Below the pieces are notes generated by a model, which saw only the letters and a list, made by a program, of their open reading frames with translations, was not told the origin of the DNA and did no database searches. Made by a program: the position numbers and the translations under genes. Positions 1 to 64,000 of a DNA stretch of 64,000 nt are shown piece by piece (within the stretch, counting starts at the first letter, position 1; every line of letters begins with the position of its first letter). Origin of the DNA: Streptomyces sp. NBC_00483 (lineage in GTDB: Bacteria > Actinomycetota > Actinomycetes > Streptomycetales > Streptomycetaceae); contig NZ_CP107880.1 in the NCBI RefSeq assembly GCF_036013745.1, forward strand, positions 9,610,001 to 9,674,000, given 5' to 3'.

Positions 1-1
1 G

Positions 2-1321
2 GGCACGTTCGGCACGAACGCGAAGCTCGTCGAGACCATCGACGACGCGGCCCGCGTTCCCGAGTACGTGGCCCGCGCCTTCGCCGTCGCGAGCAGCGGG
101 CGGCCGGGGCCCGTCGTCCTCGGGCTGCCGGAGGACATGCTGACGGATGTCGTCGAGGTGGCCGACGCCCGGCCGCTGCCGGTTCCGCAGGGCGGCGTGT
201 CGGCCGAGGAACTGGCCGTACTGGAAGGCCTGTTGGCCACCGCCGAGCGGCCAGTGGTGCTGCTCGGCGGCAGCCGCTGGACGGACCGGGCACGCGCCGA
301 CGTACGCGCCTGGGCCGAGGCCTGGTCGCTGCCCGTCGCCGTGGACTTCCGCTGCCAGGACCTGATGGACAACGAGGCCGAGGTCTACGTGGGCAACCTC
401 GGCTACGGGCGCGCCAAGTCGCTCGCCGAGCTGGTGCGCGAGGCGGACCTGTTGGTGAGCGTCGGCACGGCGCCGGGGGACGTCTCGACGGACGGGTACC
501 GGATGCTGCCCACGGTCGGCGGCGACGGGGCGGGCCCGCGCCTGGTGCAGGTGCTCCCCGAGGCGCAGCCGCCCGGCGTCGTCCACCACGCCGAACTCTC
601 CCTGCTCGCCGCCCCCGAGGCGTTCGGCACCGCGATACGCACCTTGCGCCCCGCCGCGCCCGTGCCCTGGGTGGAGCGCACCAAGCAGGCCAGGGCCGCG
701 CACCTGACCGCCCGCACACCGGAGCCGGACGGCGACCCGCTCGACCTCGGCGCGGTCTTCGCCCACCTCGACAGCCGGCTCCCGGAAGACACCATCGTCA
801 CGTTCGGCGCGGGCAACCACGCCATCTGGGCGCAGCGCTTCCTGACGTACCGCGACGGCATGCGCCAACTCGGCCCGCGCAACGGCTCGATGGGCTACGG
901 CATCCCCGCCGCCGTGTCGGCAGCCATCGCGCACCCGGACCGCCGCGTCGTCTCCGTCGCGGGTGACGGCTGTTTCCTGATGAACGGTCAGGAGCTCGCC
1001 ACCGCGATGGCCGAGGGGGCGGCCCCGCTGATCCTCGTCCTGGACAACGCCCAGTACGGCACGATCCGCGTGCACCAGGAGCGGGAGTATCCCGGTCGGG
1101 TGAGCGGCACGGCCCTCGGCAACCCGGACTTCGCCCTGTACGCCCAGGCCTTCGGCGCCCACGGTGAAACGGTCACCACGACCGAGGCGTTCGCCCCGGC
1201 CCTCGACCGCGCGCTGGCGTGCGGCCGCGCGGCGATCATCCAACTCAAGGTGACGGAGGGACGGTTGTCCCCCGGCGTCACCGTCGACTCGCTGCGCGAG
1301 AGGGGGCGCGCCAAGGGCTGA
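2..1321 (+). CDS. Thiamine diphosphate-dependent enzyme, acetolactate synthase-like (5' end outside window)
   Basis: The reading frame is open from the first base, so the start lies upstream of the window and about 440 residues of the C-terminal part are visible. The last third carries the ThDP-binding motif: a GDG (AGDGCFLMNGQEL, about residue 320 of the visible part) followed 25-30 residues later by LDNAQYG. A middle Rossmann-like domain precedes it, the order found in acetolactate synthase, benzoylformate decarboxylase and glyoxylate carboligase. Those enzymes decarboxylate or ligate 2-oxo acids. The substrate cannot be read from this part. It converges on the acetyltransferase gene with only 3 bases between them. 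The family is certain; the reaction is not. Confidence 0.85.
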   Translation, partial: GTFGTNAKLVETIDDAARVPEYVARAFAVASSGRPGPVVLGLPEDMLTDVVEVADARPLPVPQGGVSAEELAVLEGLLATAERPVVLLGGSRWTDRARADVRAWAEAWSLPVAVDFRCQDLMDNEAEVYVGNLGYGRAKSLAELVREADLLVSVGTAPGDVSTDGYRMLPTVGGDGAGPRLVQVLPEAQPPGVVHHAELSLLAAPEAFGTAIRTLRPAAPVPWVERTKQARAAHLTARTPEPDGDPLDLGAVFAHLDSRLPEDTIVTFGAGNHAIWAQRFLTYRDGMRQLGPRNGSMGYGIPAAVSAAIAHPDRRVVSVAGDGCFLMNGQELATAMAEGAAPLILVLDNAQYGTIRVHQEREYPGRVSGTALGNPDFALYAQAFGAHGETVTTTEAFAPALDRALACGRAAIIQLKVTEGRLSPGVTVDSLRERGRAKG

Positions 1322-1324
1322 GGC

Positions 1325-1729
1325 TCAGGGACGCAGATGGATCAGGCCCGCCTCGGTGGGCCGGAATCCGCACGCCTCGAAGTAGAAGTCGCGGAGTTCG
1401 GGCTCGAAGTCGACGTGGAGCCACTCGCAGCCCGACTCCCGCGCACGGGACGCCGCGAGGCGCACGACCGCCGTGCCGATGCCGCGATGCTGGTGTGTGG
1501 CCCGGGTCTTGGTGTCGATCAGGAAGGCGTGGTCGCCGCCGTCCCACGCCACGTTCACGAAGCCGACGAGGAGCCCGTCACCGTCGCGGGCCGCCACCCA
1601 GCCGAGGCTGTACTTCTGGACCTTGACCCACCAGCCGGCGACATCATTGCCGCCGTGGGACCGGACCAGGTCGACCATCTCCTCGTCGGACACCGGGTCG
1701 CGCCATGTGTACGTGATCGCATCGTTCAT
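1325..1729 (-). CDS. GNAT family N-acetyltransferase
   Basis: This is a 134-residue single-domain protein. The acetyl-CoA binding segment is visible as THQHRGIGTAVVRLA (about residues 79-93), matching the GNAT motif A Q/RxxGxG/A. It is followed by a C-terminal FYFEACGFRPTEAG segment typical of motif B. The length is normal for the family. The start is an ATG on the minus strand at 1729. Upstream lies the shared intergenic region with the TetR gene, including its two palindromes, so TetR may also control this gene. The acceptor substrate is unknown. Confidence 0.85.
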   Translation of the reverse strand: MNDAITYTWRDPVSDEEMVDLVRSHGGNDVAGWWVKVQKYSLGWVAARDGDGLLVGFVNVAWDGGDHAFLIDTKTRATHQHRGIGTAVVRLAASRARESGCEWLHVDFEPELRDFYFEACGFRPTEAGLIHLRP

Positions 1730-1768
1730 GGGGCCTCACCCTGGCACAGGGCGTGATCCCCGCCACGT

Positions 1769-1830
1769 ACGAAACGGTTTCGTTTCATCTCATCGGCAAG
1801 ATACTCTGCCGACGTACGAAACCGTTTCGT
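1769..1830. promoter_or_regulatory. Two perfect palindromic operators, probable TetR sites
   Basis: Two 15-bp perfect inverted repeats of the form ACGAAAC-N-GTTTCGT lie at 1769-1783 and 1816-1830, with start-to-start spacing of 47 bp. Both are preceded by GT (GTACGAAAC). They sit between the divergent GNAT and TetR genes. Size, symmetry and position fit operators of the TetR-family repressor encoded next door. The assignment to that repressor is an inference. Confidence 0.75.
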
Positions 1831-1873
1831 TCGGCGCGGATGCCGTGCGTGAGAGATGTGGACGTGATGCTGC

Positions 1874-2464
1874 GTGCCCGAGACCGGCACCGTGCGGCGC
1901 AGACGCATGACGGCGGAGCGCGAGGCGGAGTTGTACGACGCCGTGCTCGGGCTGCTGCGTGAAGTCGGTTACGACGCGCTGACCATGGACGCCGTCGCGG
2001 CCCGCACCCGGTCCAGCAAGGCCACGCTCTACCGCCAGTGGGGCGGCAAGGCCGCGCTCGTCGTCAAGGCGATGCGGCACAACAAGCCGGTCGACATCGC
2101 CCAGATCGACACCGGCACCCTGCGCGGGGACCTCCACACACTCGCCGGCAGGCACGACGACTGCTCGGTCGAGGAGTCGACGGCGCTGATGCGGGGGCTC
2201 GCCATGGCGATGCACAGCGACCCGGATCTGCTGCGCGCGTTCCGGGAGTTGCTGATCGAACCGGAGCTGGAGGAGCTGGACCAGGTCCTCCAGAGAGCCG
2301 TCGCCCGGGGCGAGATCCGCGAGGACAACCCGGCGATGGACTACACGCTGCACCTGATGGTCGGAGCCATGGCGACCCGCGGCGTGATCGACGAACTGCC
2401 GCCCACCCAGGAGTACCTCATCTCATACATCGACGCAGTGGTCCTCCCCGCCCTCTGCGCCTGA
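1874..2464 (+). CDS. TetR/AcrR family transcriptional regulator
   Basis: This is a 196-residue protein with a TetR N-terminal helix-turn-helix at about residues 15-60 (LTMDAVAARTRSSKATLYRQWGGK, the canonical recognition-helix pattern). The C-terminal all-helical ligand domain resembles TetR_C_11. The start is GTG at 1874. It is followed after 111 bp by the MMPL exporter gene on the same strand, so it most likely represses that exporter and itself through the two palindromes upstream. The ligand is unknown. Confidence 0.9.
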   Translation: MPETGTVRRRRMTAEREAELYDAVLGLLREVGYDALTMDAVAARTRSSKATLYRQWGGKAALVVKAMRHNKPVDIAQIDTGTLRGDLHTLAGRHDDCSVEESTALMRGLAMAMHSDPDLLRAFRELLIEPELEELDQVLQRAVARGEIREDNPAMDYTLHLMVGAMATRGVIDELPPTQEYLISYIDAVVLPALCA

Positions 2465-2575
2465 TCCCCCCCACACACACCACAGACTCTCCCCGCACCT
2501 GACGCCACCGCTCACCGTCGTCGGGCCGAAGTCCCATGCCCAGCACCATTACGACCTGACCGGGAGTACGCCCTC

Positions 2576-5500
2576 GTGGCTCGATTCCTCTACAAAATGG
2601 GCCGATTCGCCTATCGGCGACGGTACGTCGTCGCCCTCTTCTGGGTGGTGGTCCTCGCCGCCGTGGGTGTGGGAGCCTCCCAGGCCCCCACGGCCGCATC
2701 CTCCTCCTTCTCGATCCCGGGCACCGAGGCCCAGAAGGCCTTCGACCTGCTCGAGCAGCGCTTCCCCGGCGCCAGCGCCGACGGCGCCACCGCGCGCGTC
2801 GTGTTCAAGGCGCCGGACGGGGAGAAGATCACCTCCGCCGCCAACCAGGGCGTGGTCCGCGACACCGTCAAGGAGCTCGGCGGCGGCTCCGAGGTCCAGA
2901 GCGCGACCGACCCGTTCAAGGCCAAGGCGGTCAGCCGCGACGGCACCATCGCGTACGCGCAGGTGTCGTACAAGGTCTCCGGCATGGAGCTGGAGGACTC
3001 CTCGCGCGACGCGCTGAAGGACGCCGCGCAGGACGCCCGTGACTCCGGCCTCACCGTCGAGGTCGGCGGCGACGCGCTGCAGGCCGTGCCCGAGACCGGC
3101 TCGACCGAGGTCATCGGCGTCGTGGTCGCCGCCGTCGTCCTCGTGATCACCCTGGGCTCGCTGATCGCGGCCGGACTGCCGCTGGTCTCCGCGCTGTTCG
3201 GCGTCGGCATCGGTGTCTCCGCCATCACCGCGCTCGCCAAGCCGCTCGACCTGGACTCCACGACGTCGACGCTCGCGATGATGATCGGCCTCGCGGTCGG
3301 CATCGACTACGCGTTGTTCATCGTGTCCCGGTATCGGGCCGAACTGGCCGAGGGCCGCGAGCGCGAAGAAGCCGCCGGGCGGGCCGCCGGTACCGCCGGG
3401 TCCGCCGTTGTCTTCGCCGGACTGACCGTCGTCATCGCCCTCGTCGGCCTCGCCGTCGTGAACATCCCGATGCTGACGAAGATGGGCTTCGCGGCCGCGG
3501 GGACCGTCGTCGTGGCCGTCCTTGTCGCGCTGACCCTGATCCCCGCCCTGCTCGGCATCGCCCGCAGCCGGGTGCGCCCCGCAGGGGCCAAGAGCAAGCG
3601 CAAGGAACGCAAGGCGCAGCGCGCGGCGCAGGAAAACGGCCACGTCCACGGGGAGCACGCCGAGCCCAAGCCCGCCCTGGGCACCCGCTGGGCGCGCCTC
3701 GTCGTGAAGCACCCGGTCGCCGTGCTGCTGCTCGGCGTGATCGCCCTGGGCACGGCCGCCGTACCGGCGATGGACCTCGAACTCGGCCTGCCCGACGACG
3801 GTTCGCAGCCCACGAGCACCACGCAGCGCAAGGCGTACGACCTGCTGTCCGAGGGTTTCGGCCCCGGCTTCAACGGGCCGCTGATGGTCGTCGTCGACGC
3901 CAAGGACAGCGACTCCCCGAAGTCCGCCGTCGCCGATGTCACCAAGACCGTCAAGGGACTCGACGACGTCGCCGTGGTGACCCCGGCGACGTTCAACAAG
4001 TCCGGTGACACCGCGATGCTCAGCGTCGTCCCGAAGTCGAAGCCGACCTCGACGGACACCGAGGACCTGGTGCAGAACATCCGCGACGCGGGTGACGGCA
4101 TCAAGGCCGACTCGGGCGCCGAGCTGATGGTCACCGGCACCACCGCGATGAACATCGACGTGTCGCAGAAGCTCAACGACGCGCTGCTTCCTTACCTCGC
4201 GCTCGTCGTCGGACTCGCCTTCCTGCTCCTGATCGTCGTCTTCCGCTCGATCCTGGTGCCGCTGAAGGCCGCGCTCGGCTTCCTGCTCTCCGTCCTCGCC
4301 GCGCTCGGCGCCGTCGTCGCCGTGTTCCAGTGGGGCTGGCTCGCCGACCTCATGGGCGTCGAGGAGACCGGGCCCGTGATGTCGATGATGCCGATCTTCA
4401 TGGTGGGTGTCGTCTTCGGACTCGCGATGGACTACGAGGTCTTCCTCGTGACGCGGATGCGCGAGGCGTACGTCCACGGCGAGACGGCCAAGGAGGCGAT
4501 CGTCACCGGGTTCCGGTACAGCGCCCGTGTGGTCACGGCGGCCGCGATCATCATGATGGCCGTGTTCGCGGGCTTCATCGGCTCGACCGAATCCATGATC
4601 AAGATGATCGGCTTCGGACTCGCCGTCGCCGTCTTCTTCGACGCGTTCATCGTGCGCATGGCGATCGTCCCGGCCGTCCTCGCGCTCATCGGGCGCGGCG
4701 CGTGGTGGCTGCCCAAGTGGTTGGACCGCGCGCTGCCGAACGTCGACGTCGAGGGCGAGGGCCTGCGCGAGCTCGACGAGGCCCGCGCGGCGCGGCCCGC
4801 CGACGAGGTACGGGGCGGCGCCGTTCCGCACCCGACCGAGCCGGAGCGCGAGCTCGTGACGGCCTCGGTCGGCGCGCAGGGCGCGGCGCAGCCGCAGAAG
4901 CACCTGGCGACGGCGTCGGCCGCGGAGGTCGGCGGGGGCGAGCGCTCGTTCGCCCCGAGCGGCAACGGCATCCTCGGCGCCGTCCGCACGGGCGGCGGCG
5001 ACGCCGTGGCGCGCGCCGCGATCACGCTGATCTCGACGGGCGGCCGGCAGATCAGCCGCTCCGTCACCGACTCCGGCGGCTCCTACAGCCTCGACGTTCC
5101 CGGCGCGGGCACGTACGTGCTGATCGTCGCGGCCGACGGGCACCAGCCGCAGGCCTCGACGGTCACCGTGGACGGGGAACTCCTCTCCCACGACATCGTG
5201 CTCACCGGCACCGGCGGACTCGCGGGTCTGGTGCGGGAGTCCGGCGGCCGTCCGGTGCCCGAGGCGCTGGTCGTCGTGACGGATGTCCGCGGCGAGGTCG
5301 TGGCCACCGCGCGCACCGGACTGCACGGCGACTTCGCCTGCGGCGGCCTGGTGAACGGCATGTTCACGCTCGCCGTCAACGCCCCGGGCTTCCGGCCGAC
5401 GGCACAGCAGGTGGAGACCGGCGCGCAGGGCGTGACCCAGGTGGAGCTCGTGCTCGGGGTCGGCAAGCGGGTCCAGGGCGTGGTGCGCGCGGGTACGGAG

Positions 5501-5722
5501 GACGGCCCGTTGGCCGACGCGCGGGTCACGCTGGTCGACGCGGCGGGCAATGTGATCGCCACGACGACGACCGGCCCGGACGGCGCGTACGCCTTCACCG
5601 ACCTGGACGCGGGCGACTACTCGGTCATCGCGACGGGGTACCCGCCGGCCGCGCAGACGCTGCGGGTGGGCGACGCGGAGCCGGGTGATCTGGACATCAG
5701 GCTGGCGCACCCGGAGGCGTAA
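2576..5722 (+). CDS. MMPL/RND family exporter with three C-terminal carboxypeptidase-regulatory-like domains
   Basis: This is a 1,048-residue membrane protein. Residues about 1-720 form the usual MMPL layout: TM1 near residues 15-35, an extracytoplasmic domain, five TM helices (about 178-330), a charged Lys/Arg/His linker (about 340-365), then the second half with TM7 near 385 and TM8-12 at about 537-710. MMPL proteins export lipids or drugs using the proton gradient. Unusually, residues about 797-1048 contain three consecutive 80-residue beta-sandwich repeats, each with the pattern 'DA.V.L.D..G......T...G.Y...L..G.Y.L...' seen in CarboxypepD_reg-like domains. The start is GTG 2576, with GGGAG 9 bases upstream. 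It is probably controlled by the preceding TetR protein. A strong terminator follows. Confidence 0.9.
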   Translation: MARFLYKMGRFAYRRRYVVALFWVVVLAAVGVGASQAPTAASSSFSIPGTEAQKAFDLLEQRFPGASADGATARVVFKAPDGEKITSAANQGVVRDTVKELGGGSEVQSATDPFKAKAVSRDGTIAYAQVSYKVSGMELEDSSRDALKDAAQDARDSGLTVEVGGDALQAVPETGSTEVIGVVVAAVVLVITLGSLIAAGLPLVSALFGVGIGVSAITALAKPLDLDSTTSTLAMMIGLAVGIDYALFIVSRYRAELAEGREREEAAGRAAGTAGSAVVFAGLTVVIALVGLAVVNIPMLTKMGFAAAGTVVVAVLVALTLIPALLGIARSRVRPAGAKSKRKERKAQRAAQENGHVHGEHAEPKPALGTRWARLVVKHPVAVLLLGVIALGTAAVPAMDLELGLPDDGSQPTSTTQRKAYDLLSEGFGPGFNGPLMVVVDAKDSDSPKSAVADVTKTVKGLDDVAVVTPATFNKSGDTAMLSVVPKSKPTSTDTEDLVQNIRDAGDGIKADSGAELMVTGTTAMNIDVSQKLNDALLPYLALVVGLAFLLLIVVFRSILVPLKAALGFLLSVLAALGAVVAVFQWGWLADLMGVEETGPVMSMMPIFMVGVVFGLAMDYEVFLVTRMREAYVHGETAKEAIVTGFRYSARVVTAAAIIMMAVFAGFIGSTESMIKMIGFGLAVAVFFDAFIVRMAIVPAVLALIGRGAWWLPKWLDRALPNVDVEGEGLRELDEARAARPADEVRGGAVPHPTEPERELVTASVGAQGAAQPQKHLATASAAEVGGGERSFAPSGNGILGAVRTGGGDAVARAAITLISTGGRQISRSVTDSGGSYSLDVPGAGTYVLIVAADGHQPQASTVTVDGELLSHDIVLTGTGGLAGLVRESGGRPVPEALVVVTDVRGEVVATARTGLHGDFACGGLVNGMFTLAVNAPGFRPTAQQVETGAQGVTQVELVLGVGKRVQGVVRAGTEDGPLADARVTLVDAAGNVIATTTTGPDGAYAFTDLDAGDYSVIATGYPPAAQTLRVGDAEPGDLDIRLAHPEA

Positions 5723-5746
5723 CCCGCTTCCAGTAGCTGTCCCAGG

Positions 5747-5781
5747 GGCGGCACCCGCCATCGTTGGCGGGTGCCGCCTTT
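5747..5781 (+). terminator. Intrinsic-type terminator after the MMPL gene
   Basis: A perfect 14-bp stem (5747-5760 pairing with 5765-5778) closes a TCGT tetraloop and is followed by TTT. It lies 25 bp past the MMPL stop codon. Confidence 0.85.
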
Positions 5782-5848
5782 ACTGTTGCGCAGTACAGCA
5801 GTACGGGCCCGCCGCCTCCCCGGATATGGGAGCGTGGTGATGATCCTT

Positions 5849-5886
5849 TTCCTGAACTCCACGCAAGTTCCTGAACTCCACGCAAG
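5849..5886. repeat. Perfect 19-bp tandem duplication upstream of MFS gene
   Basis: The 19-mer at 5849-5867 (beginning TTCCTGAACTCC) is repeated exactly at 5868-5886, directly before the MFS start codon at 5903. It may be a recent replication slippage or a doubled operator. About 70 bp upstream there is a TACTG-N5-CAGTA dyad (5781-5795). Confidence 0.8.
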
Positions 5887-5902
5887 AGAGAGCCCGTTAC
5901 CG

Positions 5903-7132
5903 ATGGACCTGGACACCCGCCGCAGACGGACGGCCCTGTTCCTCTTCTTCCTGATACCCGGCCTGTCGATGTCGTCATGGGTGACCCGCACACCCGATGT
6001 ACGGGACCAACTGGGCGCGTCGACCGCACAGATGGGGCTCATCCTCTTCGGGCTCTCGGTCGGCTCGATGATCGGCATCCTGTGCTCGGGAACGCTCGTC
6101 GGCCGGTTCGGCTCGCGGCCCGTCATGGGCGTGGCCACGGTGCTGATCACCATCAGCATGGCGGTCATCGGCCTCGGCGCGATGGCGTCCTCCGCGCCCC
6201 TCGTCACCGCGGGACTGCTCCTCTTCGGCGCCGGAATGGGCGGGGGAGAGGTCGCCATCAACATCGACGGTGCCGAGGTGGAACGGATCACCGCGCGCAC
6301 GATCCTGCCGACGCTGCACGGCTTCTTCAGCCTGGGGACGGTCGTGGGAGCGGCGGTCGGCATCCTGTGCACGGCGGTCGAGTTCCCCGTGCAGTGGCAT
6401 CTGATCGCCGTCGCCGTGGTCACCACCGCCATGTTCGGCTACGCGATCCGGGCCATCCCCACGGGCGTCGGCAAGGCGACGGGCGGCTCGCCGACGGAGG
6501 GTGCCGCGGACGGCGCGTCCAAGGCGAAGGTGTGGCGGGACCGGCAGTTGCTGCTCCTCGGAGGCATCATCCTCGCGATGGCGCTCGCCGAAGGAGCCGC
6601 GAACGACTGGCTGCCGCTGCTCATGGTCGACGGCCACGACATGGACCCCGCGCTCGGCTCTGCCGTCTACACCGGCTTCGCCGCCGCCATGACGATCGGC
6701 AGGTTCGTCGGCGGATTCTTCATCGGACGGCTCGGCCGAAAGCCTGTCGTCCGCGCGAGCGCCGTGTCGGCGACGCTCGGCATCGCCCTGGTCGTCTTCT
6801 CCGACTCCGCCGCCGTTGCCAGCGCGGCCGTGCTGTTCTGGGGGCTCGGCGCCTCGCTCGGCTTCCCCGTCGCGCTGTCGGCGGCCGGTGACTCGGGCGA
6901 GAACCCGGCGGCGCGGGTGAGCCTGGTGGCCATGCTCGGCTACATCGCGTTCCTCGTCGGACCGCCGTGTCTCGGCTTCCTCGGCGACCACTACGGACTG
7001 CGGACGGCCATGGTGGTCGTGCTCGCGTTCACGACGATGGCCGTCTTCCTGGCCCCGGCGGTGGGCGCGCGCTCTTCGGCGACGGTGGCCTCGAAGAGCG
7101 ATGACGAGCGGTCGCGGCAGCACTGCGAATGA
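5903..7132 (+). CDS. MFS transporter
   Basis: This is a 409-residue protein with about 12 hydrophobic helices. It carries the MFS signature GTLVGRFGSRPVMG after TM2 and the matching FFIGRLGRKPVVR in the second half. I chose ATG 5903 (MDLDTRRRR), because the in-frame extension back to 5771 runs through the terminator tail and the 19-bp tandem repeat. A purine-rich AGAGAGAG lies 12 bases upstream. The protein resembles the YbjJ-like branch of the superfamily, but the substrate cannot be predicted. It is monocistronic, between two terminators. Confidence 0.85.
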   Translation: MDLDTRRRRTALFLFFLIPGLSMSSWVTRTPDVRDQLGASTAQMGLILFGLSVGSMIGILCSGTLVGRFGSRPVMGVATVLITISMAVIGLGAMASSAPLVTAGLLLFGAGMGGGEVAINIDGAEVERITARTILPTLHGFFSLGTVVGAAVGILCTAVEFPVQWHLIAVAVVTTAMFGYAIRAIPTGVGKATGGSPTEGAADGASKAKVWRDRQLLLLGGIILAMALAEGAANDWLPLLMVDGHDMDPALGSAVYTGFAAAMTIGRFVGGFFIGRLGRKPVVRASAVSATLGIALVVFSDSAAVASAAVLFWGLGASLGFPVALSAAGDSGENPAARVSLVAMLGYIAFLVGPPCLGFLGDHYGLRTAMVVVLAFTTMAVFLAPAVGARSSATVASKSDDERSRQHCE

Positions 7133-7139
7133 CCGCGGT

Positions 7140-7165
7140 GGGCCCCGCCCTTGGAGGCGGGGCCC
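7140..7165. terminator. Bidirectional terminator hairpin between convergent genes
   Basis: A 10-bp all-GC stem (GGGCCCCGCC at 7140-7149 with GGCGGGGCCC at 7156-7165) and a 6-nt loop lie just after the MFS stop and before the stop of the aldo/keto reductase on the other strand. There is no T tract, as is common in Streptomyces. Confidence 0.7.
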
Positions 7166-7172
7166 GGTGCGA

Positions 7173-8102
7173 CTACGGCAGCGTGTGCCCGGCCGCGCGG
7201 AACAGGCGGTACCACTCCTCGCGGGTCAGCGGGATCTCCGAGCCCGCCGCGGACTCGGCGACCCGCCCCGGGTTGGTGGTGCCGAGCACGACCTGCATGT
7301 CGGCCGGGTGCCGGGTGATCCAGGCGACCGCGATGCCGGTCGGTGTCACCTCGTACTTCGCGGCCAGCTCGTCGAGCGCGGTGTTGAGCTCCGCGTAGTT
7401 CTCGCGGTCGCCGATGAAGACGCCGTCGAAGAAGCCCTTCTGGAACGGCGACCACGCCTGAAGGGTCATCTTGTGCAGACGCGAATAGTCGAGCAGCCCG
7501 TTGTCGCGGCTCACCGACTGGTCGAGCCCGGCCATGTTCGCGGCGACACCGGAGGCGATCAACGGGGCGTGCGTGATGCTCAGTTGCACCTGGTTGGCGA
7601 CGAGCGGCTGACGCACCGCCGTCTTCAGCAGCTCGACCTGGCCCGGCGTGTGGTTCGAGACACCGAAGTTCACGACCTTGCCCGCAGCGTGCAGCTCGTC
7701 GAAGGCCGCCGCGACCTCCTCCGGCTCGACGAGGGTGTCCGGGCGGTGCAGGAGAAGGACATCGAGGTAGTCGGTGCGCAGCGCCGCCAGCGACTCGTCG
7801 ACGGTGCGCACGATGTGCTCGCGTGAGAAGTCGAAGAAGCCGGACCGGATGCCGACCTTGCTCTGGATGACGATCGACTCGCGCTCCGCGGCGCTCAGCG
7901 TGACCGCCTGCCCGAAGCGCTCCTCGCAGGCGTGCCGGGTGGGCCCGTAGATGTCGGCGTGGTCGAAGCTGTTGATCCCGGCGTCGCGGGCGCTGTCGTA
8001 GAGGACCCGGACGTCCTTGTCGTCCAGCTCCGCGATGCGCATCAGGCCGAGGACGACGTTGGAGGACGGCGCCTTGGCACCGGGGAAAGAGATCGATTTC
8101 AT
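7173..8102 (-). CDS. Aldo/keto reductase, YdhF-like
   Basis: This is a 309-residue (beta/alpha)8 NADPH-dependent oxidoreductase. The catalytic tetrad is visible as Asp47 and Tyr52 (FDHADIYG), Lys82 (SKVG) and His119 (LLLHRPD). The NADP-binding end carries GTTNPGRV near the C terminus. The pattern FDHADIYG plus LHRPD resembles the E. coli YdhF group. The substrate is unknown. It is transcribed alone, ending against the convergent terminator. Confidence 0.9.
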   Translation of the reverse strand: MKSISFPGAKAPSSNVVLGLMRIAELDDKDVRVLYDSARDAGINSFDHADIYGPTRHACEERFGQAVTLSAAERESIVIQSKVGIRSGFFDFSREHIVRTVDESLAALRTDYLDVLLLHRPDTLVEPEEVAAAFDELHAAGKVVNFGVSNHTPGQVELLKTAVRQPLVANQVQLSITHAPLIASGVAANMAGLDQSVSRDNGLLDYSRLHKMTLQAWSPFQKGFFDGVFIGDRENYAELNTALDELAAKYEVTPTGIAVAWITRHPADMQVVLGTTNPGRVAESAAGSEIPLTREEWYRLFRAAGHTLP

Positions 8103-8149
8103 GGGCCCATCCTGTCCGAGTGGCCCGCCCCGATGCCAGTGTCCGCGGC

Positions 8150-8171
8150 TACGCGTCCTCTACGCGTCCTC
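8150..8171. repeat. 11-bp tandem duplication straddling the cupin stop codon
   Basis: TACGCGTCCTC occurs at 8150-8160 and again at 8161-8171. The stop codon of the minus-strand cupin gene (8162-8160) lies at the junction, so the duplication copies the last codons and the stop. Confidence 0.8.
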
Positions 8172-8672
8172 GCCGGTGTCCGAAAGCGCGTACAGCTTCG
8201 GCAGGTTGACCACGATGGCCTCCTGCGTGCTGCGGGCGATGACGACCACGGCCTCGTCGGCCGGATCGGGGTTCTCCTCGCGGTGGGGCACGTAGGGCGG
8301 GACGAAGATGTAGTCGCCGGGGGAGGTGCGCAGCCTGATCTCCTCCTCTTCGGCGCCCGAGTCGTCGAGGAACACGAACTCCGGGTGCCCGCTCACCACA
8401 TAGATGGCGGTCTCGGACTCGCCGTGGTGGTGATCGGAGGACGCGGTCGACGGGGCGACATGCGTCTGGCCCATCCACAGCTTCTCGGACCCCACCGTGT
8501 TCCCGCTGACGGCGGCGAAGCGCCGCATGCCGCCGCTCTGCGCGGTGTCGCCGTCCAGGGCGTCGGCGCGAACGTGGTGCAGCCGCGAACGCAGGGGAGC
8601 GGAAGGGGAGTTCGGGGCGTCGTGGAGATGGGGGTGGAAGCCCTCACCGGGTGTCGTCAGCGGCTCGGTCAT
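8160..8672 (-). CDS. Cupin domain-containing protein
   Basis: This is a 170-residue single-cupin protein. The metal-binding motif 1 is visible as SDHHHGESETAIYVVSG (about residues 79-95: three His and a Glu), and motif 2 as PGDYIFVPPYVPH. It is a small beta-barrel, and the reaction cannot be deduced. The ATG is 7 bases after a predicted -10, so the mRNA is probably leaderless. Its divergent promoter faces the Rrf2 regulator and has the same CCAAT-N9-TTGACA layout as the sulfur operon promoter at 10.2 kb. That suggests a role under sulfur limitation. Confidence 0.85.
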   Translation of the reverse strand: MTEPLTTPGEGFHPHLHDAPNSPSAPLRSRLHHVRADALDGDTAQSGGMRRFAAVSGNTVGSEKLWMGQTHVAPSTASSDHHHGESETAIYVVSGHPEFVFLDDSGAEEEEIRLRTSPGDYIFVPPYVPHREENPDPADEAVVVIARSTQEAIVVNLPKLYALSDTGEDA

Positions 8673-8679
8673 GGTGGCG

Positions 8680-8723
8680 ACGCTAGAGCGGTGAGAGAAA
8701 AGATGTCAAGAGGTGTCCATTGG
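8680..8723 (-). promoter_or_regulatory. Promoter of the cupin gene with candidate Rrf2 operator
   Basis: On the minus strand, CCAAT is followed after 9 bases by TTGACA (complement of 8704-8709). After an 18-bp spacer comes TAGCGT (complement of 8680-8685), then 7 bases to the ATG. The 11-mer GGTGTCCATTG (plus strand 8712-8722) also occurs at 10242-10252 next to the sulfur operon promoter. Confidence 0.6.
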
Positions 8724-8810
8724 CTCTCACCTGCGGCAATGTTCCCGCAATGTTCGGGGAGAGGGAGGCATGGGCCTTGCCCCGCCGCGGTCTTCGGGCA
8801 TCATGTGGCC

Positions 8811-9269
8811 ATGCATATCTCCGCGAAGGCGGACTACGCCATGCGCGCGCTCCTCGAGCTCGCCCGCGCCCCCGAACAACCGCTCACCTGCGAGGCCATC
8901 GCCGACGCCCAGGGGATTCCGTTCCGGTTCCTCAAATCGGTGGTGGGCGAGCTGCGCAGGGCCGGGCTCGTACGTAGCCAGCGCGGCTGCGTGGGCGGGT
9001 ACTGGCTGGGTGTGCCGGCCGACGCGATCACGCTCCTCGATGTCACCCGCGCCGTCGACGGCGAGCTGATCACCCTGCGCGGCGAGCCACTGTCCGGGCT
9101 CGGCTACTCAGGCGCCGCGTGTGGGTTGCCGGGGGTGTGGCGGCGGATCGAGGCGGACGCCGCGGCCGTGCTGGGCGGGGTGACCGTGGCGGCGCTGCTG
9201 GCGGAGGCCGAGGCCGAGCGCGGGGCCGAGAACGGGGCGGAGTCGGTCCCCGCCCAGGGCGCCGCGTGA
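8811..9269 (+). CDS. Rrf2 family transcriptional regulator
   Basis: This is a 152-residue protein starting MHISAKADYAMRAL, the Rrf2 N-terminal signature. It has a winged helix with recognition segment RFLKSVVGELRRAGLV and the wing RGCVGGYWL (about residues 58-66). The three-Cys cluster of iron-sulfur IscR (near residues 92-104) is absent: only Cys104 falls there, with Cys27 and Cys60 elsewhere. A CymR-like, non-cluster mode is therefore more likely. CymR is the Rrf2 protein that controls cysteine metabolism in Bacillus. Position beside a sulfur operon supports that role, but the effector is not shown. Its stop overlaps the DsbA-like gene start (GTGA). Confidence 0.85.
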   Translation: MHISAKADYAMRALLELARAPEQPLTCEAIADAQGIPFRFLKSVVGELRRAGLVRSQRGCVGGYWLGVPADAITLLDVTRAVDGELITLRGEPLSGLGYSGAACGLPGVWRRIEADAAAVLGGVTVAALLAEAEAERGAENGAESVPAQGAA

Positions 9270-10201
9270 CCGGCGAACCAGTGGCTCCGCGGCTCGAAGT
9301 CGTCGAGTACACCGACCCGTTGTGCCCCTGGTCCTGGGGATCCGAGCCGACCTTCCGCAGGCTGCGGCAGGCGCTGGAGGGGCGGGTCCGCTGGCGTCGG
9401 GTGTACTGCATCCTCTTCGACGACGACGATGACCCGGCCCCCGATGCCGCCGCGGAGACCGCCTGGTACGCGCGCTACATCGAGGAGGTCGGCGCGCACA
9501 CCCGGGCCCCGTACGCCGTCCGCCTGAGCCGGGTCGCGGCGAGCTCCTGGCCCGCGTCCCTGGTGGCGAAGGCGGCGGAGACCCAGGGCGAGGAGGTGTC
9601 CGCTCGGGCGCTGCGCCGCTTGCGCGAGACCGTCTTCGTCCTCGGCGAACCGGCCGACACGCTCGACCTCGCCCTGAGCGCCGTACGCGACGTCCCCGGA
9701 CTCGGTCCCGACCGCCTGCGACGTGACGCCACATCAGAGGCCGTACGGGGCAAGGTGCTTGCCGATCGCGCCGAGGCCCGAAGGCCGGTCGCGGAGGTGC
9801 TCGCGCCGTCGCCCGGTGACTCGCCGCACCCCGGCGCGGCCAAGGAGACGGACGACGGGACGGGGCTGCGGTACGCCCTGCCCACGGTGCTGGTGCGCGG
9901 GGAAGCGGGACATCGGGCGGTGCCGGGATGGCGGCCGTACGACGAGTACGTGGCGGCCGTGGAGGAGTTGAGCCCCGGCCTGACGAAACCGGGCCGGCCG
10001 CTGCCCGCCGACGAGGCGCTGCGCCGCCACCGCACCCTGACCGAACCCGAGCGTTCGGCCCTGGCGTGCGGGCCCTGGCCGCCCCCGGGCGCGGTCCGCG
10101 CCGACACCGCGAACGGCCCGCTGTGGCTCTGCCCGAGCGAGGCCGAGGTGCATCCGGCGACCCGCCCCCACGACAACTCCGGCCCCCTGGCACCGCGTTG
10201 A
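9266..10201 (+). CDS. DsbA/FrnE-like thioredoxin-fold protein
   Basis: This is a 311-residue protein. The N-terminal strand and active-site loop EYTDPLCPWSWGSEPTF (about residues 13-29) match the DsbA/FrnE family (DPxCPWS), with one conserved Cys in the CPWS position. A GlnA-like cis-Pro region (ALPTVLVRG) and the helical insertion follow. It starts at GTG 9266, inside the GTGA overlap with the Rrf2 gene, so the two are translationally coupled. No signal peptide is present, so it is cytoplasmic. A thiol or disulfide role fits the neighbouring sulfur operon. The C-terminal 60 residues are poorly conserved-looking. Confidence 0.75.
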   Translation: MTGEPVAPRLEVVEYTDPLCPWSWGSEPTFRRLRQALEGRVRWRRVYCILFDDDDDPAPDAAAETAWYARYIEEVGAHTRAPYAVRLSRVAASSWPASLVAKAAETQGEEVSARALRRLRETVFVLGEPADTLDLALSAVRDVPGLGPDRLRRDATSEAVRGKVLADRAEARRPVAEVLAPSPGDSPHPGAAKETDDGTGLRYALPTVLVRGEAGHRAVPGWRPYDEYVAAVEELSPGLTKPGRPLPADEALRRHRTLTEPERSALACGPWPPPGAVRADTANGPLWLCPSEAEVHPATRPHDNSGPLAPR

Positions 10202-10231
10202 CCAGCGACATCGGGGCGTCCCGCGTAATGA

Positions 10232-10247
10232 GACACCAATTGGTGTC
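10232..10247. promoter_or_regulatory. 16-bp perfect palindrome, candidate operator of the sulfur operon
   Basis: GACACCAATTGGTGTC is a perfect palindrome ending 2 bp before the -35 hexamer of the leader promoter. Part of it (GGTGTCC) with ATTG reappears at the cupin promoter. It is a probable binding site of the adjacent Rrf2 regulator. Confidence 0.65.
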
Positions 10248-10249
10248 CA

Positions 10250-10279
10250 TTGACAGTCGGGGGCGGGGCAGGTCAGGAT
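10250..10279 (+). promoter_or_regulatory. Promoter of the leader peptide and sulfur operon
   Basis: TTGACA (10250-10255), an 18-bp spacer and CAGGAT (10274-10279) are followed by 7 bases to the ATG of the leader peptide. This predicts a leaderless transcript that begins at or next to the leader start codon. Confidence 0.65.
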
Positions 10280-10286
10280 GTGCAGC

Positions 10287-10361
10287 ATGCTGACGACGCA
10301 CCCCGGCGTGGTGTGCCGCTACGTGGACCTGCGGCGCACGTGTAGCGCACTCTGTCGCTGA
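10287..10361 (+). CDS. Putative cysteine-responsive leader peptide (24 aa)
   Basis: This is a 24-residue reading frame, ATG 10287 to TGA 10361, with three Cys (residues 10, 19 and 23). The C-terminal pattern RYVDLRRTCSALCR is of the type found in short leader peptides ahead of sulfur-metabolism genes in Streptomyces and relatives (HVDLRRVxxxLC-like). Such peptides are thought to stall ribosomes when cysteinyl-tRNA is scarce and so open expression of the operon. No ribosome site is needed if the mRNA is leaderless. A 260-bp non-coding stretch with alternative hairpins separates it from the first structural gene. Identification is by motif and position. Confidence 0.8.
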   Translation: MLTTHPGVVCRYVDLRRTCSALCR

Positions 10362-10621
10362 CTTACTCTCCCTCCACGTAGCCTCCCGCGTGCCTGAACG
10401 CTCTCCCTGGGATTCCCCGGGAGCCCAGGACGTCCCGGGCGCTCTTTCCTGACGGCCTGACGGCCGGCTCTTCGAGCCGCTCATCCGTCATGCCTCCTTC
10501 ACCGCGTTCCACCCTGCCCATCGGTGTGCCCCGGCGCATCCCATGGGGTGGCTGCGCGTGCCTTGTCCTTCGCTCCTTCGCGCTGCCCTCGATGCGCGGG
10601 AGCCGTCGCAGAGAGACACAC
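10362..10621 (+). promoter_or_regulatory. Attenuator-like untranslated region before the ABC transporter genes
   Basis: The first 40 bases after the leader stop are C/T-rich and unstructured. Three mutually exclusive stems follow: CTCCC 10403-10407 with GGGAG 10419-10423; CCTGGG 10406-10411 with CCCAGG 10424-10429; and CCCGGG 10416-10421 with CCCGGG 10434-10439. A further hairpin CGGCTC-TTC-GAGCCG lies at 10465-10479. Competing stems fit attenuation, and the pyrimidine-rich part could instead serve Rho. The exact mechanism is an inference. Confidence 0.5.
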
Positions 10622-12172
10622 ATGTCCGGACGCCCCATGCCCAGAATGCGCCGACGATCCCTGAAGGCCGCCGCCCCGGCCGCGGGGGCCGCCCTCCTCC
10701 TCGTCTCCACCCTCAGCGGATGCGGTGGCGACGGCGCCTCGGCGGCGGGCGGGGGTGCCACCCTGAAGTGGACCTCCACCTACTTCCCGACCCACTGGGA
10801 CCCGGTGGTCGGCGGCAGCGGCGCCCAGTTCCGTGAACTCTCCATGGTCTACGCCTCGTTGACGCGCACCGACGAGAAGGGCGACGCGGTCCCCGACCTC
10901 GCCAAGAGCTGGGACTACAACAAGCGCGGCGACCGGATCACCTTCCATCTGCGCCCGGGACAGAAGTTCAGCGACGGCGAACCCGTCGACGGGGCAGCGG
11001 TCAAGGCGGCGATCGAGCGGGCCAAGAAGCAGAAGAACTCGGCCCTCTTCGGTGACCTCACATCGATCGAATCGGTGCGGGCGAAGGGCCTCGACGCGAT
11101 CGTCGACCTCAAGCAAGTCGACTACCAGATACCGCAGTTGCTGGGGCAGCGCGTCCTCCAGATAGCCAGCCCCAAGGCGGCGAAGTCCCCCGCGAAGCTC
11201 GACCAGCAGCCCGTCGGCGCCGGACCGTTCACCGTCACCCAGCTCATCCCCGGCACCAAGGCCGTCCTGAAGAAGAACCCGAAGTACTGGGACGCCAAGA
11301 ACATCCACATCGACCAGGTCGAACTGACCTCGGCGCCCGACGCCTCCACCGTCGTCTCCGGCCTGCAGACCGGCGTCTACAACTTCGCCGACATCGAACC
11401 CAGCCAGGCCGACGCCGCCAAGAAGGCCGGACTCGACGTCTTCGTCCAGCCCGGCTTCAACGCCTCCAACATCAGCCTGAACGTCAACAAGAAGCCCTTC
11501 GACAACGGCAAGGTCGTCGACGCGGTGCGCCATGCGATCAACCGTCAGGAGTTCGTGGACAAGCTGACGTTCGGCTACGGGGAGGAGACCGGCCAGCCGT
11601 TCCCCAAGGGATACACGGCCTACGACCCCACGTCGGCGAACGCCTACCCGTACGACCCGGCGAAGTCGAAGAAGCTGCTCGCCCAGGCCGGATACAAGGC
11701 GGGTGACATCAAGCTCGACCTCGTCATCCCGGAGGAGCAGCCCGAGGCCGAGATCGTGCAGTCGCAGCTCGCCAAGGTCGGCATCAAGGTCGACATCAAG
11801 ATCGACAAGAACTGGGCGACACCGTTCTTCGCCAAGGACCTGACGTTCTCCCTGTACTCGACGACCGGCCGCGACTCCGCCGCGCAGACCCTCACCGCGC
11901 ACTTCGGCCCCGACGGACCGCTCAACCTCAGCACCCCGTACGAGCCGAAGGGCTTCGAGGACGCCATCGCGAAGGTCCGCGAGACCCGCATCGACGACCC
12001 CGACTACCCGAAGGTGCTCCGGGCCGCGACCCGCGCGGGACTGAACAGCAAGGCGCTGGTTTTCACGTACTCCCAGCCGAACCTCATCGCCAAGAGCAGA
12101 TCCGTCTCCGACCTCCCGAAGAACCCGGCCCACATCGACTGGACCGGCGTCACCATCAAGCCCGGGGCGTGA
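10622..12172 (+). CDS. ABC transporter substrate-binding lipoprotein, SBP family 5 (peptide/nickel type)
   Basis: This is a 516-residue protein with a lipoprotein signal: arginines (MRRRSLK, possibly Tat-like), a hydrophobic stretch and the lipobox LSGC with Cys34. The mature part has the SBP_bac_5 order: YASLTRTDEKGDAVPDLAKSWD, then the FHLRPGQKFSDGEPV signature, then NKKPFDNGKVVDAVRHAINRQ. I chose ATG 10622 (AGAGAGA upstream) over the in-frame ATG 10490, because the 44-residue extension covers the attenuator region and is Arg/Pro-rich without a signal. It delivers substrate to the permeases that follow. Given the leader peptide and the SsuE gene downstream, an organosulfur compound such as a thioether or peptide conjugate is likely. 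Confidence 0.9.
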   Translation: MSGRPMPRMRRRSLKAAAPAAGAALLLVSTLSGCGGDGASAAGGGATLKWTSTYFPTHWDPVVGGSGAQFRELSMVYASLTRTDEKGDAVPDLAKSWDYNKRGDRITFHLRPGQKFSDGEPVDGAAVKAAIERAKKQKNSALFGDLTSIESVRAKGLDAIVDLKQVDYQIPQLLGQRVLQIASPKAAKSPAKLDQQPVGAGPFTVTQLIPGTKAVLKKNPKYWDAKNIHIDQVELTSAPDASTVVSGLQTGVYNFADIEPSQADAAKKAGLDVFVQPGFNASNISLNVNKKPFDNGKVVDAVRHAINRQEFVDKLTFGYGEETGQPFPKGYTAYDPTSANAYPYDPAKSKKLLAQAGYKAGDIKLDLVIPEEQPEAEIVQSQLAKVGIKVDIKIDKNWATPFFAKDLTFSLYSTTGRDSAAQTLTAHFGPDGPLNLSTPYEPKGFEDAIAKVRETRIDDPDYPKVLRAATRAGLNSKALVFTYSQPNLIAKSRSVSDLPKNPAHIDWTGVTIKPGA

Positions 12173-12231
12173 GCAGCATGCCAAACACCATGAGCGGCAT
12201 GCCAGACACCGTGAGCTTCATGCCTGACGCG
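12169..12231 (+). repeat. Three 21-bp tandem repeats at the start of the permease gene
   Basis: The units 12169-12189, 12190-12210 and 12211-12231 encode MSSMPNT, MSGMPDT and VSFMPDA. Each unit starts with a possible initiation codon. Confidence 0.8.
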
Positions 12232-13209
12232 CGGAACAGGACCGCGCATGTACTGGGCCGCGTCCTGGCGACCGTAGGACGGTCCGTGGCGATCTTCATC
12301 CCGGTCTTCGTGGTGGCGACGTTCGTGACGTTCGCGCTGCGCTCGATGAGCGGACTCAGCCCGGCCCGCATCCAGTTGGGCGAGAAGGCGACCCCGGAGG
12401 CCATCGCCCGCGTCGAGTCCCAGTGGGGCCTCGACCGGCCCTTCCTCGCCCAGTACGGCGACTGGTTCAACGGCGTCCTGCACGGGCAGTTGGGCACCAG
12501 CTGGACGAACGGCTCCGACATCTCCACCCTCATCGGGACCGGCCTCGGCGTGAGCCTGTCCGTGGCGGGCGCCGCGCTCGTCATCGGCGTGGTCCTGGGC
12601 TTCGTCCTCGGCGCCGTGGCCGCGCTGCGCCGGACCACCTGGATCGACCGGGCGGTCACCGGCTTCGTCACCGTGATCTCCGTGATGCCGGCGTTCGTCG
12701 TCGGCATCGTCCTGGTCACCGTGTTCGCCGTCGGCCTCGGCTGGTTCCCGTCCGCCGGATACGTGCCACTGGCGCAGGGGTTCGGGCCTTGGTCATTGCA
12801 CATCCTGCTGCCCGCCCTCGCGCTCAGCTGTGACGTCGTCGCCGACGTGGCCCGCCAACTGCGCACGAGCCTGATCGCCGCCTCCCGCGAGAACTACGTC
12901 ACCGGGGCCGTCGTCCGGGGCCTCAGCCCCCGGCGGATCTTCCTCGGACACGTCCTGCGCAACGCCCTCGGACCGACGCTCGCCACCCTCGGCCTCAAGT
13001 TCCCCGCCCTCGTGGGTGCCTCCGTCGTCACCGAATGGATCTTCGGCCTGCAGGGCTTCGGCCGGTTCGCCAACGACGCCGCGCAGGCCGGCGACGTACC
13101 CGCCGTCCAGGGAGTGCTCGTGGTGTCGATCGTCCTCGTCGTCGGCTTCAACCTGATCGTCAACCTGGTCCTGGCGCGCGTGACGCCGGCCGCGCAGAGG
13201 GGGGTGTGA
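12169..13209 (+). CDS. ABC transporter permease, DppB-like
   Basis: This is a 346-residue inner-membrane protein with six predicted helices. It carries the BPD_transp_1 pattern with the EAA-like loop NYVTGAVVRGLSPRRIFLGHVLRNAL and the large loop after TM1 typical of DppB (QWGLDRPFLAQYGDWFNGVLHGQLGTSW). GTG 12169 overlaps the preceding stop (GTGA). The first 21 codons are three copies of a 7-codon repeat, each beginning with ATG or GTG, so translation could begin at any of them (12169, 12190 or 12211). It forms the channel with the next gene product. Confidence 0.9.
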   Translation: MSSMPNTMSGMPDTVSFMPDARNRTAHVLGRVLATVGRSVAIFIPVFVVATFVTFALRSMSGLSPARIQLGEKATPEAIARVESQWGLDRPFLAQYGDWFNGVLHGQLGTSWTNGSDISTLIGTGLGVSLSVAGAALVIGVVLGFVLGAVAALRRTTWIDRAVTGFVTVISVMPAFVVGIVLVTVFAVGLGWFPSAGYVPLAQGFGPWSLHILLPALALSCDVVADVARQLRTSLIAASRENYVTGAVVRGLSPRRIFLGHVLRNALGPTLATLGLKFPALVGASVVTEWIFGLQGFGRFANDAAQAGDVPAVQGVLVVSIVLVVGFNLIVNLVLARVTPAAQRGV

Positions 13210-13215
13210 GCCACC

Positions 13216-14097
13216 ATGATGCGCCGCATCCTCGCCCTCACCACGGGCCGCATCGCCGTCGTCATCCTCACCGTCGTCGCCCTGCTCGCTCTCCTCGGAC
13301 CGCTGCTCACCCCGCAGAGCCCCCTGGCGACGAGCGGTGACACCCTCGCCGCCGCCTCCGGGGAGCATTGGCTGGGCACCGACTACCTCGGCCGCGACGT
13401 GCTCAGCCGGCTCCTCGACGGGTCCCGTGTCAGCGTCCTCGGCTCGCTCGAAGTCGCCCTGACCGCACTGGTCGTGGGGTCGATCCCGGGCATCCTGTCG
13501 GTGTACCTCGGCAGGGTCTTCGAGTGGCTGACGCTGCGCCTCGCCGACACCCTCGTCGCGCTGCCGTTCCTGCTGTTCGCGGTCGCGGTGATCGCGCTGC
13601 TCGGCAACGGCATCACCCAGGCGATGCTCGTGACCGGCGCGCTGGTGTCCCCGCTGTTCTACCGGGTGTCCCGCGCCGCCACGCTGGCCGTGGCCCGATC
13701 CCCTTACGTAGAGGCCGCGTTGATCTCCGGGGCCTCGATCGGCTGGATCGTGCGACGTCATGTCTGGGCGAAGGTGCTGCCGCCGCTCGCGGTCGCCCTC
13801 GCGCAGACCATCGGCACCGGCTTCGTGATCGTGTCGAGCCTGACGTTCCTCGGCATCGGCGTCCAGCCGCCCGAACCCACCTGGGGCGGGCTGCTCGCCT
13901 CCGACCTCGGCTACCTCGGCCAGCAGCCCTGGGCCCCGCTCCCGCCCGCCCTCCTGATCATGGCGACGGTGTGGGCCGCGAACCTGCTCGCCGACGCGAT
14001 CCGCGACGTGTCCGGAACGGCCACGAGCGGCCGGGCCCCCACCGGCGCCGGCCGGAACCGCCTCGACGAGACCGCCCCCGCCGGAGGTACGACATGA
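13216..14097 (+). CDS. ABC transporter permease, DppC-like
   Basis: This is a 293-residue membrane protein. The N terminus has one helix followed by the periplasmic segment GEHWLGTDYLGRDVLSRLLDGSR, the classic DppC/OppC signature. The EAA loop YVEAALISGASIGWIVRRHVW lies near residue 165. The start ATG 13216 is 6 bases after the DppB-like stop. The C terminus overlaps the ATPase start by ATGA. It pairs with the previous permease. Confidence 0.9.
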   Translation: MMRRILALTTGRIAVVILTVVALLALLGPLLTPQSPLATSGDTLAAASGEHWLGTDYLGRDVLSRLLDGSRVSVLGSLEVALTALVVGSIPGILSVYLGRVFEWLTLRLADTLVALPFLLFAVAVIALLGNGITQAMLVTGALVSPLFYRVSRAATLAVARSPYVEAALISGASIGWIVRRHVWAKVLPPLAVALAQTIGTGFVIVSSLTFLGIGVQPPEPTWGGLLASDLGYLGQQPWAPLPPALLIMATVWAANLLADAIRDVSGTATSGRAPTGAGRNRLDETAPAGGTT

Positions 14098-14984
14098 CCA
14101 CAGCGCCCACCGACCTCGCCCGCGAACAGGACCACGACGACGGCATCCGGGCCGCGCCCGTGTTGTCCCTGCGGGACGTGCGCATCGCCGACACGGCCAG
14201 CGACCGGGAGATCGTGCACGGCGTCGGCTTCGAGCTCAGGCCCGGCACGACGATCGGCATCGTCGGCGAGTCCGGCAGCGGAAAGACCCTCACCTGCCGC
14301 GCCGCGCTCGGCATCCTGCCGCCGCACTTCGAGATCACCGGCGGCCACGTCGAACTCGACGGCACCGACACCGCCACCCTGACCACGAAGCAGTGGACCC
14401 GGCTGCGCGGCACCACCGTCGCCGCCGTCTTCCAGGACCCGGCCTCCTACCTCAACCCCTCGATCCGCGTCGGCGCACAACTCGCCGAGGTGCTCCGCGT
14501 GAAGAAGGGCCTGAACCGGCGCGAGGCACGGGCGAAGGCCATCGAGCTGCTCCGGACCGTGCACCTGCGCGACCCGGAACTCAGCTACGGCCAGTACCCC
14601 CACGAACTCTCCGGCGGCATGCTCCAACGCGTCCTGATCGCCACCGCGATCGCCGCCGAGCCCCGCATCCTCATCGCCGACGAGGCCACGACGGCACTGG
14701 ACGTCACGGTCCAGGCGGAGATCCTCGACCTCCTGGCGGACCTGCGCGACCGCGCGGGCCTTGCGCTCGTAGTCGTCTCCCACGACCTTGCCGTGGTGGC
14801 CCAACTCTGCGACGAAGTACTGGTGATGAAGGAAGGCGCCGTCGTCGAACAGGGTCCTACGAGCGAGGTGCTGCACGCTCCGCGCCACGAGTACACCCGG
14901 CTGCTCATCACCGAACACGAGCTGTACGGCCTCGAAAGGTTCCGCACGGCGACGTCGACCGCTTCCGTCAAGGAGGGCGCATGA
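14094..14984 (+). CDS. ABC transporter ATP-binding protein, DppD-like
   Basis: This is a 296-residue ATPase starting at ATG 14094 in an ATGA overlap. It has Walker A GESGSGKT (about residues 60-67), Q-loop AAVFQDPASYLNPS, signature HELSGGMLQRVLIA, Walker B ILIADEATTALD (Ala where most homologues have Pro) and the H-loop VVSHDLAVVA. It lacks the C-terminal Cys-rich extension seen in classical DppD, which is present in the second transporter at 57.8 kb. It is part of the five-gene importer. Confidence 0.9.
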   Translation: MTTAPTDLAREQDHDDGIRAAPVLSLRDVRIADTASDREIVHGVGFELRPGTTIGIVGESGSGKTLTCRAALGILPPHFEITGGHVELDGTDTATLTTKQWTRLRGTTVAAVFQDPASYLNPSIRVGAQLAEVLRVKKGLNRREARAKAIELLRTVHLRDPELSYGQYPHELSGGMLQRVLIATAIAAEPRILIADEATTALDVTVQAEILDLLADLRDRAGLALVVVSHDLAVVAQLCDEVLVMKEGAVVEQGPTSEVLHAPRHEYTRLLITEHELYGLERFRTATSTASVKEGA

Positions 14985-15853
14985 GTGACAACGACCGTAC
15001 GGGGTCGGTTAGTTCGGGCCTCGACATTTCGGCGGGTTCGGTCCTCGACATCGCCTCGCTCGACGTCCACTACGGCCCCCGCAGGCGCCGCCGCCAAGCC
15101 CTGCACGGGGTCTCGCTCAGCGTGGCGCCCGGCGAGACGCTCGGTCTGATCGGCGAGACAGGATCGGGGAAGTCCACGCTCGCCCGCGCCGTCCTCGGCC
15201 TCGTGCCCGCCACATCCGGCACGATCACCGTCGGCGGAGCGGACGTCACCGCCCACAGCCGCCGCCAATGGCGCGGCCTGCGCCGCCGGGGCGTGATCCA
15301 GTACGTCTTCCAGGACCCGCTGCGCAGCCTCGACCCGGGCCTGACCATCGAGGAGTCCCTGAGCGAACCACTGCGCGTCGGCGGCGTGCCGCGCGTGGAG
15401 GCGGGCGAGCGGATCCGCGAGTTCCTCGAACGGGTGCGGCTGAGCGTGGAGTTGCTGGGCCGACTGCCTGGCGAACTCTCCGGCGGGCAGCGTCAACGCG
15501 TCGCCGTGGTGCGGGCGTTGGTGACACGACCCCGCCTCGTCATCCTCGACGAACCCGTCAGCGCCCTCGACTCCGCCAACCGCGTCCAGATCCTGGAGAT
15601 CCTCAAGGAACTGCGAGCGGACGGCACGGCCCTGGTCTTCATCTCCCACGACCTCGGCTCCGTCGCCGGCGTCGCCGACCGTGTCGCCGTCCTGTACCGC
15701 GGCGAACTCGTCGAGACCGGAGCGACGCACTCCGTCGTCAACGAGCCCCAACACCCCTACACGCGCCTCCTGCTCGGCTCCGCCCCCACCCTGCACGGCG
15801 CCCCGGCCACCCGGGCCGAACGCGAGGCGCTGCGCGCCCTGCTGCCCGCCTGA
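14981..15853 (+). CDS. ABC transporter ATP-binding protein, DppF-like
   Basis: This is a 290-residue ATPase, ATG 14981 (ATGA overlap, GGAGGG 5 bases upstream). It has Walker A GETGSGKS, signature GELSGGQRQRVAVVRAL, Walker B LVILDEPVSALD and H-loop VFISHDLGSVAGVADRV. It forms a heterodimer with the preceding ATPase. It also lacks the Cys-rich C-terminal tail. It is the last transport gene, followed by the catabolic genes after 36 bp. Confidence 0.9.
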   Translation: MSDNDRTGSVSSGLDISAGSVLDIASLDVHYGPRRRRRQALHGVSLSVAPGETLGLIGETGSGKSTLARAVLGLVPATSGTITVGGADVTAHSRRQWRGLRRRGVIQYVFQDPLRSLDPGLTIEESLSEPLRVGGVPRVEAGERIREFLERVRLSVELLGRLPGELSGGQRQRVAVVRALVTRPRLVILDEPVSALDSANRVQILEILKELRADGTALVFISHDLGSVAGVADRVAVLYRGELVETGATHSVVNEPQHPYTRLLLGSAPTLHGAPATRAEREALRALLPA

Positions 15854-15889
15854 GCCACTCGCCGCCCGCTCCCACAGAGAGGCACACCC

Positions 15890-17239
15890 ATGCCCCGCAA
15901 GAAGATCCACCTCGCGCTGCATCCCTACGGCGTCGGCGGCCCCGGCCAGCACGGCCTGTGGAAGGACCCGCGCGTCGCGAACAACGCCAGCATCGACATC
16001 AACTACTACATACGGCAGGCGCAGGCCGCCGAACTCGCCCTGTTCGACGCCCTGTTCGTCGTCGACAGCCAGTTCATCAACGCCACCTATCCCTCCCACT
16101 ACCTGAACCGGCTCGAACCCCTCACTCTGCTCTCCGCCGTGGCCACGCACACCCGGCACGTCGGCCTTGTGGGCACGGCCAGCTCGACGTACAACTCGCC
16201 GTACAACCTGGCCCGCCGCTTCGCCTCCCTCGACCACATCAGCGGCGGCCGGGCCGGCTGGAACGTCGTCACCAGCTTCGACACCGGCACCTCGCGCAAC
16301 TACGGGTTCGAGGAACACCTCGACTACGCCACCCGCTACGGCAGGGCCCTGGAGTTCGTCGAGGTCGCCCGCGGCCTGTGGGACTCGTACGAGGACGACG
16401 CGTTCCCCGCCGACGTCGAGCGGAACGTGTTCCTCGACCCGGCCAAGCTGCACGAACTGAACCACGTGGGCGAGCACTTCAGGGTCGCGGGCCCGCTCAA
16501 CCTCTCGCGCTCCCCGCAGGGCCAGCCGGTGATCTTCCAGGCCGGTGTCTCCGAGGAGGGCCGCGACCTTGCCGCCCGCGTCGCCGAGGGCATCTACGCG
16601 CCCGGCGGCTCCCTCCAGCAGGCCCAGGAGTACTACACCGACATCAAGCGCCGCACCGCCGCCCACGGCCGCGACCCCGAACACATCAAGATCTTCATCC
16701 ACGGGGGCCCGGTCGTCGCCGCCACCGACGAGGCCGCCCGCCGCCGCGAGCGCGAGATCTTCGAGGAGGACAACGACTTCGACCGCCACCTCGGCCTGCT
16801 CGGCCGCTCCTTCGGCGCGTACGACTTCAGCGTCCACGACCTCGACGCGCCCTTCCCCGACGTCGCCCACCTCGCCGAGAAGGGCGGCAGGACGGGGGCC
16901 GCGAAGATCATCGAACGGGCCCGGACCGAGAACCTCACCCTGCGTCAAGTCGCCCAGTCCCTGGCCGAGTTCCGGCGCTCGCCGTTCGTCGGCGCGCCGG
17001 AGACGGTCGCCGACCGGATCGAGGAGTGGTTCGACGCGGGCACCTTCGACGGCATCAACCTCGCCTTCCGCACCGAGGAGGAACTCGAGCTCTTCGTCGA
17101 CGGCGTCGTACCGATCCTCCAGAAGCGCCACCTGTTCCGCACCGCGTACGAGGCCGACACCCTGCGCGGCAACCTCGGCCTGCCGATCCCGGCCAACCGG
17201 CACACCACCGAAACCGCCTCCCTGGGAGCCCAGCGATGA
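15890..17239 (+). CDS. FMN-dependent monooxygenase, NtaA/SnaA/DszA/DmoA family
   Basis: This is a 449-residue bacterial luciferase-like TIM barrel with the hallmark N-terminal half HPYGVGGPGQHGLWKDP, DALFVVDSQF and SGGRAGWNVVTSFDTGTSRNYG, followed by QPVIFQAGVSEEGRDLAARVAE. These match the NtaA/SnaA/DszA/DmoA subfamily. Members oxidise C-N or C-S bonds (nitrilotriacetate, dibenzothiophene sulfone, dimethyl sulfide) using FMNH2 from a separate reductase. With an SsuE-like reductase in the same operon and a Cys leader upstream, oxidative release of sulfur from an organosulfur compound is the likely job. It starts at ATG 15890 after AGAGAGG. Confidence 0.9.
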   Translation: MPRKKIHLALHPYGVGGPGQHGLWKDPRVANNASIDINYYIRQAQAAELALFDALFVVDSQFINATYPSHYLNRLEPLTLLSAVATHTRHVGLVGTASSTYNSPYNLARRFASLDHISGGRAGWNVVTSFDTGTSRNYGFEEHLDYATRYGRALEFVEVARGLWDSYEDDAFPADVERNVFLDPAKLHELNHVGEHFRVAGPLNLSRSPQGQPVIFQAGVSEEGRDLAARVAEGIYAPGGSLQQAQEYYTDIKRRTAAHGRDPEHIKIFIHGGPVVAATDEAARRREREIFEEDNDFDRHLGLLGRSFGAYDFSVHDLDAPFPDVAHLAEKGGRTGAAKIIERARTENLTLRQVAQSLAEFRRSPFVGAPETVADRIEEWFDAGTFDGINLAFRTEEELELFVDGVVPILQKRHLFRTAYEADTLRGNLGLPIPANRHTTETASLGAQR

Positions 17240-18012
17240 CCAGCCAGTACACCGACCACCTCGCCCCCGCGGGCCTGCTCACCCGCGGCACCGTCATCGT
17301 GGTGCCCGGACGCGGCGAGAGCCGTGCCGTGTACGAGCGGTTCGGCAGGCGGCTCGCCGCGGACGCCTACCGCGTACGGGTCGTGGACACCCCGGACCCG
17401 AGCGGCGACGACCTCGACGCCTCCCTCGACGCTCTGGTCGCGCGGCTCGCCGAAGCGGCCGACGGCACGGCGTCCGAATCCGGCGGCGCCCCGGCCGCCC
17501 CGCTGGTCCTGGTGGGCTCCGACAGCGGCGCCGCGGCGGTCGCCGCCCTCGTCGCGGACCCGGCCCGGGCCCGTCGGCTGCGTGCGGACGCCGTGGTCCT
17601 CGCGGGACTGCCGGGCAGGGCGGCCGCCACCATCGAGGAGTGGGACGAGGAACTCGACGTCCGCACCTCCTGCCCGACACACCGTGGCGTGCTCACCGAC
17701 GACACCCTCGTACGCCGCGGAGAGCTGAACACACCCGTCCCGGCACCGGTCCTGGAGCTGGCCCACGACAGCGCGGCGGACCTTCCCCAGCTGTTCCTCG
17801 TCGGTGACGCCGACCCGCTGGCGGACCGCGACGCCCTCGCGCTCACGGTGGAGAAGTCGGCCTCGGCCCGGCTCGCCGTGGTCCACGGCGCCCACCACGA
17901 CGTACTCAACGACAAGCAGCACCGCTCGGTGGCCGCAGAGGTCGTCACGTTCCTCGAAGCGCTGCGCGAAGGCCTGACGCCCGCGGTCACGGTCGTGTCG
18001 AGCGCGTGGTGA
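17236..18012 (+). CDS. Alpha/beta hydrolase with Asp in the nucleophile position
   Basis: This is a 258-residue alpha/beta hydrolase, ATG 17236 (ATGA overlap with the monooxygenase). The oxyanion strand GTVIVVPGRGES, the nucleophile elbow LVLVGSDSGAAA (residues 90-101), the acid loop LVGDADPLADRD and the catalytic His segment HGAHHDVLND are visible. In the elbow G94-S-D96-S-G98 the central residue is Asp, as in haloalkane dehalogenases and epoxide hydrolases, rather than the usual Ser. Ser95 or Ser97 acting instead cannot be excluded. It probably processes the substrate or product of the monooxygenase. Confidence 0.8.
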   Translation: MTSQYTDHLAPAGLLTRGTVIVVPGRGESRAVYERFGRRLAADAYRVRVVDTPDPSGDDLDASLDALVARLAEAADGTASESGGAPAAPLVLVGSDSGAAAVAALVADPARARRLRADAVVLAGLPGRAAATIEEWDEELDVRTSCPTHRGVLTDDTLVRRGELNTPVPAPVLELAHDSAADLPQLFLVGDADPLADRDALALTVEKSASARLAVVHGAHHDVLNDKQHRSVAAEVVTFLEALREGLTPAVTVVSSAW

Positions 18013-18081
18013 ACGGCACCGCCCGGCGGCGTCCGTAGCCGCCCGTTCTCTCGAACCTCACCTCTCAGAAAGGCCCCCACC

Positions 18082-18639
18082 ATGGCCACCATCCTCTCCG
18101 TGTCCGGCAGCCCCTCCGCCACGTCACGCACCGCGCGACTCCTGGAACATCTCGACGAACGGCTGCGCGATCAGGGGCACGAGGTGACCTCGTTGCAGGT
18201 GCGCACCCTGCCGGCCGACGCGCTGCTGGGCGCGGAGTTCGGGCACCCGGCCATCGTCGAGGCCATCGCCCGGTTCGAGCGGGCGGACGGCATCGTCATT
18301 GGCACGCCCGTCTACAAGGCCGCCTACTCGGGCCTGTTGAAGTCGCTCCTCGATCTGCTCCCGCAGTACGCCCTGGCCGGAAAGACCGTGCTGCCCCTGG
18401 CGACGGGCGGCACCACGGCCCACGTCCTGGCCCTCGACTACGCTCTGCGCCCCGTCCTGAACTCGATGGGCCCGCACCACATCCTGCCGGGCTGGTTCAC
18501 CCTCGACCGTGATGTCACGGTCGGCGAGGGCGGGGAACTGGTTGTCGCCGAGCCCTCCGCCGAGGCGCTCGCCGAGGTCACGGACCGGTTCTCCGCGGCG
18601 CTCGGTGGGCGGACGGTGGCACTGGCGCAGGCGGGATGA
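18082..18639 (+). CDS. ssuE: NADPH-dependent FMN reductase SsuE
   Basis: This is a 185-residue flavodoxin-fold reductase, nearly collinear with E. coli SsuE over its core: TPVYKAAYSGLLKSLLDLLP, then VLPLATGGTTAH, then LDYALRPVL. The segment VYKAAYSG includes the Tyr that forms the pi-helix distinctive of SsuE. It reduces FMN with NADPH and hands FMNH2 to a two-component monooxygenase, here presumably the DszA-type enzyme upstream. It is 69 bp after the hydrolase gene, with AGAAAGG before ATG 18082, and is the likely end of the operon. Confidence 0.93.
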   Translation: MATILSVSGSPSATSRTARLLEHLDERLRDQGHEVTSLQVRTLPADALLGAEFGHPAIVEAIARFERADGIVIGTPVYKAAYSGLLKSLLDLLPQYALAGKTVLPLATGGTTAHVLALDYALRPVLNSMGPHHILPGWFTLDRDVTVGEGGELVVAEPSAEALAEVTDRFSAALGGRTVALAQAG

Positions 18640-18642
18640 CGC

Positions 18643-19035
18643 TCAGCCCGTGGTGAGGGCACCTCGTGCGCGCTCGGCGACGTCGGCCGGGGCGGCGGCG
18701 ATGACGTCGTCGAGCGCGGAACGGGAGGACCGCAGGTCGTCGATGGCCCGGGAGATGCGGTCCCGCTCCTTCAGCAGGTCGCCGACGAGGTCGGGGCAGG
18801 TCGGCACAAGACGCTCCTCCTCGTCGCGCAGGCACGGCAGGATCGTGGCGATGGTGGCGGTGTTCAGGCCGGCGGCGAGCAGGCTGCGGATGCGGCGCAC
18901 GGTGTGCACGTCGGCCTCGCCGTATTCGCGGTAACCGCTGGGGCGGCGCACGGGATGCAGCAGCTGCTGCTCCTCGTAGTAGCGCAGCAGCCGCTCGTGG
19001 ACGCCCGTCCTGCGGGACAGCTCACCGATCCGCAC
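18643..19035 (-). CDS. MerR family transcriptional regulator
   Basis: This is a 130-residue protein with the MerR winged helix at residues 1-50 (MRIGELSRRTGVHERLLRYYEEQQLLHP) and an antiparallel coiled coil at about 75-118. It has Cys68 (LPCLRDEEE) and Cys80 (PTCPDL), positions conserved in one MerR subgroup and possibly redox or ligand sensing. It is divergent from the quinone oxidoreductase gene. The shared promoter has the long spacer and central dyad typical of MerR activation. It converges on ssuE with a 3-bp gap. Confidence 0.9.
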   Translation of the reverse strand: MRIGELSRRTGVHERLLRYYEEQQLLHPVRRPSGYREYGEADVHTVRRIRSLLAAGLNTATIATILPCLRDEEERLVPTCPDLVGDLLKERDRISRAIDDLRSSRSALDDVIAAAPADVAERARGALTTG

Positions 19036-19067
19036 GTGATCCTCCTCGACACGATTTGACTGCCACC

Positions 19068-19099
19068 TTGACTCTCACATTGATGTGAGACTTTACCGT
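19068..19099 (+). promoter_or_regulatory. MerR-type promoter with 20-bp spacer and internal dyad
   Basis: TTGACT (19068-19073) and TACCGT (19094-19099) are separated by 20 bp. The spacer and its edge hold the inverted repeat TCTCACAT-TG-ATGTGAGA (19073-19090). A long spacer with the dyad between -35 and -10 is the classical MerR arrangement, so the regulator should activate the downstream oxidoreductase. Confidence 0.75.
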
Positions 19100-19185
19100 T
19101 CCGGGTGTGAGCGGGGGAGGCCACCGGACGGCAGCCTCCTCGGCCACGTGGACCAACCCCGCATCCCTGGAAGGGTCTTCACACC

Positions 19186-20064
19186 ATGCGCGCCATCCGG
19201 ATCGACCGCCACGGCGGCCCCGACGTCCTGACCATCGACGACATCGCCGAGCCCGACCTCACCGCCGACGAGGTCCTCATCCGTACCACCGCCACCAGCC
19301 TGAACCCGGTCGACTGGAAGACCCGCGCCTGGGAGGTCGGCCCACCGCTGCCGGCCACGCTCGGCTGGGACATCTCCGGCCGCGTGGTCGCCAGCAACGA
19401 CCCTTCGTACCAAGTGGGCGACGAGGTGTTCGCGATGTCCGCCCAGATCGCCACGGGCCGGGGCACATGGGCCGACCTCGTCGCCCTTCCGGGACACCTG
19501 GTGACCGCCGCGCCGACCGGTGTCCCTCTGGCGGACGCGGCGGCGCTGCCGTTGGCCGGAGTGACCGCGCTGCAGGCCCTGCGCAACGCCGAACTGGCGG
19601 CAGGGGAGCGCATCCTGGTCGTCGGAGCCGCCGGGGCGGTCGGCGGCCTGGCCGTCCAACTGGCACGCACCATGGGCGCCCACGTTGACGGCCTGGTGTC
19701 CCGCCCCGAACACGAGTCGTCAGTGGTGGAGTTGGGCGCCGAACACGTCTGGCACCGCGCGGCCGATCTGCCCCAAGCCCACTACCCGGTCGTCCTCGAC
19801 ACCGCGGGACTCGACGCGTCCGCCGCCCTCGCCGCCGGGGGCCGCTACGTATCGATCTCCGACGAGCCGCTGCCCGACGTACCGGGAGCGCGCAAGAGCT
19901 ACGTGCAGGAGAGCGCGGCCGACCTCGCGTGGATCGCCAAGCTGGTCGACAGCGAGGAACTCCGTCTGCGCATCGCCGCCCGCTACCCGCTGGCGGACAT
20001 CCGGGCTGCCCACGAACGCTTCGAGGCGGGCGGAGTCCTGGGGAAGATCCTGGTCACGTTCTGA
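19186..20064 (+). CDS. NADP-dependent quinone oxidoreductase (medium-chain, zinc-free)
   Basis: This is a 292-residue MDR-family protein. It has the N-terminal GroES-like domain (residues 1-120, with TSLNPVDWKTRAWE and LGWDISGRVV) and the Rossmann domain with the nucleotide loop VVGAAGAVGG. It lacks the zinc ligands of alcohol dehydrogenase, as in quinone oxidoreductases. It is a little shorter than the usual 310-330 residues. Control by the divergent MerR regulator is suggested by the promoter layout. Electrophiles or quinones are plausible substrates. Confidence 0.88.
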   Translation: MRAIRIDRHGGPDVLTIDDIAEPDLTADEVLIRTTATSLNPVDWKTRAWEVGPPLPATLGWDISGRVVASNDPSYQVGDEVFAMSAQIATGRGTWADLVALPGHLVTAAPTGVPLADAAALPLAGVTALQALRNAELAAGERILVVGAAGAVGGLAVQLARTMGAHVDGLVSRPEHESSVVELGAEHVWHRAADLPQAHYPVVLDTAGLDASAALAAGGRYVSISDEPLPDVPGARKSYVQESAADLAWIAKLVDSEELRLRIAARYPLADIRAAHERFEAGGVLGKILVTF

Positions 20065-20075
20065 ACGCTGGGCGG

Positions 20076-20105
20076 GCCCGGGGGCGGCCGCAGGTACCCC
20101 CGGGC
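20076..20105 (+). terminator. Terminator hairpin after the quinone oxidoreductase
   Basis: GCCCGGGGG (20076-20084) pairs with CCCCCGGGC (20097-20105) around a 12-nt loop, 11 bp after the stop codon. There is no T tract. Confidence 0.6.
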
Positions 20106-20123
20106 AGCCTCGGGTCGCAATAT

Positions 20124-20148
20124 CGGTGGCGGTCATGGGCCGCCACCG
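20124..20148 (+). other. 9-bp stem-loop just before the DinB-like gene start
   Basis: CGGTGGCGG (20124-20132) pairs with CCGCCACCG (20140-20148), loop TCATGGG, ending 6 bases before ATG 20155 where a ribosome site would be. It could lower translation or be part of the preceding terminator. Confidence 0.5.
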
Positions 20149-20154
20149 ACCACC

Positions 20155-20721
20155 ATGCAGCCCATGACCGACGAACCCGCGCGCTGGACCGAGGCAACTG
20201 TCTACCCGGACATGTGGGCGGACCCGGACGACGACCCACGCGAGAACGACAGTAGCCCAGAAGGCGAACTCCCCACGCTGCTGGACTTCCTGACGAACTA
20301 TCGCCTGACCCTGCGGATGAAGTGCGCGGGCCTGACCCCGGACCAGCTCGCCCGGCGTTCCGTCCCACCGTCGACCATGTCGCTGCTCGGCCTGGTCCGC
20401 CACCTCGCCGAAGTGGAACGCGACTGGCACAACTGGATCACCGAGGGCGACCCACTGCCCAAGCTGTACGGCAAGAAGGACACGGACTTCGAAGGCGCCA
20501 CCGCCGACCGGGCCGTGGTGGACGCGGCGTTCGCGGACTTGGAACGCGAACAGGCCGTGACCGACGCGGCCTTGGCCGAGCACTCGGACCTGGGCGCGAA
20601 GGTCGGCAGGGAACGGATCGCCGTCCGGGAGCTGATGGTACACAGGGTGGAGGAGTACGCCCGACACTGCGGGCACGCCGATCTGCTGCGGGAGTGTGTC
20701 GATGGGAGGGTGGGGCAGTAG
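20155..20721 (+). CDS. DinB/DUF664 family protein
   Basis: This is a 188-residue four-helix protein. The segments LTLRMKCAGLTPDQLARRSVPPSTMSLLGLVRHLAEVERDWH and ELMVHRVEEYARHCGHADLLRE match DUF664 of the DinB superfamily. The metal-binding His residues are visible at RHLAEVE, VHRVEEYARH and GHAD. In actinomycetes these are often thiol (mycothiol)-dependent transferases. ATG 20164 (MTDEPARW) is an alternative start. No clear ribosome site is seen, because a hairpin occupies the region. Function is unknown. Confidence 0.85.
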   Translation: MQPMTDEPARWTEATVYPDMWADPDDDPRENDSSPEGELPTLLDFLTNYRLTLRMKCAGLTPDQLARRSVPPSTMSLLGLVRHLAEVERDWHNWITEGDPLPKLYGKKDTDFEGATADRAVVDAAFADLEREQAVTDAALAEHSDLGAKVGRERIAVRELMVHRVEEYARHCGHADLLRECVDGRVGQ

Positions 20722-20853
20722 TCCGGACAACTGGGCGTCGCTACAGGAGAGTTGTCGCGCCCCGTGTTAGTCGCCTTCCTCGTCGTCTTTATGTTCGGCG
20801 AATTAGAGTGAGGGCCCCGTGCCTGATCACACACACGCTGGGAGACGCATCTC

Positions 20854-21669
20854 GTGACCGACACCGCGCAGCCCGACAACCTGCGTACCCGTATCGACAC
20901 CAGCAGGCCGCACACCGCCCGTATCTGGAACTACTGGCTGGGCGGCAAGGACTTCTACCCCGTCGACGAGGCCGCGGGCGAGCAGATCCGCACGCTGCAC
21001 CCGGGGATCGCCGACTACGCCCGCGCGGACCGCGCGTTCCTGGGGCGGGCCGTGCGGTACCTGACCGAGGACGTGGGGATACGCCAGTTCCTCGACATCG
21101 GCACCGGACTGCCCACCGTCGACAACACCCACGAGGTCGCCCAGCGCATCGCCCCGGAAACCCGGGTCGTCTACGTCGACAACGACCCGATCGTCCTGCG
21201 CCACGCCCAGGCCCTGCTGACCAGCACGCCGGAAGGGCGCACGGACTACCTCGACGCCGACCTGCGCGATGTCGACCAGATCCTGGAACGGGCCGCCAAG
21301 ACCCTCGACCTGACCCGTCCTGTGGGTCTGATGCTGCTTGGCGTGATCATTTTCGTCGGCGACGACGAGGACCCGTACGGATTCGTGCGGCGCCTCCTCG
21401 ACGCGCTGCCCTCGGGCAGCCACCTCGTGCTTTCGCACACCATCACCAGTCCCGCCATGCCCGACGTGGACGCGGCGGTCGCGTTCTGGAACGAGAACGG
21501 CACGCCCAAGCTGAACCAGCGCACGCCGGAGCGGATCGCCCGGTTCTTCGACGGGCTGGAGCTGCTGGAACCGGGCGTCGTCTCCTGCACACGCTGGCGT
21601 CCGCGGACGAGCGACCCGGAGGAGCTCGCGGAGGTCGCGATGTTCGGTGGGGTCGGGCGGAAGGACTAG
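20854..21669 (+). CDS. SAM-dependent methyltransferase-like protein (DUF574 family)
   Basis: This is a 271-residue protein with the family opening TSRPHTARIWNYWLGGKDFYPVDEAAGEQ and the SAM-binding motif FLDIGTGLPTVDNTHEVAQ, followed by VVYVDNDPIVLRHAQALL. This DUF574/SAM_MT family is expanded in Streptomyces and usually has unknown targets. The start is GTG 20854, preceded by GGGAGA. The 132-bp gap upstream holds no obvious motif. Confidence 0.88.
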   Translation: MTDTAQPDNLRTRIDTSRPHTARIWNYWLGGKDFYPVDEAAGEQIRTLHPGIADYARADRAFLGRAVRYLTEDVGIRQFLDIGTGLPTVDNTHEVAQRIAPETRVVYVDNDPIVLRHAQALLTSTPEGRTDYLDADLRDVDQILERAAKTLDLTRPVGLMLLGVIIFVGDDEDPYGFVRRLLDALPSGSHLVLSHTITSPAMPDVDAAVAFWNENGTPKLNQRTPERIARFFDGLELLEPGVVSCTRWRPRTSDPEELAEVAMFGGVGRKD

Positions 21670-21680
21670 GAACCGGCGTG

Positions 21681-21720
21681 GTGTCTTCCTCGACACCGGG
21701 CCCTCAGAAGCGCCGGGCCC
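21681..21720. terminator. Double hairpin between convergent methyltransferase genes
   Basis: GTGTC-N6-GACAC (21681-21696) is followed by GGGCCC (21698-21703) pairing with GGGCCC (21715-21720). This is a modest terminator candidate serving the plus-strand gene. The second arm reaches the base before the minus-strand gene end. Confidence 0.4.
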
Positions 21721-22551
21721 TCATGCGACCGCGGCACGCACCAGATGACCGGACCCCAGTGAGTCCGTGACGGTCCTGCCCAAGTAGCGGCCCAGGACCT
21801 CCGCGGCGGAGCGGTCCTCGACCGTGGAGAAGCCGGATCCGCTCAGTTCACCGCGCAACTCGTCCGCCGTGAACGACGACAGCCACGGCTCACCGGCGGC
21901 CGCGACGCGCTTGGCCCGTTCCTCCAGGGACGCGGCCGACGCGCCCGCCACCGGATGCAGATAGTCCATCACCAGCACCGAGCCACCGCCCTGCTCGGCG
22001 ATGAAACGCCAGGTGGCGGTGAGGGAGGGGAGCGTCAGATACATCGCGACGCCGAGCATGAGGAAGGCCGTCGCGCGCGTCCGGTCGAAGTCCACGCCCG
22101 CAAGCCCCTCGGCGAGCGTGGTGGACTCGAAGTCGACCGGGACGAACGTGAGCGTCGGCGGCACCGCGATCCCGGCATCGGCCAGTCGGTGCTGCTTCCA
22201 GCGCTGCGTGTCGGGGTGGTCGACCTCGAAGAAACGCACGTCGGGGTGGGTGTTGCGGAGGGCCGATGTGTCGAGCCCCGCGCCGAGGACCACCACCTGC
22301 CGGCACCCTGAGGCGACCGCCTCGGTCACCGTGTCGTCGGCGAAGCGGCTGCGGGCGGCGATCCACAGCCGCCGCCGACGCACCAGATCCGGGTCGAGCC
22401 CCCGGTCGAACCCGCCCTCGCCCAGAGCCGCTTCGCCCACGACGCGGACGGCGAACGGGTCGGTGAACACCCGCGGCTCGTCGGCGAGTTGATGCTGCGC
22501 CCTGGCCCGCGCGACCGCCATCGCGGTCCTGCTCGGTTGTCCGGTCTCCAT
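21721..22551 (-). CDS. Class I SAM-dependent methyltransferase, LCMT/TIGR00027-like
   Basis: This is a 276-residue protein with METGQPSRTAMAVARARAQHQ at the N terminus, the SAM loop QVVVLGAGLDTSALR, and FFEVDHPDTQRWKQ. These are diagnostic of the actinobacterial TIGR00027 family related to leucine carboxyl methyltransferase. I chose ATG 22551 because GGAAGG lies 6-8 bases upstream. An ATG 18 bases earlier is possible. Members act on small molecules or protein C termini; the target here is unknown. Confidence 0.87.
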   Translation of the reverse strand: METGQPSRTAMAVARARAQHQLADEPRVFTDPFAVRVVGEAALGEGGFDRGLDPDLVRRRRLWIAARSRFADDTVTEAVASGCRQVVVLGAGLDTSALRNTHPDVRFFEVDHPDTQRWKQHRLADAGIAVPPTLTFVPVDFESTTLAEGLAGVDFDRTRATAFLMLGVAMYLTLPSLTATWRFIAEQGGGSVLVMDYLHPVAGASAASLEERAKRVAAAGEPWLSSFTADELRGELSGSGFSTVEDRSAAEVLGRYLGRTVTDSLGSGHLVRAAVA

Positions 22552-22686
22552 GGCCCACCTTCCACGCAATGCGGCTTCGACACGATCGAGACCCAGCGCG
22601 AAGCCCTCCGGCGCGGTCGCGACGGAACATCATCGTATTCCCGCATACAGGCCGACCGCGCCCGAGGGCCGGTCCCACCCGGGGCG

Positions 22687-23541
22687 CTACCCCTGGAGCG
22701 CCGCCTTGCGGTGCCGCTCCGTCAGGCGGGAGCCGGATTCGCGGCGGGCGGCGCGACGCAGCAGAGGGATCGCGAGGAGGAAGCCGAGGGCGGCCCAGGC
22801 GGTCAGGACCAGGGCGACCATGGGCAGTTCCCAGGAACCGGCCGGCTCGGCGGCCCGTGCCGCATCCGGCAGCAGCGCCGAACGCAGGCCCTGCGCCATC
22901 CACTTGAGCGGGAATACCGACGCCACCTGCTGCAGCGGAACGGGCAGCACGGTGATCGGGAACACCGCCCCGGAGGTGACGAGGAGTCCCATCACCGGCA
23001 GCATGATCAGGGCCAGCGCCTCACGCGGGTTGGGCAGCACCGCGCCGATCGCGGCGCCGAGCGGCACGACGGCCAGCAGCCCGAGCGTCGTGACCCACGC
23101 CAGCGTCAGCCAGCCGCCCGGCCCCTGCGGCAGTGGCCCGTCGGCCACCAGTGCGGCGGCCGCCAGGAGCAGGGCCAGGGTGGCGACCGAAACGACAACG
23201 ATCAGCAGGGACTTGGCGACCAGGTACGCCGGAATCCCGCCGGGCGTGGCACGCAGCCGCAGCAGAGCGCCCTCCTCCCGCTCCGTCACGAGGATCTGCG
23301 GGAGCGTGACAAGGCCGACCTGGAAGAGGAGGTACGCGGCGAAGCCCGCCACCACCAAGTGGGACATGGGTGTCTCGGTGCCCGGTACGTCGCTGCTGAT
23401 GTACGCGGCGATGACCAGCGCGACGACGACGTTCGTCACGTGGCCGGACATCTCCTTGCCGTTGCGCACGAGGTGCCGCAGCTCGATGCCGCCGCGCTGG
23501 ATCCCGGCACGCCAGCTGTTCGTCATGGGTGTCGTCCTCAT
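22687..23541 (-). CDS. ABC-2 type transporter permease
   Basis: This is a 284-residue membrane protein with six helices of ABC-2 layout: two helices, a cytoplasmic loop LVTEREEGALLRLRATPGG (the amphipathic coupling element), then four helices with the conserved PVMGLLVTSGAVFPITVLPVPLQQ. The start ATG 23541 overlaps the ATPase stop (ATGA). It is the last gene of the four-gene minus-strand exporter operon. The substrate is unknown, perhaps a drug or lipid. Confidence 0.9.
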   Translation of the reverse strand: MRTTPMTNSWRAGIQRGGIELRHLVRNGKEMSGHVTNVVVALVIAAYISSDVPGTETPMSHLVVAGFAAYLLFQVGLVTLPQILVTEREEGALLRLRATPGGIPAYLVAKSLLIVVVSVATLALLLAAAALVADGPLPQGPGGWLTLAWVTTLGLLAVVPLGAAIGAVLPNPREALALIMLPVMGLLVTSGAVFPITVLPVPLQQVASVFPLKWMAQGLRSALLPDAARAAEPAGSWELPMVALVLTAWAALGFLLAIPLLRRAARRESGSRLTERHRKAALQG

Positions 23542-24458
23542 GCGGCGCGTGCCTCCTCGTCCTCGTCCTCGTCCGGCTCCGCGCCGTCGGCCGCCAGGTT
23601 CACCATGTGCAGATACGTGTCCTCGAGCGTCGGCCGCCGGACCTCCAGGTCGGCGATCGGGCCGGGGGCGTTCCGGTGCAGCTCCCATACGAGCTGCGAG
23701 GGGTCCGCGGTGCGCTCGCGGCGGGGCGTCCCGTCCTCGGACGTCCAGCGGACCTCGGCGCGGGCAGCGGCTCGCCGGGCCAGCTCCGCGGGTGTGCCGC
23801 AGGCCCGGATCCGGCCGCCGACCAGCATGGCGATCCGGTCCGCGAGCCGCTCGGCCTCCACCAGGTCGTGGGTCGTGAGCAGGATGGTGACACCCTCGTC
23901 CCGGGCCAGGCGCTCGACCAGGGCGTGGAACTCGTACCGCGCCTCCGGGTCGAAACCGGTCGTCGGCTCGTCCAGGAAGAGCAGATGGGGACGCCCGACG
24001 ATGCCGAGCGCCACGTCGAGGCGTCGACGCTGTCCGCCGGAGAGCCGGGCCACCTGCCGGTTTGCCTGGTCGGTGAGGCCCACCAGGCCCAGCAGCTCGG
24101 CCGGGTCGCGCGGGTCGGGGTAGTACGTGGCGAAGTGCCCCAGCAGCTCGCCGACCCGCCAGCGGCCGTGATCCCGCCAGGACTGCAGGACCAGGCCGAT
24201 CCGCGCCCGCCACGCGTCGTCGCCCCGCTCCGGATCCGTACCGAGCACGCTCACGTCCCCCGCGGAACGGCGCCGGAAGCCCTCCAGGATCTCGACGGTG
24301 GTCGTCTTCCCGGCCCCGTTGGGGCCGAGCAGCGCGAAGACCTCGCCGCGGTGGATGTCCAGGTCCACGCCGTGCAGGACGTCGATGGCGCCGTACGTCA
24401 TCGTGATGTCGCGGGCGTGGACGACGGGTCCTTCGGATGTGTTGTGCCGTGCCGTCAT
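23538..24458 (-). CDS. ABC transporter ATP-binding protein, ABC-2 exporter (DrrA-like)
   Basis: This is a 306-residue ATPase with Walker A LLGPNGAGKTTTVEIL, signature LSGGQRRRLDVAL, Walker B HLLFLDEPTTGFDP and a switch His (LLTTHDLVEAERLAD). The C-terminal extension with the motif RRPTLEDTYLHMV resembles DrrA-type drug exporters. It ends in an acidic tail. ATG 24458 overlaps the upstream regulator stop (ATGA). Confidence 0.92.
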   Translation of the reverse strand: MTARHNTSEGPVVHARDITMTYGAIDVLHGVDLDIHRGEVFALLGPNGAGKTTTVEILEGFRRRSAGDVSVLGTDPERGDDAWRARIGLVLQSWRDHGRWRVGELLGHFATYYPDPRDPAELLGLVGLTDQANRQVARLSGGQRRRLDVALGIVGRPHLLFLDEPTTGFDPEARYEFHALVERLARDEGVTILLTTHDLVEAERLADRIAMLVGGRIRACGTPAELARRAAARAEVRWTSEDGTPRRERTADPSQLVWELHRNAPGPIADLEVRRPTLEDTYLHMVNLAADGAEPDEDEDEEARAA

Positions 24459-24784
24459 CGCTTTGCCCCCGAGGCTGCGGGGACCGCGGAACCGGCGCCC
24501 TCGACGATCGCCCGGAGCGCCGAGACATGCCCTTCGAAGGCGGTGCGCCCACGGTCCGTCAGCCGCACCCTGGTGCGGCGGCCTCGGCCACCGCCCTCCT
24601 TGCGGAGCTCCAGATACTCCGCCTCCTCAAGGGTGTGCAGCTGCTTGGAGAGCGCGGAGTCGCTGAGCGAGAGGCTGTCGCGGACGAAGGAGAACTCCGC
24701 CCACTCCGTGGCGGCGAGCAGCGAGACCACCGAGAGCCGGGTGGCGGGATGGATCAGCTCGTCGAAACCTGCGGGAACGCTCAT
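24455..24784 (-). CDS. Winged-helix transcriptional regulator (MarR/ArsR-like)
   Basis: This is a 109-residue protein. The sequence HPATRLSVVSLLAATEWAEFSFVRDSLSLSDSALSKQLHTLEEAEYLELRKE is a typical winged helix (HTH_34-like transcriptional regulators that sit with ABC-2 exporters). It is encoded inside the operon it probably controls, with ATGA overlaps on both sides. The ACTTTCC repeats in the operon promoter region are candidate operators. Confidence 0.85.
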   Translation of the reverse strand: MSVPAGFDELIHPATRLSVVSLLAATEWAEFSFVRDSLSLSDSALSKQLHTLEEAEYLELRKEGGGRGRRTRVRLTDRGRTAFEGHVSALRAIVEGAGSAVPAASGAKR

Positions 24785-25296
24785 CGGCCCGCCCCCGTGC
24801 CTGCCGCGTCCGTCGCGCGCGCCTCGTGGCGCCGAGCCGACTTGGCCGCCCAGCGGCTCATCGGCCCCACGAACAGCACGAACACCGCCGCCGAGACCGT
24901 GGCCTGGATCAAGCTGCCGTGCAGCGGCTTCAGCGAACCGACCAGATGGCCGGAGAGCAGCACCGTCGCGCCGGTCACCACCCCGCCCGCCACGAAGGTG
25001 GCGAACATCCGTGATGTGCACCGCGTGTGGTGCAACCGCACCCGGCTGCGCCGCTGATGGAGCACGGCAAGACCGCCCAGCAGCGCGACGTACACGGCCA
25101 TGACCAGGCCCACGCCCCACCCCGGCAGCTCAAGACCCAGGCCGGCCAGGAACAGCCACATGATCGCGGCCGTGGCCCAGGGGCTGCCCGTACCGGCCGC
25201 CGCGGACCGCTCCACCTCGTCGTACACCCGCTCCTGCGGCACACGAATGCGCTGCAGATCCCTCCATGCCTGTTCGGCATCCACCGGCGTGCTCAC
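24781..25296 (-). CDS. Hypothetical four-helix membrane protein
   Basis: This is a 171-residue protein that I do not recognise. Residues 1-35 are hydrophilic (AEQAWRDLQRIRVPQERVYDEVERSA). Two pairs of hydrophobic helices follow at about 41-80 and 100-145, ending in a basic tail. I chose GTG 25296 (MSTPVDAEQ) because the frame further upstream crosses the repeat-rich promoter region. Its stop overlaps the regulator start (ATGA), so it is the first gene of the operon. It may be an accessory or immunity subunit of the exporter. Confidence 0.7.
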   Translation of the reverse strand: MSTPVDAEQAWRDLQRIRVPQERVYDEVERSAAAGTGSPWATAAIMWLFLAGLGLELPGWGVGLVMAVYVALLGGLAVLHQRRSRVRLHHTRCTSRMFATFVAGGVVTGATVLLSGHLVGSLKPLHGSLIQATVSAAVFVLFVGPMSRWAAKSARRHEARATDAAGTGAGR

Positions 25297-25324
25297 GCGT
25301 CTCGCCCTCCCCGTTCCCCGTTTT

Positions 25325-25358
25325 ACTTTCCCGGGAGGAAAGTTACGCGCGACTTTCC
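25325..25358. promoter_or_regulatory. ACTTTCC/GGAAAGT repeats, candidate operator of the ABC-2 operon
   Basis: Three copies of one heptamer lie in alternating orientation: ACTTTCC 25325-25331, GGAAAGT 25337-25343 and ACTTTCC 25352-25358. They form the inverted repeats ACTTTC-N7-GAAAGT and GGAAAGT-N8-ACTTTCC upstream of the exporter operon. Confidence 0.6.
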
Positions 25359-25442
25359 TAGTAGGCAAGTAAAGGTTCTGGTGTGGCCGATGAGTAGCCG
25401 TCCCCGTGGTCGCTCCCCAGTAAAGAAAAAATTGATGACAGC

Positions 25443-25479
25443 ACAACCCATTGTTGTCCGGCCACAGGCTTGTTAGGTT
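25443..25479 (+). promoter_or_regulatory. Leaderless promoter and dyad of the XRE-cupin gene
   Basis: TTGTTG (25451-25456), a 17-bp spacer and TAGGTT (25474-25479) end 6 bases before ATG 25486, which implies a leaderless mRNA. The inverted repeat ACAAC-N5-GTTGT (25443-25457) overlaps the -35, suggesting autorepression. Confidence 0.55.
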
Positions 25480-25485
25480 CCGGCC

Positions 25486-26058
25486 ATGGCGAACGATCAC
25501 TCCGGCCCCCCGGCCGAGGTCGGCGCACGGCTGCGCCGCCGCAGGAAAGCTCTCCATCTCACCCTGAAGGAAGTGGCTGAGCGGACAGGGCTCACGGAGG
25601 GGTACCTCTCGCAGGTCGAGCGCGATCAGGCGAACGCGAGCGTGCGCACGCTTCAACGGCTGTGCGAGGTACTGAAACTGACGGTGGGTGACCTGTTCGA
25701 CCAGGCGGGGAGCGCGGCCGGGCCCGTCCTTCGGTTCCGTGACACCCACGGGATGTCGTTCGGCAAGGGTGCCACGAAGATCAAGCTCACCCCCGGGGCC
25801 TTCGACCATCTCGAAGTCCTCCTCGGTCACTTCACGTCCGGTGGCTCCACGGGCGTCGAGCCGTACACGCACGGCAGCTCGGAGGAGTTGCTGCTCGTCC
25901 TGACCGGCGAGGTGGACGTGTGGGTGCGCGGCCAGCACCACCGGCTGTCCGCCCTCGACTCCATCCACTACCGCAGCAGTGACCCCCACCGCGTCGCCGA
26001 GGCCACGGGCACCGACGAGGCCAGGGTCCTGTGGGCGATGGCACCTCCCACCTACTGA
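25486..26058 (+). CDS. XRE-cupin transcriptional regulator (PuuR-like)
   Basis: This is a 190-residue two-domain protein: an XRE helix-turn-helix at about residues 11-66 (LTLKEVAERTGLTEGYLSQVERDQANASVRTLQRL) and a cupin_2 effector domain at about 100-185 with EPYTHGSSEELLLVLTGEVDVWV. PuuR, the putrescine-pathway repressor, has this architecture. It is followed by an FAD amine-oxidase-like gene and a peptide/POT carrier, so it probably controls their expression in response to a small amine or amino acid derivative. Confidence 0.9.
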   Translation: MANDHSGPPAEVGARLRRRRKALHLTLKEVAERTGLTEGYLSQVERDQANASVRTLQRLCEVLKLTVGDLFDQAGSAAGPVLRFRDTHGMSFGKGATKIKLTPGAFDHLEVLLGHFTSGGSTGVEPYTHGSSEELLLVLTGEVDVWVRGQHHRLSALDSIHYRSSDPHRVAEATGTDEARVLWAMAPPTY

Positions 26059-26079
26059 GCGCCCACTCAGCGCCCACTG
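26058..26079. repeat. 11-bp imperfect tandem duplication at the XRE-cupin stop codon
   Basis: AGCGCCCACTC (26058-26068) is followed by AGCGCCCACTG (26069-26079). The first base is the last base of the stop codon. Confidence 0.7.
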
Positions 26080-26109
26080 GGCGTACGCACGTGCACGAAG
26101 GAGTCACCG

Positions 26110-27549
26110 ATGACCGCCTACCGCAACGGCGAGATATCGCACTGGATGCAGGCCTCCCGGCCTTCACCGGCCGCGGGCACCCCGCCTGAACGCGACGACC
26201 AACTACCCGACGGGACACAGGACTTCGTCATCGTCGGCGGCGGTCTCACCGGCCTCTGGGCCGCCTATCACGCCGCTCTGGAACACCCCACCGCGAAGAT
26301 CACCGTCCTCGAGGCCGAAGAGGTCGGCTACGGAGCCTCCGGGCGCAACGGCGGCTGGCTCTCCCCGCTCATCCCCGGCAACCGCGCCGTCTACGCGAAG
26401 GCCGCCCGCAAGCGGGGCCAGGACGGCGCCGCCGCCGTCGCCGCGTTCCAGCGCGCGATGGACGGCGCCGTCGACGAGGTCCTCCGCGTCCTCGACAAGG
26501 AGGGCATCAAGGCGGACCAGCAGCGCGGCGGACACCTGCGCGTCGCCACCACCCCCGCCGCGATGAAGCGCCTCGAACTCACCCACGCCGCCGACCTCGC
26601 CAACGGCTACCGCGCCGACGACCTCCAACTCCTCGACGCAGAAGCCGTCAAGGAGCGCATCGCGATCGGTCCCGCGCTCGGCGGCCTGCACAATCGCACC
26701 ACGGCGCGCGTCGGCCCGGCCAAGCTCGTCCACGGGCTCGCCGACGTCGTGACCGCCAAGGGCGTACGCATCCTGGAGTACACCCGCGCCACCCGCATCG
26801 CACCCGGCGCCGTCACCACACCCCGCGGAACCGTGCGCGCCACCACCGTCCTGACGTGCCTGGAAGCGTATTCGGGACAGGTCGAGAGCGACGTCCCCGC
26901 GCTCGGCGCCCGCGAGGTCATCCCGGTCAACTCCTCGATGATCGTGACCAATCGGCTCCCCGACGACGTGTGGGAGCGGATCGGCTGGGAGGGGCGGGAG
27001 TGCCTGGGCGACGCCGCCCACACCTTCGTCTACGCCCAGCGCACCGAGGACGGCCGCATCGCCATCGGCGGCCGCGGCACGCCGTACGCGTTCAACTCCG
27101 GCATGCCCGGTGAGGGCCGCGTGGACGCCCGCACGGTGCGCACCCTGAGCGAGCGGATCCAACTCTTCTTCCCCGACGTGCGGTTCACCGTCGACCACGC
27201 CTGGCGCGGCGCGATCGGAGTGACCCGCGACTGGTGTGCCGGAGTCACCTTCGACCCGGCCACCCGCATCGGCGTGGTCCGCGGCTTCGCCGGACACGGG
27301 GTCACCGCCACCCAACTCGCGGCGCGCACCCTCCTGGACCGCGCCGAGGGCCGGGACACCGACCTCACGCGGCTGCCGTGGAACGACCACGACTCGGGCC
27401 GCTGGGAACCCGAACCGCTGCGCTGGATCGGCGTCCACGCGATGTACCGGCTGTTCGGCGTCGCCGACCGCTGGGAGGAGAAGCGGCACTCCCACAGCAC
27501 CTCGCTCATCGCCCGCGTCGGTTCGAGATTGGCAGGACTCAGCGAATGA
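26110..27549 (+). CDS. FAD-dependent oxidoreductase (DAO family, PuuB-like)
   Basis: This is a 479-residue flavoprotein. The N terminus contains a GEISHWM leader found in gamma-glutamylputrescine-oxidase-like proteins, then the dinucleotide motif DFVIVGGGLTGLWAAYHAA (about residues 38-56), and VGYGASGRNGGWLSP, the second FAD contact. The C-terminal FAD motif is RIGVVRGFAGHGVTATQLAARTLLD. This order matches the PuuB/DadA-like DAO family, which oxidises amines or imino acids. The substrate is not certain. It overlaps the POT gene start by ATGA. Confidence 0.88.
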   Translation: MTAYRNGEISHWMQASRPSPAAGTPPERDDQLPDGTQDFVIVGGGLTGLWAAYHAALEHPTAKITVLEAEEVGYGASGRNGGWLSPLIPGNRAVYAKAARKRGQDGAAAVAAFQRAMDGAVDEVLRVLDKEGIKADQQRGGHLRVATTPAAMKRLELTHAADLANGYRADDLQLLDAEAVKERIAIGPALGGLHNRTTARVGPAKLVHGLADVVTAKGVRILEYTRATRIAPGAVTTPRGTVRATTVLTCLEAYSGQVESDVPALGAREVIPVNSSMIVTNRLPDDVWERIGWEGRECLGDAAHTFVYAQRTEDGRIAIGGRGTPYAFNSGMPGEGRVDARTVRTLSERIQLFFPDVRFTVDHAWRGAIGVTRDWCAGVTFDPATRIGVVRGFAGHGVTATQLAARTLLDRAEGRDTDLTRLPWNDHDSGRWEPEPLRWIGVHAMYRLFGVADRWEEKRHSHSTSLIARVGSRLAGLSE

Positions 27550-29048
27550 CCGGAACTCCCGTGCCCGACACGGCACTTCGCGAAGACGGCGCACGCCGGG
27601 ATGCGGCCGATGAGCGGTCCCTGCGGCGCGGCCTGTGGAGCATGGCCTTCACCGAGCTGTGGGAACGCTATTCGTTCTACGGACTGCAGGGCATCCTCTC
27701 CTTCTACCTGCTGTACAAGGTGGCCGACGGCGGCCTCGCCCTCGACCCGGCCGTCGCCTCGGGCATCGTCGGCGCGTACGGCGGCGCCGTGTACCTGTCG
27801 CAGATCCTGGGATCCTGGCTGGGGGACCGGCTCGTCAGCCCCCGGGACATGGTGCTGTACGGCGCCGTGGTCATCACCGCCGGACACGTGGTGCTCGCGT
27901 TCGCCGCGGGTGTCACCGGACTCGCGGCCGGACTGGTGTGCATCGTGCTCGGCACCGGCGCGCTGAAGACGAACATCACCTCGATCGTGGGCTTCGTCCT
28001 GGACCAGCACCCCGACGAGCGCTACCGCGATGCCGGATTCACGTACTTCTACATGGCCATCAACATCGGTGCGGTGGTCGGCCCGCTCACCACAGGGCTG
28101 GCGCAGAACGAGCTCGGCTTCCACTACGGCTTCGGGCTCGCCGCGATCGGCATGGCCGGCGCGCTCGTCCAGTACCTCCTGTCGATGAAGCACCTGCCCG
28201 CGCGGGCCCACACCGTCAACAACCCGCTCCCGGCGGGCCGTCGGCCACTCGCCGCGCTCGTGGCAGTGGGCTTCCTCGCGGTGGTGGGCGGCGCCGTCGG
28301 CGCCGGGCTGCTGCGGGCGGAGAACCTGTCCACGGTGGTGACTGTGGCCGCGCTCGTGGCCGCGGCCGTCTACTTCCTGACCATGACCACCTCGAAGGCG
28401 GTCAGCCGCGACGAGCGCCGCCGCGTCCTCGGCTATCTGCCGCTGTTCCTGGCCTCCGGTATTTACTTCGGGTTCCTCTTCCAGAAGTTCACCGCGATCT
28501 CGATCCTCATCACCGAGCGCATCGATCTGCACATCGGCGGCTGGACCTTCCCCGTCGCCTGGATCACGACGGTCAGCCCGCTCGCGGCGGTGCTCATCAC
28601 GCCGCTGATCGCCCGGCTGTGGACCCGCCTCGGGGAGCGCCAGCCAGGTCCGGTGACCAAGGTCGCCATCGGCCTTACCCAGATCGGCTGCGCCTATCTG
28701 TTCCTGCTGGTGCTGTCCGAGGCCACAGGAAACGCGCAGATCCCGCTGTTCCTCATCCTCGTCTTCATGGCGGCGGCCGGTTCTTCGGAGGTCTTCGTCG
28801 GACCCATCGGCCTTTCCCTGGCCACCCGGATCGGCCCGAGCACCTTCCGCTCCCAGATGGTCGGTCTCAACTTCCTTACACTCGCCCTGGGTTCATCCCT
28901 CGCGGGCCTGCTCGGCCAGCTGTTCACGGCGATCGACAACGCCTCGTACTTCACCATCACGGCCGTGTGCGGCATCGGGATCGGGCTCGCGCTGATCGCC
29001 ACCCGCAAGCCGCTGGGCCGGCTGCTGAACGCGGGTCTGGAGAGCTGA
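27546..29048 (+). CDS. POT/PTR family proton-coupled peptide transporter
   Basis: This is a 500-residue protein with 14 predicted helices and the POT signature E37-L-W-E-R41 (FTELWERYSFYG) in helix 1, the ExxER motif that couples protons. FTYFYMAINIGAVVGPL is the PTR2 signature 2 region. It is translationally coupled (ATGA) to the FAD oxidase, so transporter and enzyme probably handle the same compound, a di- or tripeptide-like or amidated amine. The regulator is the XRE-cupin protein upstream. Confidence 0.93.
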   Translation: MTGTPVPDTALREDGARRDAADERSLRRGLWSMAFTELWERYSFYGLQGILSFYLLYKVADGGLALDPAVASGIVGAYGGAVYLSQILGSWLGDRLVSPRDMVLYGAVVITAGHVVLAFAAGVTGLAAGLVCIVLGTGALKTNITSIVGFVLDQHPDERYRDAGFTYFYMAINIGAVVGPLTTGLAQNELGFHYGFGLAAIGMAGALVQYLLSMKHLPARAHTVNNPLPAGRRPLAALVAVGFLAVVGGAVGAGLLRAENLSTVVTVAALVAAAVYFLTMTTSKAVSRDERRRVLGYLPLFLASGIYFGFLFQKFTAISILITERIDLHIGGWTFPVAWITTVSPLAAVLITPLIARLWTRLGERQPGPVTKVAIGLTQIGCAYLFLLVLSEATGNAQIPLFLILVFMAAAGSSEVFVGPIGLSLATRIGPSTFRSQMVGLNFLTLALGSSLAGLLGQLFTAIDNASYFTITAVCGIGIGLALIATRKPLGRLLNAGLES

Positions 29049-29066
29049 CCGGCGTGCCTGGTGTCC

Positions 29067-29933
29067 CTACTGCTCGACGGACGTCTCCGGCGTCGCAGCC
29101 CACGCCGCGAGCAGCTGCAGCTTGTCGTGGTCCGGGGTGTTCGGCGCGCTGCTGTACGCGGTGAGGGTGAGGCCCGGCTGGGCGGGGAGCTCCATGGCGT
29201 CGAAGTCGAGGGTGAGCTCGCCCACGACGGGGTGCCGGAAGGACTTGCGGCCGGTGCGGTGCAGGCGAACGTTGTGCTTCGCCCACGCCACGCGGAACTC
29301 GTCACTGCGGGTGACGAGCTCGCCGATCAGGCCGGTCAGACCGCTGTCGCCGGGCGCCCGACCGGCCTCGGTGCGCAGCAGCGACACCGTGGTGTTCACG
29401 GACTCCTCCCACTCGGGGAAGAAGTCGCGCCCGGCCGGGTCGAGGAACTGGAAGCGGGCGATGTTGACCGGCTCCCGGGACGCGTCCGCGTAGAGCGGGC
29501 TGTACAGGGCGCGGCACAGCGGGTTCGTGGCGAGGACGTCCAGGCGGCCGTTGCGGATGAAGGCCGGGCAGTCGCTCATGGAATCCAGCACGCGCACCAC
29601 ACTGTCCGGCAGCGGCCCGCGGCTGCGCTTGGTACGGCGGGCCGGGCGCTTCGCGGCGGCGCGCGCCAGGTCGTACAGGTGCGCGCGCTCGGCGTCGTCG
29701 AGCTGGAGCGCGCTCGCGACGGAGTCGAGGACCTCCTCGGAGGCGCCGGCCAGATGGCCGCGCTCCAGGCGCACGTAATAGTCGATGCTCACCCCCGCGA
29801 GCAGCGCGACCTCCTCGCGCCGCAGCCCCGGCACGCGCCTGTTCCCGCCGTACGCGGGCAGGCCCGCCTGCTGAGGGGTGATCTTGGCGCGGCGGGAGGC
29901 CAGGAACTCGCGGATGTCGCTCTCGGTGCTCAC
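29067..29933 (-). CDS. XRE family regulator with MmyB-like ligand domain
   Basis: This is a 288-residue protein: an N-terminal helix-turn-helix (about residues 10-70, VPGLRREEVALLAGVSIDYYVRLERG) and a C-terminal MmyB-like PAS-type domain with DVLATNPLCRALYSPL and the terminal HPVVGELTLDFDAMELPAQPGLTLTAYSSAPNTP. This is a large Streptomyces family. It is divergent from the SDR gene, which it very probably represses. The ligand may be a fatty acid or quinone. Confidence 0.92.
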   Translation of the reverse strand: MSTESDIREFLASRRAKITPQQAGLPAYGGNRRVPGLRREEVALLAGVSIDYYVRLERGHLAGASEEVLDSVASALQLDDAERAHLYDLARAAAKRPARRTKRSRGPLPDSVVRVLDSMSDCPAFIRNGRLDVLATNPLCRALYSPLYADASREPVNIARFQFLDPAGRDFFPEWEESVNTTVSLLRTEAGRAPGDSGLTGLIGELVTRSDEFRVAWAKHNVRLHRTGRKSFRHPVVGELTLDFDAMELPAQPGLTLTAYSSAPNTPDHDKLQLLAAWAATPETSVEQ

Positions 29934-30072
29934 GTTTCCAGGCTAAGGCGGGATGTGCGCATGTGGGGGGTCCTGTCAGTACCTGTAACGGCAGACCCTT
30001 CTCCACTCCGGTGACCTGCGGTTTCCTCGATATCGGCAGCTACGCAGGAAGAACAGCCACAGGAGCAGCAGC

Positions 30073-30909
30073 ATGACCAGAGTCTTCTTCATCACCGGCG
30101 CGGGCCGTGGCCTCGGCGCCGACATCGCGCGCCGCGCCCTTGCCGCGGGACACCAGGTCGTGGCCACAGGCCGCCGGCCCGAGCGCGTCGTCGAGGCGCT
30201 CGGCGGCGAGCAGGACAACCTGCTGGCCACCGCCCTCGACATCACCGACCCCGAGGCCGCCGAGCGTGCCGTCCGCGCCGCCGTGGAGCGCTTCGGGCGC
30301 ATCGACGTGCTGATCAACAACGCGGCGAACTTCTACGCCGGGTTCTTCGAGGAGCTCAGCGACGCGCAGGTCCGCGCGCAGATCGAGACCAATCTGTTCG
30401 GCCCGATGAATGTCACCCGCGCCGCCCTGCCCGTGCTGCGCGCCCAGCGCTCCGGGCACGTCATCACCATCTCGTCGCTCGCCGGCGCGATCGGAGTCGA
30501 CTTCTGCGTGGCGTACTCCGCCGCGAAGTTCGGAGTCGAGGGCTTCATGGAGAGCCTGCGCCACGACGTGGAGCCGTTCGGTATCCGCACCACCATCGTC
30601 GAACCGGGCTTCTTCCGCACCGAGCTGCTCGTCGACGCCTCCACCACGTACGCGGAGGGCTCCATCGACGACTACGCCGAGCGCACCGCCGCCACAAAGA
30701 AGCAGTGGGAGTCCATGAACGGGCAGCAGTCCGGCGACCCTGCGAAGCTGGCGGATGCCCTGCTCAAGGTGGCCGACCTGGAGGAGCCGCCGCTGCGCTT
30801 CGTCGCGGGCGACGACTGCCTCGCCGCCGTCGAGGCCAAGGCGAACGAGCTGCTCGCCCAGGTGGCGGCCTCCCGCGAGCTGGGCTCGGGCCTCGACCAC
30901 ACCTCCTGA
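30073..30909 (+). CDS. Short-chain dehydrogenase/reductase
   Basis: This is a 278-residue classical SDR. It has the cofactor loop TGAGRGLG (residues 8-15), NNA at about 86, the catalytic Ser in ITISSLAG and YxxxK in AYSAAKFG. TGRRP after the second strand suggests NADP preference. It is divergent from the MmyB-type regulator and followed after 28 bp by a cupin gene, an association common in Streptomyces for xenobiotic-responsive operons. The substrate is unknown. Confidence 0.92.
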   Translation: MTRVFFITGAGRGLGADIARRALAAGHQVVATGRRPERVVEALGGEQDNLLATALDITDPEAAERAVRAAVERFGRIDVLINNAANFYAGFFEELSDAQVRAQIETNLFGPMNVTRAALPVLRAQRSGHVITISSLAGAIGVDFCVAYSAAKFGVEGFMESLRHDVEPFGIRTTIVEPGFFRTELLVDASTTYAEGSIDDYAERTAATKKQWESMNGQQSGDPAKLADALLKVADLEEPPLRFVAGDDCLAAVEAKANELLAQVAASRELGSGLDHTS

Positions 30910-30937
30910 TCCCACGACGACCGCAAGGAAACGCGCC

Positions 30938-31348
30938 ATGGAACACATCACCAGCACCCCCACCGTGAAGACCCCCGCCGAACGCTTCACCGGCGATGTC
31001 TACCTCAACCTCATCGAGGCCCCGGCCGCCCCCGCCCACCTCGCCGTCGGACACGTCCGGTTCACCCCCGGCGCCCGCACCAACTGGCACTCCCACGCCA
31101 ACGGGCAGACCCTGCACATCACCGACGGCGTCGGCCTCGTCGGCACCCGCGAGGGACACGTGGTGCGCGCGAGCGCGGGCGAGACCATCAAGTGCCCGCC
31201 CGGCGAGGAGCACTGGCACGGCGCCACCGACACCACGTTCATGGCGCACATCGCCATCGTCGTCGGTGACTCGGGTGGCGATGGCACCACCTGGCTGGAG
31301 CCGGTCACCGACGAGCAGTACGAGAGTGCGCTGGGAGCGACCTCCTGA
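30938..31348 (+). CDS. Cupin domain-containing protein (carboxymuconolactone decarboxylase-associated type)
   Basis: This is a 136-residue single cupin. Motif 1 is GARTNWHSHANGQTLHITDGVG and motif 2 is GETIKCPPGEEHWHGATDTTFMAHIAI, so four His/Gln/Glu metal ligands are present. The family often accompanies oxidoreductases (the YhhW/(R)-mandelonitrile lyase-like cupins). It starts at ATG 30938 after AAGGAA and is co-transcribed with the SDR gene. The function is unproven. Confidence 0.87.
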   Translation: MEHITSTPTVKTPAERFTGDVYLNLIEAPAAPAHLAVGHVRFTPGARTNWHSHANGQTLHITDGVGLVGTREGHVVRASAGETIKCPPGEEHWHGATDTTFMAHIAIVVGDSGGDGTTWLEPVTDEQYESALGATS

Positions 31349-31369
31349 TAGCGGACTTCACGTCCCCGT

Positions 31370-32341
31370 CTACTCCATCGCGTTGACCAGAGGTTCGCCG
31401 CTCGCCCAGCGGCGCACCTGGTCGACGATCAGGCGCTCGGCGCGCGGCCGGAACGTCGCCGAACCGCCGCCCACGTGCGGCGTGATGAGGACGCCCGGCA
31501 GCGCGCGCAGCGGGTGGTCGGCGGGGAGCGGCTCGGGGGACGTGACGTCGAGGGCCGCGCGGAGCCGGCCGGTGCGGGTCTCGGCGAGCAGCGCGTCGGG
31601 GTCCAGGGTGCGGCCGCGGCCGATGTTGACGACAAGCGCGTCGTCGGGGAGCGCGGCGAGCTCGGCCGCGCCGAACAGGCCCACCGTGGACGGGTTCTCG
31701 GGCAGCACGAGCACCGCGATGTCCACCTGCGGCAGCAGCTCCGGCAGGTCCGTGACCGCGTGCACGTCGCTGTCGGGGCGGGCGCGGCGGGCCACGCGCA
31801 CGACGGTGGCCTCGCACGCGAGCAGGCGCTGTTCGAGCGCCGCACCGATCGACCCGTAGCCCACGATCGCCACCCGCGAGTCCGCGAGGGAGCGCGTGAA
31901 GTGCGGCTCCCAGCGGCCCCCGTCCTGGTCGCGCACCCACCGCGGCAGGTCACGCTGCGCGGCGAGGGTCAGCGCGAGGGCGTGCTCGGCGGCGCTCGCG
32001 TCGTGCAGCCCGCGCCCGTTGTGCAGCGCCACCCCCTCGGGCAGCAGCGGCCGCAGCTTCTCCACGCCCGCGCTCAACGACTGCACGGCGCGCAGCCCCG
32101 TGAGCTCGGGGAGCAGCTTCGTGGCCTCGGGCGTCGCGTACGGCATCACCCAGTAGCCGATCCGGGCGAGCTGCTCCGCGTCGAGCCCGAACGGTGCCAC
32201 TCCGTCCCACACATGGACGCGCACGCCGTCCGGCCAGGGGCCGTGCGCACGGTCGAGACCGGGCCAGGGCACCAGCACATCGGGCGCCTCGGAACCGGGT
32301 CCGGTCCGGTCGGACAGGTGGGTGGAGTCATGGCTGGGCAT
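31370..32341 (-). CDS. D-isomer-specific 2-hydroxyacid dehydrogenase
   Basis: This is a 323-residue protein with the NAD-binding loop IVGYGSIGAAL (about residues 159-169) and the catalytic residues Arg242 (NIGRGRTLD), Glu270 (DVTSPEPLP) and His289 (TPHVGG). The length is normal for the family. I chose ATG 32341 with AAAGG upstream. The extension to 32458 runs through the promoter and operators. It is divergent from the MFS gene and may act on the acid imported by that carrier (2-oxo acid/2-hydroxyacid interconversion). Confidence 0.9.
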   Translation of the reverse strand: MPSHDSTHLSDRTGPGSEAPDVLVPWPGLDRAHGPWPDGVRVHVWDGVAPFGLDAEQLARIGYWVMPYATPEATKLLPELTGLRAVQSLSAGVEKLRPLLPEGVALHNGRGLHDASAAEHALALTLAAQRDLPRWVRDQDGGRWEPHFTRSLADSRVAIVGYGSIGAALEQRLLACEATVVRVARRARPDSDVHAVTDLPELLPQVDIAVLVLPENPSTVGLFGAAELAALPDDALVVNIGRGRTLDPDALLAETRTGRLRAALDVTSPEPLPADHPLRALPGVLITPHVGGGSATFRPRAERLIVDQVRRWASGEPLVNAME

Positions 32342-32402
32342 ACATGCACCTTTCCGGGCGGCATCGGCCGAAGCGCGGCAAATCACGGATCCGCCAAGGC
32401 TG

Positions 32403-32431
32403 TTGACCTGGCGACGCGTCGACCCTAACGT
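32403..32431 (+). promoter_or_regulatory. Promoter of the MFS-IclR operon
   Basis: TTGACC (32403-32408), a 17-bp spacer and TAACGT (32426-32431) form a near-consensus vegetative promoter. Predicted transcription starts inside the IclR-like boxes. Confidence 0.65.
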
Positions 32432-32432
32432 C

Positions 32433-32506
32433 TTTCCGTCCCACAGAACACTTTCCACCCCACGGAAAATTGCCTCGGGAAAGTGTCTCGGAAACCCTCA
32501 CGGAAA
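32433..32506. promoter_or_regulatory. IclR-like operator boxes
   Basis: TTTCC-GTCCCAC-AGAA (32433-32448) and TTTCC-ACCCCAC-GGAAA (32452-32468) are two near-identical dyads 19 bp apart. Further GGAAA half-sites lie at 32478, 32490 and 32502. Position over the transcription start suggests repression by the IclR protein encoded downstream. Confidence 0.6.
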
Positions 32507-32522
32507 ACAGGAGGTGTGACGG

Positions 32523-33839
32523 ATGACAGCGACGTCGTCCCGCGCCGCACGCGGCAGTGGATTCTGGTCGTCCACGCGGACCAAGCGCATGATCCCGATC
32601 GCGTTCGTCACGTACTCGCTCGCCTACCTGGACCGGTCGAACTACTCGATCGGCTCGGCGGGCGGCATGGCCGATGACCTCAACATGTCCAGCGGCATGG
32701 ACGCGCTGGTCGCCGCCTCCTTCTTCCTGGGCTACTTCTTCTTCCAGATCCCCGGCACCATCTACGCCGAGCGCCGCAGCGCCCGCCGCCTCGTCGCGTA
32801 CTCGACCATCGCCTGGGGCGTGCTCGCCGCCGTCCAAGGCATGTTGCACAGCCCGGCCATGCTGGTGGCCGTCCGCTTCCTGCTCGGCGTGGTCGAGGGC
32901 GCGGTCATGCCGTCCATGGTGATGCTGCTCGGCCGCTGGTTCACGCAGCGCGAGCGCGGGCGCGCCAACACCTTTCTGATCCTGGGCAACCCGGTCACCG
33001 TGATGTGGCTGTCCGCCGTCTCCGGGCTGCTCATCGAGGCCACCAGCTGGCGCGAGATGTTCATCATCGAGGGCTTCCCTGCCGTGCTGTGGGGCCTGCT
33101 CTGCCTCAAGATGATCAAGGACCACCCCACGGAGGCCACGTGGCTGCCCGAGAGTGAACGGGCCGAGCTCGACGCGGAGTTGGCGAAGGAGCCCACCGTC
33201 GCCGTCGCCCGCACCGCCGAGTACCGCAAGGTGCTCTCCTCGCGTCCGGTGCTCATCCTGGCCGCCCAGTACTTCTGCTGGTCGATCGGCGTGTACGGGT
33301 TCGTGTTCTGGCTGCCCTCGATCATCAAGGAGGCGTCGGGCCAGGGCATCGGCGCCACCGGCCTGCTCTCGGCGGTCCCGTACCTCTTCGCCTCGATCGC
33401 GATGCTCGTCAACTCCCAGCTCTCCGACCGCAGTGGCAGGCGCGGCCTGGCGATCTGGCCCTGGCTGGTGGTCGCGGCCCTCACGCTGTACGGCTCCTAC
33501 CTCGCGCACTCCTCGTTCGCGATGTCGTTCGTGCTCCTGATCGTCGCCGGCCTGTGCCTGTACGCGCCCTACGGGCCGTACTTCGCGCTCGTCGCCGACC
33601 AGGCGCCCAAGAACGTCTCCGGAGCGGCCATCGCCCTCGTCAACTCCTTCGGCGCGCTCGGCTCGTTCGTCGGCACGTACCTCGTCGGCTGGATCCGCGG
33701 CAGCTCCATGGGTGACATGGGCGCCTTCGCCGTCATGGCGATCGGCACGCTGATCTCGGCCGCGCTGATGGCCTTCGTACGACGGCCCGCGGCGCTCGAA
33801 ACACCGGCTGCCAAGGTCGGCGAACAGCACGCCACGTAA
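32523..33839 (+). CDS. MFS transporter, anion:cation symporter (ACS) family
   Basis: This is a 438-residue protein with 12 helices and the ACS-family start RMIPIAFVTYSLAYLDRSNYSIG (the DR-N-G motif of tartrate, phthalate and hexuronate carriers). RFLLGVVEGAVMPSMVMLLGRWFTQRERGRAN follows as the family signature after TM4. Substrates are organic anions. With a 2-hydroxyacid dehydrogenase on the other side of the promoter and an IclR regulator downstream, a hydroxy- or aromatic acid is a good guess. GGAGG lies 7 bases before ATG 32523. Confidence 0.92.
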   Translation: MTATSSRAARGSGFWSSTRTKRMIPIAFVTYSLAYLDRSNYSIGSAGGMADDLNMSSGMDALVAASFFLGYFFFQIPGTIYAERRSARRLVAYSTIAWGVLAAVQGMLHSPAMLVAVRFLLGVVEGAVMPSMVMLLGRWFTQRERGRANTFLILGNPVTVMWLSAVSGLLIEATSWREMFIIEGFPAVLWGLLCLKMIKDHPTEATWLPESERAELDAELAKEPTVAVARTAEYRKVLSSRPVLILAAQYFCWSIGVYGFVFWLPSIIKEASGQGIGATGLLSAVPYLFASIAMLVNSQLSDRSGRRGLAIWPWLVVAALTLYGSYLAHSSFAMSFVLLIVAGLCLYAPYGPYFALVADQAPKNVSGAAIALVNSFGALGSFVGTYLVGWIRGSSMGDMGAFAVMAIGTLISAALMAFVRRPAALETPAAKVGEQHAT

Positions 33840-33902
33840 GCTTCGGCAGCGAACAGACAAGCAACTCGGCGACGAAGGCACAGGTGGGGGCGGGCGTGAA
33901 CC

Positions 33903-34655
33903 ATGAGCGATGACATGCTCGGCCGCGGGCTCAGGCTGCTCACCACGCTCTCCCGCCACCCCGAGGGCCTCGGCGTCAGCGCCGCCGCGCGCGCCGCGCA
34001 GCTGCCGGTGAGCAGCGCCCACCGGCTGCTCGCCCGGATGACCGAAGAGGGCTTCGTCGTCCACGACTCCAGCGCACGCACCTACGCCCTGGGGCTGCGC
34101 GCCCTGGAGCTGGCGCACGGCTTCCATCGGACGCCGGCCGGGTTCAACCATCTCCTCGGCCCCATGCGGCAGTTGGCGGAGCGCACGGGCCTCGTCGTCA
34201 TCGCGGGCATCCTCGACGGCGACCAGGTCCTCCTCGTCCGCTCCGTGCAGGGCAGCCAGCACCTGCAACTGCGCAGCGACGAGGGCACCCGCAACCCCTG
34301 GCACGCCACCTCGCTGGGCAAGGCCCTCGTCGCGGCCCGGCCCGAGGCCGACCAGGAGCGCCTGCTGGCCGGTCCGCTGCCGCGCAGCGCGCCCAACACG
34401 CTCAGCGACCCGGACGAGCTGCGCGCCGAACTGGCCCGCGTCCGGGAGCTCGGCTGGGCGGAGGCCGAGGAGGAGAACGAGCGCGGGGTCCGCTCCATCG
34501 CCGTGTGCGTCCCCGCCGCCGACCCGGACGGCGGGCCGCCTCAGCTCGCCCTCTCCCTCGGCGCCACCGTCGTCCTCACGGGCCGCGAGGAACTCCACGA
34601 CATGGTTCCGCTGTTGCAGACGGCGGCGCGGGAGGCGGCGGCGTACGGCAGGTGA
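33903..34655 (+). CDS. IclR family transcriptional regulator
   Basis: This is a 250-residue protein: an N-terminal winged helix (residues 1-65, LGVSAAARAAQLPVSSAHRLLARMTEEGFV) and the C-terminal IclR effector domain with RNPWHATSLGKALVAARP and GWAEAEEENERGVRSIAVCVP. It is encoded 63 bp after the MFS gene on the same strand. It is the likely ligand of the TTTCC-N7-GGAAA boxes upstream. It converges on coxG with 12 bp between. Confidence 0.92.
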   Translation: MSDDMLGRGLRLLTTLSRHPEGLGVSAAARAAQLPVSSAHRLLARMTEEGFVVHDSSARTYALGLRALELAHGFHRTPAGFNHLLGPMRQLAERTGLVVIAGILDGDQVLLVRSVQGSQHLQLRSDEGTRNPWHATSLGKALVAARPEADQERLLAGPLPRSAPNTLSDPDELRAELARVRELGWAEAEEENERGVRSIAVCVPAADPDGGPPQLALSLGATVVLTGREELHDMVPLLQTAAREAAAYGR

Positions 34656-34667
34656 CCGTCGTACGGG

Positions 34668-35357
34668 TCACCCTTGCCGGCGCAGGTCCTTCACGCGCAG
34701 GTCCTTCAGCTGGGCCGACTGTGCCCGCAGCTTGCCGAACAGCCACCCCTGGACGAGCCCGACGGCGAGACCCGCTGCGGCCGGGCCGTACTTGGCCAGG
34801 AGCGGTCCCGCGACCAGCGACAGACCGTCGAGTTCGGCGGGTGCGGTGGGAGTCCCGGTGGTCGCGGCCTTGGGCTGTGCCGTCGAGACGGGGGCGGCAC
34901 CCGTGGCGGACCCCTGGTCGAGCAGCAGATTCCCGAGGTTCTGCGCGAACTGCTGAAGGATCCGGTCCGAGACCGTGGCGATCGCGCCCTTGCCGAACTG
35001 GGCCAGCTTGCCGCGGATCAGCAGATCCGTACTGAGCTCAAGACGTGCGCCCTCCGGGGCCTCGCCGATGTCCAGGACCACCTCGGCCTCGGCGTCACCG
35101 TTGCCGTGGGTGTCGGCGCCGCTCGCGTGCACGCGCAGCCGGCGCTTCTCCGCGTCGACCTCCAGGAACCGCACGGTGCCCGCATACGCGGCGCTGATCG
35201 GTCCCACCTTGACCTTGACCGCGCCCCGCCAGGCATCGCCGTCCCGGCCATCGAGGGCCGCGCCCGGCATGCAGGACGCCACCTTCTCCACGTCGCTGAC
35301 GAGCGCGAACACCGCGTCCGGGGCGGCGTTGACGACGACGGTGTTGGTCAGCTGCAT
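34668..35357 (-). CDS. CoxG-like SRPBCC family protein
   Basis: This is a 229-residue protein. Residues 1-150 are a CoxG domain (AAPDAVFALVSDVEKVASCMPGAAL, GTVRFLEVDAEKRRLRVHASG, LIRGKLAQFGKGAI). A Pro/Ala-rich linker follows, then a C-terminal hydrophobic helix (GPAAAGLAVGLVQGWLFG, about 200-217) that may anchor it to the membrane. CoxG proteins help mature or anchor molybdenum hydroxylases. The start is ATG 35357, which overlaps the 2Fe-2S subunit gene by 10 bases. It is the last gene of the nicotinate hydroxylase operon. Confidence 0.9.
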   Translation of the reverse strand: MQLTNTVVVNAAPDAVFALVSDVEKVASCMPGAALDGRDGDAWRGAVKVKVGPISAAYAGTVRFLEVDAEKRRLRVHASGADTHGNGDAEAEVVLDIGEAPEGARLELSTDLLIRGKLAQFGKGAIATVSDRILQQFAQNLGNLLLDQGSATGAAPVSTAQPKAATTGTPTAPAELDGLSLVAGPLLAKYGPAAAGLAVGLVQGWLFGKLRAQSAQLKDLRVKDLRRQG

Positions 35358-35887
35358 GCTGTCTCCTCGATTGCGGTGCAGGTCTTGGCGCAGCCGGCGC
35401 GGCGGGCCGTGGCGCAGGAGTCGATCGCCTCGACGATGGTCTGGTAGCCGGTGCACCGGCACAGGTTGGCGGCCACGACCTCCCGGATCTCCTCCTTGGT
35501 GGCCTCCGGACGCTCGGCGAGGAAGCCGTCCGCGAGCATCAGGAAACCGGGTGTGCAGAAGCCGCACTGCAGGCCGTGGTGTTCGGTGAACGACCGTTGC
35601 AGATCGTTGAGTTCACCGGTCGCCGGGTCCGCGAGGGACTCGACGGTACGTATCCGGGCGCCCTCGGCCTGCGCGGCGAACATCAGGCAGGCCCGCGCGG
35701 GCCGGTCGTCGACCAGGACCGTGCAGGCCCCGCAGATGCCGTGCTCGCAGCCGACATGTGTGCCGGTCAGACGCAGATCGTGGCGGAGTACGTCGACGAG
35801 GGTGCGGCGCGGCTCGGTGATCACCTCGTGCTCCTCGCCGTTGACGTTCAGGGTGAGCAGGAGCAGGTTGTCCGGGGTGGTGGTCAT
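35348..35887 (-). CDS. Molybdenum hydroxylase small subunit, two [2Fe-2S] clusters
   Basis: This is a 179-residue protein. The plant-type ferredoxin domain has CEHGICGACTVLVDDRPARAC, and the helical domain has GLQCGFCTPGF plus NLCRCTGYQ: eight Cys for two clusters, as in CoxS/XdhC-type subunits. An extra tail (about 27 residues) holds four more Cys (SCATARRAGCAKTCTAIEETAC), which is unusual. The start ATG 35887 overlaps the large-subunit stop (ATGA). It passes electrons from the molybdenum site to FAD. Confidence 0.93.
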   Translation of the reverse strand: MTTTPDNLLLLTLNVNGEEHEVITEPRRTLVDVLRHDLRLTGTHVGCEHGICGACTVLVDDRPARACLMFAAQAEGARIRTVESLADPATGELNDLQRSFTEHHGLQCGFCTPGFLMLADGFLAERPEATKEEIREVVAANLCRCTGYQTIVEAIDSCATARRAGCAKTCTAIEETACS

Positions 35888-38298
35888 GAAGTGGGCTCCA
35901 GGTTCAGGGCGCGGTGCACCGTCTCCGGGGTGATGGGGGTGTGGTCGAGTTCCACAGCCGTCGGCCGCAGCGCGTCGTTGACGGCGTTGAGGACCGCGGC
36001 GGGCGCGCCGATGGTGCCGCCCTCGCCCGCGCCCTTGGCGCCGGTCTCGTTGAACGTGCACGGCGTTTCGAGGTGGTGGATGAGCACGTCCGGGATCTCG
36101 TGGGCGGTCGGCACCTTGTAGTCCATGAAGCTGGTCGCCGACGGCTCGCCCTGCGCGTCGTACGTCACCTGCTCGAAGAGCGCGCCCGCGATGCCCTGGG
36201 CGATGCCACCACGGCACTGCCCCTCCACGACCTGCGGGTTGATGGCGACGCCGCAGTCCTCGACGCACACATAGCGCAGGATCTCCACCTGCCCGGTGCC
36301 CTGGTGGAGTTCGACGACGACGGCGTGGGTGGCGTTGGAGAAGGTGCCGTCGTTGAACACGTCGAAGGTGGCGGTGGCGCTCAGTCCCGGCTCGATGTCA
36401 CGGGGCAGCAGGTGGGCGCGCAGATACGCGATGTCGGCCAGCTCCTCGTACGTGAGGAACGCGGGGTCACTGCCGTCCTTGCGCCGCACGCCGCCGCGCG
36501 TCAGCTCCACCTCGGCCGGCTCGGTCTCCCAGAGCGCCGCCGCGATCCGGCACAGCTTCTCGCCGAGCTTGGCGGCGGCGATCCGTACCGCGCTGCCGCC
36601 GATGGTGACGGAGCGGCTGGCGAAGGTGCCGTAGCCGTACGTGACGCGGTCGGTGTCGCCCTGATGCAGCTTCACCTTGCCGAGTTCCAGGCCGAGTTCG
36701 TCGGCGACGATCTGCGCGAACGTCGTCTCGTGGCTCTGCCCGTGGCTCATCGTGCCGCTGGTGACGGTGACCGCTCCGCTGGTGTCCATCCGCACCTCGG
36801 AGATGTCGAAGCCGGGGACGACCTGCATCTTGCGCTGGGCGAAGGCCGTGGACCCGTATCCGGTGCGCTCGCTGAAGCAGGAGTAGCCGATGCCGAGGTA
36901 CCGGCCCTCGGCCGCCGCGGCCGCTTGCTTCTCGTACCAGCCCTCGTCCTTGACGAGCCGCTCGCACAGGTCGAGCGACTCCAGGTAGGAGCCCGGGTCG
37001 TACGTGATGTTGTTGACGCCCGTGTACGGGAACTCGGTGATGACGTTGCGGCGACGGATCTCGACCGCGTCGAGGCCCAACTCGCGTGCGGCGCGCTCGA
37101 AGAGACGCTCCATCACCATCACGTACTGCGGACGGCTCACTCCGCGGTACGGGGCGGTGGGCGCCTTGTTGGTGGTGACCGCACGGCCGCGCACCCGGTA
37201 GGCGGGCACCTTGTAGACGCCGGGCATCTCCGCCGAGGCCATCAGCGGCTCGATGCCCGCGGTGAACGGGTAGCAGGAGTACGCACCCATGTCGCACACC
37301 ACGTCCGCGTCGAGCCCCAGGATGTGCCCGTCCGCGTCGAAGGCGGCCCGCACGTCGTAGTGCTGCTCGCGGGCGAGGAACGACGCGGAAAGCGCGTCCT
37401 TGCGGTCCTCGATCCACTTCACGGGCCGGCGCAGGCGCAGCGCGGCGGCTGCCGCGGCGATCTCCTCGCGGCCCACGACACACTTCTGGCCGAAGCCGCC
37501 GCCCATGTCGGGCACCACGACCCGCACCGCCCGCTCGTCCAGGCGCAGACACCGGGAGGCCACCGTCCGTACCTGGTGCGGTACTTGGGTGCAGGTGTTG
37601 AGGACGAGCTGTTCCTCCCGGTCGTCCCAGTGGGCGACGGCCCCACGCGTCTCCAGGGGGAGCGCGTTCTGCCGACCGGTCCGCGACTCGACATGAACGA
37701 CACACTCGGCGGCGTCGAAGACCTCGTCGATGCCCTCCGTGGCGAACAGGGAGACGTCCACCAGGGTGTTGCGCGTGGCCTCCTCGTGGACGAGCGGGGC
37801 GCCGGGCGCCAGGGCCTCGTTCTCGGAGGTCACCGGGGGCAGCGTCGTGTAGCGGACCTTGGCCGCCTCCAGGCCGTCCTCCGCGGCGTACGCGTCGCGC
37901 GCCACCACGATCGCGACGGGCTCCCCGACGTAGCGCACCCGGTCACGGGCGAGCACCGGCATGGCCGTGGGCACGAACTCCGAGCGGGGGCGGCCGAGTT
38001 CGGCCGTGATGTCCGTCAGCTCCAGGTCCTCGGCGGTGAAGGCCGCGACCACGCCCGGCACCTCACGCACCGCCGTCAGATCGACGGAGGCGATCTCGCC
38101 GTGCGCGACCGTGCTGCGCACGAACTGGGCGTGCAGCATGCCGGGCAGCGCGATGTCGTCGACGAACCGGCCGCGCCCGGAAAGGAGTCGCGGGTCCTCA
38201 CGGCGTGCCACCGACCGCCCGGTCAACCGCCCCTTGTCGTCTGCCGGGTGTGTCTTCGGCGCATCCGGACGCGTCATGGGCGAATCGGGGTGTGTCAT
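35884..38298 (-). CDS. Molybdenum hydroxylase large subunit, predicted nicotinate hydroxylase
   Basis: This is an 804-residue XdhB/CoxL-family protein. It has the N-terminal GRSVARREDPRLLSGRGRFVDDI, the molybdopterin contact GGGFGQKCVVGREE, and a C-terminal loop GAKGAGEGGTIG holding the catalytic Glu. The CO dehydrogenase active-site motif (AYxCSFR) is absent, so CO is not the substrate. Its operon shares an operator-like element with the nicX-C-F-DR-E operon. Hydroxylation of nicotinate to 6-hydroxynicotinate is therefore the best assignment, though another N-heterocycle is possible. ATGA overlaps join it to both neighbours. Confidence 0.85.
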   Translation of the reverse strand: MTHPDSPMTRPDAPKTHPADDKGRLTGRSVARREDPRLLSGRGRFVDDIALPGMLHAQFVRSTVAHGEIASVDLTAVREVPGVVAAFTAEDLELTDITAELGRPRSEFVPTAMPVLARDRVRYVGEPVAIVVARDAYAAEDGLEAAKVRYTTLPPVTSENEALAPGAPLVHEEATRNTLVDVSLFATEGIDEVFDAAECVVHVESRTGRQNALPLETRGAVAHWDDREEQLVLNTCTQVPHQVRTVASRCLRLDERAVRVVVPDMGGGFGQKCVVGREEIAAAAAALRLRRPVKWIEDRKDALSASFLAREQHYDVRAAFDADGHILGLDADVVCDMGAYSCYPFTAGIEPLMASAEMPGVYKVPAYRVRGRAVTTNKAPTAPYRGVSRPQYVMVMERLFERAARELGLDAVEIRRRNVITEFPYTGVNNITYDPGSYLESLDLCERLVKDEGWYEKQAAAAAEGRYLGIGYSCFSERTGYGSTAFAQRKMQVVPGFDISEVRMDTSGAVTVTSGTMSHGQSHETTFAQIVADELGLELGKVKLHQGDTDRVTYGYGTFASRSVTIGGSAVRIAAAKLGEKLCRIAAALWETEPAEVELTRGGVRRKDGSDPAFLTYEELADIAYLRAHLLPRDIEPGLSATATFDVFNDGTFSNATHAVVVELHQGTGQVEILRYVCVEDCGVAINPQVVEGQCRGGIAQGIAGALFEQVTYDAQGEPSATSFMDYKVPTAHEIPDVLIHHLETPCTFNETGAKGAGEGGTIGAPAAVLNAVNDALRPTAVELDHTPITPETVHRALNLEPTS

Positions 38299-39143
38299 CG
38301 GCTCATCGCCTCCTCACAGGCACGCAGGACCAGCGTGCGGACAAGCTGCTTGCGGTAGTGCGCGCTGCCCGAGGCGTCCGACGGGGGCTCGACGGCATCG
38401 GCCGCCGCCTCGGCGCAGTCGGCGAAGGTGCCTCCGTCCGCGAGCACCGCCTCCGCCTCCGGCACCCGGACCACCGAGGCCGCGACCCCGCCGAGCGCCA
38501 CCCGGCCGCCGTGCACCGAGCCGTCGGTGACATCGAGGTCCACGGCGGCGGACACCAGCGCGAAGTCGCCCTGGCGCTCGGCGAACTCGGTGAGCGCGGC
38601 GTGCGGGGCCGGGCGCGGGAAGACGACCTCGACCAGCAGCTCGTCGGGATCGAGCACGCTGGTGTAGTAGCCGAGGAAGAAGTCCCCGGCCGCGACGCGG
38701 CGCTCACCGCGTGGCCCGCGGGCCACGAACTCCGCCCGGAGCGCGAGCGCGAGCAGACACCACTCGGCGGTGGCGTCGGCGTGCGCGATGCTGCCGCCGA
38801 TCGTGCCGCGCGTCCGGATGGGAAGGTGCCCGATCCACCGCATGGCCTCGCGCAGCACCGCGAACTCGCGGCCGAGCACACCCTCCGGGTCGCTCTCCAC
38901 CGTGTGATGGGTGGTGAGCGCCCCGATGTGCAGCGCACCCGTGGTGTCCCGGTGCATGCCGTCGAGTTCGCGCAGGCCGCCGATGTCGACCAGGTGGCCG
39001 GGCCGCGCGAGCCGGAAGTTCATCATGGCGACCAGGCTCTGGCCGCCGGCGATGACCTTCGCGTCATCGCCGAGCTCGGCCAGGAGCCGGGTGGCGCCGT
39101 CGACGTCACGAGCCCTGTGGTAGCCGAAGGGGGCTGGTTTCAT
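38295..39143 (-). CDS. Molybdenum hydroxylase FAD-binding subunit
   Basis: This is a 282-residue CoxM/NdhF-type protein. The FAD contacts KVIAGGQSLVAMMNFRLARP (about residues 33-52) and TRGTIGGSIAHADATAEWC (about 107-125) are clear, and the CO_deh_flav_C domain follows. It is normal in size. ATG 39143 lies inside the 3' end of the MFS gene, an overlap of 38 bp in another frame. It passes electrons from the iron-sulfur subunit onward. A FAD subunit distinguishes this enzyme from Pseudomonas NicAB, which uses cytochrome domains. Confidence 0.93.
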   Translation of the reverse strand: MKPAPFGYHRARDVDGATRLLAELGDDAKVIAGGQSLVAMMNFRLARPGHLVDIGGLRELDGMHRDTTGALHIGALTTHHTVESDPEGVLGREFAVLREAMRWIGHLPIRTRGTIGGSIAHADATAEWCLLALALRAEFVARGPRGERRVAAGDFFLGYYTSVLDPDELLVEVVFPRPAPHAALTEFAERQGDFALVSAAVDLDVTDGSVHGGRVALGGVAASVVRVPEAEAVLADGGTFADCAEAAADAVEPPSDASGSAHYRKQLVRTLVLRACEEAMSR

Positions 39144-40545
39144 GGTTCTCCTGGTCTTCCTGGTTTTCCTGTCGCGGGGATGGCCGGCCGCCGCCGTCGT
39201 GGTCCGTGTCGTCCAGCTCCCGGCCCTTCGTCTCCGGCGCCGCCACGGCCATCCAGCCGACGGCGAGGAGCACGGCCGCGCCGAGCACCGCGAACGTCAA
39301 CGGAAGGCCCAGCAGGGGCCACAGCACCGAGCCGAAGAACAGCGGGGCGAACCCGGTGAGTGCCCGGCTGACCGAGGAGGCCCAGCCGAAGCCACTGGCC
39401 CGCAGTTCGGTCGGGTACAGCTCGGAGACGTACGCGTACAGGGCGGGGATGGCGAGTTGGGCGAGGAAGCCGAACACGCCGATGGTGATGACCGAGCCGG
39501 TCGGCATGTCCCGCACGATCGCGAAGATCACGAGGGCGAGCGAGGCGACCGGGGCCGAGACACCGATCAGCCACTTGCGGCCGACCAGGTCGACCAGGGC
39601 CGTCGAGACGAGGACGCCGATGATGCCCACGCCGCTCATCAGCGTCGTGCTCATGAAGGCGGCCGTGTCACCCTGCCCCTCCTCCTTGAGGATCGACGGC
39701 ATCCAGCTCAGCGCCGCGTAGTAGACGAGCATGATGGTGGCGAACAGCAGCCAGGCCGCCGAGGTGATGCGCGGGCTGAACGACCAGATGTTGCGCAGCT
39801 GTTGGGCGGCCGCGGCCACCCCGCGCGGACCCTCGTCCGGTACCGGCTCGGGGATGACGTACGGCTCGACGGGCGCGCCCGTGCGGGCCACCAGGTCGTC
39901 GATGACGGTCCGTGCCTCGGCCTCGCGGCCCTTCTTCGTCAGGTAGATGGGTGACTCGGGGATGCCGCGGCGCGCCCAGAACAGCAGCAGCGCGGGCAGC
40001 ACCATGGTGGCGAGCATCCAGCGCCAGTTGCCGTCGAGGGACAGCATGCCCGTGGACACGAGCCCGCACAGGGTCACCCCCACCGGCCACCAGGCGTCGA
40101 GCGCGGTGAGGACCCGGCCCCGGTACTTGCGCGGCGAGAACTCGCCCACCAGCGCGTAGTCGACCGGGATGCAGCCGCCGAGCCCGACTCCCGCGAGGAA
40201 CCGCAGCAGCAGGAAGACCGGGTACGTGGGGGAGAGCGCGCCCAGGACCGAGAACAGGGCGAAGATCAGCAGGGTGACACTGAACGCCTTCTTGCGGCCG
40301 ATCCGGTCCGCGACCGCGCCCCAGGCGATGGCACCGACGGCCATGCCCACCAGGTTGGCGGTGGCGACGAGCCCTCGGGCACCGAGGGACAGGTCGAAGT
40401 GCTGGCCCAGGAGCGGCATGAGGAAGCCGTTCAGGGCGATGTCGTACGCGTCGAAGAGGTAGCCGAGACCTCCGATGATGAAGATCTTTCCCTGGACGTT
40501 CCATCTCCAGGGGAGATCCTGAACGATCTGATCGCCTGTTCTCAC
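39106..40545 (-). CDS. MFS transporter, probable nicotinate/aromatic acid carrier
   Basis: This is a 479-residue protein with 12 helices. FDAYDIALNGFLMPLLG in TM1 and GAVADRIGRKKAFS after TM2 match the AAHS/sugar-porter-like carriers of aromatic acids. RFLAGVGLGGCIPVDYALVGEFSPRKYRGR is the second signature. It is the first gene of the hydroxylase operon and is therefore the likely nicotinate importer. The C terminus is a hydrophilic tail of about 35 residues (Asp/Glu/Gln/Asn-rich). Its gene overlaps the FAD-subunit gene by 38 bp. Confidence 0.88.
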   Translation of the reverse strand: MRTGDQIVQDLPWRWNVQGKIFIIGGLGYLFDAYDIALNGFLMPLLGQHFDLSLGARGLVATANLVGMAVGAIAWGAVADRIGRKKAFSVTLLIFALFSVLGALSPTYPVFLLLRFLAGVGLGGCIPVDYALVGEFSPRKYRGRVLTALDAWWPVGVTLCGLVSTGMLSLDGNWRWMLATMVLPALLLFWARRGIPESPIYLTKKGREAEARTVIDDLVARTGAPVEPYVIPEPVPDEGPRGVAAAAQQLRNIWSFSPRITSAAWLLFATIMLVYYAALSWMPSILKEEGQGDTAAFMSTTLMSGVGIIGVLVSTALVDLVGRKWLIGVSAPVASLALVIFAIVRDMPTGSVITIGVFGFLAQLAIPALYAYVSELYPTELRASGFGWASSVSRALTGFAPLFFGSVLWPLLGLPLTFAVLGAAVLLAVGWMAVAAPETKGRELDDTDHDGGGRPSPRQENQEDQENHETSPLRLPQGS

Positions 40546-40665
40546 GTGCGCTCCACAGGGTCGTGTCGGGGACGAACTGCGACGGGAGGTGCCTGAGTTG
40601 CTGATGAGGCGGGGGAGCGGGCGGTGCGGGTGCTTCGGGGGAGACAGTCAGTGCGCGGACTGAGG

Positions 40666-40696
40666 TAATCCGAGCACGTACGAATTTGCTTGGCAA
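40666..40696 (-). promoter_or_regulatory. Promoter A of the nicotinate regulon with conserved 18-bp element
   Basis: On the minus strand TTGCCA (complement of 40691-40696), a 17-bp spacer and TCGGAT (complement of 40668-40673) precede the MFS gene by about 120 bp. The 18-mer TAATCCGAGCACGTACGA (plus strand 40666-40683) is identical to 46208-46225. It covers the -10 and spacer, as expected for a repressor site. Confidence 0.7.
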
Positions 40697-40726
40697 GGGG
40701 TCGCGCACGGAGTTAACACGGCGGTT

Positions 40727-41485
40727 TCACGGCGCGGTCGGTCCGGCCAGCAGGCGGCCCGCGTTCGGCGCCAGCGGCGGCAGGCCCAGCTCGGACAGGA
40801 TCCGGTACGCCGTGGCGGTGGCCGCCGACAGGACCGGGAGCCCCAGCTCGTCCTCGACCGGCTGGATCGCCGGCAGGGACGGCATCTGTACGCAGGCGGA
40901 CAGCACCAGCGCGTCCGCGTCGCCGAGCTTCAGGCGCTTGTAGTGCTCGCGCAGGTCCTGCGGGTCGAGCCGGGCGACGGCCAGGTTGTCCGGCACCTCC
41001 AGGCTCAGCGCGTCCACCACCTCGACGCCCGCGTCCTCGATGTAGTCGGCGACCTTCTGGGTCAGCGGCTTCATGTAGGGCGTGACGATGGCGACCTTCT
41101 TGGCGTCGAGCGCGGCGATCCCGTCGAGCAGTGCGCCGGCGCTGGAGACCACGGGGACCAGTGCCTCCTGGGCGCGCAGCACGTCCTTGATCTCGTCCTC
41201 GGCCGTGCAGTGGTGGCCCGGGCCCTGCGCCATGATGGCGACGAGGCAGGCCGTCGCCACGACGTCCGGCCGGGCGTCGGCCAGCTCCAGGACCGCGCGC
41301 TCCGTCTGCGCGTTCATCGCCCGCAGCTCTTCGGGGGTGACGTGCTTCATGCGCATCCGGCTGCTGTGGAAGACGAAGCGGTCCTCCGGGGAGACGGCCT
41401 CGCGCGCCCGCATCAGGCGGGGGAGTTCGGTCTCCATCGTGAGGTTCGAGCTGGGGACGATCATCCCTATGTGATGGTCTGTCAT
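40727..41485 (-). CDS. nicE: Maleate cis-trans isomerase (NicE)
   Basis: This is a 252-residue Asp/Glu racemase-fold enzyme. GMIVPSSNLTMETELPRLM and FHSSRMRMKHVTPEEL are diagnostic of maleate isomerase. The two catalytic cysteines are Cys80 (VATACLVAIMAQG) and Cys198 (LVLSACVQMPSLP). It converts maleate to fumarate, the last step of nicotinate degradation. I chose ATG 41485, which has GGAG 6-7 bases upstream. An ATG 24 bases earlier lacks one. It is the last gene of the nicX-C-F-DR-E operon. Confidence 0.93.
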   Translation of the reverse strand: MTDHHIGMIVPSSNLTMETELPRLMRAREAVSPEDRFVFHSSRMRMKHVTPEELRAMNAQTERAVLELADARPDVVATACLVAIMAQGPGHHCTAEDEIKDVLRAQEALVPVVSSAGALLDGIAALDAKKVAIVTPYMKPLTQKVADYIEDAGVEVVDALSLEVPDNLAVARLDPQDLREHYKRLKLGDADALVLSACVQMPSLPAIQPVEDELGLPVLSAATATAYRILSELGLPPLAPNAGRLLAGPTAP

Positions 41486-41563
41486 GATTCGCTCCAGGTT
41501 TTTGGGCATGCTTGATGAGGGCGGGGGCCTGCATGTCCTCTTCGGGCGGGTCGGTGGCGGAGG

Positions 41564-43009
41564 TCAGTGCTGCTGACCGAGCCGCTCCCAGTGGTCGGCG
41601 AGCACCGCCAGGTGCCGCAGGACGTCGGCGCGCTGCTCCGCCGGGATCGGCCGCAGTAGCTCCTCGTCCAGCTTGCGGGCCCGCAGGTTCGCGTCGTGCA
41701 CGGTGGCGCGGCCCTCCTCCGTGAGGTTGAGGAGCTTGCGCCGCGCGTCGGCGGGGGAGGGGGCGCGGGACAGCAGGCCCCGGTTCTCCAGGCGCCGGGC
41801 GACGTCGGCCATCGTCGAGGTGTCGAGCGCGGCGAGCGCGGCGATGGAGCGCTGGTCGCAGCCGGGGTTCTCGCCGATGATCTGCAGGACGGCGAACTGC
41901 GGCCCGGTCAGCGTCGCGTCGACGTCGTGCAGCCACGCGGCGAGGTACGCCTGGTACAGCCGGCGGGCCAGGAAGCCCGGCGCGTGGGTGAGTTCGTCGG
42001 GCGCGGCGACGTCGTCGGCCTGGCTGGGGGTGGAGGGCGAGGTCATGGCACCGCTGTCGTGTGGAGGGATCGAGTGGGCCTCCGGCTCCGGGGAGAGGGT
42101 CTGCCGCAGCGCGGTGCGCAGCAGGTCCAGGGCCGTCGCCGGGTTGTCCCAGAAGACCATATGTCCCGCCGCGGGGATGCGAACCATGCGCGCCGCCGGG
42201 TTCGCGGCGGTGGCCTCCGCGGCGCCCTCGGCGGTGACGACCGGGCTGTCGGCCCCGTACAGCAGCGTCGTGGGGCCCGGCACCTGGGGCCACCAGGCGA
42301 AGAAGTCCTCGCTCTCGAAGCCCCGGTGGGCGCGCTCGATCGCCTCCAGGCCGCAGCTGGCGAGCCAGCGGGCCCGCAGCTCCAGCTCCCGGCGCGGCCA
42401 CGTCGGCCAGAAGCCGCCGACCTCGTCGGCATCCGTGCCGCGCTGGGCTTGCGACAGCTGGCGCGTGAACGCCGCGAGCGTGGTCGGGTAAGGCCCCCGG
42501 CTCGGGCCGCTCATCGGCGGGTCCACCAACAGCGTTCCACCGAGCGGGACATGGCTCCGCACAGCGGTGGCGGCGGCGATCCGGGCACCCATGGAGTGTC
42601 CGAAGAGCACGGGGTCCGCCAGCTCCAGCTGCTCGATCACGGCTTCCGTGTCGGCGGCGAGGGCGTCGAGCGAGTGGTCCTCCGCGTCGTCACTGAGGCC
42701 GCGGCCGCGGATGTCGAGGACCAACGGCCTTGCCAGGTCCGTCAGTTCACGGGCGACGAAGTCCATGGTGATCGCCGGGCTGGTGATGCCGGGCAGGATC
42801 AGCAGGGGGACGCCTTCGCCGCCGTAGTCCAGCACGTGCAGCCGCACGTCCCCGCTGCGGGCCCAGCGGCTGACGGCCGGGATGTCGGCGAGGTCCGCGA
42901 GGCCGGGCTGCGTCAGGTAACGCTCCGGCCGTCGGGCCTCGCGGTCCTGAGCGGCATCCTGTCCGGCATCCTGCGCGGCATCTCGTGCGGCTCCGGAAGA
43001 CGCGTTCAT
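41564..43009 (-). CDS. nicD: N-formylmaleamate deformylase fused to a MarR regulator (NicD-NicR fusion)
   Basis: This is a 481-residue fusion. Residues about 50-305 are an alpha/beta hydrolase that matches NicD closely: LPGITSPAIT, LDIRGRGLS, nucleophile Ser139 (GHSMGAR), Asp163 (LVDPPMSGP) and His283 (AGHMVFWD). The Ser-to-Asp spacing of 24 is the same as in Pseudomonas NicD. Residues about 335-481 are a MarR winged-helix protein (LTGPQFAVLQIIGENPGCDQRSIAALAALDTSTMADVARRLENRGLL, then DARRKLLNLTEEG), the family of NicR. Pseudomonas encodes the two separately. No stop or frameshift separates them. An in-frame Met322 (nt 42046) could also give free MarR protein. The N terminus has an AAQD-like repeat. 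Confidence 0.85.
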   Translation of the reverse strand: MNASSGAARDAAQDAGQDAAQDREARRPERYLTQPGLADLADIPAVSRWARSGDVRLHVLDYGGEGVPLLILPGITSPAITMDFVARELTDLARPLVLDIRGRGLSDDAEDHSLDALAADTEAVIEQLELADPVLFGHSMGARIAAATAVRSHVPLGGTLLVDPPMSGPSRGPYPTTLAAFTRQLSQAQRGTDADEVGGFWPTWPRRELELRARWLASCGLEAIERAHRGFESEDFFAWWPQVPGPTTLLYGADSPVVTAEGAAEATAANPAARMVRIPAAGHMVFWDNPATALDLLRTALRQTLSPEPEAHSIPPHDSGAMTSPSTPSQADDVAAPDELTHAPGFLARRLYQAYLAAWLHDVDATLTGPQFAVLQIIGENPGCDQRSIAALAALDTSTMADVARRLENRGLLSRAPSPADARRKLLNLTEEGRATVHDANLRARKLDEELLRPIPAEQRADVLRHLAVLADHWERLGQQH

Positions 43010-43013
43010 GATC

Positions 43014-43664
43014 TCAAACCCCCTTCGTCGTCAGGTACTTCACCATGTCCTCGTGGCCCACGACATCCCCGTACTTGGCCTGGATGTCGAAGAGCGCCGC
43101 CTCATGCGGCCCCGCGGCCCGGTCGCCACAGGCCTCGGCGGGCACGAGGACCGGCCAGCCGTACTGCACCGCGTCCACCGCCGTGGCCCGCACACAGCCG
43201 CTCGTCGTGGCGCCGCAGACGACCGCCGTGTCGCAGCCGAGGCCGGTGAGCAGGGAGGCCAGCGCGGTGCCGAAGAACGCCGACGCGCCCTTCTTCACGA
43301 TGAACTGGTCCCCCTCCTCGTACGGCAGTCGGGGGTCGAGGGCGACGGCCTCGCCGCCTTCGCGCAGCGCCCGCATGCCGGGAGCCTTGGCGAGCCAGGT
43401 GACCGCGTCGCCCTCGGCCTCGGCGGCCGTGTAGGCGATGACCGTCCACACCACGGGTACGCCGCCGGTGCGGGCCGCGCGCACCAGCTCCGCCGTGGCC
43501 TCGACGGGGGCGGTCAGATCGCTGCCGGTGGTGAAGCCCGGCTCGGTGAAGCCGCGCGTCAGGTCGACCACGATCAGGGCGGGACGGTGGCCGCGGGCGA
43601 CGGCGGCGCCGAACCCGGCGCGTTCGTAGACGCGGTCGGTGGCGGGGTCGTACGGGGTGGGCAC
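43014..43664 (-). CDS. nicF: Maleamate amidohydrolase, isochorismatase family (NicF)
   Basis: This is a 216-residue cysteine hydrolase with the catalytic triad Asp34 (LIVVDLTRGFTEPG), Lys124 or Lys125 (FIVKKGASAFFGT) and Cys157 (GATTSGCVRATA). These are the isochorismatase/N-carbamoylsarcosine amidase motifs, and the pattern with the N-terminal YERAGFG resembles NicF. It converts maleamate to maleate and ammonia. It lies 4 bp before the nicD fusion and after nicC in the same operon. Confidence 0.92.
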   Translation of the reverse strand: MPTPYDPATDRVYERAGFGAAVARGHRPALIVVDLTRGFTEPGFTTGSDLTAPVEATAELVRAARTGGVPVVWTVIAYTAAEAEGDAVTWLAKAPGMRALREGGEAVALDPRLPYEEGDQFIVKKGASAFFGTALASLLTGLGCDTAVVCGATTSGCVRATAVDAVQYGWPVLVPAEACGDRAAGPHEAALFDIQAKYGDVVGHEDMVKYLTTKGV

Positions 43665-43724
43665 GGGACCTCCAGGGCGCGGGATCTGGCCAGGGATCGG
43701 CTCATCTGGCCGGGGGGAATCGGC

Positions 43725-44996
43725 TCAGTGGTGGTGGCGGTAGGCGAAGGACTCGTCGTCGGAGGTGTCCAGCGGGGTGCCGCGCCACAGCCAGTCGTAG
43801 GACACGTCGGACTCGCCGTCGTAGCGCTCGCCGAGCTTGGCGTCGCGGGCCTGCTGCTCCGGACCGTCGGGGAAGCGGTAGAAGACCTGGTTGCGCAGCG
43901 AGGCCTGCTGCACCATCCCGGCGTGCCGGGCGCGGCGGTTGACGTACCGCTGCAACGCGCCGGGGATCCCCTCGCGGGTCACCGCGCCCAGCTCCTCGGC
44001 GAGCACGGCCCCGTCCTCCATGGCCTGCGAGGCACCCTGCGCCTGGTAGGGGAGCATCGCGTGGCAGGCGTCGCCGAGAAGGGCCACGCGGCCGTCGACC
44101 CAGTTCGGGTCGCGGCGGCGGTGGTAGAGCGGGAAGCAGGTGATGTCGCCCTTGGCCTTGGCGAGCATGGCCGGCGCGCGGTCGTCCCACTCCGCGTAGG
44201 CGTCGACGAGCATCTCGGTAGTGCCGGAGAAGGTGGTCTTCTCGCCGTACTCGTCCTTCCACGGGACGCAGCCGACGATGTTGAGCCACTCGCCGCCGCG
44301 GATCAGGTAGTGGACGAGATGGCGCCCGGGCCCGTACCAGATGGTGCTCTGGTAGCGGTCGAAGAGGAAGCGGGTGGCCGGGTCGGCGTGCAGCAGCTCG
44401 CCGGGTATCAGCGTGCGGAAGGCCATGTCGCCGGAGAAGACCAGGGTGTCCTCGGCGCCGATGAGGTCGCGGACGCGGGAGTGGATGCCGTCGGCGCCGA
44501 CCAGCACGTCGGCCTCGTGCCGGGTGCCGTCGTCGGTGACCGCGACGGGACGGTCCGGGGACGTACGGTCGAGTTCCACGACGCGCGCCCCGGTGACGAT
44601 CTCGACGGCGGGCCCGGGGCCCAGCGGGTCGGTGCACGCGTCGAGGATGGTGCGGTGCAGATCGGCGCGGTGGTAGTGCCAGTAGGGGGCGTTGAACTCC
44701 TCCTGGACACGGCGGCCGAGCGGGGTGAGCCCGATGATGCTGCCGTCCTGCCAGCGGCGGCGCACCTGGTCCTGCGGCTCGGTGCGGATGGCCTCCAGCT
44801 GCTTGCGCAGGCCGAGCCGCATCAGGACCCGGCTGGCGTTCGGTGCGGTCTGGATGCCGGCGCCCACCTCGCCGAGTTCGGCGGCCTGTTCGAGGACGGT
44901 GACGCGCAGTCCCTTGTGGCGCAGGGCCAGGGCGGCGGTGAGGCCGCCGAGACCGCCGCCGACGACGGTGACTTCGTAGGACTGGCTGAGAGGCAA
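43725..44996 (-). CDS. nicC: 6-Hydroxynicotinate 3-monooxygenase (NicC)
   Basis: This is a 423-residue class A flavoprotein monooxygenase: FAD loop VTVVGGGLGGLTAALAL (residues 9-25), GAGIQTAPNASRVL, the DG motif VLVGADGIHSRVRDL and the second FAD motif VALLGDACHAMLPYQAQGASQAMEDG. By fold it could also be a salicylate hydroxylase. Its place between nicX and nicF makes decarboxylative hydroxylation of 6-hydroxynicotinate to 2,5-dihydroxypyridine the likely reaction. Confidence 0.88.
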   Translation of the reverse strand: MPLSQSYEVTVVGGGLGGLTAALALRHKGLRVTVLEQAAELGEVGAGIQTAPNASRVLMRLGLRKQLEAIRTEPQDQVRRRWQDGSIIGLTPLGRRVQEEFNAPYWHYHRADLHRTILDACTDPLGPGPAVEIVTGARVVELDRTSPDRPVAVTDDGTRHEADVLVGADGIHSRVRDLIGAEDTLVFSGDMAFRTLIPGELLHADPATRFLFDRYQSTIWYGPGRHLVHYLIRGGEWLNIVGCVPWKDEYGEKTTFSGTTEMLVDAYAEWDDRAPAMLAKAKGDITCFPLYHRRRDPNWVDGRVALLGDACHAMLPYQAQGASQAMEDGAVLAEELGAVTREGIPGALQRYVNRRARHAGMVQQASLRNQVFYRFPDGPEQQARDAKLGERYDGESDVSYDWLWRGTPLDTSDDESFAYRHHH

Positions 44997-45036
44997 GACT
45001 CCTCCAGGGATGCTGCGTTGGGGTGGGGGACCGGGC

Positions 45037-46068
45037 TCAGCCTTCGACGAGGTGTCCGCCGGTGACGACGTCGGTGCCGTCCAGGCTGACGGTGCAGCCG
45101 CGCATCGCGATGTCGAGGTGGGCGTAGGAATCGCGCTGGAGGTGCGGGTGCGGACCCGTGGACCAGAGGAAGTTGCCGGCGAAGGCGCGGGCGTCCATGC
45201 CCATCAACTCGTCCTTGCCGTACATCGCGGTGGCGAACCAGTCGGCGGACTTCATCAGGCCCCAGCCCATGTGGGAGAGGCTGCGGGCCCACTTGTCGTG
45301 CGAGTCCTCGAAGAAGGTGTTCAGCAGCTTGGCCTCGGCGCCGCCGGTGACCTCCTGGATGTGGCCACCCGAGACATGGAGCGTGACGGGACGCTGGACG
45401 TACTCCTTGAACGGCAGCAGGATGTCGCCCTCCGCGAGCACGATCCGCCCGTCGGAGATCTCCGGCCAGCACAGCACCATGGTGCTCGGCCAGTGGTCCC
45501 AGCGGCCCGGGTCGTCGGCGAAGCCGGTCTGGAACTCCGGGTGGGAATCGGCCAGTTGGACCGTCAGGTCCGTGCCGGCCTCGGAGGTCACGCGCATGAC
45601 GGAAGACGTACGGACCCGGTCCACGCCCTCCTGGACGCGCACCTTGTCCTGCTCGTTCGGCAGGTTGCGGATGAGGACGTCGGGCGCGTCGCAGACGAAG
45701 ATGATGCGGGTGCCGGTCTTGAGGATGTCCTGTTGCAGCGGGGCGTGGATGAAGCCCTCGCGGGTCAGGTCCACGACCAGGTCGGCCGCCTTCAACAGCT
45801 CCTGCGCGGCAGTGTCGTTGAGGACGGATACGAGGCCGGGCCCTGCCCCGGTGTGGGTGCTGGGCAGCGGGGCCGGGCTGCCGCCGGGCACCGTGGCGGA
45901 CACGACGTGGGCGCCGAGGCTCTTGGCGGCCCCGAACGCGGCGGCGACGTAGTCACCACGGCTGCCGGGCTCGGAGAGCACGACGACGTGCTCTCCCTCG
46001 CGGACCTTGCACAGCTGAAGTTCACGGGTGAAGGCGTCGAGGACGTCGACGGACGAGAAGTCGAACAT
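45037..46068 (-). CDS. nicX: 2,5-Dihydroxypyridine 5,6-dioxygenase (NicX)
   Basis: This is a 343-residue protein of the M29-aminopeptidase-like ring-cleavage family. The iron ligands expected from Pseudomonas NicX (His265, His318, Asp320) align with His266 (LSHMGWG), His317 and Asp319 (SYAHLDIAMRG). HVSGGHIQEVTGG is also conserved. It opens 2,5-dihydroxypyridine to N-formylmaleamate. I chose ATG 46068 (GGAGGAACACC upstream). The extension to 46443 covers the promoter. It is the first gene of the operon, with a leader of about 130 nt. Confidence 0.93.
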   Translation of the reverse strand: MFDFSSVDVLDAFTRELQLCKVREGEHVVVLSEPGSRGDYVAAAFGAAKSLGAHVVSATVPGGSPAPLPSTHTGAGPGLVSVLNDTAAQELLKAADLVVDLTREGFIHAPLQQDILKTGTRIIFVCDAPDVLIRNLPNEQDKVRVQEGVDRVRTSSVMRVTSEAGTDLTVQLADSHPEFQTGFADDPGRWDHWPSTMVLCWPEISDGRIVLAEGDILLPFKEYVQRPVTLHVSGGHIQEVTGGAEAKLLNTFFEDSHDKWARSLSHMGWGLMKSADWFATAMYGKDELMGMDARAFAGNFLWSTGPHPHLQRDSYAHLDIAMRGCTVSLDGTDVVTGGHLVEG

Positions 46069-46425
46069 CGGGTGTTCCTCCGGGAGACGAGCGCGGACGT
46101 ACTGGGCACGTGCGGATGGTGCGGAGGGTGCGAGGGCATGCGGGATCACCGCGGCGGACGCCGTACGGGGGCGCCACCGGGGGTTCTGGCGAACCCGCCT
46201 GCCGAGATAATCCGAGCACGTACGATCTGGGAAATCAAGGGGCGGGTGGCGGGGGTGGGTGCGCGGGACGGTGTGGGCGTGCAGGGAGGTGGTTGTGGTA
46301 ACCCGACAATGTCTCGCGGTGGAATCGGTCGACTCCTCGCCTGATGGGCCTGCTGCTGGCTGGCAAGATCGCAGGGAGGTCAGATCGGCAGCTATGTAGC
46401 ATCTGAACAATGCAAGGAGGCTCGG
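46069..46425. other. 357-bp divergent promoter region between nicX and the ketosynthase gene
   Basis: The left part is the nicX 5' leader. Promoter B sits at 46208-46238. The right part (46240-46425) leads to the ketosynthase gene and ends with an excellent ribosome site AAGGAGG (46414-46420) 5 bases before GTG 46426. I see no open reading frame worth calling here. Confidence 0.6.
46208..46238 (-). promoter_or_regulatory. Promoter B of the nicotinate regulon with conserved 18-bp element
   Basis: On the minus strand TTGATT (complement of 46233-46238), a 17-bp spacer and TCGGAT (complement of 46210-46215) precede nicX. TAATCCGAGCACGTACGA at 46208-46225 is identical to promoter A. CCCTTG-N9 upstream of the element is also shared, so both promoters have the same geometry. 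Confidence 0.7.
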
Positions 46426-47640
46426 GTGACTGGGAACGGTCATGTGCAGGTGACGGGCGTCGGCGCGATGACGCCGCTGGGAGCCGATGCGCCGACGACG
46501 TGGGCGGGGCTGCTGGACGGCACGTCGGGGGTGCGGCTCCTGGAGGAGGAGTGGGCCGCGGAGCTGCCCGTGGGTGTCGCGGCCGGACTCACCGTGGACC
46601 CGGCGTCGCTGCTTCCGCGGCCCGAGGCCAGGAAGCTGGACCGCGGTGAGCAGATGGCCCTCCTCAGCGCGCGCGAGGCATGGCAGGACGCCGGCGCCCC
46701 GCAGGTCGAGCCGGAGCGGCTCGCCGTCGTCATCGGCACTGGGACCGGCGGTGTGCTCACCACGCTGGGGCAGGACGACATCTTCGAAGCCTCCGGGATC
46801 CGCCGACTTTCACCCTTCACCGTCCCCATGCTGATGCCGAACGGGCCCGCGGCCTGGGTGAGCATGGACCTGGGTGCGAAGGGTGGCGCCAGGACCCCGG
46901 TGAGCGCGTGCGCGTCCGGGGCGGAGGCCCTCGCCATGGGGCAGGACCTGATCCGCGCCGGGCGGGCGGACGTGGTGGTCGCCGGTGGTGTGGAGGCGTG
47001 CCTGCACCCCTTCACCCTGGCGGCGTTCGCCCAGATGAAGGCCCTGTCGACGCGGTCCGACGACCCGGAGGCGGTGTCCCGCCCCTTCGACGTCGAGCGG
47101 TCCGGGTTCGTCATGGGCGAGGGCGCGGGCATGATGGTGCTCGAACGCCCCGAGTTCGCGCGGGCCCGCGGCGCACGCGTCCACGGCATGCTGGCCGGCA
47201 GCGCCGTGAGTTCGAGCGCCGACCACATCACGGCATCCGACGCGGACGGCCAGTCCTTCGCCATGGAACTGGCGCTGCGCGACGCCGACGTGACTCCGGC
47301 GGACATCGGGGTCGTGCACGCCCATGCCACGTCCACGGAGTCCGGTGACGTGGCGGAGGCCGAGGCGATCGGCCGCACGATCGGCAGGCACGCCGCGGTC
47401 ACGGCGACCAAGTCGATGACCGGTCACATGCTGGGAGCGTCCGGGACGGTGGGCGCCATGGCCGCGTTGTTCGCGCTCAGGGACGGGGCGTTGCCGGCCA
47501 CGCGCAACCTCGACACACTCGACCCGCGCGTGGACCTGGACGTGGTCTCCGGTGAGCGGCGCTCCGGGCAGTGGTCGGCGGCGCTGGCCAACTCGTTCGG
47601 GTTCGGCGGGCACAACGTGAGCCTGGTCTTCACGGGCTGA
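46426..47640 (+). CDS. Beta-ketoacyl-ACP synthase II-like protein (FabF family)
   Basis: This is a 404-residue thiolase-fold enzyme with the complete Cys-His-His triad: Cys162 (VSACASGAEA), His300 (VHAHATSTESGD) and His334 (TKSMTGHMLGASG). It condenses acyl and malonyl thioesters. It stands alone without an acyl carrier protein or other fatty acid or polyketide genes nearby, so its pathway is unknown. It may be an extra FabF or part of a dispersed lipid pathway. GTG 46426 has a near-perfect ribosome site. Confidence 0.92.
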   Translation: MTGNGHVQVTGVGAMTPLGADAPTTWAGLLDGTSGVRLLEEEWAAELPVGVAAGLTVDPASLLPRPEARKLDRGEQMALLSAREAWQDAGAPQVEPERLAVVIGTGTGGVLTTLGQDDIFEASGIRRLSPFTVPMLMPNGPAAWVSMDLGAKGGARTPVSACASGAEALAMGQDLIRAGRADVVVAGGVEACLHPFTLAAFAQMKALSTRSDDPEAVSRPFDVERSGFVMGEGAGMMVLERPEFARARGARVHGMLAGSAVSSSADHITASDADGQSFAMELALRDADVTPADIGVVHAHATSTESGDVAEAEAIGRTIGRHAAVTATKSMTGHMLGASGTVGAMAALFALRDGALPATRNLDTLDPRVDLDVVSGERRSGQWSAALANSFGFGGHNVSLVFTG

Positions 47641-47695
47641 CATCGGCCTGGTCTTCACTGGCTGACGTCAGTCCGGTCCTCACCGGGCGAGGAAG
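47621..47695. repeat. 25-bp tandem repeat across the ketosynthase stop codon
   Basis: Unit 1 (47621-47645, contains the stop codon) and unit 2 (47646-47670) agree at 22 of 25 positions, and unit 3 (47671-47695) is degenerate. The copied stop lies in unit 2. The repeat fills the whole gap to the end of the convergent methyltransferase gene. Confidence 0.75.
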
Positions 47696-47698
47696 GTC

Positions 47699-48463
47699 CT
47701 ACACACCGGCGCGGGCGACGAACAGCGGTTGGAAGAAGCCGGTTTCCTCCGGCGCTCGCCATGCGCGGTCGACGAACCCGGCTTCCGCCGCGAGCCCGGC
47801 AAGCCGCTCCTGACCGAGCGCCCAGTAGGAGGTCCGGCGCACCCGGACCCGCCAGTCTTCCCTCGCGTCCGGGAGGAGCTGGAAGTGCTCCAAGTCGTAG
47901 TGCTCGCCGTCGTCCTGCCAGTGCCAGAGCTGAAAGGTGACCGTCCGCCCCTCCTCGGAGCGGTGGACCTGCGGGGGCATCGACGCGGGGTGCTCGCGCA
48001 GCAGGTCCTCGTACGGGCGCGTGCTGGCCAGCAGCAGTCCGCCGGGGCGCAGTACGCGGCGCATCTCGGTGAGGCCGGTGCGTACGTCCTGCTCGGTGAG
48101 CAGGTGCGGCAGCGCGTTGTCGGCGCACACGACGACGTCGAACCGGCCGTCGGTGAAGGGGAGTTGCCGCATGTCGGCGGCGGCGGTGTGCAGCGGCAGC
48201 CCCCGGCTGGAGGCCTCACAGGCGGCGCGGGCCGTGGCGCGAGGGCTGATGTCGGTCCCGGTGACGCGGTGTCCGTGCAGGGCCAGGCCGATGGCCTGCG
48301 TGCCGATGCCGCAGGAGCAGTCGAGTACCGCGGCGCCCTCCCGGCCGATCACGGCGTCCAGGGCCGCGCCCTGCCGCCGGGCGCTCGCGTCCCAGTCCGG
48401 GTAGATCAGGTGGTAGTCGTCGGCCAGTTCGTCGTAGAAGCGCGCCACGGTGGGTTCGGACAT
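47699..48463 (-). CDS. Class I SAM-dependent methyltransferase
   Basis: This is a 254-residue protein with the SAM motif VLDCSCGIGTQAIGLALHGHRVTGTDIS (about residues 45-72) and the later DVVVCADNALPHLLTEQD, matching the Methyltransf_25/glycine-sarcosine-like group. The N-terminal FYDELADDYHLIYPDWDASARRQG is typical of small-molecule methyltransferases. The substrate is unknown. It is convergent with the ketosynthase gene. Confidence 0.88.
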   Translation of the reverse strand: MSEPTVARFYDELADDYHLIYPDWDASARRQGAALDAVIGREGAAVLDCSCGIGTQAIGLALHGHRVTGTDISPRATARAACEASSRGLPLHTAAADMRQLPFTDGRFDVVVCADNALPHLLTEQDVRTGLTEMRRVLRPGGLLLASTRPYEDLLREHPASMPPQVHRSEEGRTVTFQLWHWQDDGEHYDLEHFQLLPDAREDWRVRVRRTSYWALGQERLAGLAAEAGFVDRAWRAPEETGFFQPLFVARAGV

Positions 48464-48490
48464 GGCTGGAGGGTACCGGCGCCGTGCGCG

Positions 48491-49108
48491 TCACTTCTTG
48501 TTTCTGAGCCACTGCCCGAATGTCCGGCGCGGGGGACGGACCACCACGCTGCCGTGGGTCTTGTGGCCGACGAGCTCGATGCGCAGGGTGACAGGCACGT
48601 CCGGATCCCCGGGCCTGTGCCGCTGCTTGACCTTGCAGTGCGCCAGTTGCAGGGCGTCGGTGTCGACCACGATGCCCGGCTTCGTGATCAGCATCAGCCG
48701 CTTCCCGGTCATCGACGAGTCGATCACCAACGTGTCGTGGGTGAGCACGGCGTCGGTGAAATCGAGCGTCACCGCGCAGAAGGTCACCGCGAGTTCCAGC
48801 CTGCGCGGCACCACCCAGCGCCCCCGGCGTTCGATGGCGCCGCTGTGCGCCTGCTCGATCCGGACGACGTCCTTGGTCTCGGTCGCGGGCCGCAAGTCGG
48901 CGGTGAGCGGCGCCAGTTCGGCCAAGGTCCGCGCCGACAGGGCGACCTCGAGGCGCTCGTCCAGCTCCTCCGCCGTCAACAGGCCGTCCCCCGCCGCGAC
49001 GCGCAGCACGTCCACGATCCGGTCCCGGTCGGCGTGCGAGGCCCGCAGCTCGGGCGACGATGGGCCGGCACCGGAGTCGCCCCCGGCGGGCGAGATCTCT
49101 CCCGACAT
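48491..49108 (-). CDS. DUF1707 domain protein
   Basis: This is a 205-residue protein. Residues about 20-72 form the DUF1707 (SHOCT-like) helical domain (ELRASHADRDRIVDVLRVAAGDGLLTAEELDERLEVALSARTLAEL). The rest is a beta-rich domain reminiscent of LiaF/cell-wall-active-antibiotic-response C termini (RGRWVVPRRLELAVTFCAVTLDFTDAVL...). No membrane helix is seen. These proteins are abundant in Streptomyces and their role is unclear. The start is ATG 49108 with GGAGGG upstream. Confidence 0.85.
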   Translation of the reverse strand: MSGEISPAGGDSGAGPSSPELRASHADRDRIVDVLRVAAGDGLLTAEELDERLEVALSARTLAELAPLTADLRPATETKDVVRIEQAHSGAIERRGRWVVPRRLELAVTFCAVTLDFTDAVLTHDTLVIDSSMTGKRLMLITKPGIVVDTDALQLAHCKVKQRHRPGDPDVPVTLRIELVGHKTHGSVVVRPPRRTFGQWLRNKK

Positions 49109-49237
49109 GTTTCCCTCCTGGCGGCGGCCGTGGGTCGGTCGCCTCTGCTCCACCCGTGGCACCGTACCGTGGGCACCGCCTGCCGAGTACCGCGTGCCGA
49201 GTACCGCCCCTCCCGCCCGTGACAGGAGACCTTTCCC

Positions 49238-49879
49238 ATGGCCGACACTGCCGATCCGGTCTGGAGCCTGATCCATCAGGAACGCGCCGCGCTCGCCGCC
49301 GACCTCGACGCGACGACGACTGCCCAGTGGGCGACGCCCTCGCTGTGCGCCGGGCTCAGCGTCCGTGAGGTGCTGGCGCATCTCACCGCGGGCGCGAGCC
49401 TCAACGCGGTGCGGTGGCTGGCCGGTGTGATCCGCTGCCGGTTCGACTTCGACAAGCAGGTCGCCGTGCGGCTGGCCGAGCAGTTGGGCGCGAGCCCCGC
49501 CGAGACACTGGAGCGGTTCCGCCGCATCGTCACCAGCACGACGAAGCCTCCCCTGCCCGTGATCGCCATGCTGGGGGAGACGCTCGTGCACGGGGAGGAC
49601 ATCCGGCGGCCCCTGGGGATCCGCCGCGCCTATCCGGTCGAGACGGTGACGAGGGTCGCCGAGTACTACCGGGGCACGGACCAGGTGGTGGTGGCGAAGG
49701 GGCGTATCGGCGGGCTCGAACTCGTCGCCACCGACGGCCCCTTCGCGACCGGCACCGGGCCATTGGTCACCGGCAGCACCGTGGCCCTGATGATGGCGAT
49801 GACGGGACGCGCGGCCCACTGCGACGACCTGAAGGGCGACGGGGTCGAGGTGCTGCGCGGGCGCTGCGGGGGTGCGTGA
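49238..49879 (+). CDS. Maleylpyruvate isomerase-family (mycothiol-dependent enzyme-like) protein
   Basis: This is a 213-residue protein of the TIGR03083/MDMPI_N type in the DinB superfamily. It has LIHQERAALAADLDATTTAQWATPSLCAGLSVREVLAHLTAGASLN, and the metal-site His residues of AHLTAG and GETLVHGEDIRRPLG. Such proteins often use mycothiol as cofactor. The exact reaction is unknown. ATG 49238 follows AGGAG by 10 bases. Confidence 0.87.
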   Translation: MADTADPVWSLIHQERAALAADLDATTTAQWATPSLCAGLSVREVLAHLTAGASLNAVRWLAGVIRCRFDFDKQVAVRLAEQLGASPAETLERFRRIVTSTTKPPLPVIAMLGETLVHGEDIRRPLGIRRAYPVETVTRVAEYYRGTDQVVVAKGRIGGLELVATDGPFATGTGPLVTGSTVALMMAMTGRAAHCDDLKGDGVEVLRGRCGGA

Positions 49880-49900
49880 GGCCGTAGGCCGGCCTCACGC
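49874..49900. terminator. Terminator hairpin overlapping the stop codon
   Basis: GCGTGAGGCC (49874-49883) pairs perfectly with GGCCTCACGC (49891-49900), loop 7 nt. The stop codon TGA (49877-49879) lies within the stem. Confidence 0.65.
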
Positions 49901-49910
49901 GGCGGAGAAG

Positions 49911-49937
49911 GCGGCACGTACGTCGCCGACGTGCCGC
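49911..49937. terminator. Second hairpin between convergent genes
   Basis: GCGGCACGT (49911-49919) pairs with ACGTGCCGC (49929-49937) around a 9-nt loop, 14 bp before the end of the PAP2 gene on the other strand. Confidence 0.6.
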
Positions 49938-49951
49938 ACCCTGAACAGCCG

Positions 49952-51334
49952 CTACGCAAGCTCCGGTTGAGGGTCCGCCGTGCCCGCCTTCGGCAGGGGC
50001 GACGGCGGAGGCGGAGGCGTGGCCTGCGCGCTCCACTGCCTCGTCGTCCGTACGTAGAGGAGGACCACGGAGCCCGTCAGCACGAGCAGCAGCGGGCCGA
50101 ACGCCCAGGGGTGTGCGGCCATGTGCGTCGGGAGGTAGCGGTAGGACACGAGCAGCATCGTGAGGACGGCCGCCCCGTAGCTCGCCATCAGCGTGGCCCG
50201 GCGGTCCCAGCCGCGGGAGAAGGCGCGCATCGACGCCTCGATGGACAGGGCGAAGACCGTCCCGGCGAGCAGGTCCACGCCGTAGTGGTAGCCGAAGCCC
50301 AGGGTCGCGGTGAGGGTCCCGACCAGCCAGAAGGTGCCTGCCCAGCGCATGGCGCGGGAGCCCTCGCGGGTGTGGATGAAGAGCGAGATGGCCCACGCGG
50401 TGTGCAGGCTGGGCATGCAGTTGCGCGGGGTGATCTCGTCGAACGGGAAGGGGTGCGGGGCGCCGATCGCCGGGAGGGTGTTCGGCCAGATGTCGGCCAC
50501 CGCCCAGTGGCCGCCGTCGTGGCCGAAGGCGTACAGCGGGCCGACGACCGGGAAGATCATGTAGATGGCCGGTCCGAGGAGGCCGATGGCCAGGAAGGTG
50601 CGCACCAAGTGGTGGGCGGGGAAACGGCGTTCCGCCGCCACGTGGCGCAGCTGGTACAGGCCGACGAGGGCGGCGGCCATGGGGAGTTGACCGTAGACGA
50701 CGGTGAGGAGGCCGCTGCTGATCGGTGAGGTGGCCTCGACGAGGTGACCGACCAGCCACGAGGGGTTGGCGAGGGCGTGATCGGCGGTGGCCACGTACTG
50801 ATCGAGCACCGTCGGGCGGGTCTTGGACGTGATGAGGAGCCAGGTGTCGCCCGTCTTGTGGCCGAAGACCAGAAGAAGGCCGAGGCCCGAGCCCTTGAGG
50901 AGGACCGATCTCTCCCGGCCGGTGCGGCGGGCGAGGCCGAGGACCGCGACACCCAGGATCACCCACAGCGCGCCGTTGCCGAAGTTCATGTCGGCGCCGA
51001 CGATCAGCCGCACGAGCCAGAACACGATGTCGATGCCGACCGCCGCGCAGACCGCGATCAGCCGCTGCCGCCAGGTGAGCACCACCATCGTGAGCGCCAG
51101 GCCGCCGTAGAGCAGCGGGCCCGAGTGCGGCGCGAAGATCACCTCTTGGGCCTCTACGGTGATCGGCCCCGGCTGCCCGTAGCGGCGCGCCACGAACTCC
51201 AGGGCGATGTGGAAGCCGAGCGTCGCCAGGCCGGCCGCGATCCACAGGAGGGTGCGCGGCTGCCGCCAGGCGGGCGGCCGGCGCTCGGCGCCGCGCTGGT
51301 GCGGCAGGGACAGGGGAGGTGGTGTGGTCTTCAA
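49952..51334 (-). CDS. PAP2 family membrane phosphatase (Aur1/Ipt1-like)
   Basis: This is a membrane protein of about 460 residues with around ten hydrophobic helices. The PAP2 active-site motifs are visible late in the chain: CMPSLHTAWAISLF (C2 region with His) and GFGYHYGVDLLAG (C3, His and Asp). This order and the long N-terminal membrane part resemble PAP2_3, the inositol-phosphorylceramide-synthase-like group. I prefer the TTG at 51334 (KTTPPPLSL follows). The frame stays open to ATG 51472, but that extension is Cys/Pro-rich and contains a 31-bp perfect hairpin. The start is uncertain. Confidence 0.8.
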   Translation of the reverse strand: MKTTPPPLSLPHQRGAERRPPAWRQPRTLLWIAAGLATLGFHIALEFVARRYGQPGPITVEAQEVIFAPHSGPLLYGGLALTMVVLTWRQRLIAVCAAVGIDIVFWLVRLIVGADMNFGNGALWVILGVAVLGLARRTGRERSVLLKGSGLGLLLVFGHKTGDTWLLITSKTRPTVLDQYVATADHALANPSWLVGHLVEATSPISSGLLTVVYGQLPMAAALVGLYQLRHVAAERRFPAHHLVRTFLAIGLLGPAIYMIFPVVGPLYAFGHDGGHWAVADIWPNTLPAIGAPHPFPFDEITPRNCMPSLHTAWAISLFIHTREGSRAMRWAGTFWLVGTLTATLGFGYHYGVDLLAGTVFALSIEASMRAFSRGWDRRATLMASYGAAVLTMLLVSYRYLPTHMAAHPWAFGPLLLVLTGSVVLLYVRTTRQWSAQATPPPPPSPLPKAGTADPQPELA

Positions 51335-51369
51335 TTGTCCGACTTGGTGGCTTGGTTCCGGCTGCGGGC

Positions 51370-51400
51370 AACTGCGACGATCTGGATGATCGTCGCAGTT
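51370..51400. other. 13-bp-arm inverted repeat upstream of the PAP2 gene
   Basis: The arms 51370-51382 and 51388-51400 (AACTGCGACGATC and its complement) are perfect around a 5-nt loop. No T tract follows on either strand. It may be an operator or a 5' UTR hairpin of the PAP2 mRNA. Confidence 0.6.
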
Positions 51401-51475
51401 CGAACATGCTAACGGGGCGCAGGCCGGGTAGGTAGAGGCACGTCCTGCACTAGGCCCTGATCCAAACGACATGCC

Positions 51476-52189
51476 CTACTCCGCGGGCAGCACCTTCGCC
51501 AACGCCCGCAGCACCGGCTCCCGTCGGATGTCGATGTGCGCGTAGGTGAGCGCCTCGGCGAGACGGGGGCGGCCGTCGCCGATCGCCCGGCAGATCTGGT
51601 CGTGCTCGGTGCGGTGCTGCGCGGCGCCGTGCTCGGTGGCCGTGAGCCGGAACAGCCAGTGCATCAGGCCGAGCGAGCGCTGGAACGAGGACTGGAGCAG
51701 CCGGTTGCCCGTCATCGTGATCAGCTCGGCGTGGAAGGCCGTGTTCGCGGCAGCGATACCGGCCTGGTCCTCGCTCCGGGTCGCCGCGTCGGCCTCGTCC
51801 ATCACGGCCCGCAGGCCCTCGTGGCCGCCGCCGTCCGCGACGATCTCGGCCGCCCGGCGCGCCGCGAACACCTCCAGGCTGAGGCGCAGATCGAAGAGTT
51901 CCTTGACGTCCCGGAGGGTCAGGCGGCGCACGCGGGCGCCCCGGCGCGGCTCCAGCTCGACGAGGCCCTCGGCCGCGAGCCGCATCAACGCCTCGCGGAC
52001 CGGGACCCGCGAGACACCGAGAGCCTCCGCCAGCTCGCGCTCCCGCAGCCGCGAGTCGGGCGGGTACGCGCCGGAGTGGATACCGGCCCGGATCAGCTCT
52101 TCCGTGCGCTCCACCTGCGAGGCGGTCCCGGCCCCGGCTCCAGGTCCGGTCCTGGTCCCGGTTCCGGCGCGTTCTGCGGTGAGTGTCAC
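51476..52189 (-). CDS. GntR family regulator (FadR/VanR-like, FCD domain)
   Basis: This is a 237-residue protein: an Ala/Gly/Thr-rich N terminus, the GntR winged helix (about residues 28-85, GAYPPDSRLRERELAEALGVSRVPVREALMRLAAEGLVELEPRRGARV) and a C-terminal FCD effector domain with metal-binding His residues (NTAFHAELI, HRTEHDQI, YAHIDI). GTG 52189 overlaps the amidohydrolase stop (GTGA). It is probably the regulator binding the three GGTATACC palindromes in the divergent promoter region. Confidence 0.92.
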   Translation of the reverse strand: MTLTAERAGTGTRTGPGAGAGTASQVERTEELIRAGIHSGAYPPDSRLRERELAEALGVSRVPVREALMRLAAEGLVELEPRRGARVRRLTLRDVKELFDLRLSLEVFAARRAAEIVADGGGHEGLRAVMDEADAATRSEDQAGIAAANTAFHAELITMTGNRLLQSSFQRSLGLMHWLFRLTATEHGAAQHRTEHDQICRAIGDGRPRLAEALTYAHIDIRREPVLRALAKVLPAE

Positions 52190-53691
52190 GCGGGCGACTC
52201 GCTCTCGGGCGCGGCGGAGCCGGGCGCGCGGAACGCGGGGAACGTCGGCGGGAAGAGCGCCTCCGTGTCCCGGCGCTCGGTGTCGCGTTCGCTGTAGGCC
52301 GCGCGCATCTTCTCGAACAACGCCTGGGCGCTGCGCGCCAGTTGCGGCAGGTCCGTGCCGGGCAGTGCGCCGTCGACCAGGACCGGGTTGCCCGCGACGA
52401 CCGAGTTCGTGGCCTGCCGGGCCGTGCCGTTGAGCAGGAACGTACGGACCGGGTCGTCCATGACACCGTCGCGGATGTCGTCGAGGGAGAACGCGACGAG
52501 GTCCGCCTGGGCGCCGACGGCGATCCGGCCCAGGTCCTCGCGGCCGAGCGCGCGGGCCCCGCCCAGGGTGGCCGCCTCCACGTAGTGCTCGGCGGGCGCG
52601 GCGTCCGTGCGCCCCTCGGCGATCTTCGCCAGGTGGACGCCGACGTCCATGCCGCGGATCAGGTCCGGCGGGAAGGAGTCGGTGCCCAGGCAGAGGTTGA
52701 CGCCGGCCTCGCGGTAGGCGCGGAACGAGTGCAGCATCTCGCTGTAGCGCAGCGACGTCTGCGGGCAGTGGATCACCGAGATGCCACGGGCGGCGAGCAG
52801 CGCCAGGTCGCCGCGGTCCTCGCCGTGGACGGCCGGGTGCCGGTCGAGCAGCACCGTGTGCGGGATGAGCAGGTTCTGGCCCAACAGGCCGTGCTTGTCG
52901 AGGAGTTCGAGCGGCGTCAGGCCGTCGTGCCGGCGCTGGATGATCTCGCGTTCGGCCAGGCCCTGGAGCGCGTGCAGCCGGATCAGGGTCCCGCGTTCGC
53001 GCGCGATCCGGGCCGTCTCGACGAGCAGCTCCTCGGTGAGCGTCTCGATGCGGCAGGGCAGCAGGACGCCGGTGAGCAGGGGGTCGTTCAGCTCGTCGAG
53101 GTGGTCCAGGAAGCGGACGGCGTCGCGCAGTCCAGTGCGGCCCTCCTCCTCGTCGAAGGCCACATCGCGGGTGCCGTCCTGCAGGACGACGTTGACCCCG
53201 GAGCGGTAGGCCGGGCCGAGGTAGCCGCGCAGGCCGATACGGCGCGCGGTCTCCGCCATGTCGACCAGCTCTTCGTAGGGCTCCGCCCAGCGGCTGTGCA
53301 CCTCGGAGGCGATCGGCATGAAGGTGGTGATGCCGTGCAGGGCGAGCTGGGCGAGCGCGTACTCGCGGATGGTGGCCCGCTCCTGCGGGGTGAACACGTC
53401 GTGGCGGCGGTGGGTGAAGTAGTCGAGGGACCACTGCAGTCCCTTGCCCCGCTCGGGCCCGGCCCAGGAGTCGAGGACGAGGTGGTCGACGTCGGTGAGC
53501 GCGTCGAGGTCGATGAGGCCCGGCATGACCAGGGACTCGCCCAGGTCGCGCTCCTCGTCGACCTCGCCCTCGTACCGCGGTCCGACGTAGATCACGGTGT
53601 CGTCCTGCCACACCACCTCGCCGTCCCGCAGCAGCGCGTGGCCGCCGTCCTGGTGGGCGAGGACGTGTCGGGCGCGCCAGCGGGTGCGCAT
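52186..53691 (-). CDS. Amidohydrolase superfamily protein (chlorohydrolase/deaminase-like) lacking the HxH motif
   Basis: This is a 501-residue subtype III-like amidohydrolase. The later metal or catalytic residues are present: His in LIRLHALQG, His in LLIPHTVLL, HCPQTSL and Asp in LGTDSFPPDL. The first metal motif, normally PGLIxxHxH, is replaced by MPGLIDLDALTDVDH, so the two His are missing. A related actinobacterial chlorohydrolase-like family may share this change. It may hydrolyse a nitrogen heterocycle, possibly with altered metal use. It is co-transcribed with gntR. ATG 53691 is preceded by AGGAGG. Confidence 0.82.
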   Translation of the reverse strand: MRTRWRARHVLAHQDGGHALLRDGEVVWQDDTVIYVGPRYEGEVDEERDLGESLVMPGLIDLDALTDVDHLVLDSWAGPERGKGLQWSLDYFTHRRHDVFTPQERATIREYALAQLALHGITTFMPIASEVHSRWAEPYEELVDMAETARRIGLRGYLGPAYRSGVNVVLQDGTRDVAFDEEEGRTGLRDAVRFLDHLDELNDPLLTGVLLPCRIETLTEELLVETARIARERGTLIRLHALQGLAEREIIQRRHDGLTPLELLDKHGLLGQNLLIPHTVLLDRHPAVHGEDRGDLALLAARGISVIHCPQTSLRYSEMLHSFRAYREAGVNLCLGTDSFPPDLIRGMDVGVHLAKIAEGRTDAAPAEHYVEAATLGGARALGREDLGRIAVGAQADLVAFSLDDIRDGVMDDPVRTFLLNGTARQATNSVVAGNPVLVDGALPGTDLPQLARSAQALFEKMRAAYSERDTERRDTEALFPPTFPAFRAPGSAAPESESPA

Positions 53692-53741
53692 AAGTGCCTC
53701 CTGGGGTGGGGGTGTTGCGGACGTGGGTGATCGTACGGGTT

Positions 53742-53898
53742 GGTATACCGGCCGGGAAGGTGGTGCTCGCGGAAGTGTCATCCGGGTGTCGGAGGGGCGT
53801 GAACGGCTGCCAAAATGTCCCGTGATGCGGCTTAGTTTGGGCGGTCGGTATACCAAGATGCGGTTACCCCTATCGCCGCCCGGTGGAGTTGGTATACC
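53742..53898. promoter_or_regulatory. Three GGTATACC palindromes, candidate GntR operators
   Basis: GGTATACC occurs at 53742-53749, 53847-53854 and 53891-53898, flanked by TT or AA on at least one side (full form TTGGTATACCAA). Spacings are 105 and 44 bp. All lie between the divergent amidohydrolase-gntR operon and the ABC importer operon. Confidence 0.75.
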
Positions 53899-53940
53899 GT
53901 CCCGCCAACCTTCCCCCTTGCGCCGAATGGATCACGCGAC

Positions 53941-54993
53941 GTGACGGATTCCCCAGTGCTGCCCGCTCGGTCGCCCTCCGGCGCCGACGGTGAAGCCGCG
54001 CCCAACTCGCCCTCGGTGGCGTCGACTTCGGCACCGCCTGTCGTTGCCGCCCGCTCCCTCATCGGCACCGCCTGGCTGCGCATCCGCCGCAGCCGGATCG
54101 CTCTCGCCGCGCTCGCCGTGGTGGTCCTCATGATCCTTTTCGCGGTGCTCGCCCCGCTGCTCACCGCGATCGAGGGCCAGGACGCGTACACCACGAGCAC
54201 CAGCCCGGACGTCCTGGACGACTACGGCACGCCGGGCCTGCCGCTGCCCTACTACCGCTATCCCTCCGGCGACCACTGGCTCGGACTCGAACCGGGCCTC
54301 GGCCGCGACATCTTCGCGCGCATGGCGCACGGCGCCCAGGTCTCCCTGATCATCGCGCTGCTGGCGACCGTCGTCTCCGTCGTCCTCGGCACCGTCCTCG
54401 GCGCCGCGGCCGGCTACTTCGGCGGCAAGGTCGACATGGTGATCAGCCGGGTCATGGACCTCTTCCTTGCCTTCCCGCACCTGCTGCTCGTGCTCTCCCT
54501 GACGCCGATCCTGCAGTCCCGGCTCGGTGACACGGCGCTGGGGGACGGGAGCCTGCTGCCGATCGCCTCGCTCGTGATCATCCTCGGCTTCTTCGGCTGG
54601 GCCTATCTCGCCCGCGTCGTACGCGGACAGGTGCTGTCCATCAGGGAGCAGGAGTTCGTCGAGGCCGCCCGCGCCTACGGCGCCTCGCACCGCTCGATCA
54701 TCCTCAAGCAGATCGTGCCCAACGTGATGGGCGTGGTCCTCGTCTACGCCACGATGATGATCCCCACCAACATCACGGCCGAGGCCGCGCTCTCGTTCCT
54801 CGGCGTCGGCGTCAAGGACCCCACCCCGTCCTGGGGCCAGATGCTCAACGCCGCCCAGCAGGGCAACTGGTACCTCACCGACCCCTGGTTCCTCGCCGTA
54901 CCGGCCGGCGCCCTGGTGATCACGGTGCTCGCCTTCAACCTGCTCGGCGACGCCGTCCGCGACGCCCTCGACCCCAAGTCCTCCCGTGGCTGA
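53941..54993 (+). CDS. ABC transporter permease, DppC-like (second importer)
   Basis: This is a 350-residue membrane protein. A low-complexity N terminus of about 38 residues precedes TM1. The segment GDHWLGLEPGLGRDIFARMAHGAQ is the DppC signature, and EFVEAARAYGASHRSIILKQIVPN is the EAA loop. The start is GTG 53941. Unusually, the C-type permease is the first gene, ahead of the binding protein. It is probably regulated by GntR through the palindromes just upstream. Confidence 0.9.
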   Translation: MTDSPVLPARSPSGADGEAAPNSPSVASTSAPPVVAARSLIGTAWLRIRRSRIALAALAVVVLMILFAVLAPLLTAIEGQDAYTTSTSPDVLDDYGTPGLPLPYYRYPSGDHWLGLEPGLGRDIFARMAHGAQVSLIIALLATVVSVVLGTVLGAAAGYFGGKVDMVISRVMDLFLAFPHLLLVLSLTPILQSRLGDTALGDGSLLPIASLVIILGFFGWAYLARVVRGQVLSIREQEFVEAARAYGASHRSIILKQIVPNVMGVVLVYATMMIPTNITAEAALSFLGVGVKDPTPSWGQMLNAAQQGNWYLTDPWFLAVPAGALVITVLAFNLLGDAVRDALDPKSSRG

Positions 54994-55035
54994 CCGCGTT
55001 CGCGTTCGGACAAGCCAGGAACAACAGGAGCAGCA

Positions 55036-56778
55036 GTGAATCGACGCACCGTGGCGGCTCTCGCCCTGACGGTGACCGCCGGGATGGCTCTCACCGCCTG
55101 CGGCGGCGCCAAGCCCGCGCCGGGCTCGGGCTCCCGCGCCCCCGCCGACGCCTTCGACCCGGTCAAGGTCGGTGACGGAGACACCACCAAGGGCGGCAAC
55201 GTCAACGTCCTGATGTCCACCGACTTCCAGACCCTCGACCCCGGCAACAGCAACTACGTCCAGACCGCCAACGTGGGCCAGCTCTACTACCGCACGCTCA
55301 CCATGGCGAAGGAGGAGGCCGGCAAGCCACCGAAGGTCGTCCCCGACCTCGCCACCGACCTCGGCAAGGTCTCCAAGGACGGGCTGACCTGGACCTACAC
55401 CCTGAAGAAGGGGCTGAAGTTCGAGGACGGCAGGCCCATCACGGCCAAGGACGTGAAGTACGGCGTCGAGCGCACCTACGCCCGCGACGTCTACACCCAG
55501 GCGCCGCAGGAACTGAACGCCGCCCTCTCCGACGACGGCTACAAGGGCCCCTACGCCAAGGGGGCGGCCGGGGACTTCAAGGGCATCGAGACACCGGACG
55601 ACCGCACCGTCGTCTTCAAGCTGAAGCAGCCGTTCGCCGAGTTCCCCGCCCTGGTCTCCCGCTCCAACACCGCACCGGTGCCGCGCGCCAAGGACACCAA
55701 GCTCGACTACACCAACCACCCGGTGTCCACGGGCCCGTACAAGATCGAGTCGTACCAGCGCGGGCGCGCCATGAAGCTCGTCCGCAACAAGCACTGGGAC
55801 CCGGCCACCGACCCGAACCGCAGTGCCCTGCCTCAGACGTTCACCTTCAGCCTCTCCACCGCGCAGTCCACCATCAGCCAGCAGCTGCTCGCGGACTCCG
55901 ACCCCACGGCCATCACCCTCGACAGCGCGGGCGGGCTCCAGGCGTCGGACGCGGCCAAGCTCGACCAGCCGAGCATCGCCCGGCGCACCGCGTCCGGGAT
56001 CATCGGCTGCACCGACGTCCTCGACTTCAACACCGAGACCATCAAGGACCCGGTCGTCCGCAAGGCCCTCGCGCTCGCCATCGACCGCAAGGCCATCCAG
56101 CTCCAGTACGGCGGCGCCCGCTTCGGCAAGCTCACCCAGTCGTACATCAACCCCCAACAGCGCGGCTACGTAAAGCAGCACACCGACCTCGACCCGACGG
56201 GCCAGCCCAAGCTGGACGAGGCGAAGAAGCTGCTCAAGGGTCGCTCGTACCCGAAGAAGCTCGTCTACGGCTACGCGGACGCGACACCCCGCTTCAAGAA
56301 CATGGGCACCTCGCTCCAGGAGAACCTCAGGCAGCTCGGCATCGACCTCGAACTGCGCCCCATCCCCGCCGCGAACTACTTCACCACCCTCGCGGGCAAG
56401 GCGATGCCGGACCTCGCCCGCAGCGGCTGGTGCGGCGGCGCCGACAGCGGCTCGGTGCGCACCACCATCGACCCCAACCTGGGCCCGAGCGTCGACGGCA
56501 AGACCTTCGGCTTCTCCAACATCCCCCGCTACCACGACCCGGAGATCTCCAAGGCCATGTACGCGCTGCGCGGTGAGAACGGTACGAGCGAGGAGCTGGG
56601 CCGCAAGTGGTCGACGCTCTTCGACCGCGCCATGCAGGACTATCCGCTCGTCCCGCTGATCAGGAACGTGACGCGCAGCGTCGTCGGCTCCGACATCCGG
56701 GGCGCGCAGGTCGGCTACTTCTTCGGAGGCATCGACCTGTCGACCGTCTCCGTCGCGTCCGGCCCGGGGAAGGGGTGA
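55036..56778 (+). CDS. ABC transporter substrate-binding lipoprotein, SBP family 5 (second importer)
   Basis: This is a 580-residue protein with a short signal peptide (NRRTVAALALTVTAGMALTAC; lipobox LTAC, Cys about 22). The SBP_bac_5 pattern follows: TDFQTLDPGNSNYVQTANVG, then WTYTLKKGLKFEDGRPITAKDV, and DPVVRKALALAIDRKAI. It is slightly longer than the first importer's binding protein. GTG 55036 has GGAG 9 bases upstream. Ligands of this family include peptides, nickel and various N-containing small molecules. Confidence 0.93.
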   Translation: MNRRTVAALALTVTAGMALTACGGAKPAPGSGSRAPADAFDPVKVGDGDTTKGGNVNVLMSTDFQTLDPGNSNYVQTANVGQLYYRTLTMAKEEAGKPPKVVPDLATDLGKVSKDGLTWTYTLKKGLKFEDGRPITAKDVKYGVERTYARDVYTQAPQELNAALSDDGYKGPYAKGAAGDFKGIETPDDRTVVFKLKQPFAEFPALVSRSNTAPVPRAKDTKLDYTNHPVSTGPYKIESYQRGRAMKLVRNKHWDPATDPNRSALPQTFTFSLSTAQSTISQQLLADSDPTAITLDSAGGLQASDAAKLDQPSIARRTASGIIGCTDVLDFNTETIKDPVVRKALALAIDRKAIQLQYGGARFGKLTQSYINPQQRGYVKQHTDLDPTGQPKLDEAKKLLKGRSYPKKLVYGYADATPRFKNMGTSLQENLRQLGIDLELRPIPAANYFTTLAGKAMPDLARSGWCGGADSGSVRTTIDPNLGPSVDGKTFGFSNIPRYHDPEISKAMYALRGENGTSEELGRKWSTLFDRAMQDYPLVPLIRNVTRSVVGSDIRGAQVGYFFGGIDLSTVSVASGPGKG

Positions 56779-56784
56779 CCTGAC

Positions 56785-57786
56785 ATGCTCGCCTTCCTGA
56801 CGCGGCGCCTGGGCGCCACCGTCGTTCTGCTGATCGTCATCAGCTTCGTCACCTTCACCCTTTTCCAGTTCGGGCCCGCCGACCCGGCGGCCGCCGCCTG
56901 CGGCCAGGAGTGCACCCCCGAACGCGTCGCCGAGGCGCGCGTCGCCCTCGGCATGGACAAGCCGTTCCTCACCCAGTACGTGAACTACATGTCGGGCCTG
57001 TTCCACGGCCGGATGATCGGCGCGCCCGGCGCCGAGACGCTCTGCCAGTGGCCCTGCCTCGGCAAGTCCTTCCAGACGAACGAGGACGTCGCCGCCGTCC
57101 TGGAGCGCGCCCTGCCGTACACGGTGTCGGTCGCCGTCGGCGCCATCGTGCTGTGGACCGTCGCCGGAGTCACCCTCGGCACGCTCGCCGCGCTGCGCAA
57201 GAACAAGCTCACGGACAAGCTGATCGTCGGCGCCGCGTCCATCGGGGTCTCGCTGCCGATCCCCGTCACCGGACTGCTCCTGCTGCTCGTCTTCGTGTCG
57301 ACCTTCGACGTGCTGCCGTTCACCACCAACGCCATCACCTCACCCTTCGGCCCGGCCGGCTTCGACGGCTGGTTCCTCAACTACCTGCTGCCGTGGGTCG
57401 CGTTGGCGGTGCTGTTCAGCGCCCAGTACATCCGCGTCACCCGCAGTTCCATGCTGGAGACCTTCGGCGAGGACTTCATGCGCACCGCCCGCTCCAAGGG
57501 CCTGTCGAAGGCAGCCATGGTCGTGCGGCACGGCGCCCGCGCCGGACTGACCCCGGTCGTCACCATGCTGGGACTCGACATCGGGCTGCTGCTCGGCGGC
57601 GCCGTGCTCACCGAGCAGATCTTCTCCGTGCCCGGCGTCGGCTTCACCGCCGTCCGCGCCGCGCAGGCCGGCGATCTGCCCGTGACCATGGCGATCACGC
57701 TGCTCGCCGCCTTCTTCATCATCGTCGCCAATGTCGTCGTCGACGCCTTCTACGCCGTCATCGACCCGCGAGTGAGGGCCGCCTGA
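56785..57786 (+). CDS. ABC transporter permease, DppB-like (second importer)
   Basis: This is a 333-residue membrane protein with six helices. The extracellular loop after TM1 contains a Cys-containing insertion (AAACGQECTPERVAEARVALGMDKPFLTQYVNYMSGLFHG). The EAA loop is DFMRTARSKGLSKAAMVVRHGARAG. The stop overlaps the ATPase start by one base (TGATG). It pairs with the DppC-like permease encoded upstream. Confidence 0.92.
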   Translation: MLAFLTRRLGATVVLLIVISFVTFTLFQFGPADPAAAACGQECTPERVAEARVALGMDKPFLTQYVNYMSGLFHGRMIGAPGAETLCQWPCLGKSFQTNEDVAAVLERALPYTVSVAVGAIVLWTVAGVTLGTLAALRKNKLTDKLIVGAASIGVSLPIPVTGLLLLLVFVSTFDVLPFTTNAITSPFGPAGFDGWFLNYLLPWVALAVLFSAQYIRVTRSSMLETFGEDFMRTARSKGLSKAAMVVRHGARAGLTPVVTMLGLDIGLLLGGAVLTEQIFSVPGVGFTAVRAAQAGDLPVTMAITLLAAFFIIVANVVVDAFYAVIDPRVRAA

Positions 57787-58844
57787 TGACCACCTCTTCC
57801 TCCGGTGCTTCCTCCGGCTCTTCCTCTGGTTCTTTCTCCGGTGAACCGCTGCTGCAGATCAGGGATCTGCACGTCGCGTTCCCCACCGACGACGGGCTCG
57901 TGCACGCCGTCAACGGCATGGACCTCACCCTCGCCAAGGGCGAGACCGTCGGTCTCGTCGGCGAGTCCGGCTCCGGCAAGACCGTCACCAGCCAGGCCCT
58001 GATGGGGCTGCTGAAGGAGACCCGCGCCCAGGTCGGCGGCGAGATCGTGCTCGACGGCACCGACCTCAACACCCTGTCCGAGCAGCGGATGCGGGCCTGG
58101 CGCGGCAAGAAGATCGCCATGATCTTCCAGGACCCGCTCTCCGCGATGCACCCCTTCCACGCGGTCGGCGACCAGATCGCCGAGGCGTACCGGGTCCACA
58201 ACAAGGTGTCGAAGCGGGCCGCGCTCGCGGTCGCCGTGGACATGCTGGGCCGCGTCGGCATCCCCGACCCGAAACGGCGGTCCCGCGCGTACCCGCACGA
58301 GTTCTCCGGAGGCATGCGCCAGCGCGCGATGATCGCGATGGCCCTCGTCTGCGAGCCCGAACTCCTCATCGCCGACGAACCGACCACCGCCCTCGACGTC
58401 ACCGTCCAGGCGCAGATCCTCGACCTGCTCGGCGAACTCCAGCAGGAGACCGGCACCGCCATCGTCATGGTCACCCATGACCTCGGTGTCGTCGCCGAGG
58501 TCTGCCACCATGTCGCCGTGATGTACGGAGGGCAGTGCGTGGAGCGGGGGAGCGTGCGCGAACTGTTCCGCGACCCACGCCACCCGTACACGCAGGGCCT
58601 GCTCGCCTCCATGCCGACACTCGGCGACGACGGCGAGCGGCTGCGCCCCATCCCCGGGTTCCCGCCGTCGCTCACCGCGCTGCCCACCGGGTGTCTCTTC
58701 GCGGACCGCTGCCCGCAGACCCACCTCGTGCCGGGCGACCTGTGCCGCAGCGAGCGTCCCGTGTTCCTCGCGAGCACCGGCGCCGATCACCCCTCCCGGT
58801 GCCACCAGGAGAACCTCGCCACCGCCGAGGAGGCCGCGCGATGA
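57786..58844 (+). CDS. ABC transporter ATP-binding protein, DppD-like (second importer)
   Basis: This is a 352-residue ATPase. A Ser/Gly-rich N terminus (repeats of TCC/GGT codons) precedes Walker A GESGSGKT, signature HEFSGGMRQRAMIAMAL and Walker B LLIADEPTTALD. The C-terminal Cys-rich motif typical of DppD (CLFADRCPQTHLVPGDLC) is present, unlike in the first importer. It ends with an ATGA overlap with the next ATPase. Confidence 0.93.
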   Translation: MTTSSSGASSGSSSGSFSGEPLLQIRDLHVAFPTDDGLVHAVNGMDLTLAKGETVGLVGESGSGKTVTSQALMGLLKETRAQVGGEIVLDGTDLNTLSEQRMRAWRGKKIAMIFQDPLSAMHPFHAVGDQIAEAYRVHNKVSKRAALAVAVDMLGRVGIPDPKRRSRAYPHEFSGGMRQRAMIAMALVCEPELLIADEPTTALDVTVQAQILDLLGELQQETGTAIVMVTHDLGVVAEVCHHVAVMYGGQCVERGSVRELFRDPRHPYTQGLLASMPTLGDDGERLRPIPGFPPSLTALPTGCLFADRCPQTHLVPGDLCRSERPVFLASTGADHPSRCHQENLATAEEAAR

Positions 58845-59929
58845 CATCAACCTCTCCCGAGACCCCGCCCTCTGCCGAGACCCCATCCTCTGCCGGGACC
58901 CCGCCCTCTGCCGAAACTCCGGCCTCTGCCGGGACCCCGCTGCTCGAGGCCGAGGGGCTGACCAAGCACTTTCCGGGGCGGGGCGGACTGCTCGGCCGGG
59001 GCGGCGCGCCGGTCAAGGCCGTCGACGGTGTGAGCTTCTCCGTCGGGTCCGGGCAGACGCTCGGCCTGGTCGGCGAGTCGGGCTGCGGAAAGTCCACCAC
59101 CGGGCGGCTGCTGATGCGCCTCCTCGATCCCACCGCCGGGACCATCCGCCTCGACGGCCGGGACCTCGGCTCGCTGAACCGGGCCGAGGCCCAGGAGTAC
59201 CGGCGGCAGGTCCAGATGGTGTTCCAGAACCCGTCCTCCTCCCTCAACCCCCGCCAGTCCGTCGGCAGCGCCATCGCCGCCCCGCTGCACGCCCAGGGCA
59301 TCAACCCGCCCGGCGGCGTCAAGGCGCGGGTGCGCGAGCTGATGGACCGCGTCGGCCTGCGCCCCGACCACTACAACCGGTTCCCGCACGAGTTCTCCGG
59401 CGGCCAGAAGCAGCGCGTGGGCATCGCGCGCGCCCTCGCCCTCGAACCCCGCCTCATCATCTGCGACGAACCCGTCTCGGCCCTCGACGTCTCCGTGCAG
59501 GCGCAGGTGGTGAACCTCCTCCAGGACATCCAGGCCGACACCGGTGTCTCGTACGTCTTCATCGCCCATGACCTGTCCGTCGTACGGCACTTCGCGGAGC
59601 GGGTCGCCGTGATGTACCTGGGCAGGATCATGGAGAGCGGGCCGACGCGGGAGGTCTTCGACGACCCGCGCCACCCCTACACCCGTGCCCTGCTCTCGGC
59701 CGTCCCGCAGCCGGACCCGGACGCCGACCGAAGCCGCAGAATCCGCCTCAGCGGCGACCTGCCGACCCCCGCGAACCCGCCCTCTGGATGCGTTTTCCGT
59801 ACGCGCTGCCCGCTGCGGCCGACCCTCGACGAGGCCGAACAGGCGCGGTGCGCGGGCGAGTTGCCGCCCATGGCGGGTGCCGAGGGCCCCGCATGCCACT
59901 TCGCGGACAGGGCCCTCGTGACCCACTGA
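58841..59929 (+). CDS. ABC transporter ATP-binding protein, DppF-like (second importer)
   Basis: This is a 362-residue ATPase. The first 31 residues are a Pro/Ser/Ala/Thr repeat from an 18-bp tandem repeat. Then come Walker A GESGCGKS, Q-loop QMVFQNPSSSLNPR, signature FSGGQKQRVGIARAL, Walker B LIICDEPVSALD and the C-terminal Cys-rich motif CVFRTRCPLRPTLDEAEQARC. It is the last transport gene. The cytosine-deaminase-like gene follows after 68 bp. Confidence 0.93.
   Translation: MTSTSPETPPSAETPSSAGTPPSAETPASAGTPLLEAEGLTKHFPGRGGLLGRGGAPVKAVDGVSFSVGSGQTLGLVGESGCGKSTTGRLLMRLLDPTAGTIRLDGRDLGSLNRAEAQEYRRQVQMVFQNPSSSLNPRQSVGSAIAAPLHAQGINPPGGVKARVRELMDRVGLRPDHYNRFPHEFSGGQKQRVGIARALALEPRLIICDEPVSALDVSVQAQVVNLLQDIQADTGVSYVFIAHDLSVVRHFAERVAVMYLGRIMESGPTREVFDDPRHPYTRALLSAVPQPDPDADRSRRIRLSGDLPTPANPPSGCVFRTRCPLRPTLDEAEQARCAGELPPMAGAEGPACHFADRALVTH
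58859..58942 (+). repeat. 18-bp tandem repeat (four units plus a partial) in the DppF-like gene
   Basis: Units begin at 58859, 58877, 58895 and 58913, with a partial unit from 58931. They encode ETPPSA-like hexapeptides in the disordered N terminus. The unit length is a multiple of three, so copy number can change without frameshift. Confidence 0.85.
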
Positions 59930-59997
59930 CCGAGCCGCACACACCATCCCCACGACCCCCACTTCTGGCATCACCGAACAGAAAGAAGTCGCACCAC

Positions 59998-61212
59998 ATG
60001 CTCATCCGTGACGTCCGCCCCTGGGGCGGCGAGCGCAGTGACGTACAGCTCGACGGCGCCCGCATCGCCGCGATCCGCCCGCACGACCCGCAGGCCGAGT
60101 CCGTCGGGGACGTCGTCGAGGGCCGCGGCCGGCTCCTCTTCCCCTCCTTCAGCGATGTGCACGTCCACCTGGACTCCACCCGCATCGGCCTGCCGTTCCG
60201 CCCGCACACCGGAGGCCCCGGCGTGTGGACGATGACGATGAACGACCGCGAGAACTGGCGCGACGCCGAGGTCCCGCTGAACGAGCGGGTGGCCGGAACG
60301 CTGGAGCGGATGATCGCGCGCGGCACGACGCGGGTGCGTTCGTACGCGCAGGTCGACGTCGACTGCAAGCTGGAGAAGTTCGAGGCCGTGGTCGCGGCCA
60401 AGGAGAAGCACGGGCACCTCGCCGACGTCCAGATCATGACGTTCCCGCAGGCCGGCATCCTGCGAGAGCCGGGGACCGAGCAGTACCTGGAGGCTTCGCT
60501 CAAGGCCGGTGCGGACGTCATGGGCGGCATCGACCCGTGCACCCTGGACCGCGACCCCAAGGGCCACCTCGACGTCGTCTTCGGGCTCGCCGAGAAGTAC
60601 CAGGTCGAGGTCGACATCCACCTGCACGAGCCCGGTGAACTCGGCGTGTTCTCCACGGACTTGATCCTGGAGCGGGTCCGCGCCCTCGGCATGCAGGGCA
60701 AGGTGACGATGTCGCACGCCTACGAGCTCGGCTCCGTGAACGAGTCCACCAGCCGCCGCCTCATCGACGAGTTCGCGGAGCTGGACATCGCCATGGCGAC
60801 GGTCGCCCCCGCCGGCCGCGGCCACCTCTCGCTCGTCGACCTCACCGAGGCGGGCGTCCGCGTCGGCCTCGGCGAGGACGGACAGCGCGACTACTGGAGC
60901 CCGTACGGCAACTGCGATCTCCTCGACCGCACCTGGCAGTTGGCCTTCACCAACAACTTCCGCCGCGACGACCACATCGAGATGGCCCTGGCGGTGGCGA
61001 CGATGGGCGGCGCCTCCATCATGAGTCACGACGTGCCGCGCCTCTCCGGTGTCACCGACCGCCCGGGCCTCGCGGTGGGCGACCGCGCGGACCTCGTCCT
61101 GGTCGACGGCGAGACCCCGTCCAGCGCGGTCATGGACCGGGGCAAGGACCGCACGGTGCTGCACGACGGCCGCGTCGTGGCCGAGGGTCTTGAGCTGGTC
61201 GCCGGGGTGTGA
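59998..61212 (+). CDS. Amidohydrolase, cytosine deaminase/AtzC-like
   Basis: This is a 404-residue enzyme. The metal motif LFPSFSDVHVHLDST (HxH at about residues 53-55) is that of cytosine deaminase (CodA) and N-isopropylammelide hydrolase (AtzC). Further ligands are in VDIHLHEPGE (His), VTMSHAYELG (His) and VGLGEDGQRDYWSPYG (Asp). It deaminates or hydrolyses a nitrogen ring or amide. ATG 59998 follows GAAAGAAG. With the importer and the other two hydrolases it suggests stepwise breakdown of an imported nitrogen heterocycle. Confidence 0.87.
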   Translation: MLIRDVRPWGGERSDVQLDGARIAAIRPHDPQAESVGDVVEGRGRLLFPSFSDVHVHLDSTRIGLPFRPHTGGPGVWTMTMNDRENWRDAEVPLNERVAGTLERMIARGTTRVRSYAQVDVDCKLEKFEAVVAAKEKHGHLADVQIMTFPQAGILREPGTEQYLEASLKAGADVMGGIDPCTLDRDPKGHLDVVFGLAEKYQVEVDIHLHEPGELGVFSTDLILERVRALGMQGKVTMSHAYELGSVNESTSRRLIDEFAELDIAMATVAPAGRGHLSLVDLTEAGVRVGLGEDGQRDYWSPYGNCDLLDRTWQLAFTNNFRRDDHIEMALAVATMGGASIMSHDVPRLSGVTDRPGLAVGDRADLVLVDGETPSSAVMDRGKDRTVLHDGRVVAEGLELVAGV

Positions 61213-61227
61213 CACGTGGCGCGCGGG

Positions 61228-61252
61228 GGCCGGCCGGTGTGTGCGGCCGGCC
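61228..61252. terminator. Terminator hairpin between convergent amidohydrolase genes
   Basis: GGCCGGCC (61228-61235) pairs with GGCCGGCC (61245-61252) around a 9-nt loop, 15 bp after the stop of the deaminase-like gene. It may work for both strands. Confidence 0.6.
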
Positions 61253-61288
61253 TCCGCGGCTCTCTGCGCTACCGGACCGGGCGACTCG

Positions 61289-62524
61289 CTACCGGACCGG
61301 ACGCCCGCCCTGTACGACGGCGACCTGATGCCGCGCGGGGTCGGCCAGCGCCGCGATGTCGGCGAGCGGATCGCTGTCGAGGACCAGCAGATCGGCGCGG
61401 GCCCCGGCGGCGAGCGTCCCGATCTCCCCGCTCATCCCGAGGAGTTCGGCGGCGACTGACGTCGCGGACCGGATCACGTCGAGCGGCTTCTGCACCTCCG
61501 AACGGATCCGGAACTCCTCGTTCTGATGGCGGTGCATGCCCCCGAGGAGATCGGAGCCGTACGCGATCCGGGCCCCGCCGCGCGCAGCGCGTTCGAGGGC
61601 GCCGAGGCCCGCCCCGAGCACGTCGTCGACCTTGCGCCAGCTGTCCTCGGAGAGCCCGAACTCCCGTCCCTCCTTCTTGAGCGCCCAGTACGTGACCAGC
61701 GTCGGCACGAGGAACGCGCCGTGCTCCGTGAGGAGTTCGACGCTGCGGTCGTCGATCAGGTTGCCGTGCTCGATCGACCGGACACCTGCCTCCAGGGCCC
61801 GGTTGACCGCGCGGGCGGTGTACGCGTGCGCGGCGACGTACCGGTTCGCGGCCTCCGCCTCCTCGACGGCGGCGCGCAGTTCGGCGGGGGAGTACTGGGT
61901 GGAGTCGATGCGGTCGGTGGGCGACGCGACACCGCCTGAGGCCATCACCTTGATGTGGTGGGCGCCCTTGCGCAGTTCGTCGCGGGCCGCGACGCGTACG
62001 GCATCCTCGCCGTCCGCCACCCGTCCGTGGTCGGCGCAGCACGGGTGCTCGTCGTGGTGCCAGCTGCCCGCGTCGCGGCTGTCGCCGTGGCCGCCGGTCT
62101 GGCTCAACGCCTTACCGCCGAAGGCCAGTCGGGGGCCGCGTACGAGACCTTCCTGCTGCGCCCTGGCGAGTCCGAAGTCGGCACCCGCCATGTCGCGGAC
62201 CGTGGTGAACCCGCGGTCGAGCATCTCGCCCATGATGCGGGACGCCTGCGCGGTGACATAGCTGGCCGGAGTGGTGGCCAGCGAGCCGAGCGCGGCGGTG
62301 AACGCGGTCACGTGGACGTGCGCGTCGATGAGGCCGGGCAGCACGAACCCGCCCTGTACGTCGAGGACTTGCGCGTCGTCCGGCCGGTCGGCGCCCTCCT
62401 CGGATATCCGGCCGTCGGTACAGAGGAGGTCGCCCTCGCGCCAGGTGCCGGACTCCAGGTCGAGGAGGTGGGCGTTGCGTACAACGAGAGCGTCACCGGT
62501 GTGCGGCGAAGGGGTGTTGGTCAT
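61289..62524 (-). CDS. Amidohydrolase family protein (imidazolonepropionase/Xaa-Pro-dipeptidase-like)
   Basis: This is a 411-residue metal-dependent hydrolase with all canonical ligands: HxH in VLPGLIDAHVHVTAF, a carbamylatable Lys in HIKVMASGGVASPTD, His in VAAHAYTARAV, His in SIEHGNLIDD and Asp in AYGSDLLGG. The pattern matches prolidase-type/imidazolonepropionase-like amidohydrolases. It follows the MFS gene by 9 bp on the minus strand, so carrier and enzyme form an operon. Confidence 0.9.
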   Translation of the reverse strand: MTNTPSPHTGDALVVRNAHLLDLESGTWREGDLLCTDGRISEEGADRPDDAQVLDVQGGFVLPGLIDAHVHVTAFTAALGSLATTPASYVTAQASRIMGEMLDRGFTTVRDMAGADFGLARAQQEGLVRGPRLAFGGKALSQTGGHGDSRDAGSWHHDEHPCCADHGRVADGEDAVRVAARDELRKGAHHIKVMASGGVASPTDRIDSTQYSPAELRAAVEEAEAANRYVAAHAYTARAVNRALEAGVRSIEHGNLIDDRSVELLTEHGAFLVPTLVTYWALKKEGREFGLSEDSWRKVDDVLGAGLGALERAARGGARIAYGSDLLGGMHRHQNEEFRIRSEVQKPLDVIRSATSVAAELLGMSGEIGTLAAGARADLLVLDSDPLADIAALADPARHQVAVVQGGRPVR

Positions 62525-62533
62525 GGTGCGGGA

Positions 62534-63949
62534 TCACTCCTTGGTTGTGGGTGCGGTTGCGGGTGCGGGGGAAGCCGGGGAGGTGACGGGGGCGCCGATG
62601 TCCTCCAGCGAGCGGTTGGCCGTGGACAGGCCGAAGGCGAGGGTGACCACGACTCCGACGGCGAGCACCGCCGTCGTCATGCCGAAGACACCCGCGAAGC
62701 CCGCGCCTGCGGCCATCAGGCCGATCACGGTGGGCGCGATGATCGACCCGATCCGGCCGAACGCGCTGGCCAGACCGCTGCCGGTGGCGCGGATCCAGGT
62801 CGGGAAGACCTCGGGCGTGTACGCGTACAGACCCGCGTAGGTGCCGTTGAGGAAGAAGGACAGCACGGCGCCGGACACCGTGATGGCGACCGGTGTCGAG
62901 GTCTGGCTCAGCCAGTACGCGGAGAGGGCCGAGCCGGTGAGGTAGAGCGCGATGGTGTGCTTGCGGTCGAGGCGTTCGCTGAGCCAGGCGGCGGAGAAGT
63001 AACCGGGCACCTGGGCCGCGTAGATGATGAGCGAGAACGAGAAGCTCTGGGTGACGGTGATGCCGCGCTGGACGAGCAGCGTCGGGATCCAGGAGAAGAA
63101 CCCGTAGTACGAGAAGGTGATGACGAACCACATCACCCAGGTCACGCCCGTGCGCTGGGCCATCTTGCGCGACCACAGGAACCGCAGGCCGGTCCAGACG
63201 CTGGGTGGCGCGGTCTCCTTCGAGGCGGGCGCGACATCGGCGTGTGTGTGCTCGACCGGCGGCAGTGGGCGGCCGGTCGACTTCTCCACGCGGCGCTCCA
63301 GCTCGGCGACGACCTCCTCGGCCTCCGCGTGCCGCCCCCGCTCCAGCAGATAGCGCGGCGACTCCGGCAACGCACGCCGCCACCACAGCAGCATCACGAT
63401 GGGCACCGCCGTGACGACCTGGGCCCAGCGCCAGCCGTCCGCCCCCAGCGGCACGATGAACCGGCCGATGAGCGCGGCGGCCACGAAGCCGAAGGAGAAG
63501 AACCCGGCGAGCGCGCCGACGAACCAGCCGCGCCGCTTGGACGGCACGAACTCCGACAGGAACGGGGCGATGATCGCGCTCTCGGCGCCGGTACCGGCCC
63601 CGGCCAGGACGCGGGCGCCCATGAAGACGGGGAAGTTCGGGGCCGCGGCGGCGACCAGGGTGAAGACGACGTAGAACGCGAGGGCGTACATCATCACGCG
63701 CTTGCGGCCGATGCGGTCGCCGAGGATGCCGGCGATCGCGGCACCGAAGAGATAGCCGAACGGCGAGGCCGAACCGATCAGGCCGAGCGCGCCGTTGGCC
63801 AGGTGCCACAGATCCTGGACGCTCGGCAGCAGGAACGCGACCACGGCCGCGTCCATGCCGTCGAAGGTGTAGCCGAGCCCGCCGATGAGCAGCAGGAGGT
63901 AATGGGGTCTGGACAGCGGGAGTCTGTCCAGGCGAGCGAGGAGGGACAT
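62534..63949 (-). CDS. MFS transporter
   Basis: This is a 471-residue protein with 12 helices. GYTFDGMDAAVVAFLLPSVQDLW in TM1 and GDRIGRKRVMM after TM2, with SEFVPSKRRGWFVGALAGFFSFG after TM4, match the metabolite:H+ symporter/AAHS-type carriers. A hydrophilic loop of about 45 residues lies between TM6 and TM7. It is the first gene of the operon with the amidohydrolase. The remaining 50 bp of the window upstream hold no complete promoter I can name. Confidence 0.9.
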   Translation of the reverse strand: MSLLARLDRLPLSRPHYLLLLIGGLGYTFDGMDAAVVAFLLPSVQDLWHLANGALGLIGSASPFGYLFGAAIAGILGDRIGRKRVMMYALAFYVVFTLVAAAAPNFPVFMGARVLAGAGTGAESAIIAPFLSEFVPSKRRGWFVGALAGFFSFGFVAAALIGRFIVPLGADGWRWAQVVTAVPIVMLLWWRRALPESPRYLLERGRHAEAEEVVAELERRVEKSTGRPLPPVEHTHADVAPASKETAPPSVWTGLRFLWSRKMAQRTGVTWVMWFVITFSYYGFFSWIPTLLVQRGITVTQSFSFSLIIYAAQVPGYFSAAWLSERLDRKHTIALYLTGSALSAYWLSQTSTPVAITVSGAVLSFFLNGTYAGLYAYTPEVFPTWIRATGSGLASAFGRIGSIIAPTVIGLMAAGAGFAGVFGMTTAVLAVGVVVTLAFGLSTANRSLEDIGAPVTSPASPAPATAPTTKE

Positions 63950-64000
63950 GGGCGGATCCTCGAAGGTGTCGGGGGCGTCCTCGGGGTGTCGGGGACGCGG

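Follow-up and report, generated by a model that had tools for sequence, protein, structure and literature searches.

The N-formylmaleamate deformylase of Pseudomonas putida (NicD, or Nfo in the structure 4l0c) is a stand-alone enzyme without a DNA-binding domain, and the MarR-domain regulators of nic clusters, NicR of P. putida and BpsR of Bordetella, are encoded by separate genes. To our knowledge, few enzymes act as repressors of their own genes, and those few have been studied well. In trifunctional PutA, an autogenous repressor, a catabolic enzyme and a DNA-binding domain share one chain, and the available part of the published account (PMC5293562) describes an N-terminal ribbon-helix-helix domain, a flavoenzyme and membrane switching. 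Here, we describe nicDR, a genuine NicD-MarR fusion located within a nicotinate (vitamin B3, nic) cluster of Streptomyces sp. NBC_00483, in a 64,000-nucleotide stretch of DNA that we call the window. Like PutA, it joins a catabolic enzyme and a DNA-binding domain in one chain, but the protein families are unrelated. On balance, we favour the reading that nicDR is a bifunctional protein, deformylase and autogenous repressor, expressed from the operon that it controls.

The gene is a single reading frame of 481 codons starting with the ATG at position 43009. The first-pass annotation had placed its limits correctly, but the strand had to be changed to minus, since the plus-strand reading of the same interval stops early. 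The third-position GC of nicDR is 0.93, the same as in the adjoining genes. The coordinates of the gene, its parts and its surroundings are listed in Table 1.

Table 1 Features of the nicDR locus (positions in the window)
Feature	Position	Strand	Evidence or remark
Operator-like motif upstream of nicX, CAGATCGTACGTGCTCGGATTATCTC	46204..46229	-	
nicX, 2,5-dihydroxypyridine 5,6-dioxygenase	45037..46068	-	PDB 7cn3, 1.6e-67; start set from the 7cn3 match
nicC-like flavin monooxygenase	43725..44996	-	family matches
nicF, maleamate amidohydrolase-like (isochorismatase family)	43014..43664	-	
nicDR, 481-aa NicD-MarR fusion gene	41564..43009	-	translation, Pfam, PDB matches, codon GC, conservation
NicD (N-formylmaleamate deformylase) domain, residues 29-305	42095..42925	-	
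Ser139 codon	42595-42593	-	
Asp163 codon	42523-42521	-	
His283 codon	42163-42161	-	
Linker, residues 306-341	41987..42094	-	largely predicted disordered
15-nt block GACAGCGGTGCCATG, residues 318-322 (DSGAM)	42044..42058	-	identical in 4 distinct fused genes
MarR (NicR) domain, residues 342-481	41567..41986	-	Pfam, PDB alignment, predicted structure, dN/dS
nicE, maleate isomerase	40727..41509	-	PDB 4fq7, 1.8e-80
Second operator-like motif, upstream of nicT	40662..40687	-	
nicT-like MFS transporter	39106..40545	-	
Three-subunit molybdenum hydroxylase, probable nicotinate hydroxylase	35348..39143	-	substrate inferred from neighbourhood
Molybdenum hydroxylase, FAD subunit	38295-39143	-	
Molybdenum hydroxylase, Mo subunit	35884-38298	-	
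Molybdenum hydroxylase, 2Fe-2S subunit	about 35348-35890	-	

The N-terminal half matches Abhydrolase_6 in Pfam (residues 70-291, 2.4e-17), and its best solved relative is 4l0c (4.1e-50 over residues 53-290), according to its title the S94A mutant of N-formylmaleamate deformylase Nfo from P. putida S16, the two being 36-37% identical across the hydrolase fold. The mutated nucleophile of this structure falls opposite Ser139, and its Asp and His opposite Asp163 and His283, presumably the Ser, Asp and His of the triad as numbered for NicD itself. The Asp and His are invariant in the protein clusters P0001-P0016, and the Ser is found in 14 of the 15 fused ones (P0001-P0015), being Gly in P0015. The C-terminal half matches MarR in Pfam (residues 367-424, 5.3e-13), so that the alignment and the family matches bear out the NicD triad and the MarR domain that had been read from the letters at the start. 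In the predicted structure the hydrolase is modelled with confidence and the MarR core with moderate confidence, and the linker is disordered, with pLDDT below 50 at residues 311-365; the Foldseek and VIA match lists for the whole protein are taken up by the hydrolase half. Both halves look functional, and the NicD half probably hydrolyses N-formylmaleamate.

The MarR half is complete, with the winged helix (Pfam) and both ends that form the dimer helices (model helices 346-362, 431-452 and 457-480, of low confidence at 311-365 and 471-481). Its closest solved structure is PcaV (4fht, 3.3e-24 over residues 334-472), which we take to be a separate Streptomyces coelicolor protein that regulates protocatechuate genes. 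To the separate nicR products of other Streptomyces it is 57-71% identical. No second stand-alone NicR was found in the genome of the strain, where the other MarR matches are at most 40% identical to the fused half. In the available part of the BpsR study (PMC6837509), the ligands of 6-hydroxynicotinate are Tyr15, His23, Arg26 and His32, which align with Asp338, Phe346, Arg349 and Tyr355 of nicDR, so that three of the four are not kept. Two of the three basic wing positions described there are kept (Arg423 and Arg424), while the first is Ala422. P. putida NicR likewise lacks those BpsR ligands, as reported in the same portion of that study (PMC6837509), and their absence from nicDR therefore excludes the BpsR mode of binding, not a NicR-type one.

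The genes from nicX to the molybdenum hydroxylase all lie on the minus strand, and the presence of nicX, nicF and nicE beside nicDR is what is expected of a NicD setting. The best matches of the nicC-like protein are decarboxylating hydroxylases, with 6-hydroxynicotinate 3-monooxygenase ranking lower (4.7e-47). Judged by family, and with presumed substrates, the cluster looks like a complete nicotinate pathway to fumarate. Two other loci with fused genes, L038 and L040, showed no molybdenum hydroxylase in the surrounding DNA that was examined, and these clusters may thus begin at 6-hydroxynicotinate. A beta-ketoacyl synthase gene (46426-47640) is divergent from nicX, and at the far end of the cluster there is a plus-strand gene for an IclR-family regulator (33903-34655), which could be a second, competing regulator of the nic genes.

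The fusion recurs in other strains. A full-length search, with about 8000 candidates scored and the 120 best of 1433 matches retained, gave at least 14 further fused protein clusters (P0002-P0015), 61-98% identical to nicDR. When proteins as long as the fusion were searched with its MarR part, there were 17 matches, 14 of them these same fusions, and the MarR part of P0015 returned 16, namely 14 known fusions (P0015 included) and two MarR-only proteins; about 8000 candidates were scored in each case. The junction is also open in the assemblies L038, L039, L040, L041 and L117, which overlap in strains with the clusters (P0010 is L038, P0012 is L039 and P0015 is L117). An assembly or sequencing error at the junction, which the first-pass annotation had named as one way in which the fusion could be refuted, is itself refuted by these occurrences and hardly conceivable. 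Several candidates were not counted as fusions: P0016 (311 residues) resembles a truncated copy of P0011 with a tail that, we presume, follows an adapter pattern; P0122, P0124 and P0126 are tandem MarR proteins and P0123 is an N-extended MarR protein, all without a hydrolase domain.

Nevertheless, as had been supposed at the outset, the fusion is rare. Of 392 Streptomyces genomes sampled, 30 gave a match at 1e-30 and 26 a NicD match, which is fused in three of these; redrawn Streptomyces samples gave no fusions besides those of the strain itself, G130 and G198. Across actinomycetes, the fused arrangement occurs in 4 of 79 loci from named genomes (L038-L041, all Streptomyces), the loci being taken from the best 80 of 95 relatives. 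Where the genes are not fused, nicR is a gene of its own, adjoining nicD or placed elsewhere in the cluster (ahead of nicC in Pseudonocardia), and for some loci no nicR was found in the DNA fetched around the cluster. Among the matches listed in our literature search, judged by title and the opening of the abstract and with subscription journals mostly outside its range, none dealt with a fusion of NicD to NicR or of MarR to a hydrolase. As far as these searches show, the halves are of known kinds and their combination is new.

A stop-free frame is also shared by nicF and nicD in 7 of 113 adjacent pairs, duplicates included. These loci, from Streptomyces and Amycolatopsis, are L014, L059, L073, L079, L083, L099 and L113 (L014 and L079 have identical MarR rows), and proteins of about 505 residues, P0038 and P0084 among them, join NicF to NicD. 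It seems that the nicF-nicD-nicR trio fuses readily.

In a tree of MarR domains, the fused ones form one clade (SH-aLRT 86, which is below the 95 mark of the program, with few columns), and its sister is formed by the separate nicR genes of L060 and L019, the fork that holds both having a support of 97. In L060 and L019 nicR starts before nicD has stopped, the two genes sharing 8 nt. This tree contains nic-type MarRs only, and so it is no test of relatedness to nic-cluster MarR genes; L001-L003, L009, L010 and L034-L037 were excluded from it, as were MarR matches below 110 bits or 45% identity. In the NicD tree, which of the loci numbered below L038 keeps L017, L019, L021 and L025 alone, the fusions again form one clade (support 94) with an unresolved sister. 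In each of the two trees P0015 branches off at the base of the fused clade, its branch being long and flagged as unsure by the program. The fusion thus looks like an event of single origin, in Streptomyces. Pairwise dN/dS values among four distinct fused genes are 0.12-0.26 for NicD, 0.08-0.26 for MarR and 0.41-1.46 for the linker: the two domains are under purifying selection, whereas the linker is not and evolves nearly neutrally.

The separate nicR genes carry a start element that the fusions lack. The sequence CGTGNTTNAGT, with at most one mismatch, stands 6-8 nt before the ATG of separate nicR genes adjoining nicD in 31 of 35 distinct upstream regions, against a random background of 15 in 3000. 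The four without it are L019, L060, L021 and L025, in which nicR overlaps or abuts nicD; L017 and L042, which are tightly packed too, retain the element. L021 and L025 (G228 and G385) each have two NicR-like matches in the nic region, the first of which abuts nicD and has a degenerate element. By its position, the start element is perhaps a leaderless promoter; leaderless transcripts account for 21% of the primary starts in S. coelicolor in the available part of PMC4895711. The hexamer of the element, however, differs from TANNNT at one base.

In the fusions, the corresponding position has 4-5 mismatches to the element in all six distinct cases, so that expression of the repressor has probably changed. 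This absence from every distinct fusion speaks against the idea that two overlapping genes simply merged without regulatory consequence, both halves being tolerant of the change. Such a neutral merger would have been a short step from the 8-nt overlap seen in the sister of the MarR tree, and it agrees with the nearly neutral evolution of the linker; in addition, the element is already degenerate in that sister, and its loss may therefore predate the fusion. We consider a neutral merger somewhat unlikely. For the autogenous repressor that we favour, the lack of the element, as a probable promoter, would leave its target operon as the only source of the protein.

A candidate binding site was found upstream of nicX, where the core ACG(T/C)G(T/C/A)TCGGAT occurs in both separate and fused clusters. 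Within the 10.24-Mb genome of the strain, the extended motif occurs once without mismatch and once with two mismatches, the two places lying upstream of nicX and nicT in this cluster; these are the only sites with at most two mismatches, two others occur elsewhere at three mismatches, and the reversed control gave none. Over the window and 130 loci, some places having been fetched more than once, 69 of the 70 occurrences of the core are at most 420 nt upstream of a nic gene (50 nicX, 8 nicC, 6 nicE and 5 nicT), with about 1.3 matches expected by chance; the nicX counts are partly by construction, because nicX promoters are where the motif was originally recognized. A palindromic operator is not supported by covariation: the arms pair in 78% of cells, compared to at most 51% when slid, yet in 109 of 500 shuffles the pairing is at least as high as observed, and the palindrome is imperfect. 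Since a NicR-type gene is common to most of the clusters that bear the motif, a NicR-type protein is the likely binder.

The linker contains Met322 (codon 42046-42044), from which the first-pass annotation supposed that free MarR could be released. The codon, presumably the ancestral start codon of nicR, is indeed there, and the peptide around it is unusually conserved. Met322 is found in 13 of 14 main-clade proteins and DSGAMTS in 12-13 of 14 (P0015 and P0016 left out), within an otherwise variable linker, and the 15 nt ending with this codon are identical in four distinct fused genes, in which residues 306-317 just ahead are 17% invariant. This would be consistent with two products, the fusion and a free NicR initiated at Met322, with the free form doing most of the repression. 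At -6.1, however, the anti-Shine-Dalgarno energy of Met322 is average, being close to mid-range for the 103 in-frame internal ATGs compared, and no strong internal ribosome site was found there. The two domains hold invariant runs of equal or greater length (22, 17, 17 and 15 nt), and complete invariance is seen in 7 of 499 five-codon windows. All four block codons are kept, compared to 46-55% elsewhere at conserved residues, which points weakly to a constraint beyond the peptide.

Furthermore, P0013 has no Met at this position, and the linker of the P0015 gene, the most diverged fusion, contains no ATG, GTG or TTG, the nearest in-frame one lying 51 codons before the APG of MarR, at the end of the hydrolase half; the MarR domain of P0015 is thus most simply made as a fusion. 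The release of free MarR is therefore unsupported, and we regard a second product as unlikely. The block may serve as an internal start, a DNA site or a peptide, and a purely fused product, as in the favoured reading, leaves the conserved island around Met322 unexplained.

P0015 (L117) is encoded in a second nic-like cluster of Streptomyces sp. AJS327 and has the Gly for the catalytic Ser139. In this cluster (L117, L125) nicX and nicC precede the fusion and a gene for a zinc-type alcohol dehydrogenase comes after it, and the operator-like motif is present upstream of nicX. In the same strain, L043 is an ordinary cluster in which nicD and nicR are separate genes. P0015 is the strongest evidence for a full-length repressor, from a single genome and on a long branch. 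That the hydrolase domain was retained despite the lost Ser, beside nicX and nicC and with neither nicF nor nicE found within the 16 kb around the fusion, would also fit a different role for it, in which the hydrolase half doubles as a sensor and a substrate or product in the NicD pocket alters DNA binding, as proline does in PutA.

Extra decay of the dead half relative to the MarR half, searched for in P0015, was not seen: the ratio of hydrolase to MarR dN is 1.24-1.37 for P0015 and 1.23-1.93 for the other fusions, so that the hydrolase half is not more diverged, a point in favour of a sensor. On the other hand, dN/dS relative to the other fusions is raised in both halves (about 0.4-0.5 for the hydrolase and 0.3-0.5 for MarR), which makes relaxed constraint on the whole gene possible; only one genome is involved, the domain may have been kept passively because the MarR half is needed, and no rigid coupling is seen across the long linker of predicted disorder. 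We find a sensory hydrolase half quite improbable. The same low expectation applies to its fuller form, in which the NicD domain would be an allosteric sensor of a late pathway intermediate, alongside the MarR ligand, and the AJS327 relative the end state, a pure regulator derived from a dead enzyme.

Returning to nicDR as deformylase and autogenous repressor, we infer a scheme that takes in DNA binding, inducer, repression, catalysis, operon structure and a full-length dimer. A single chain would comprise an active N-formylmaleamate deformylase, a flexible linker and, for the same nicotinate pathway, a MarR repressor of the NicR type. Full-length molecules, dimerized via the MarR half, would bind to the conserved site ahead of nicX, which thereby also precedes nicDR, and to that ahead of nicT. 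The two transcription units would be repressed in this way until a pathway intermediate, 6-hydroxynicotinate by analogy, released the dimers from DNA, and the released molecules would then act as a pathway enzyme. Such a negative autoregulatory loop would tie the amount of repressor to that of the enzyme, at a fixed 1:1 ratio.

The likely intermediate stages of this process appear to be alive today: a separate nicR with its start element, overlapping genes, the fusion, and one relative with a dead enzyme. The evolution of a catabolic enzyme into its own regulator thereby becomes testable by comparing living strains.
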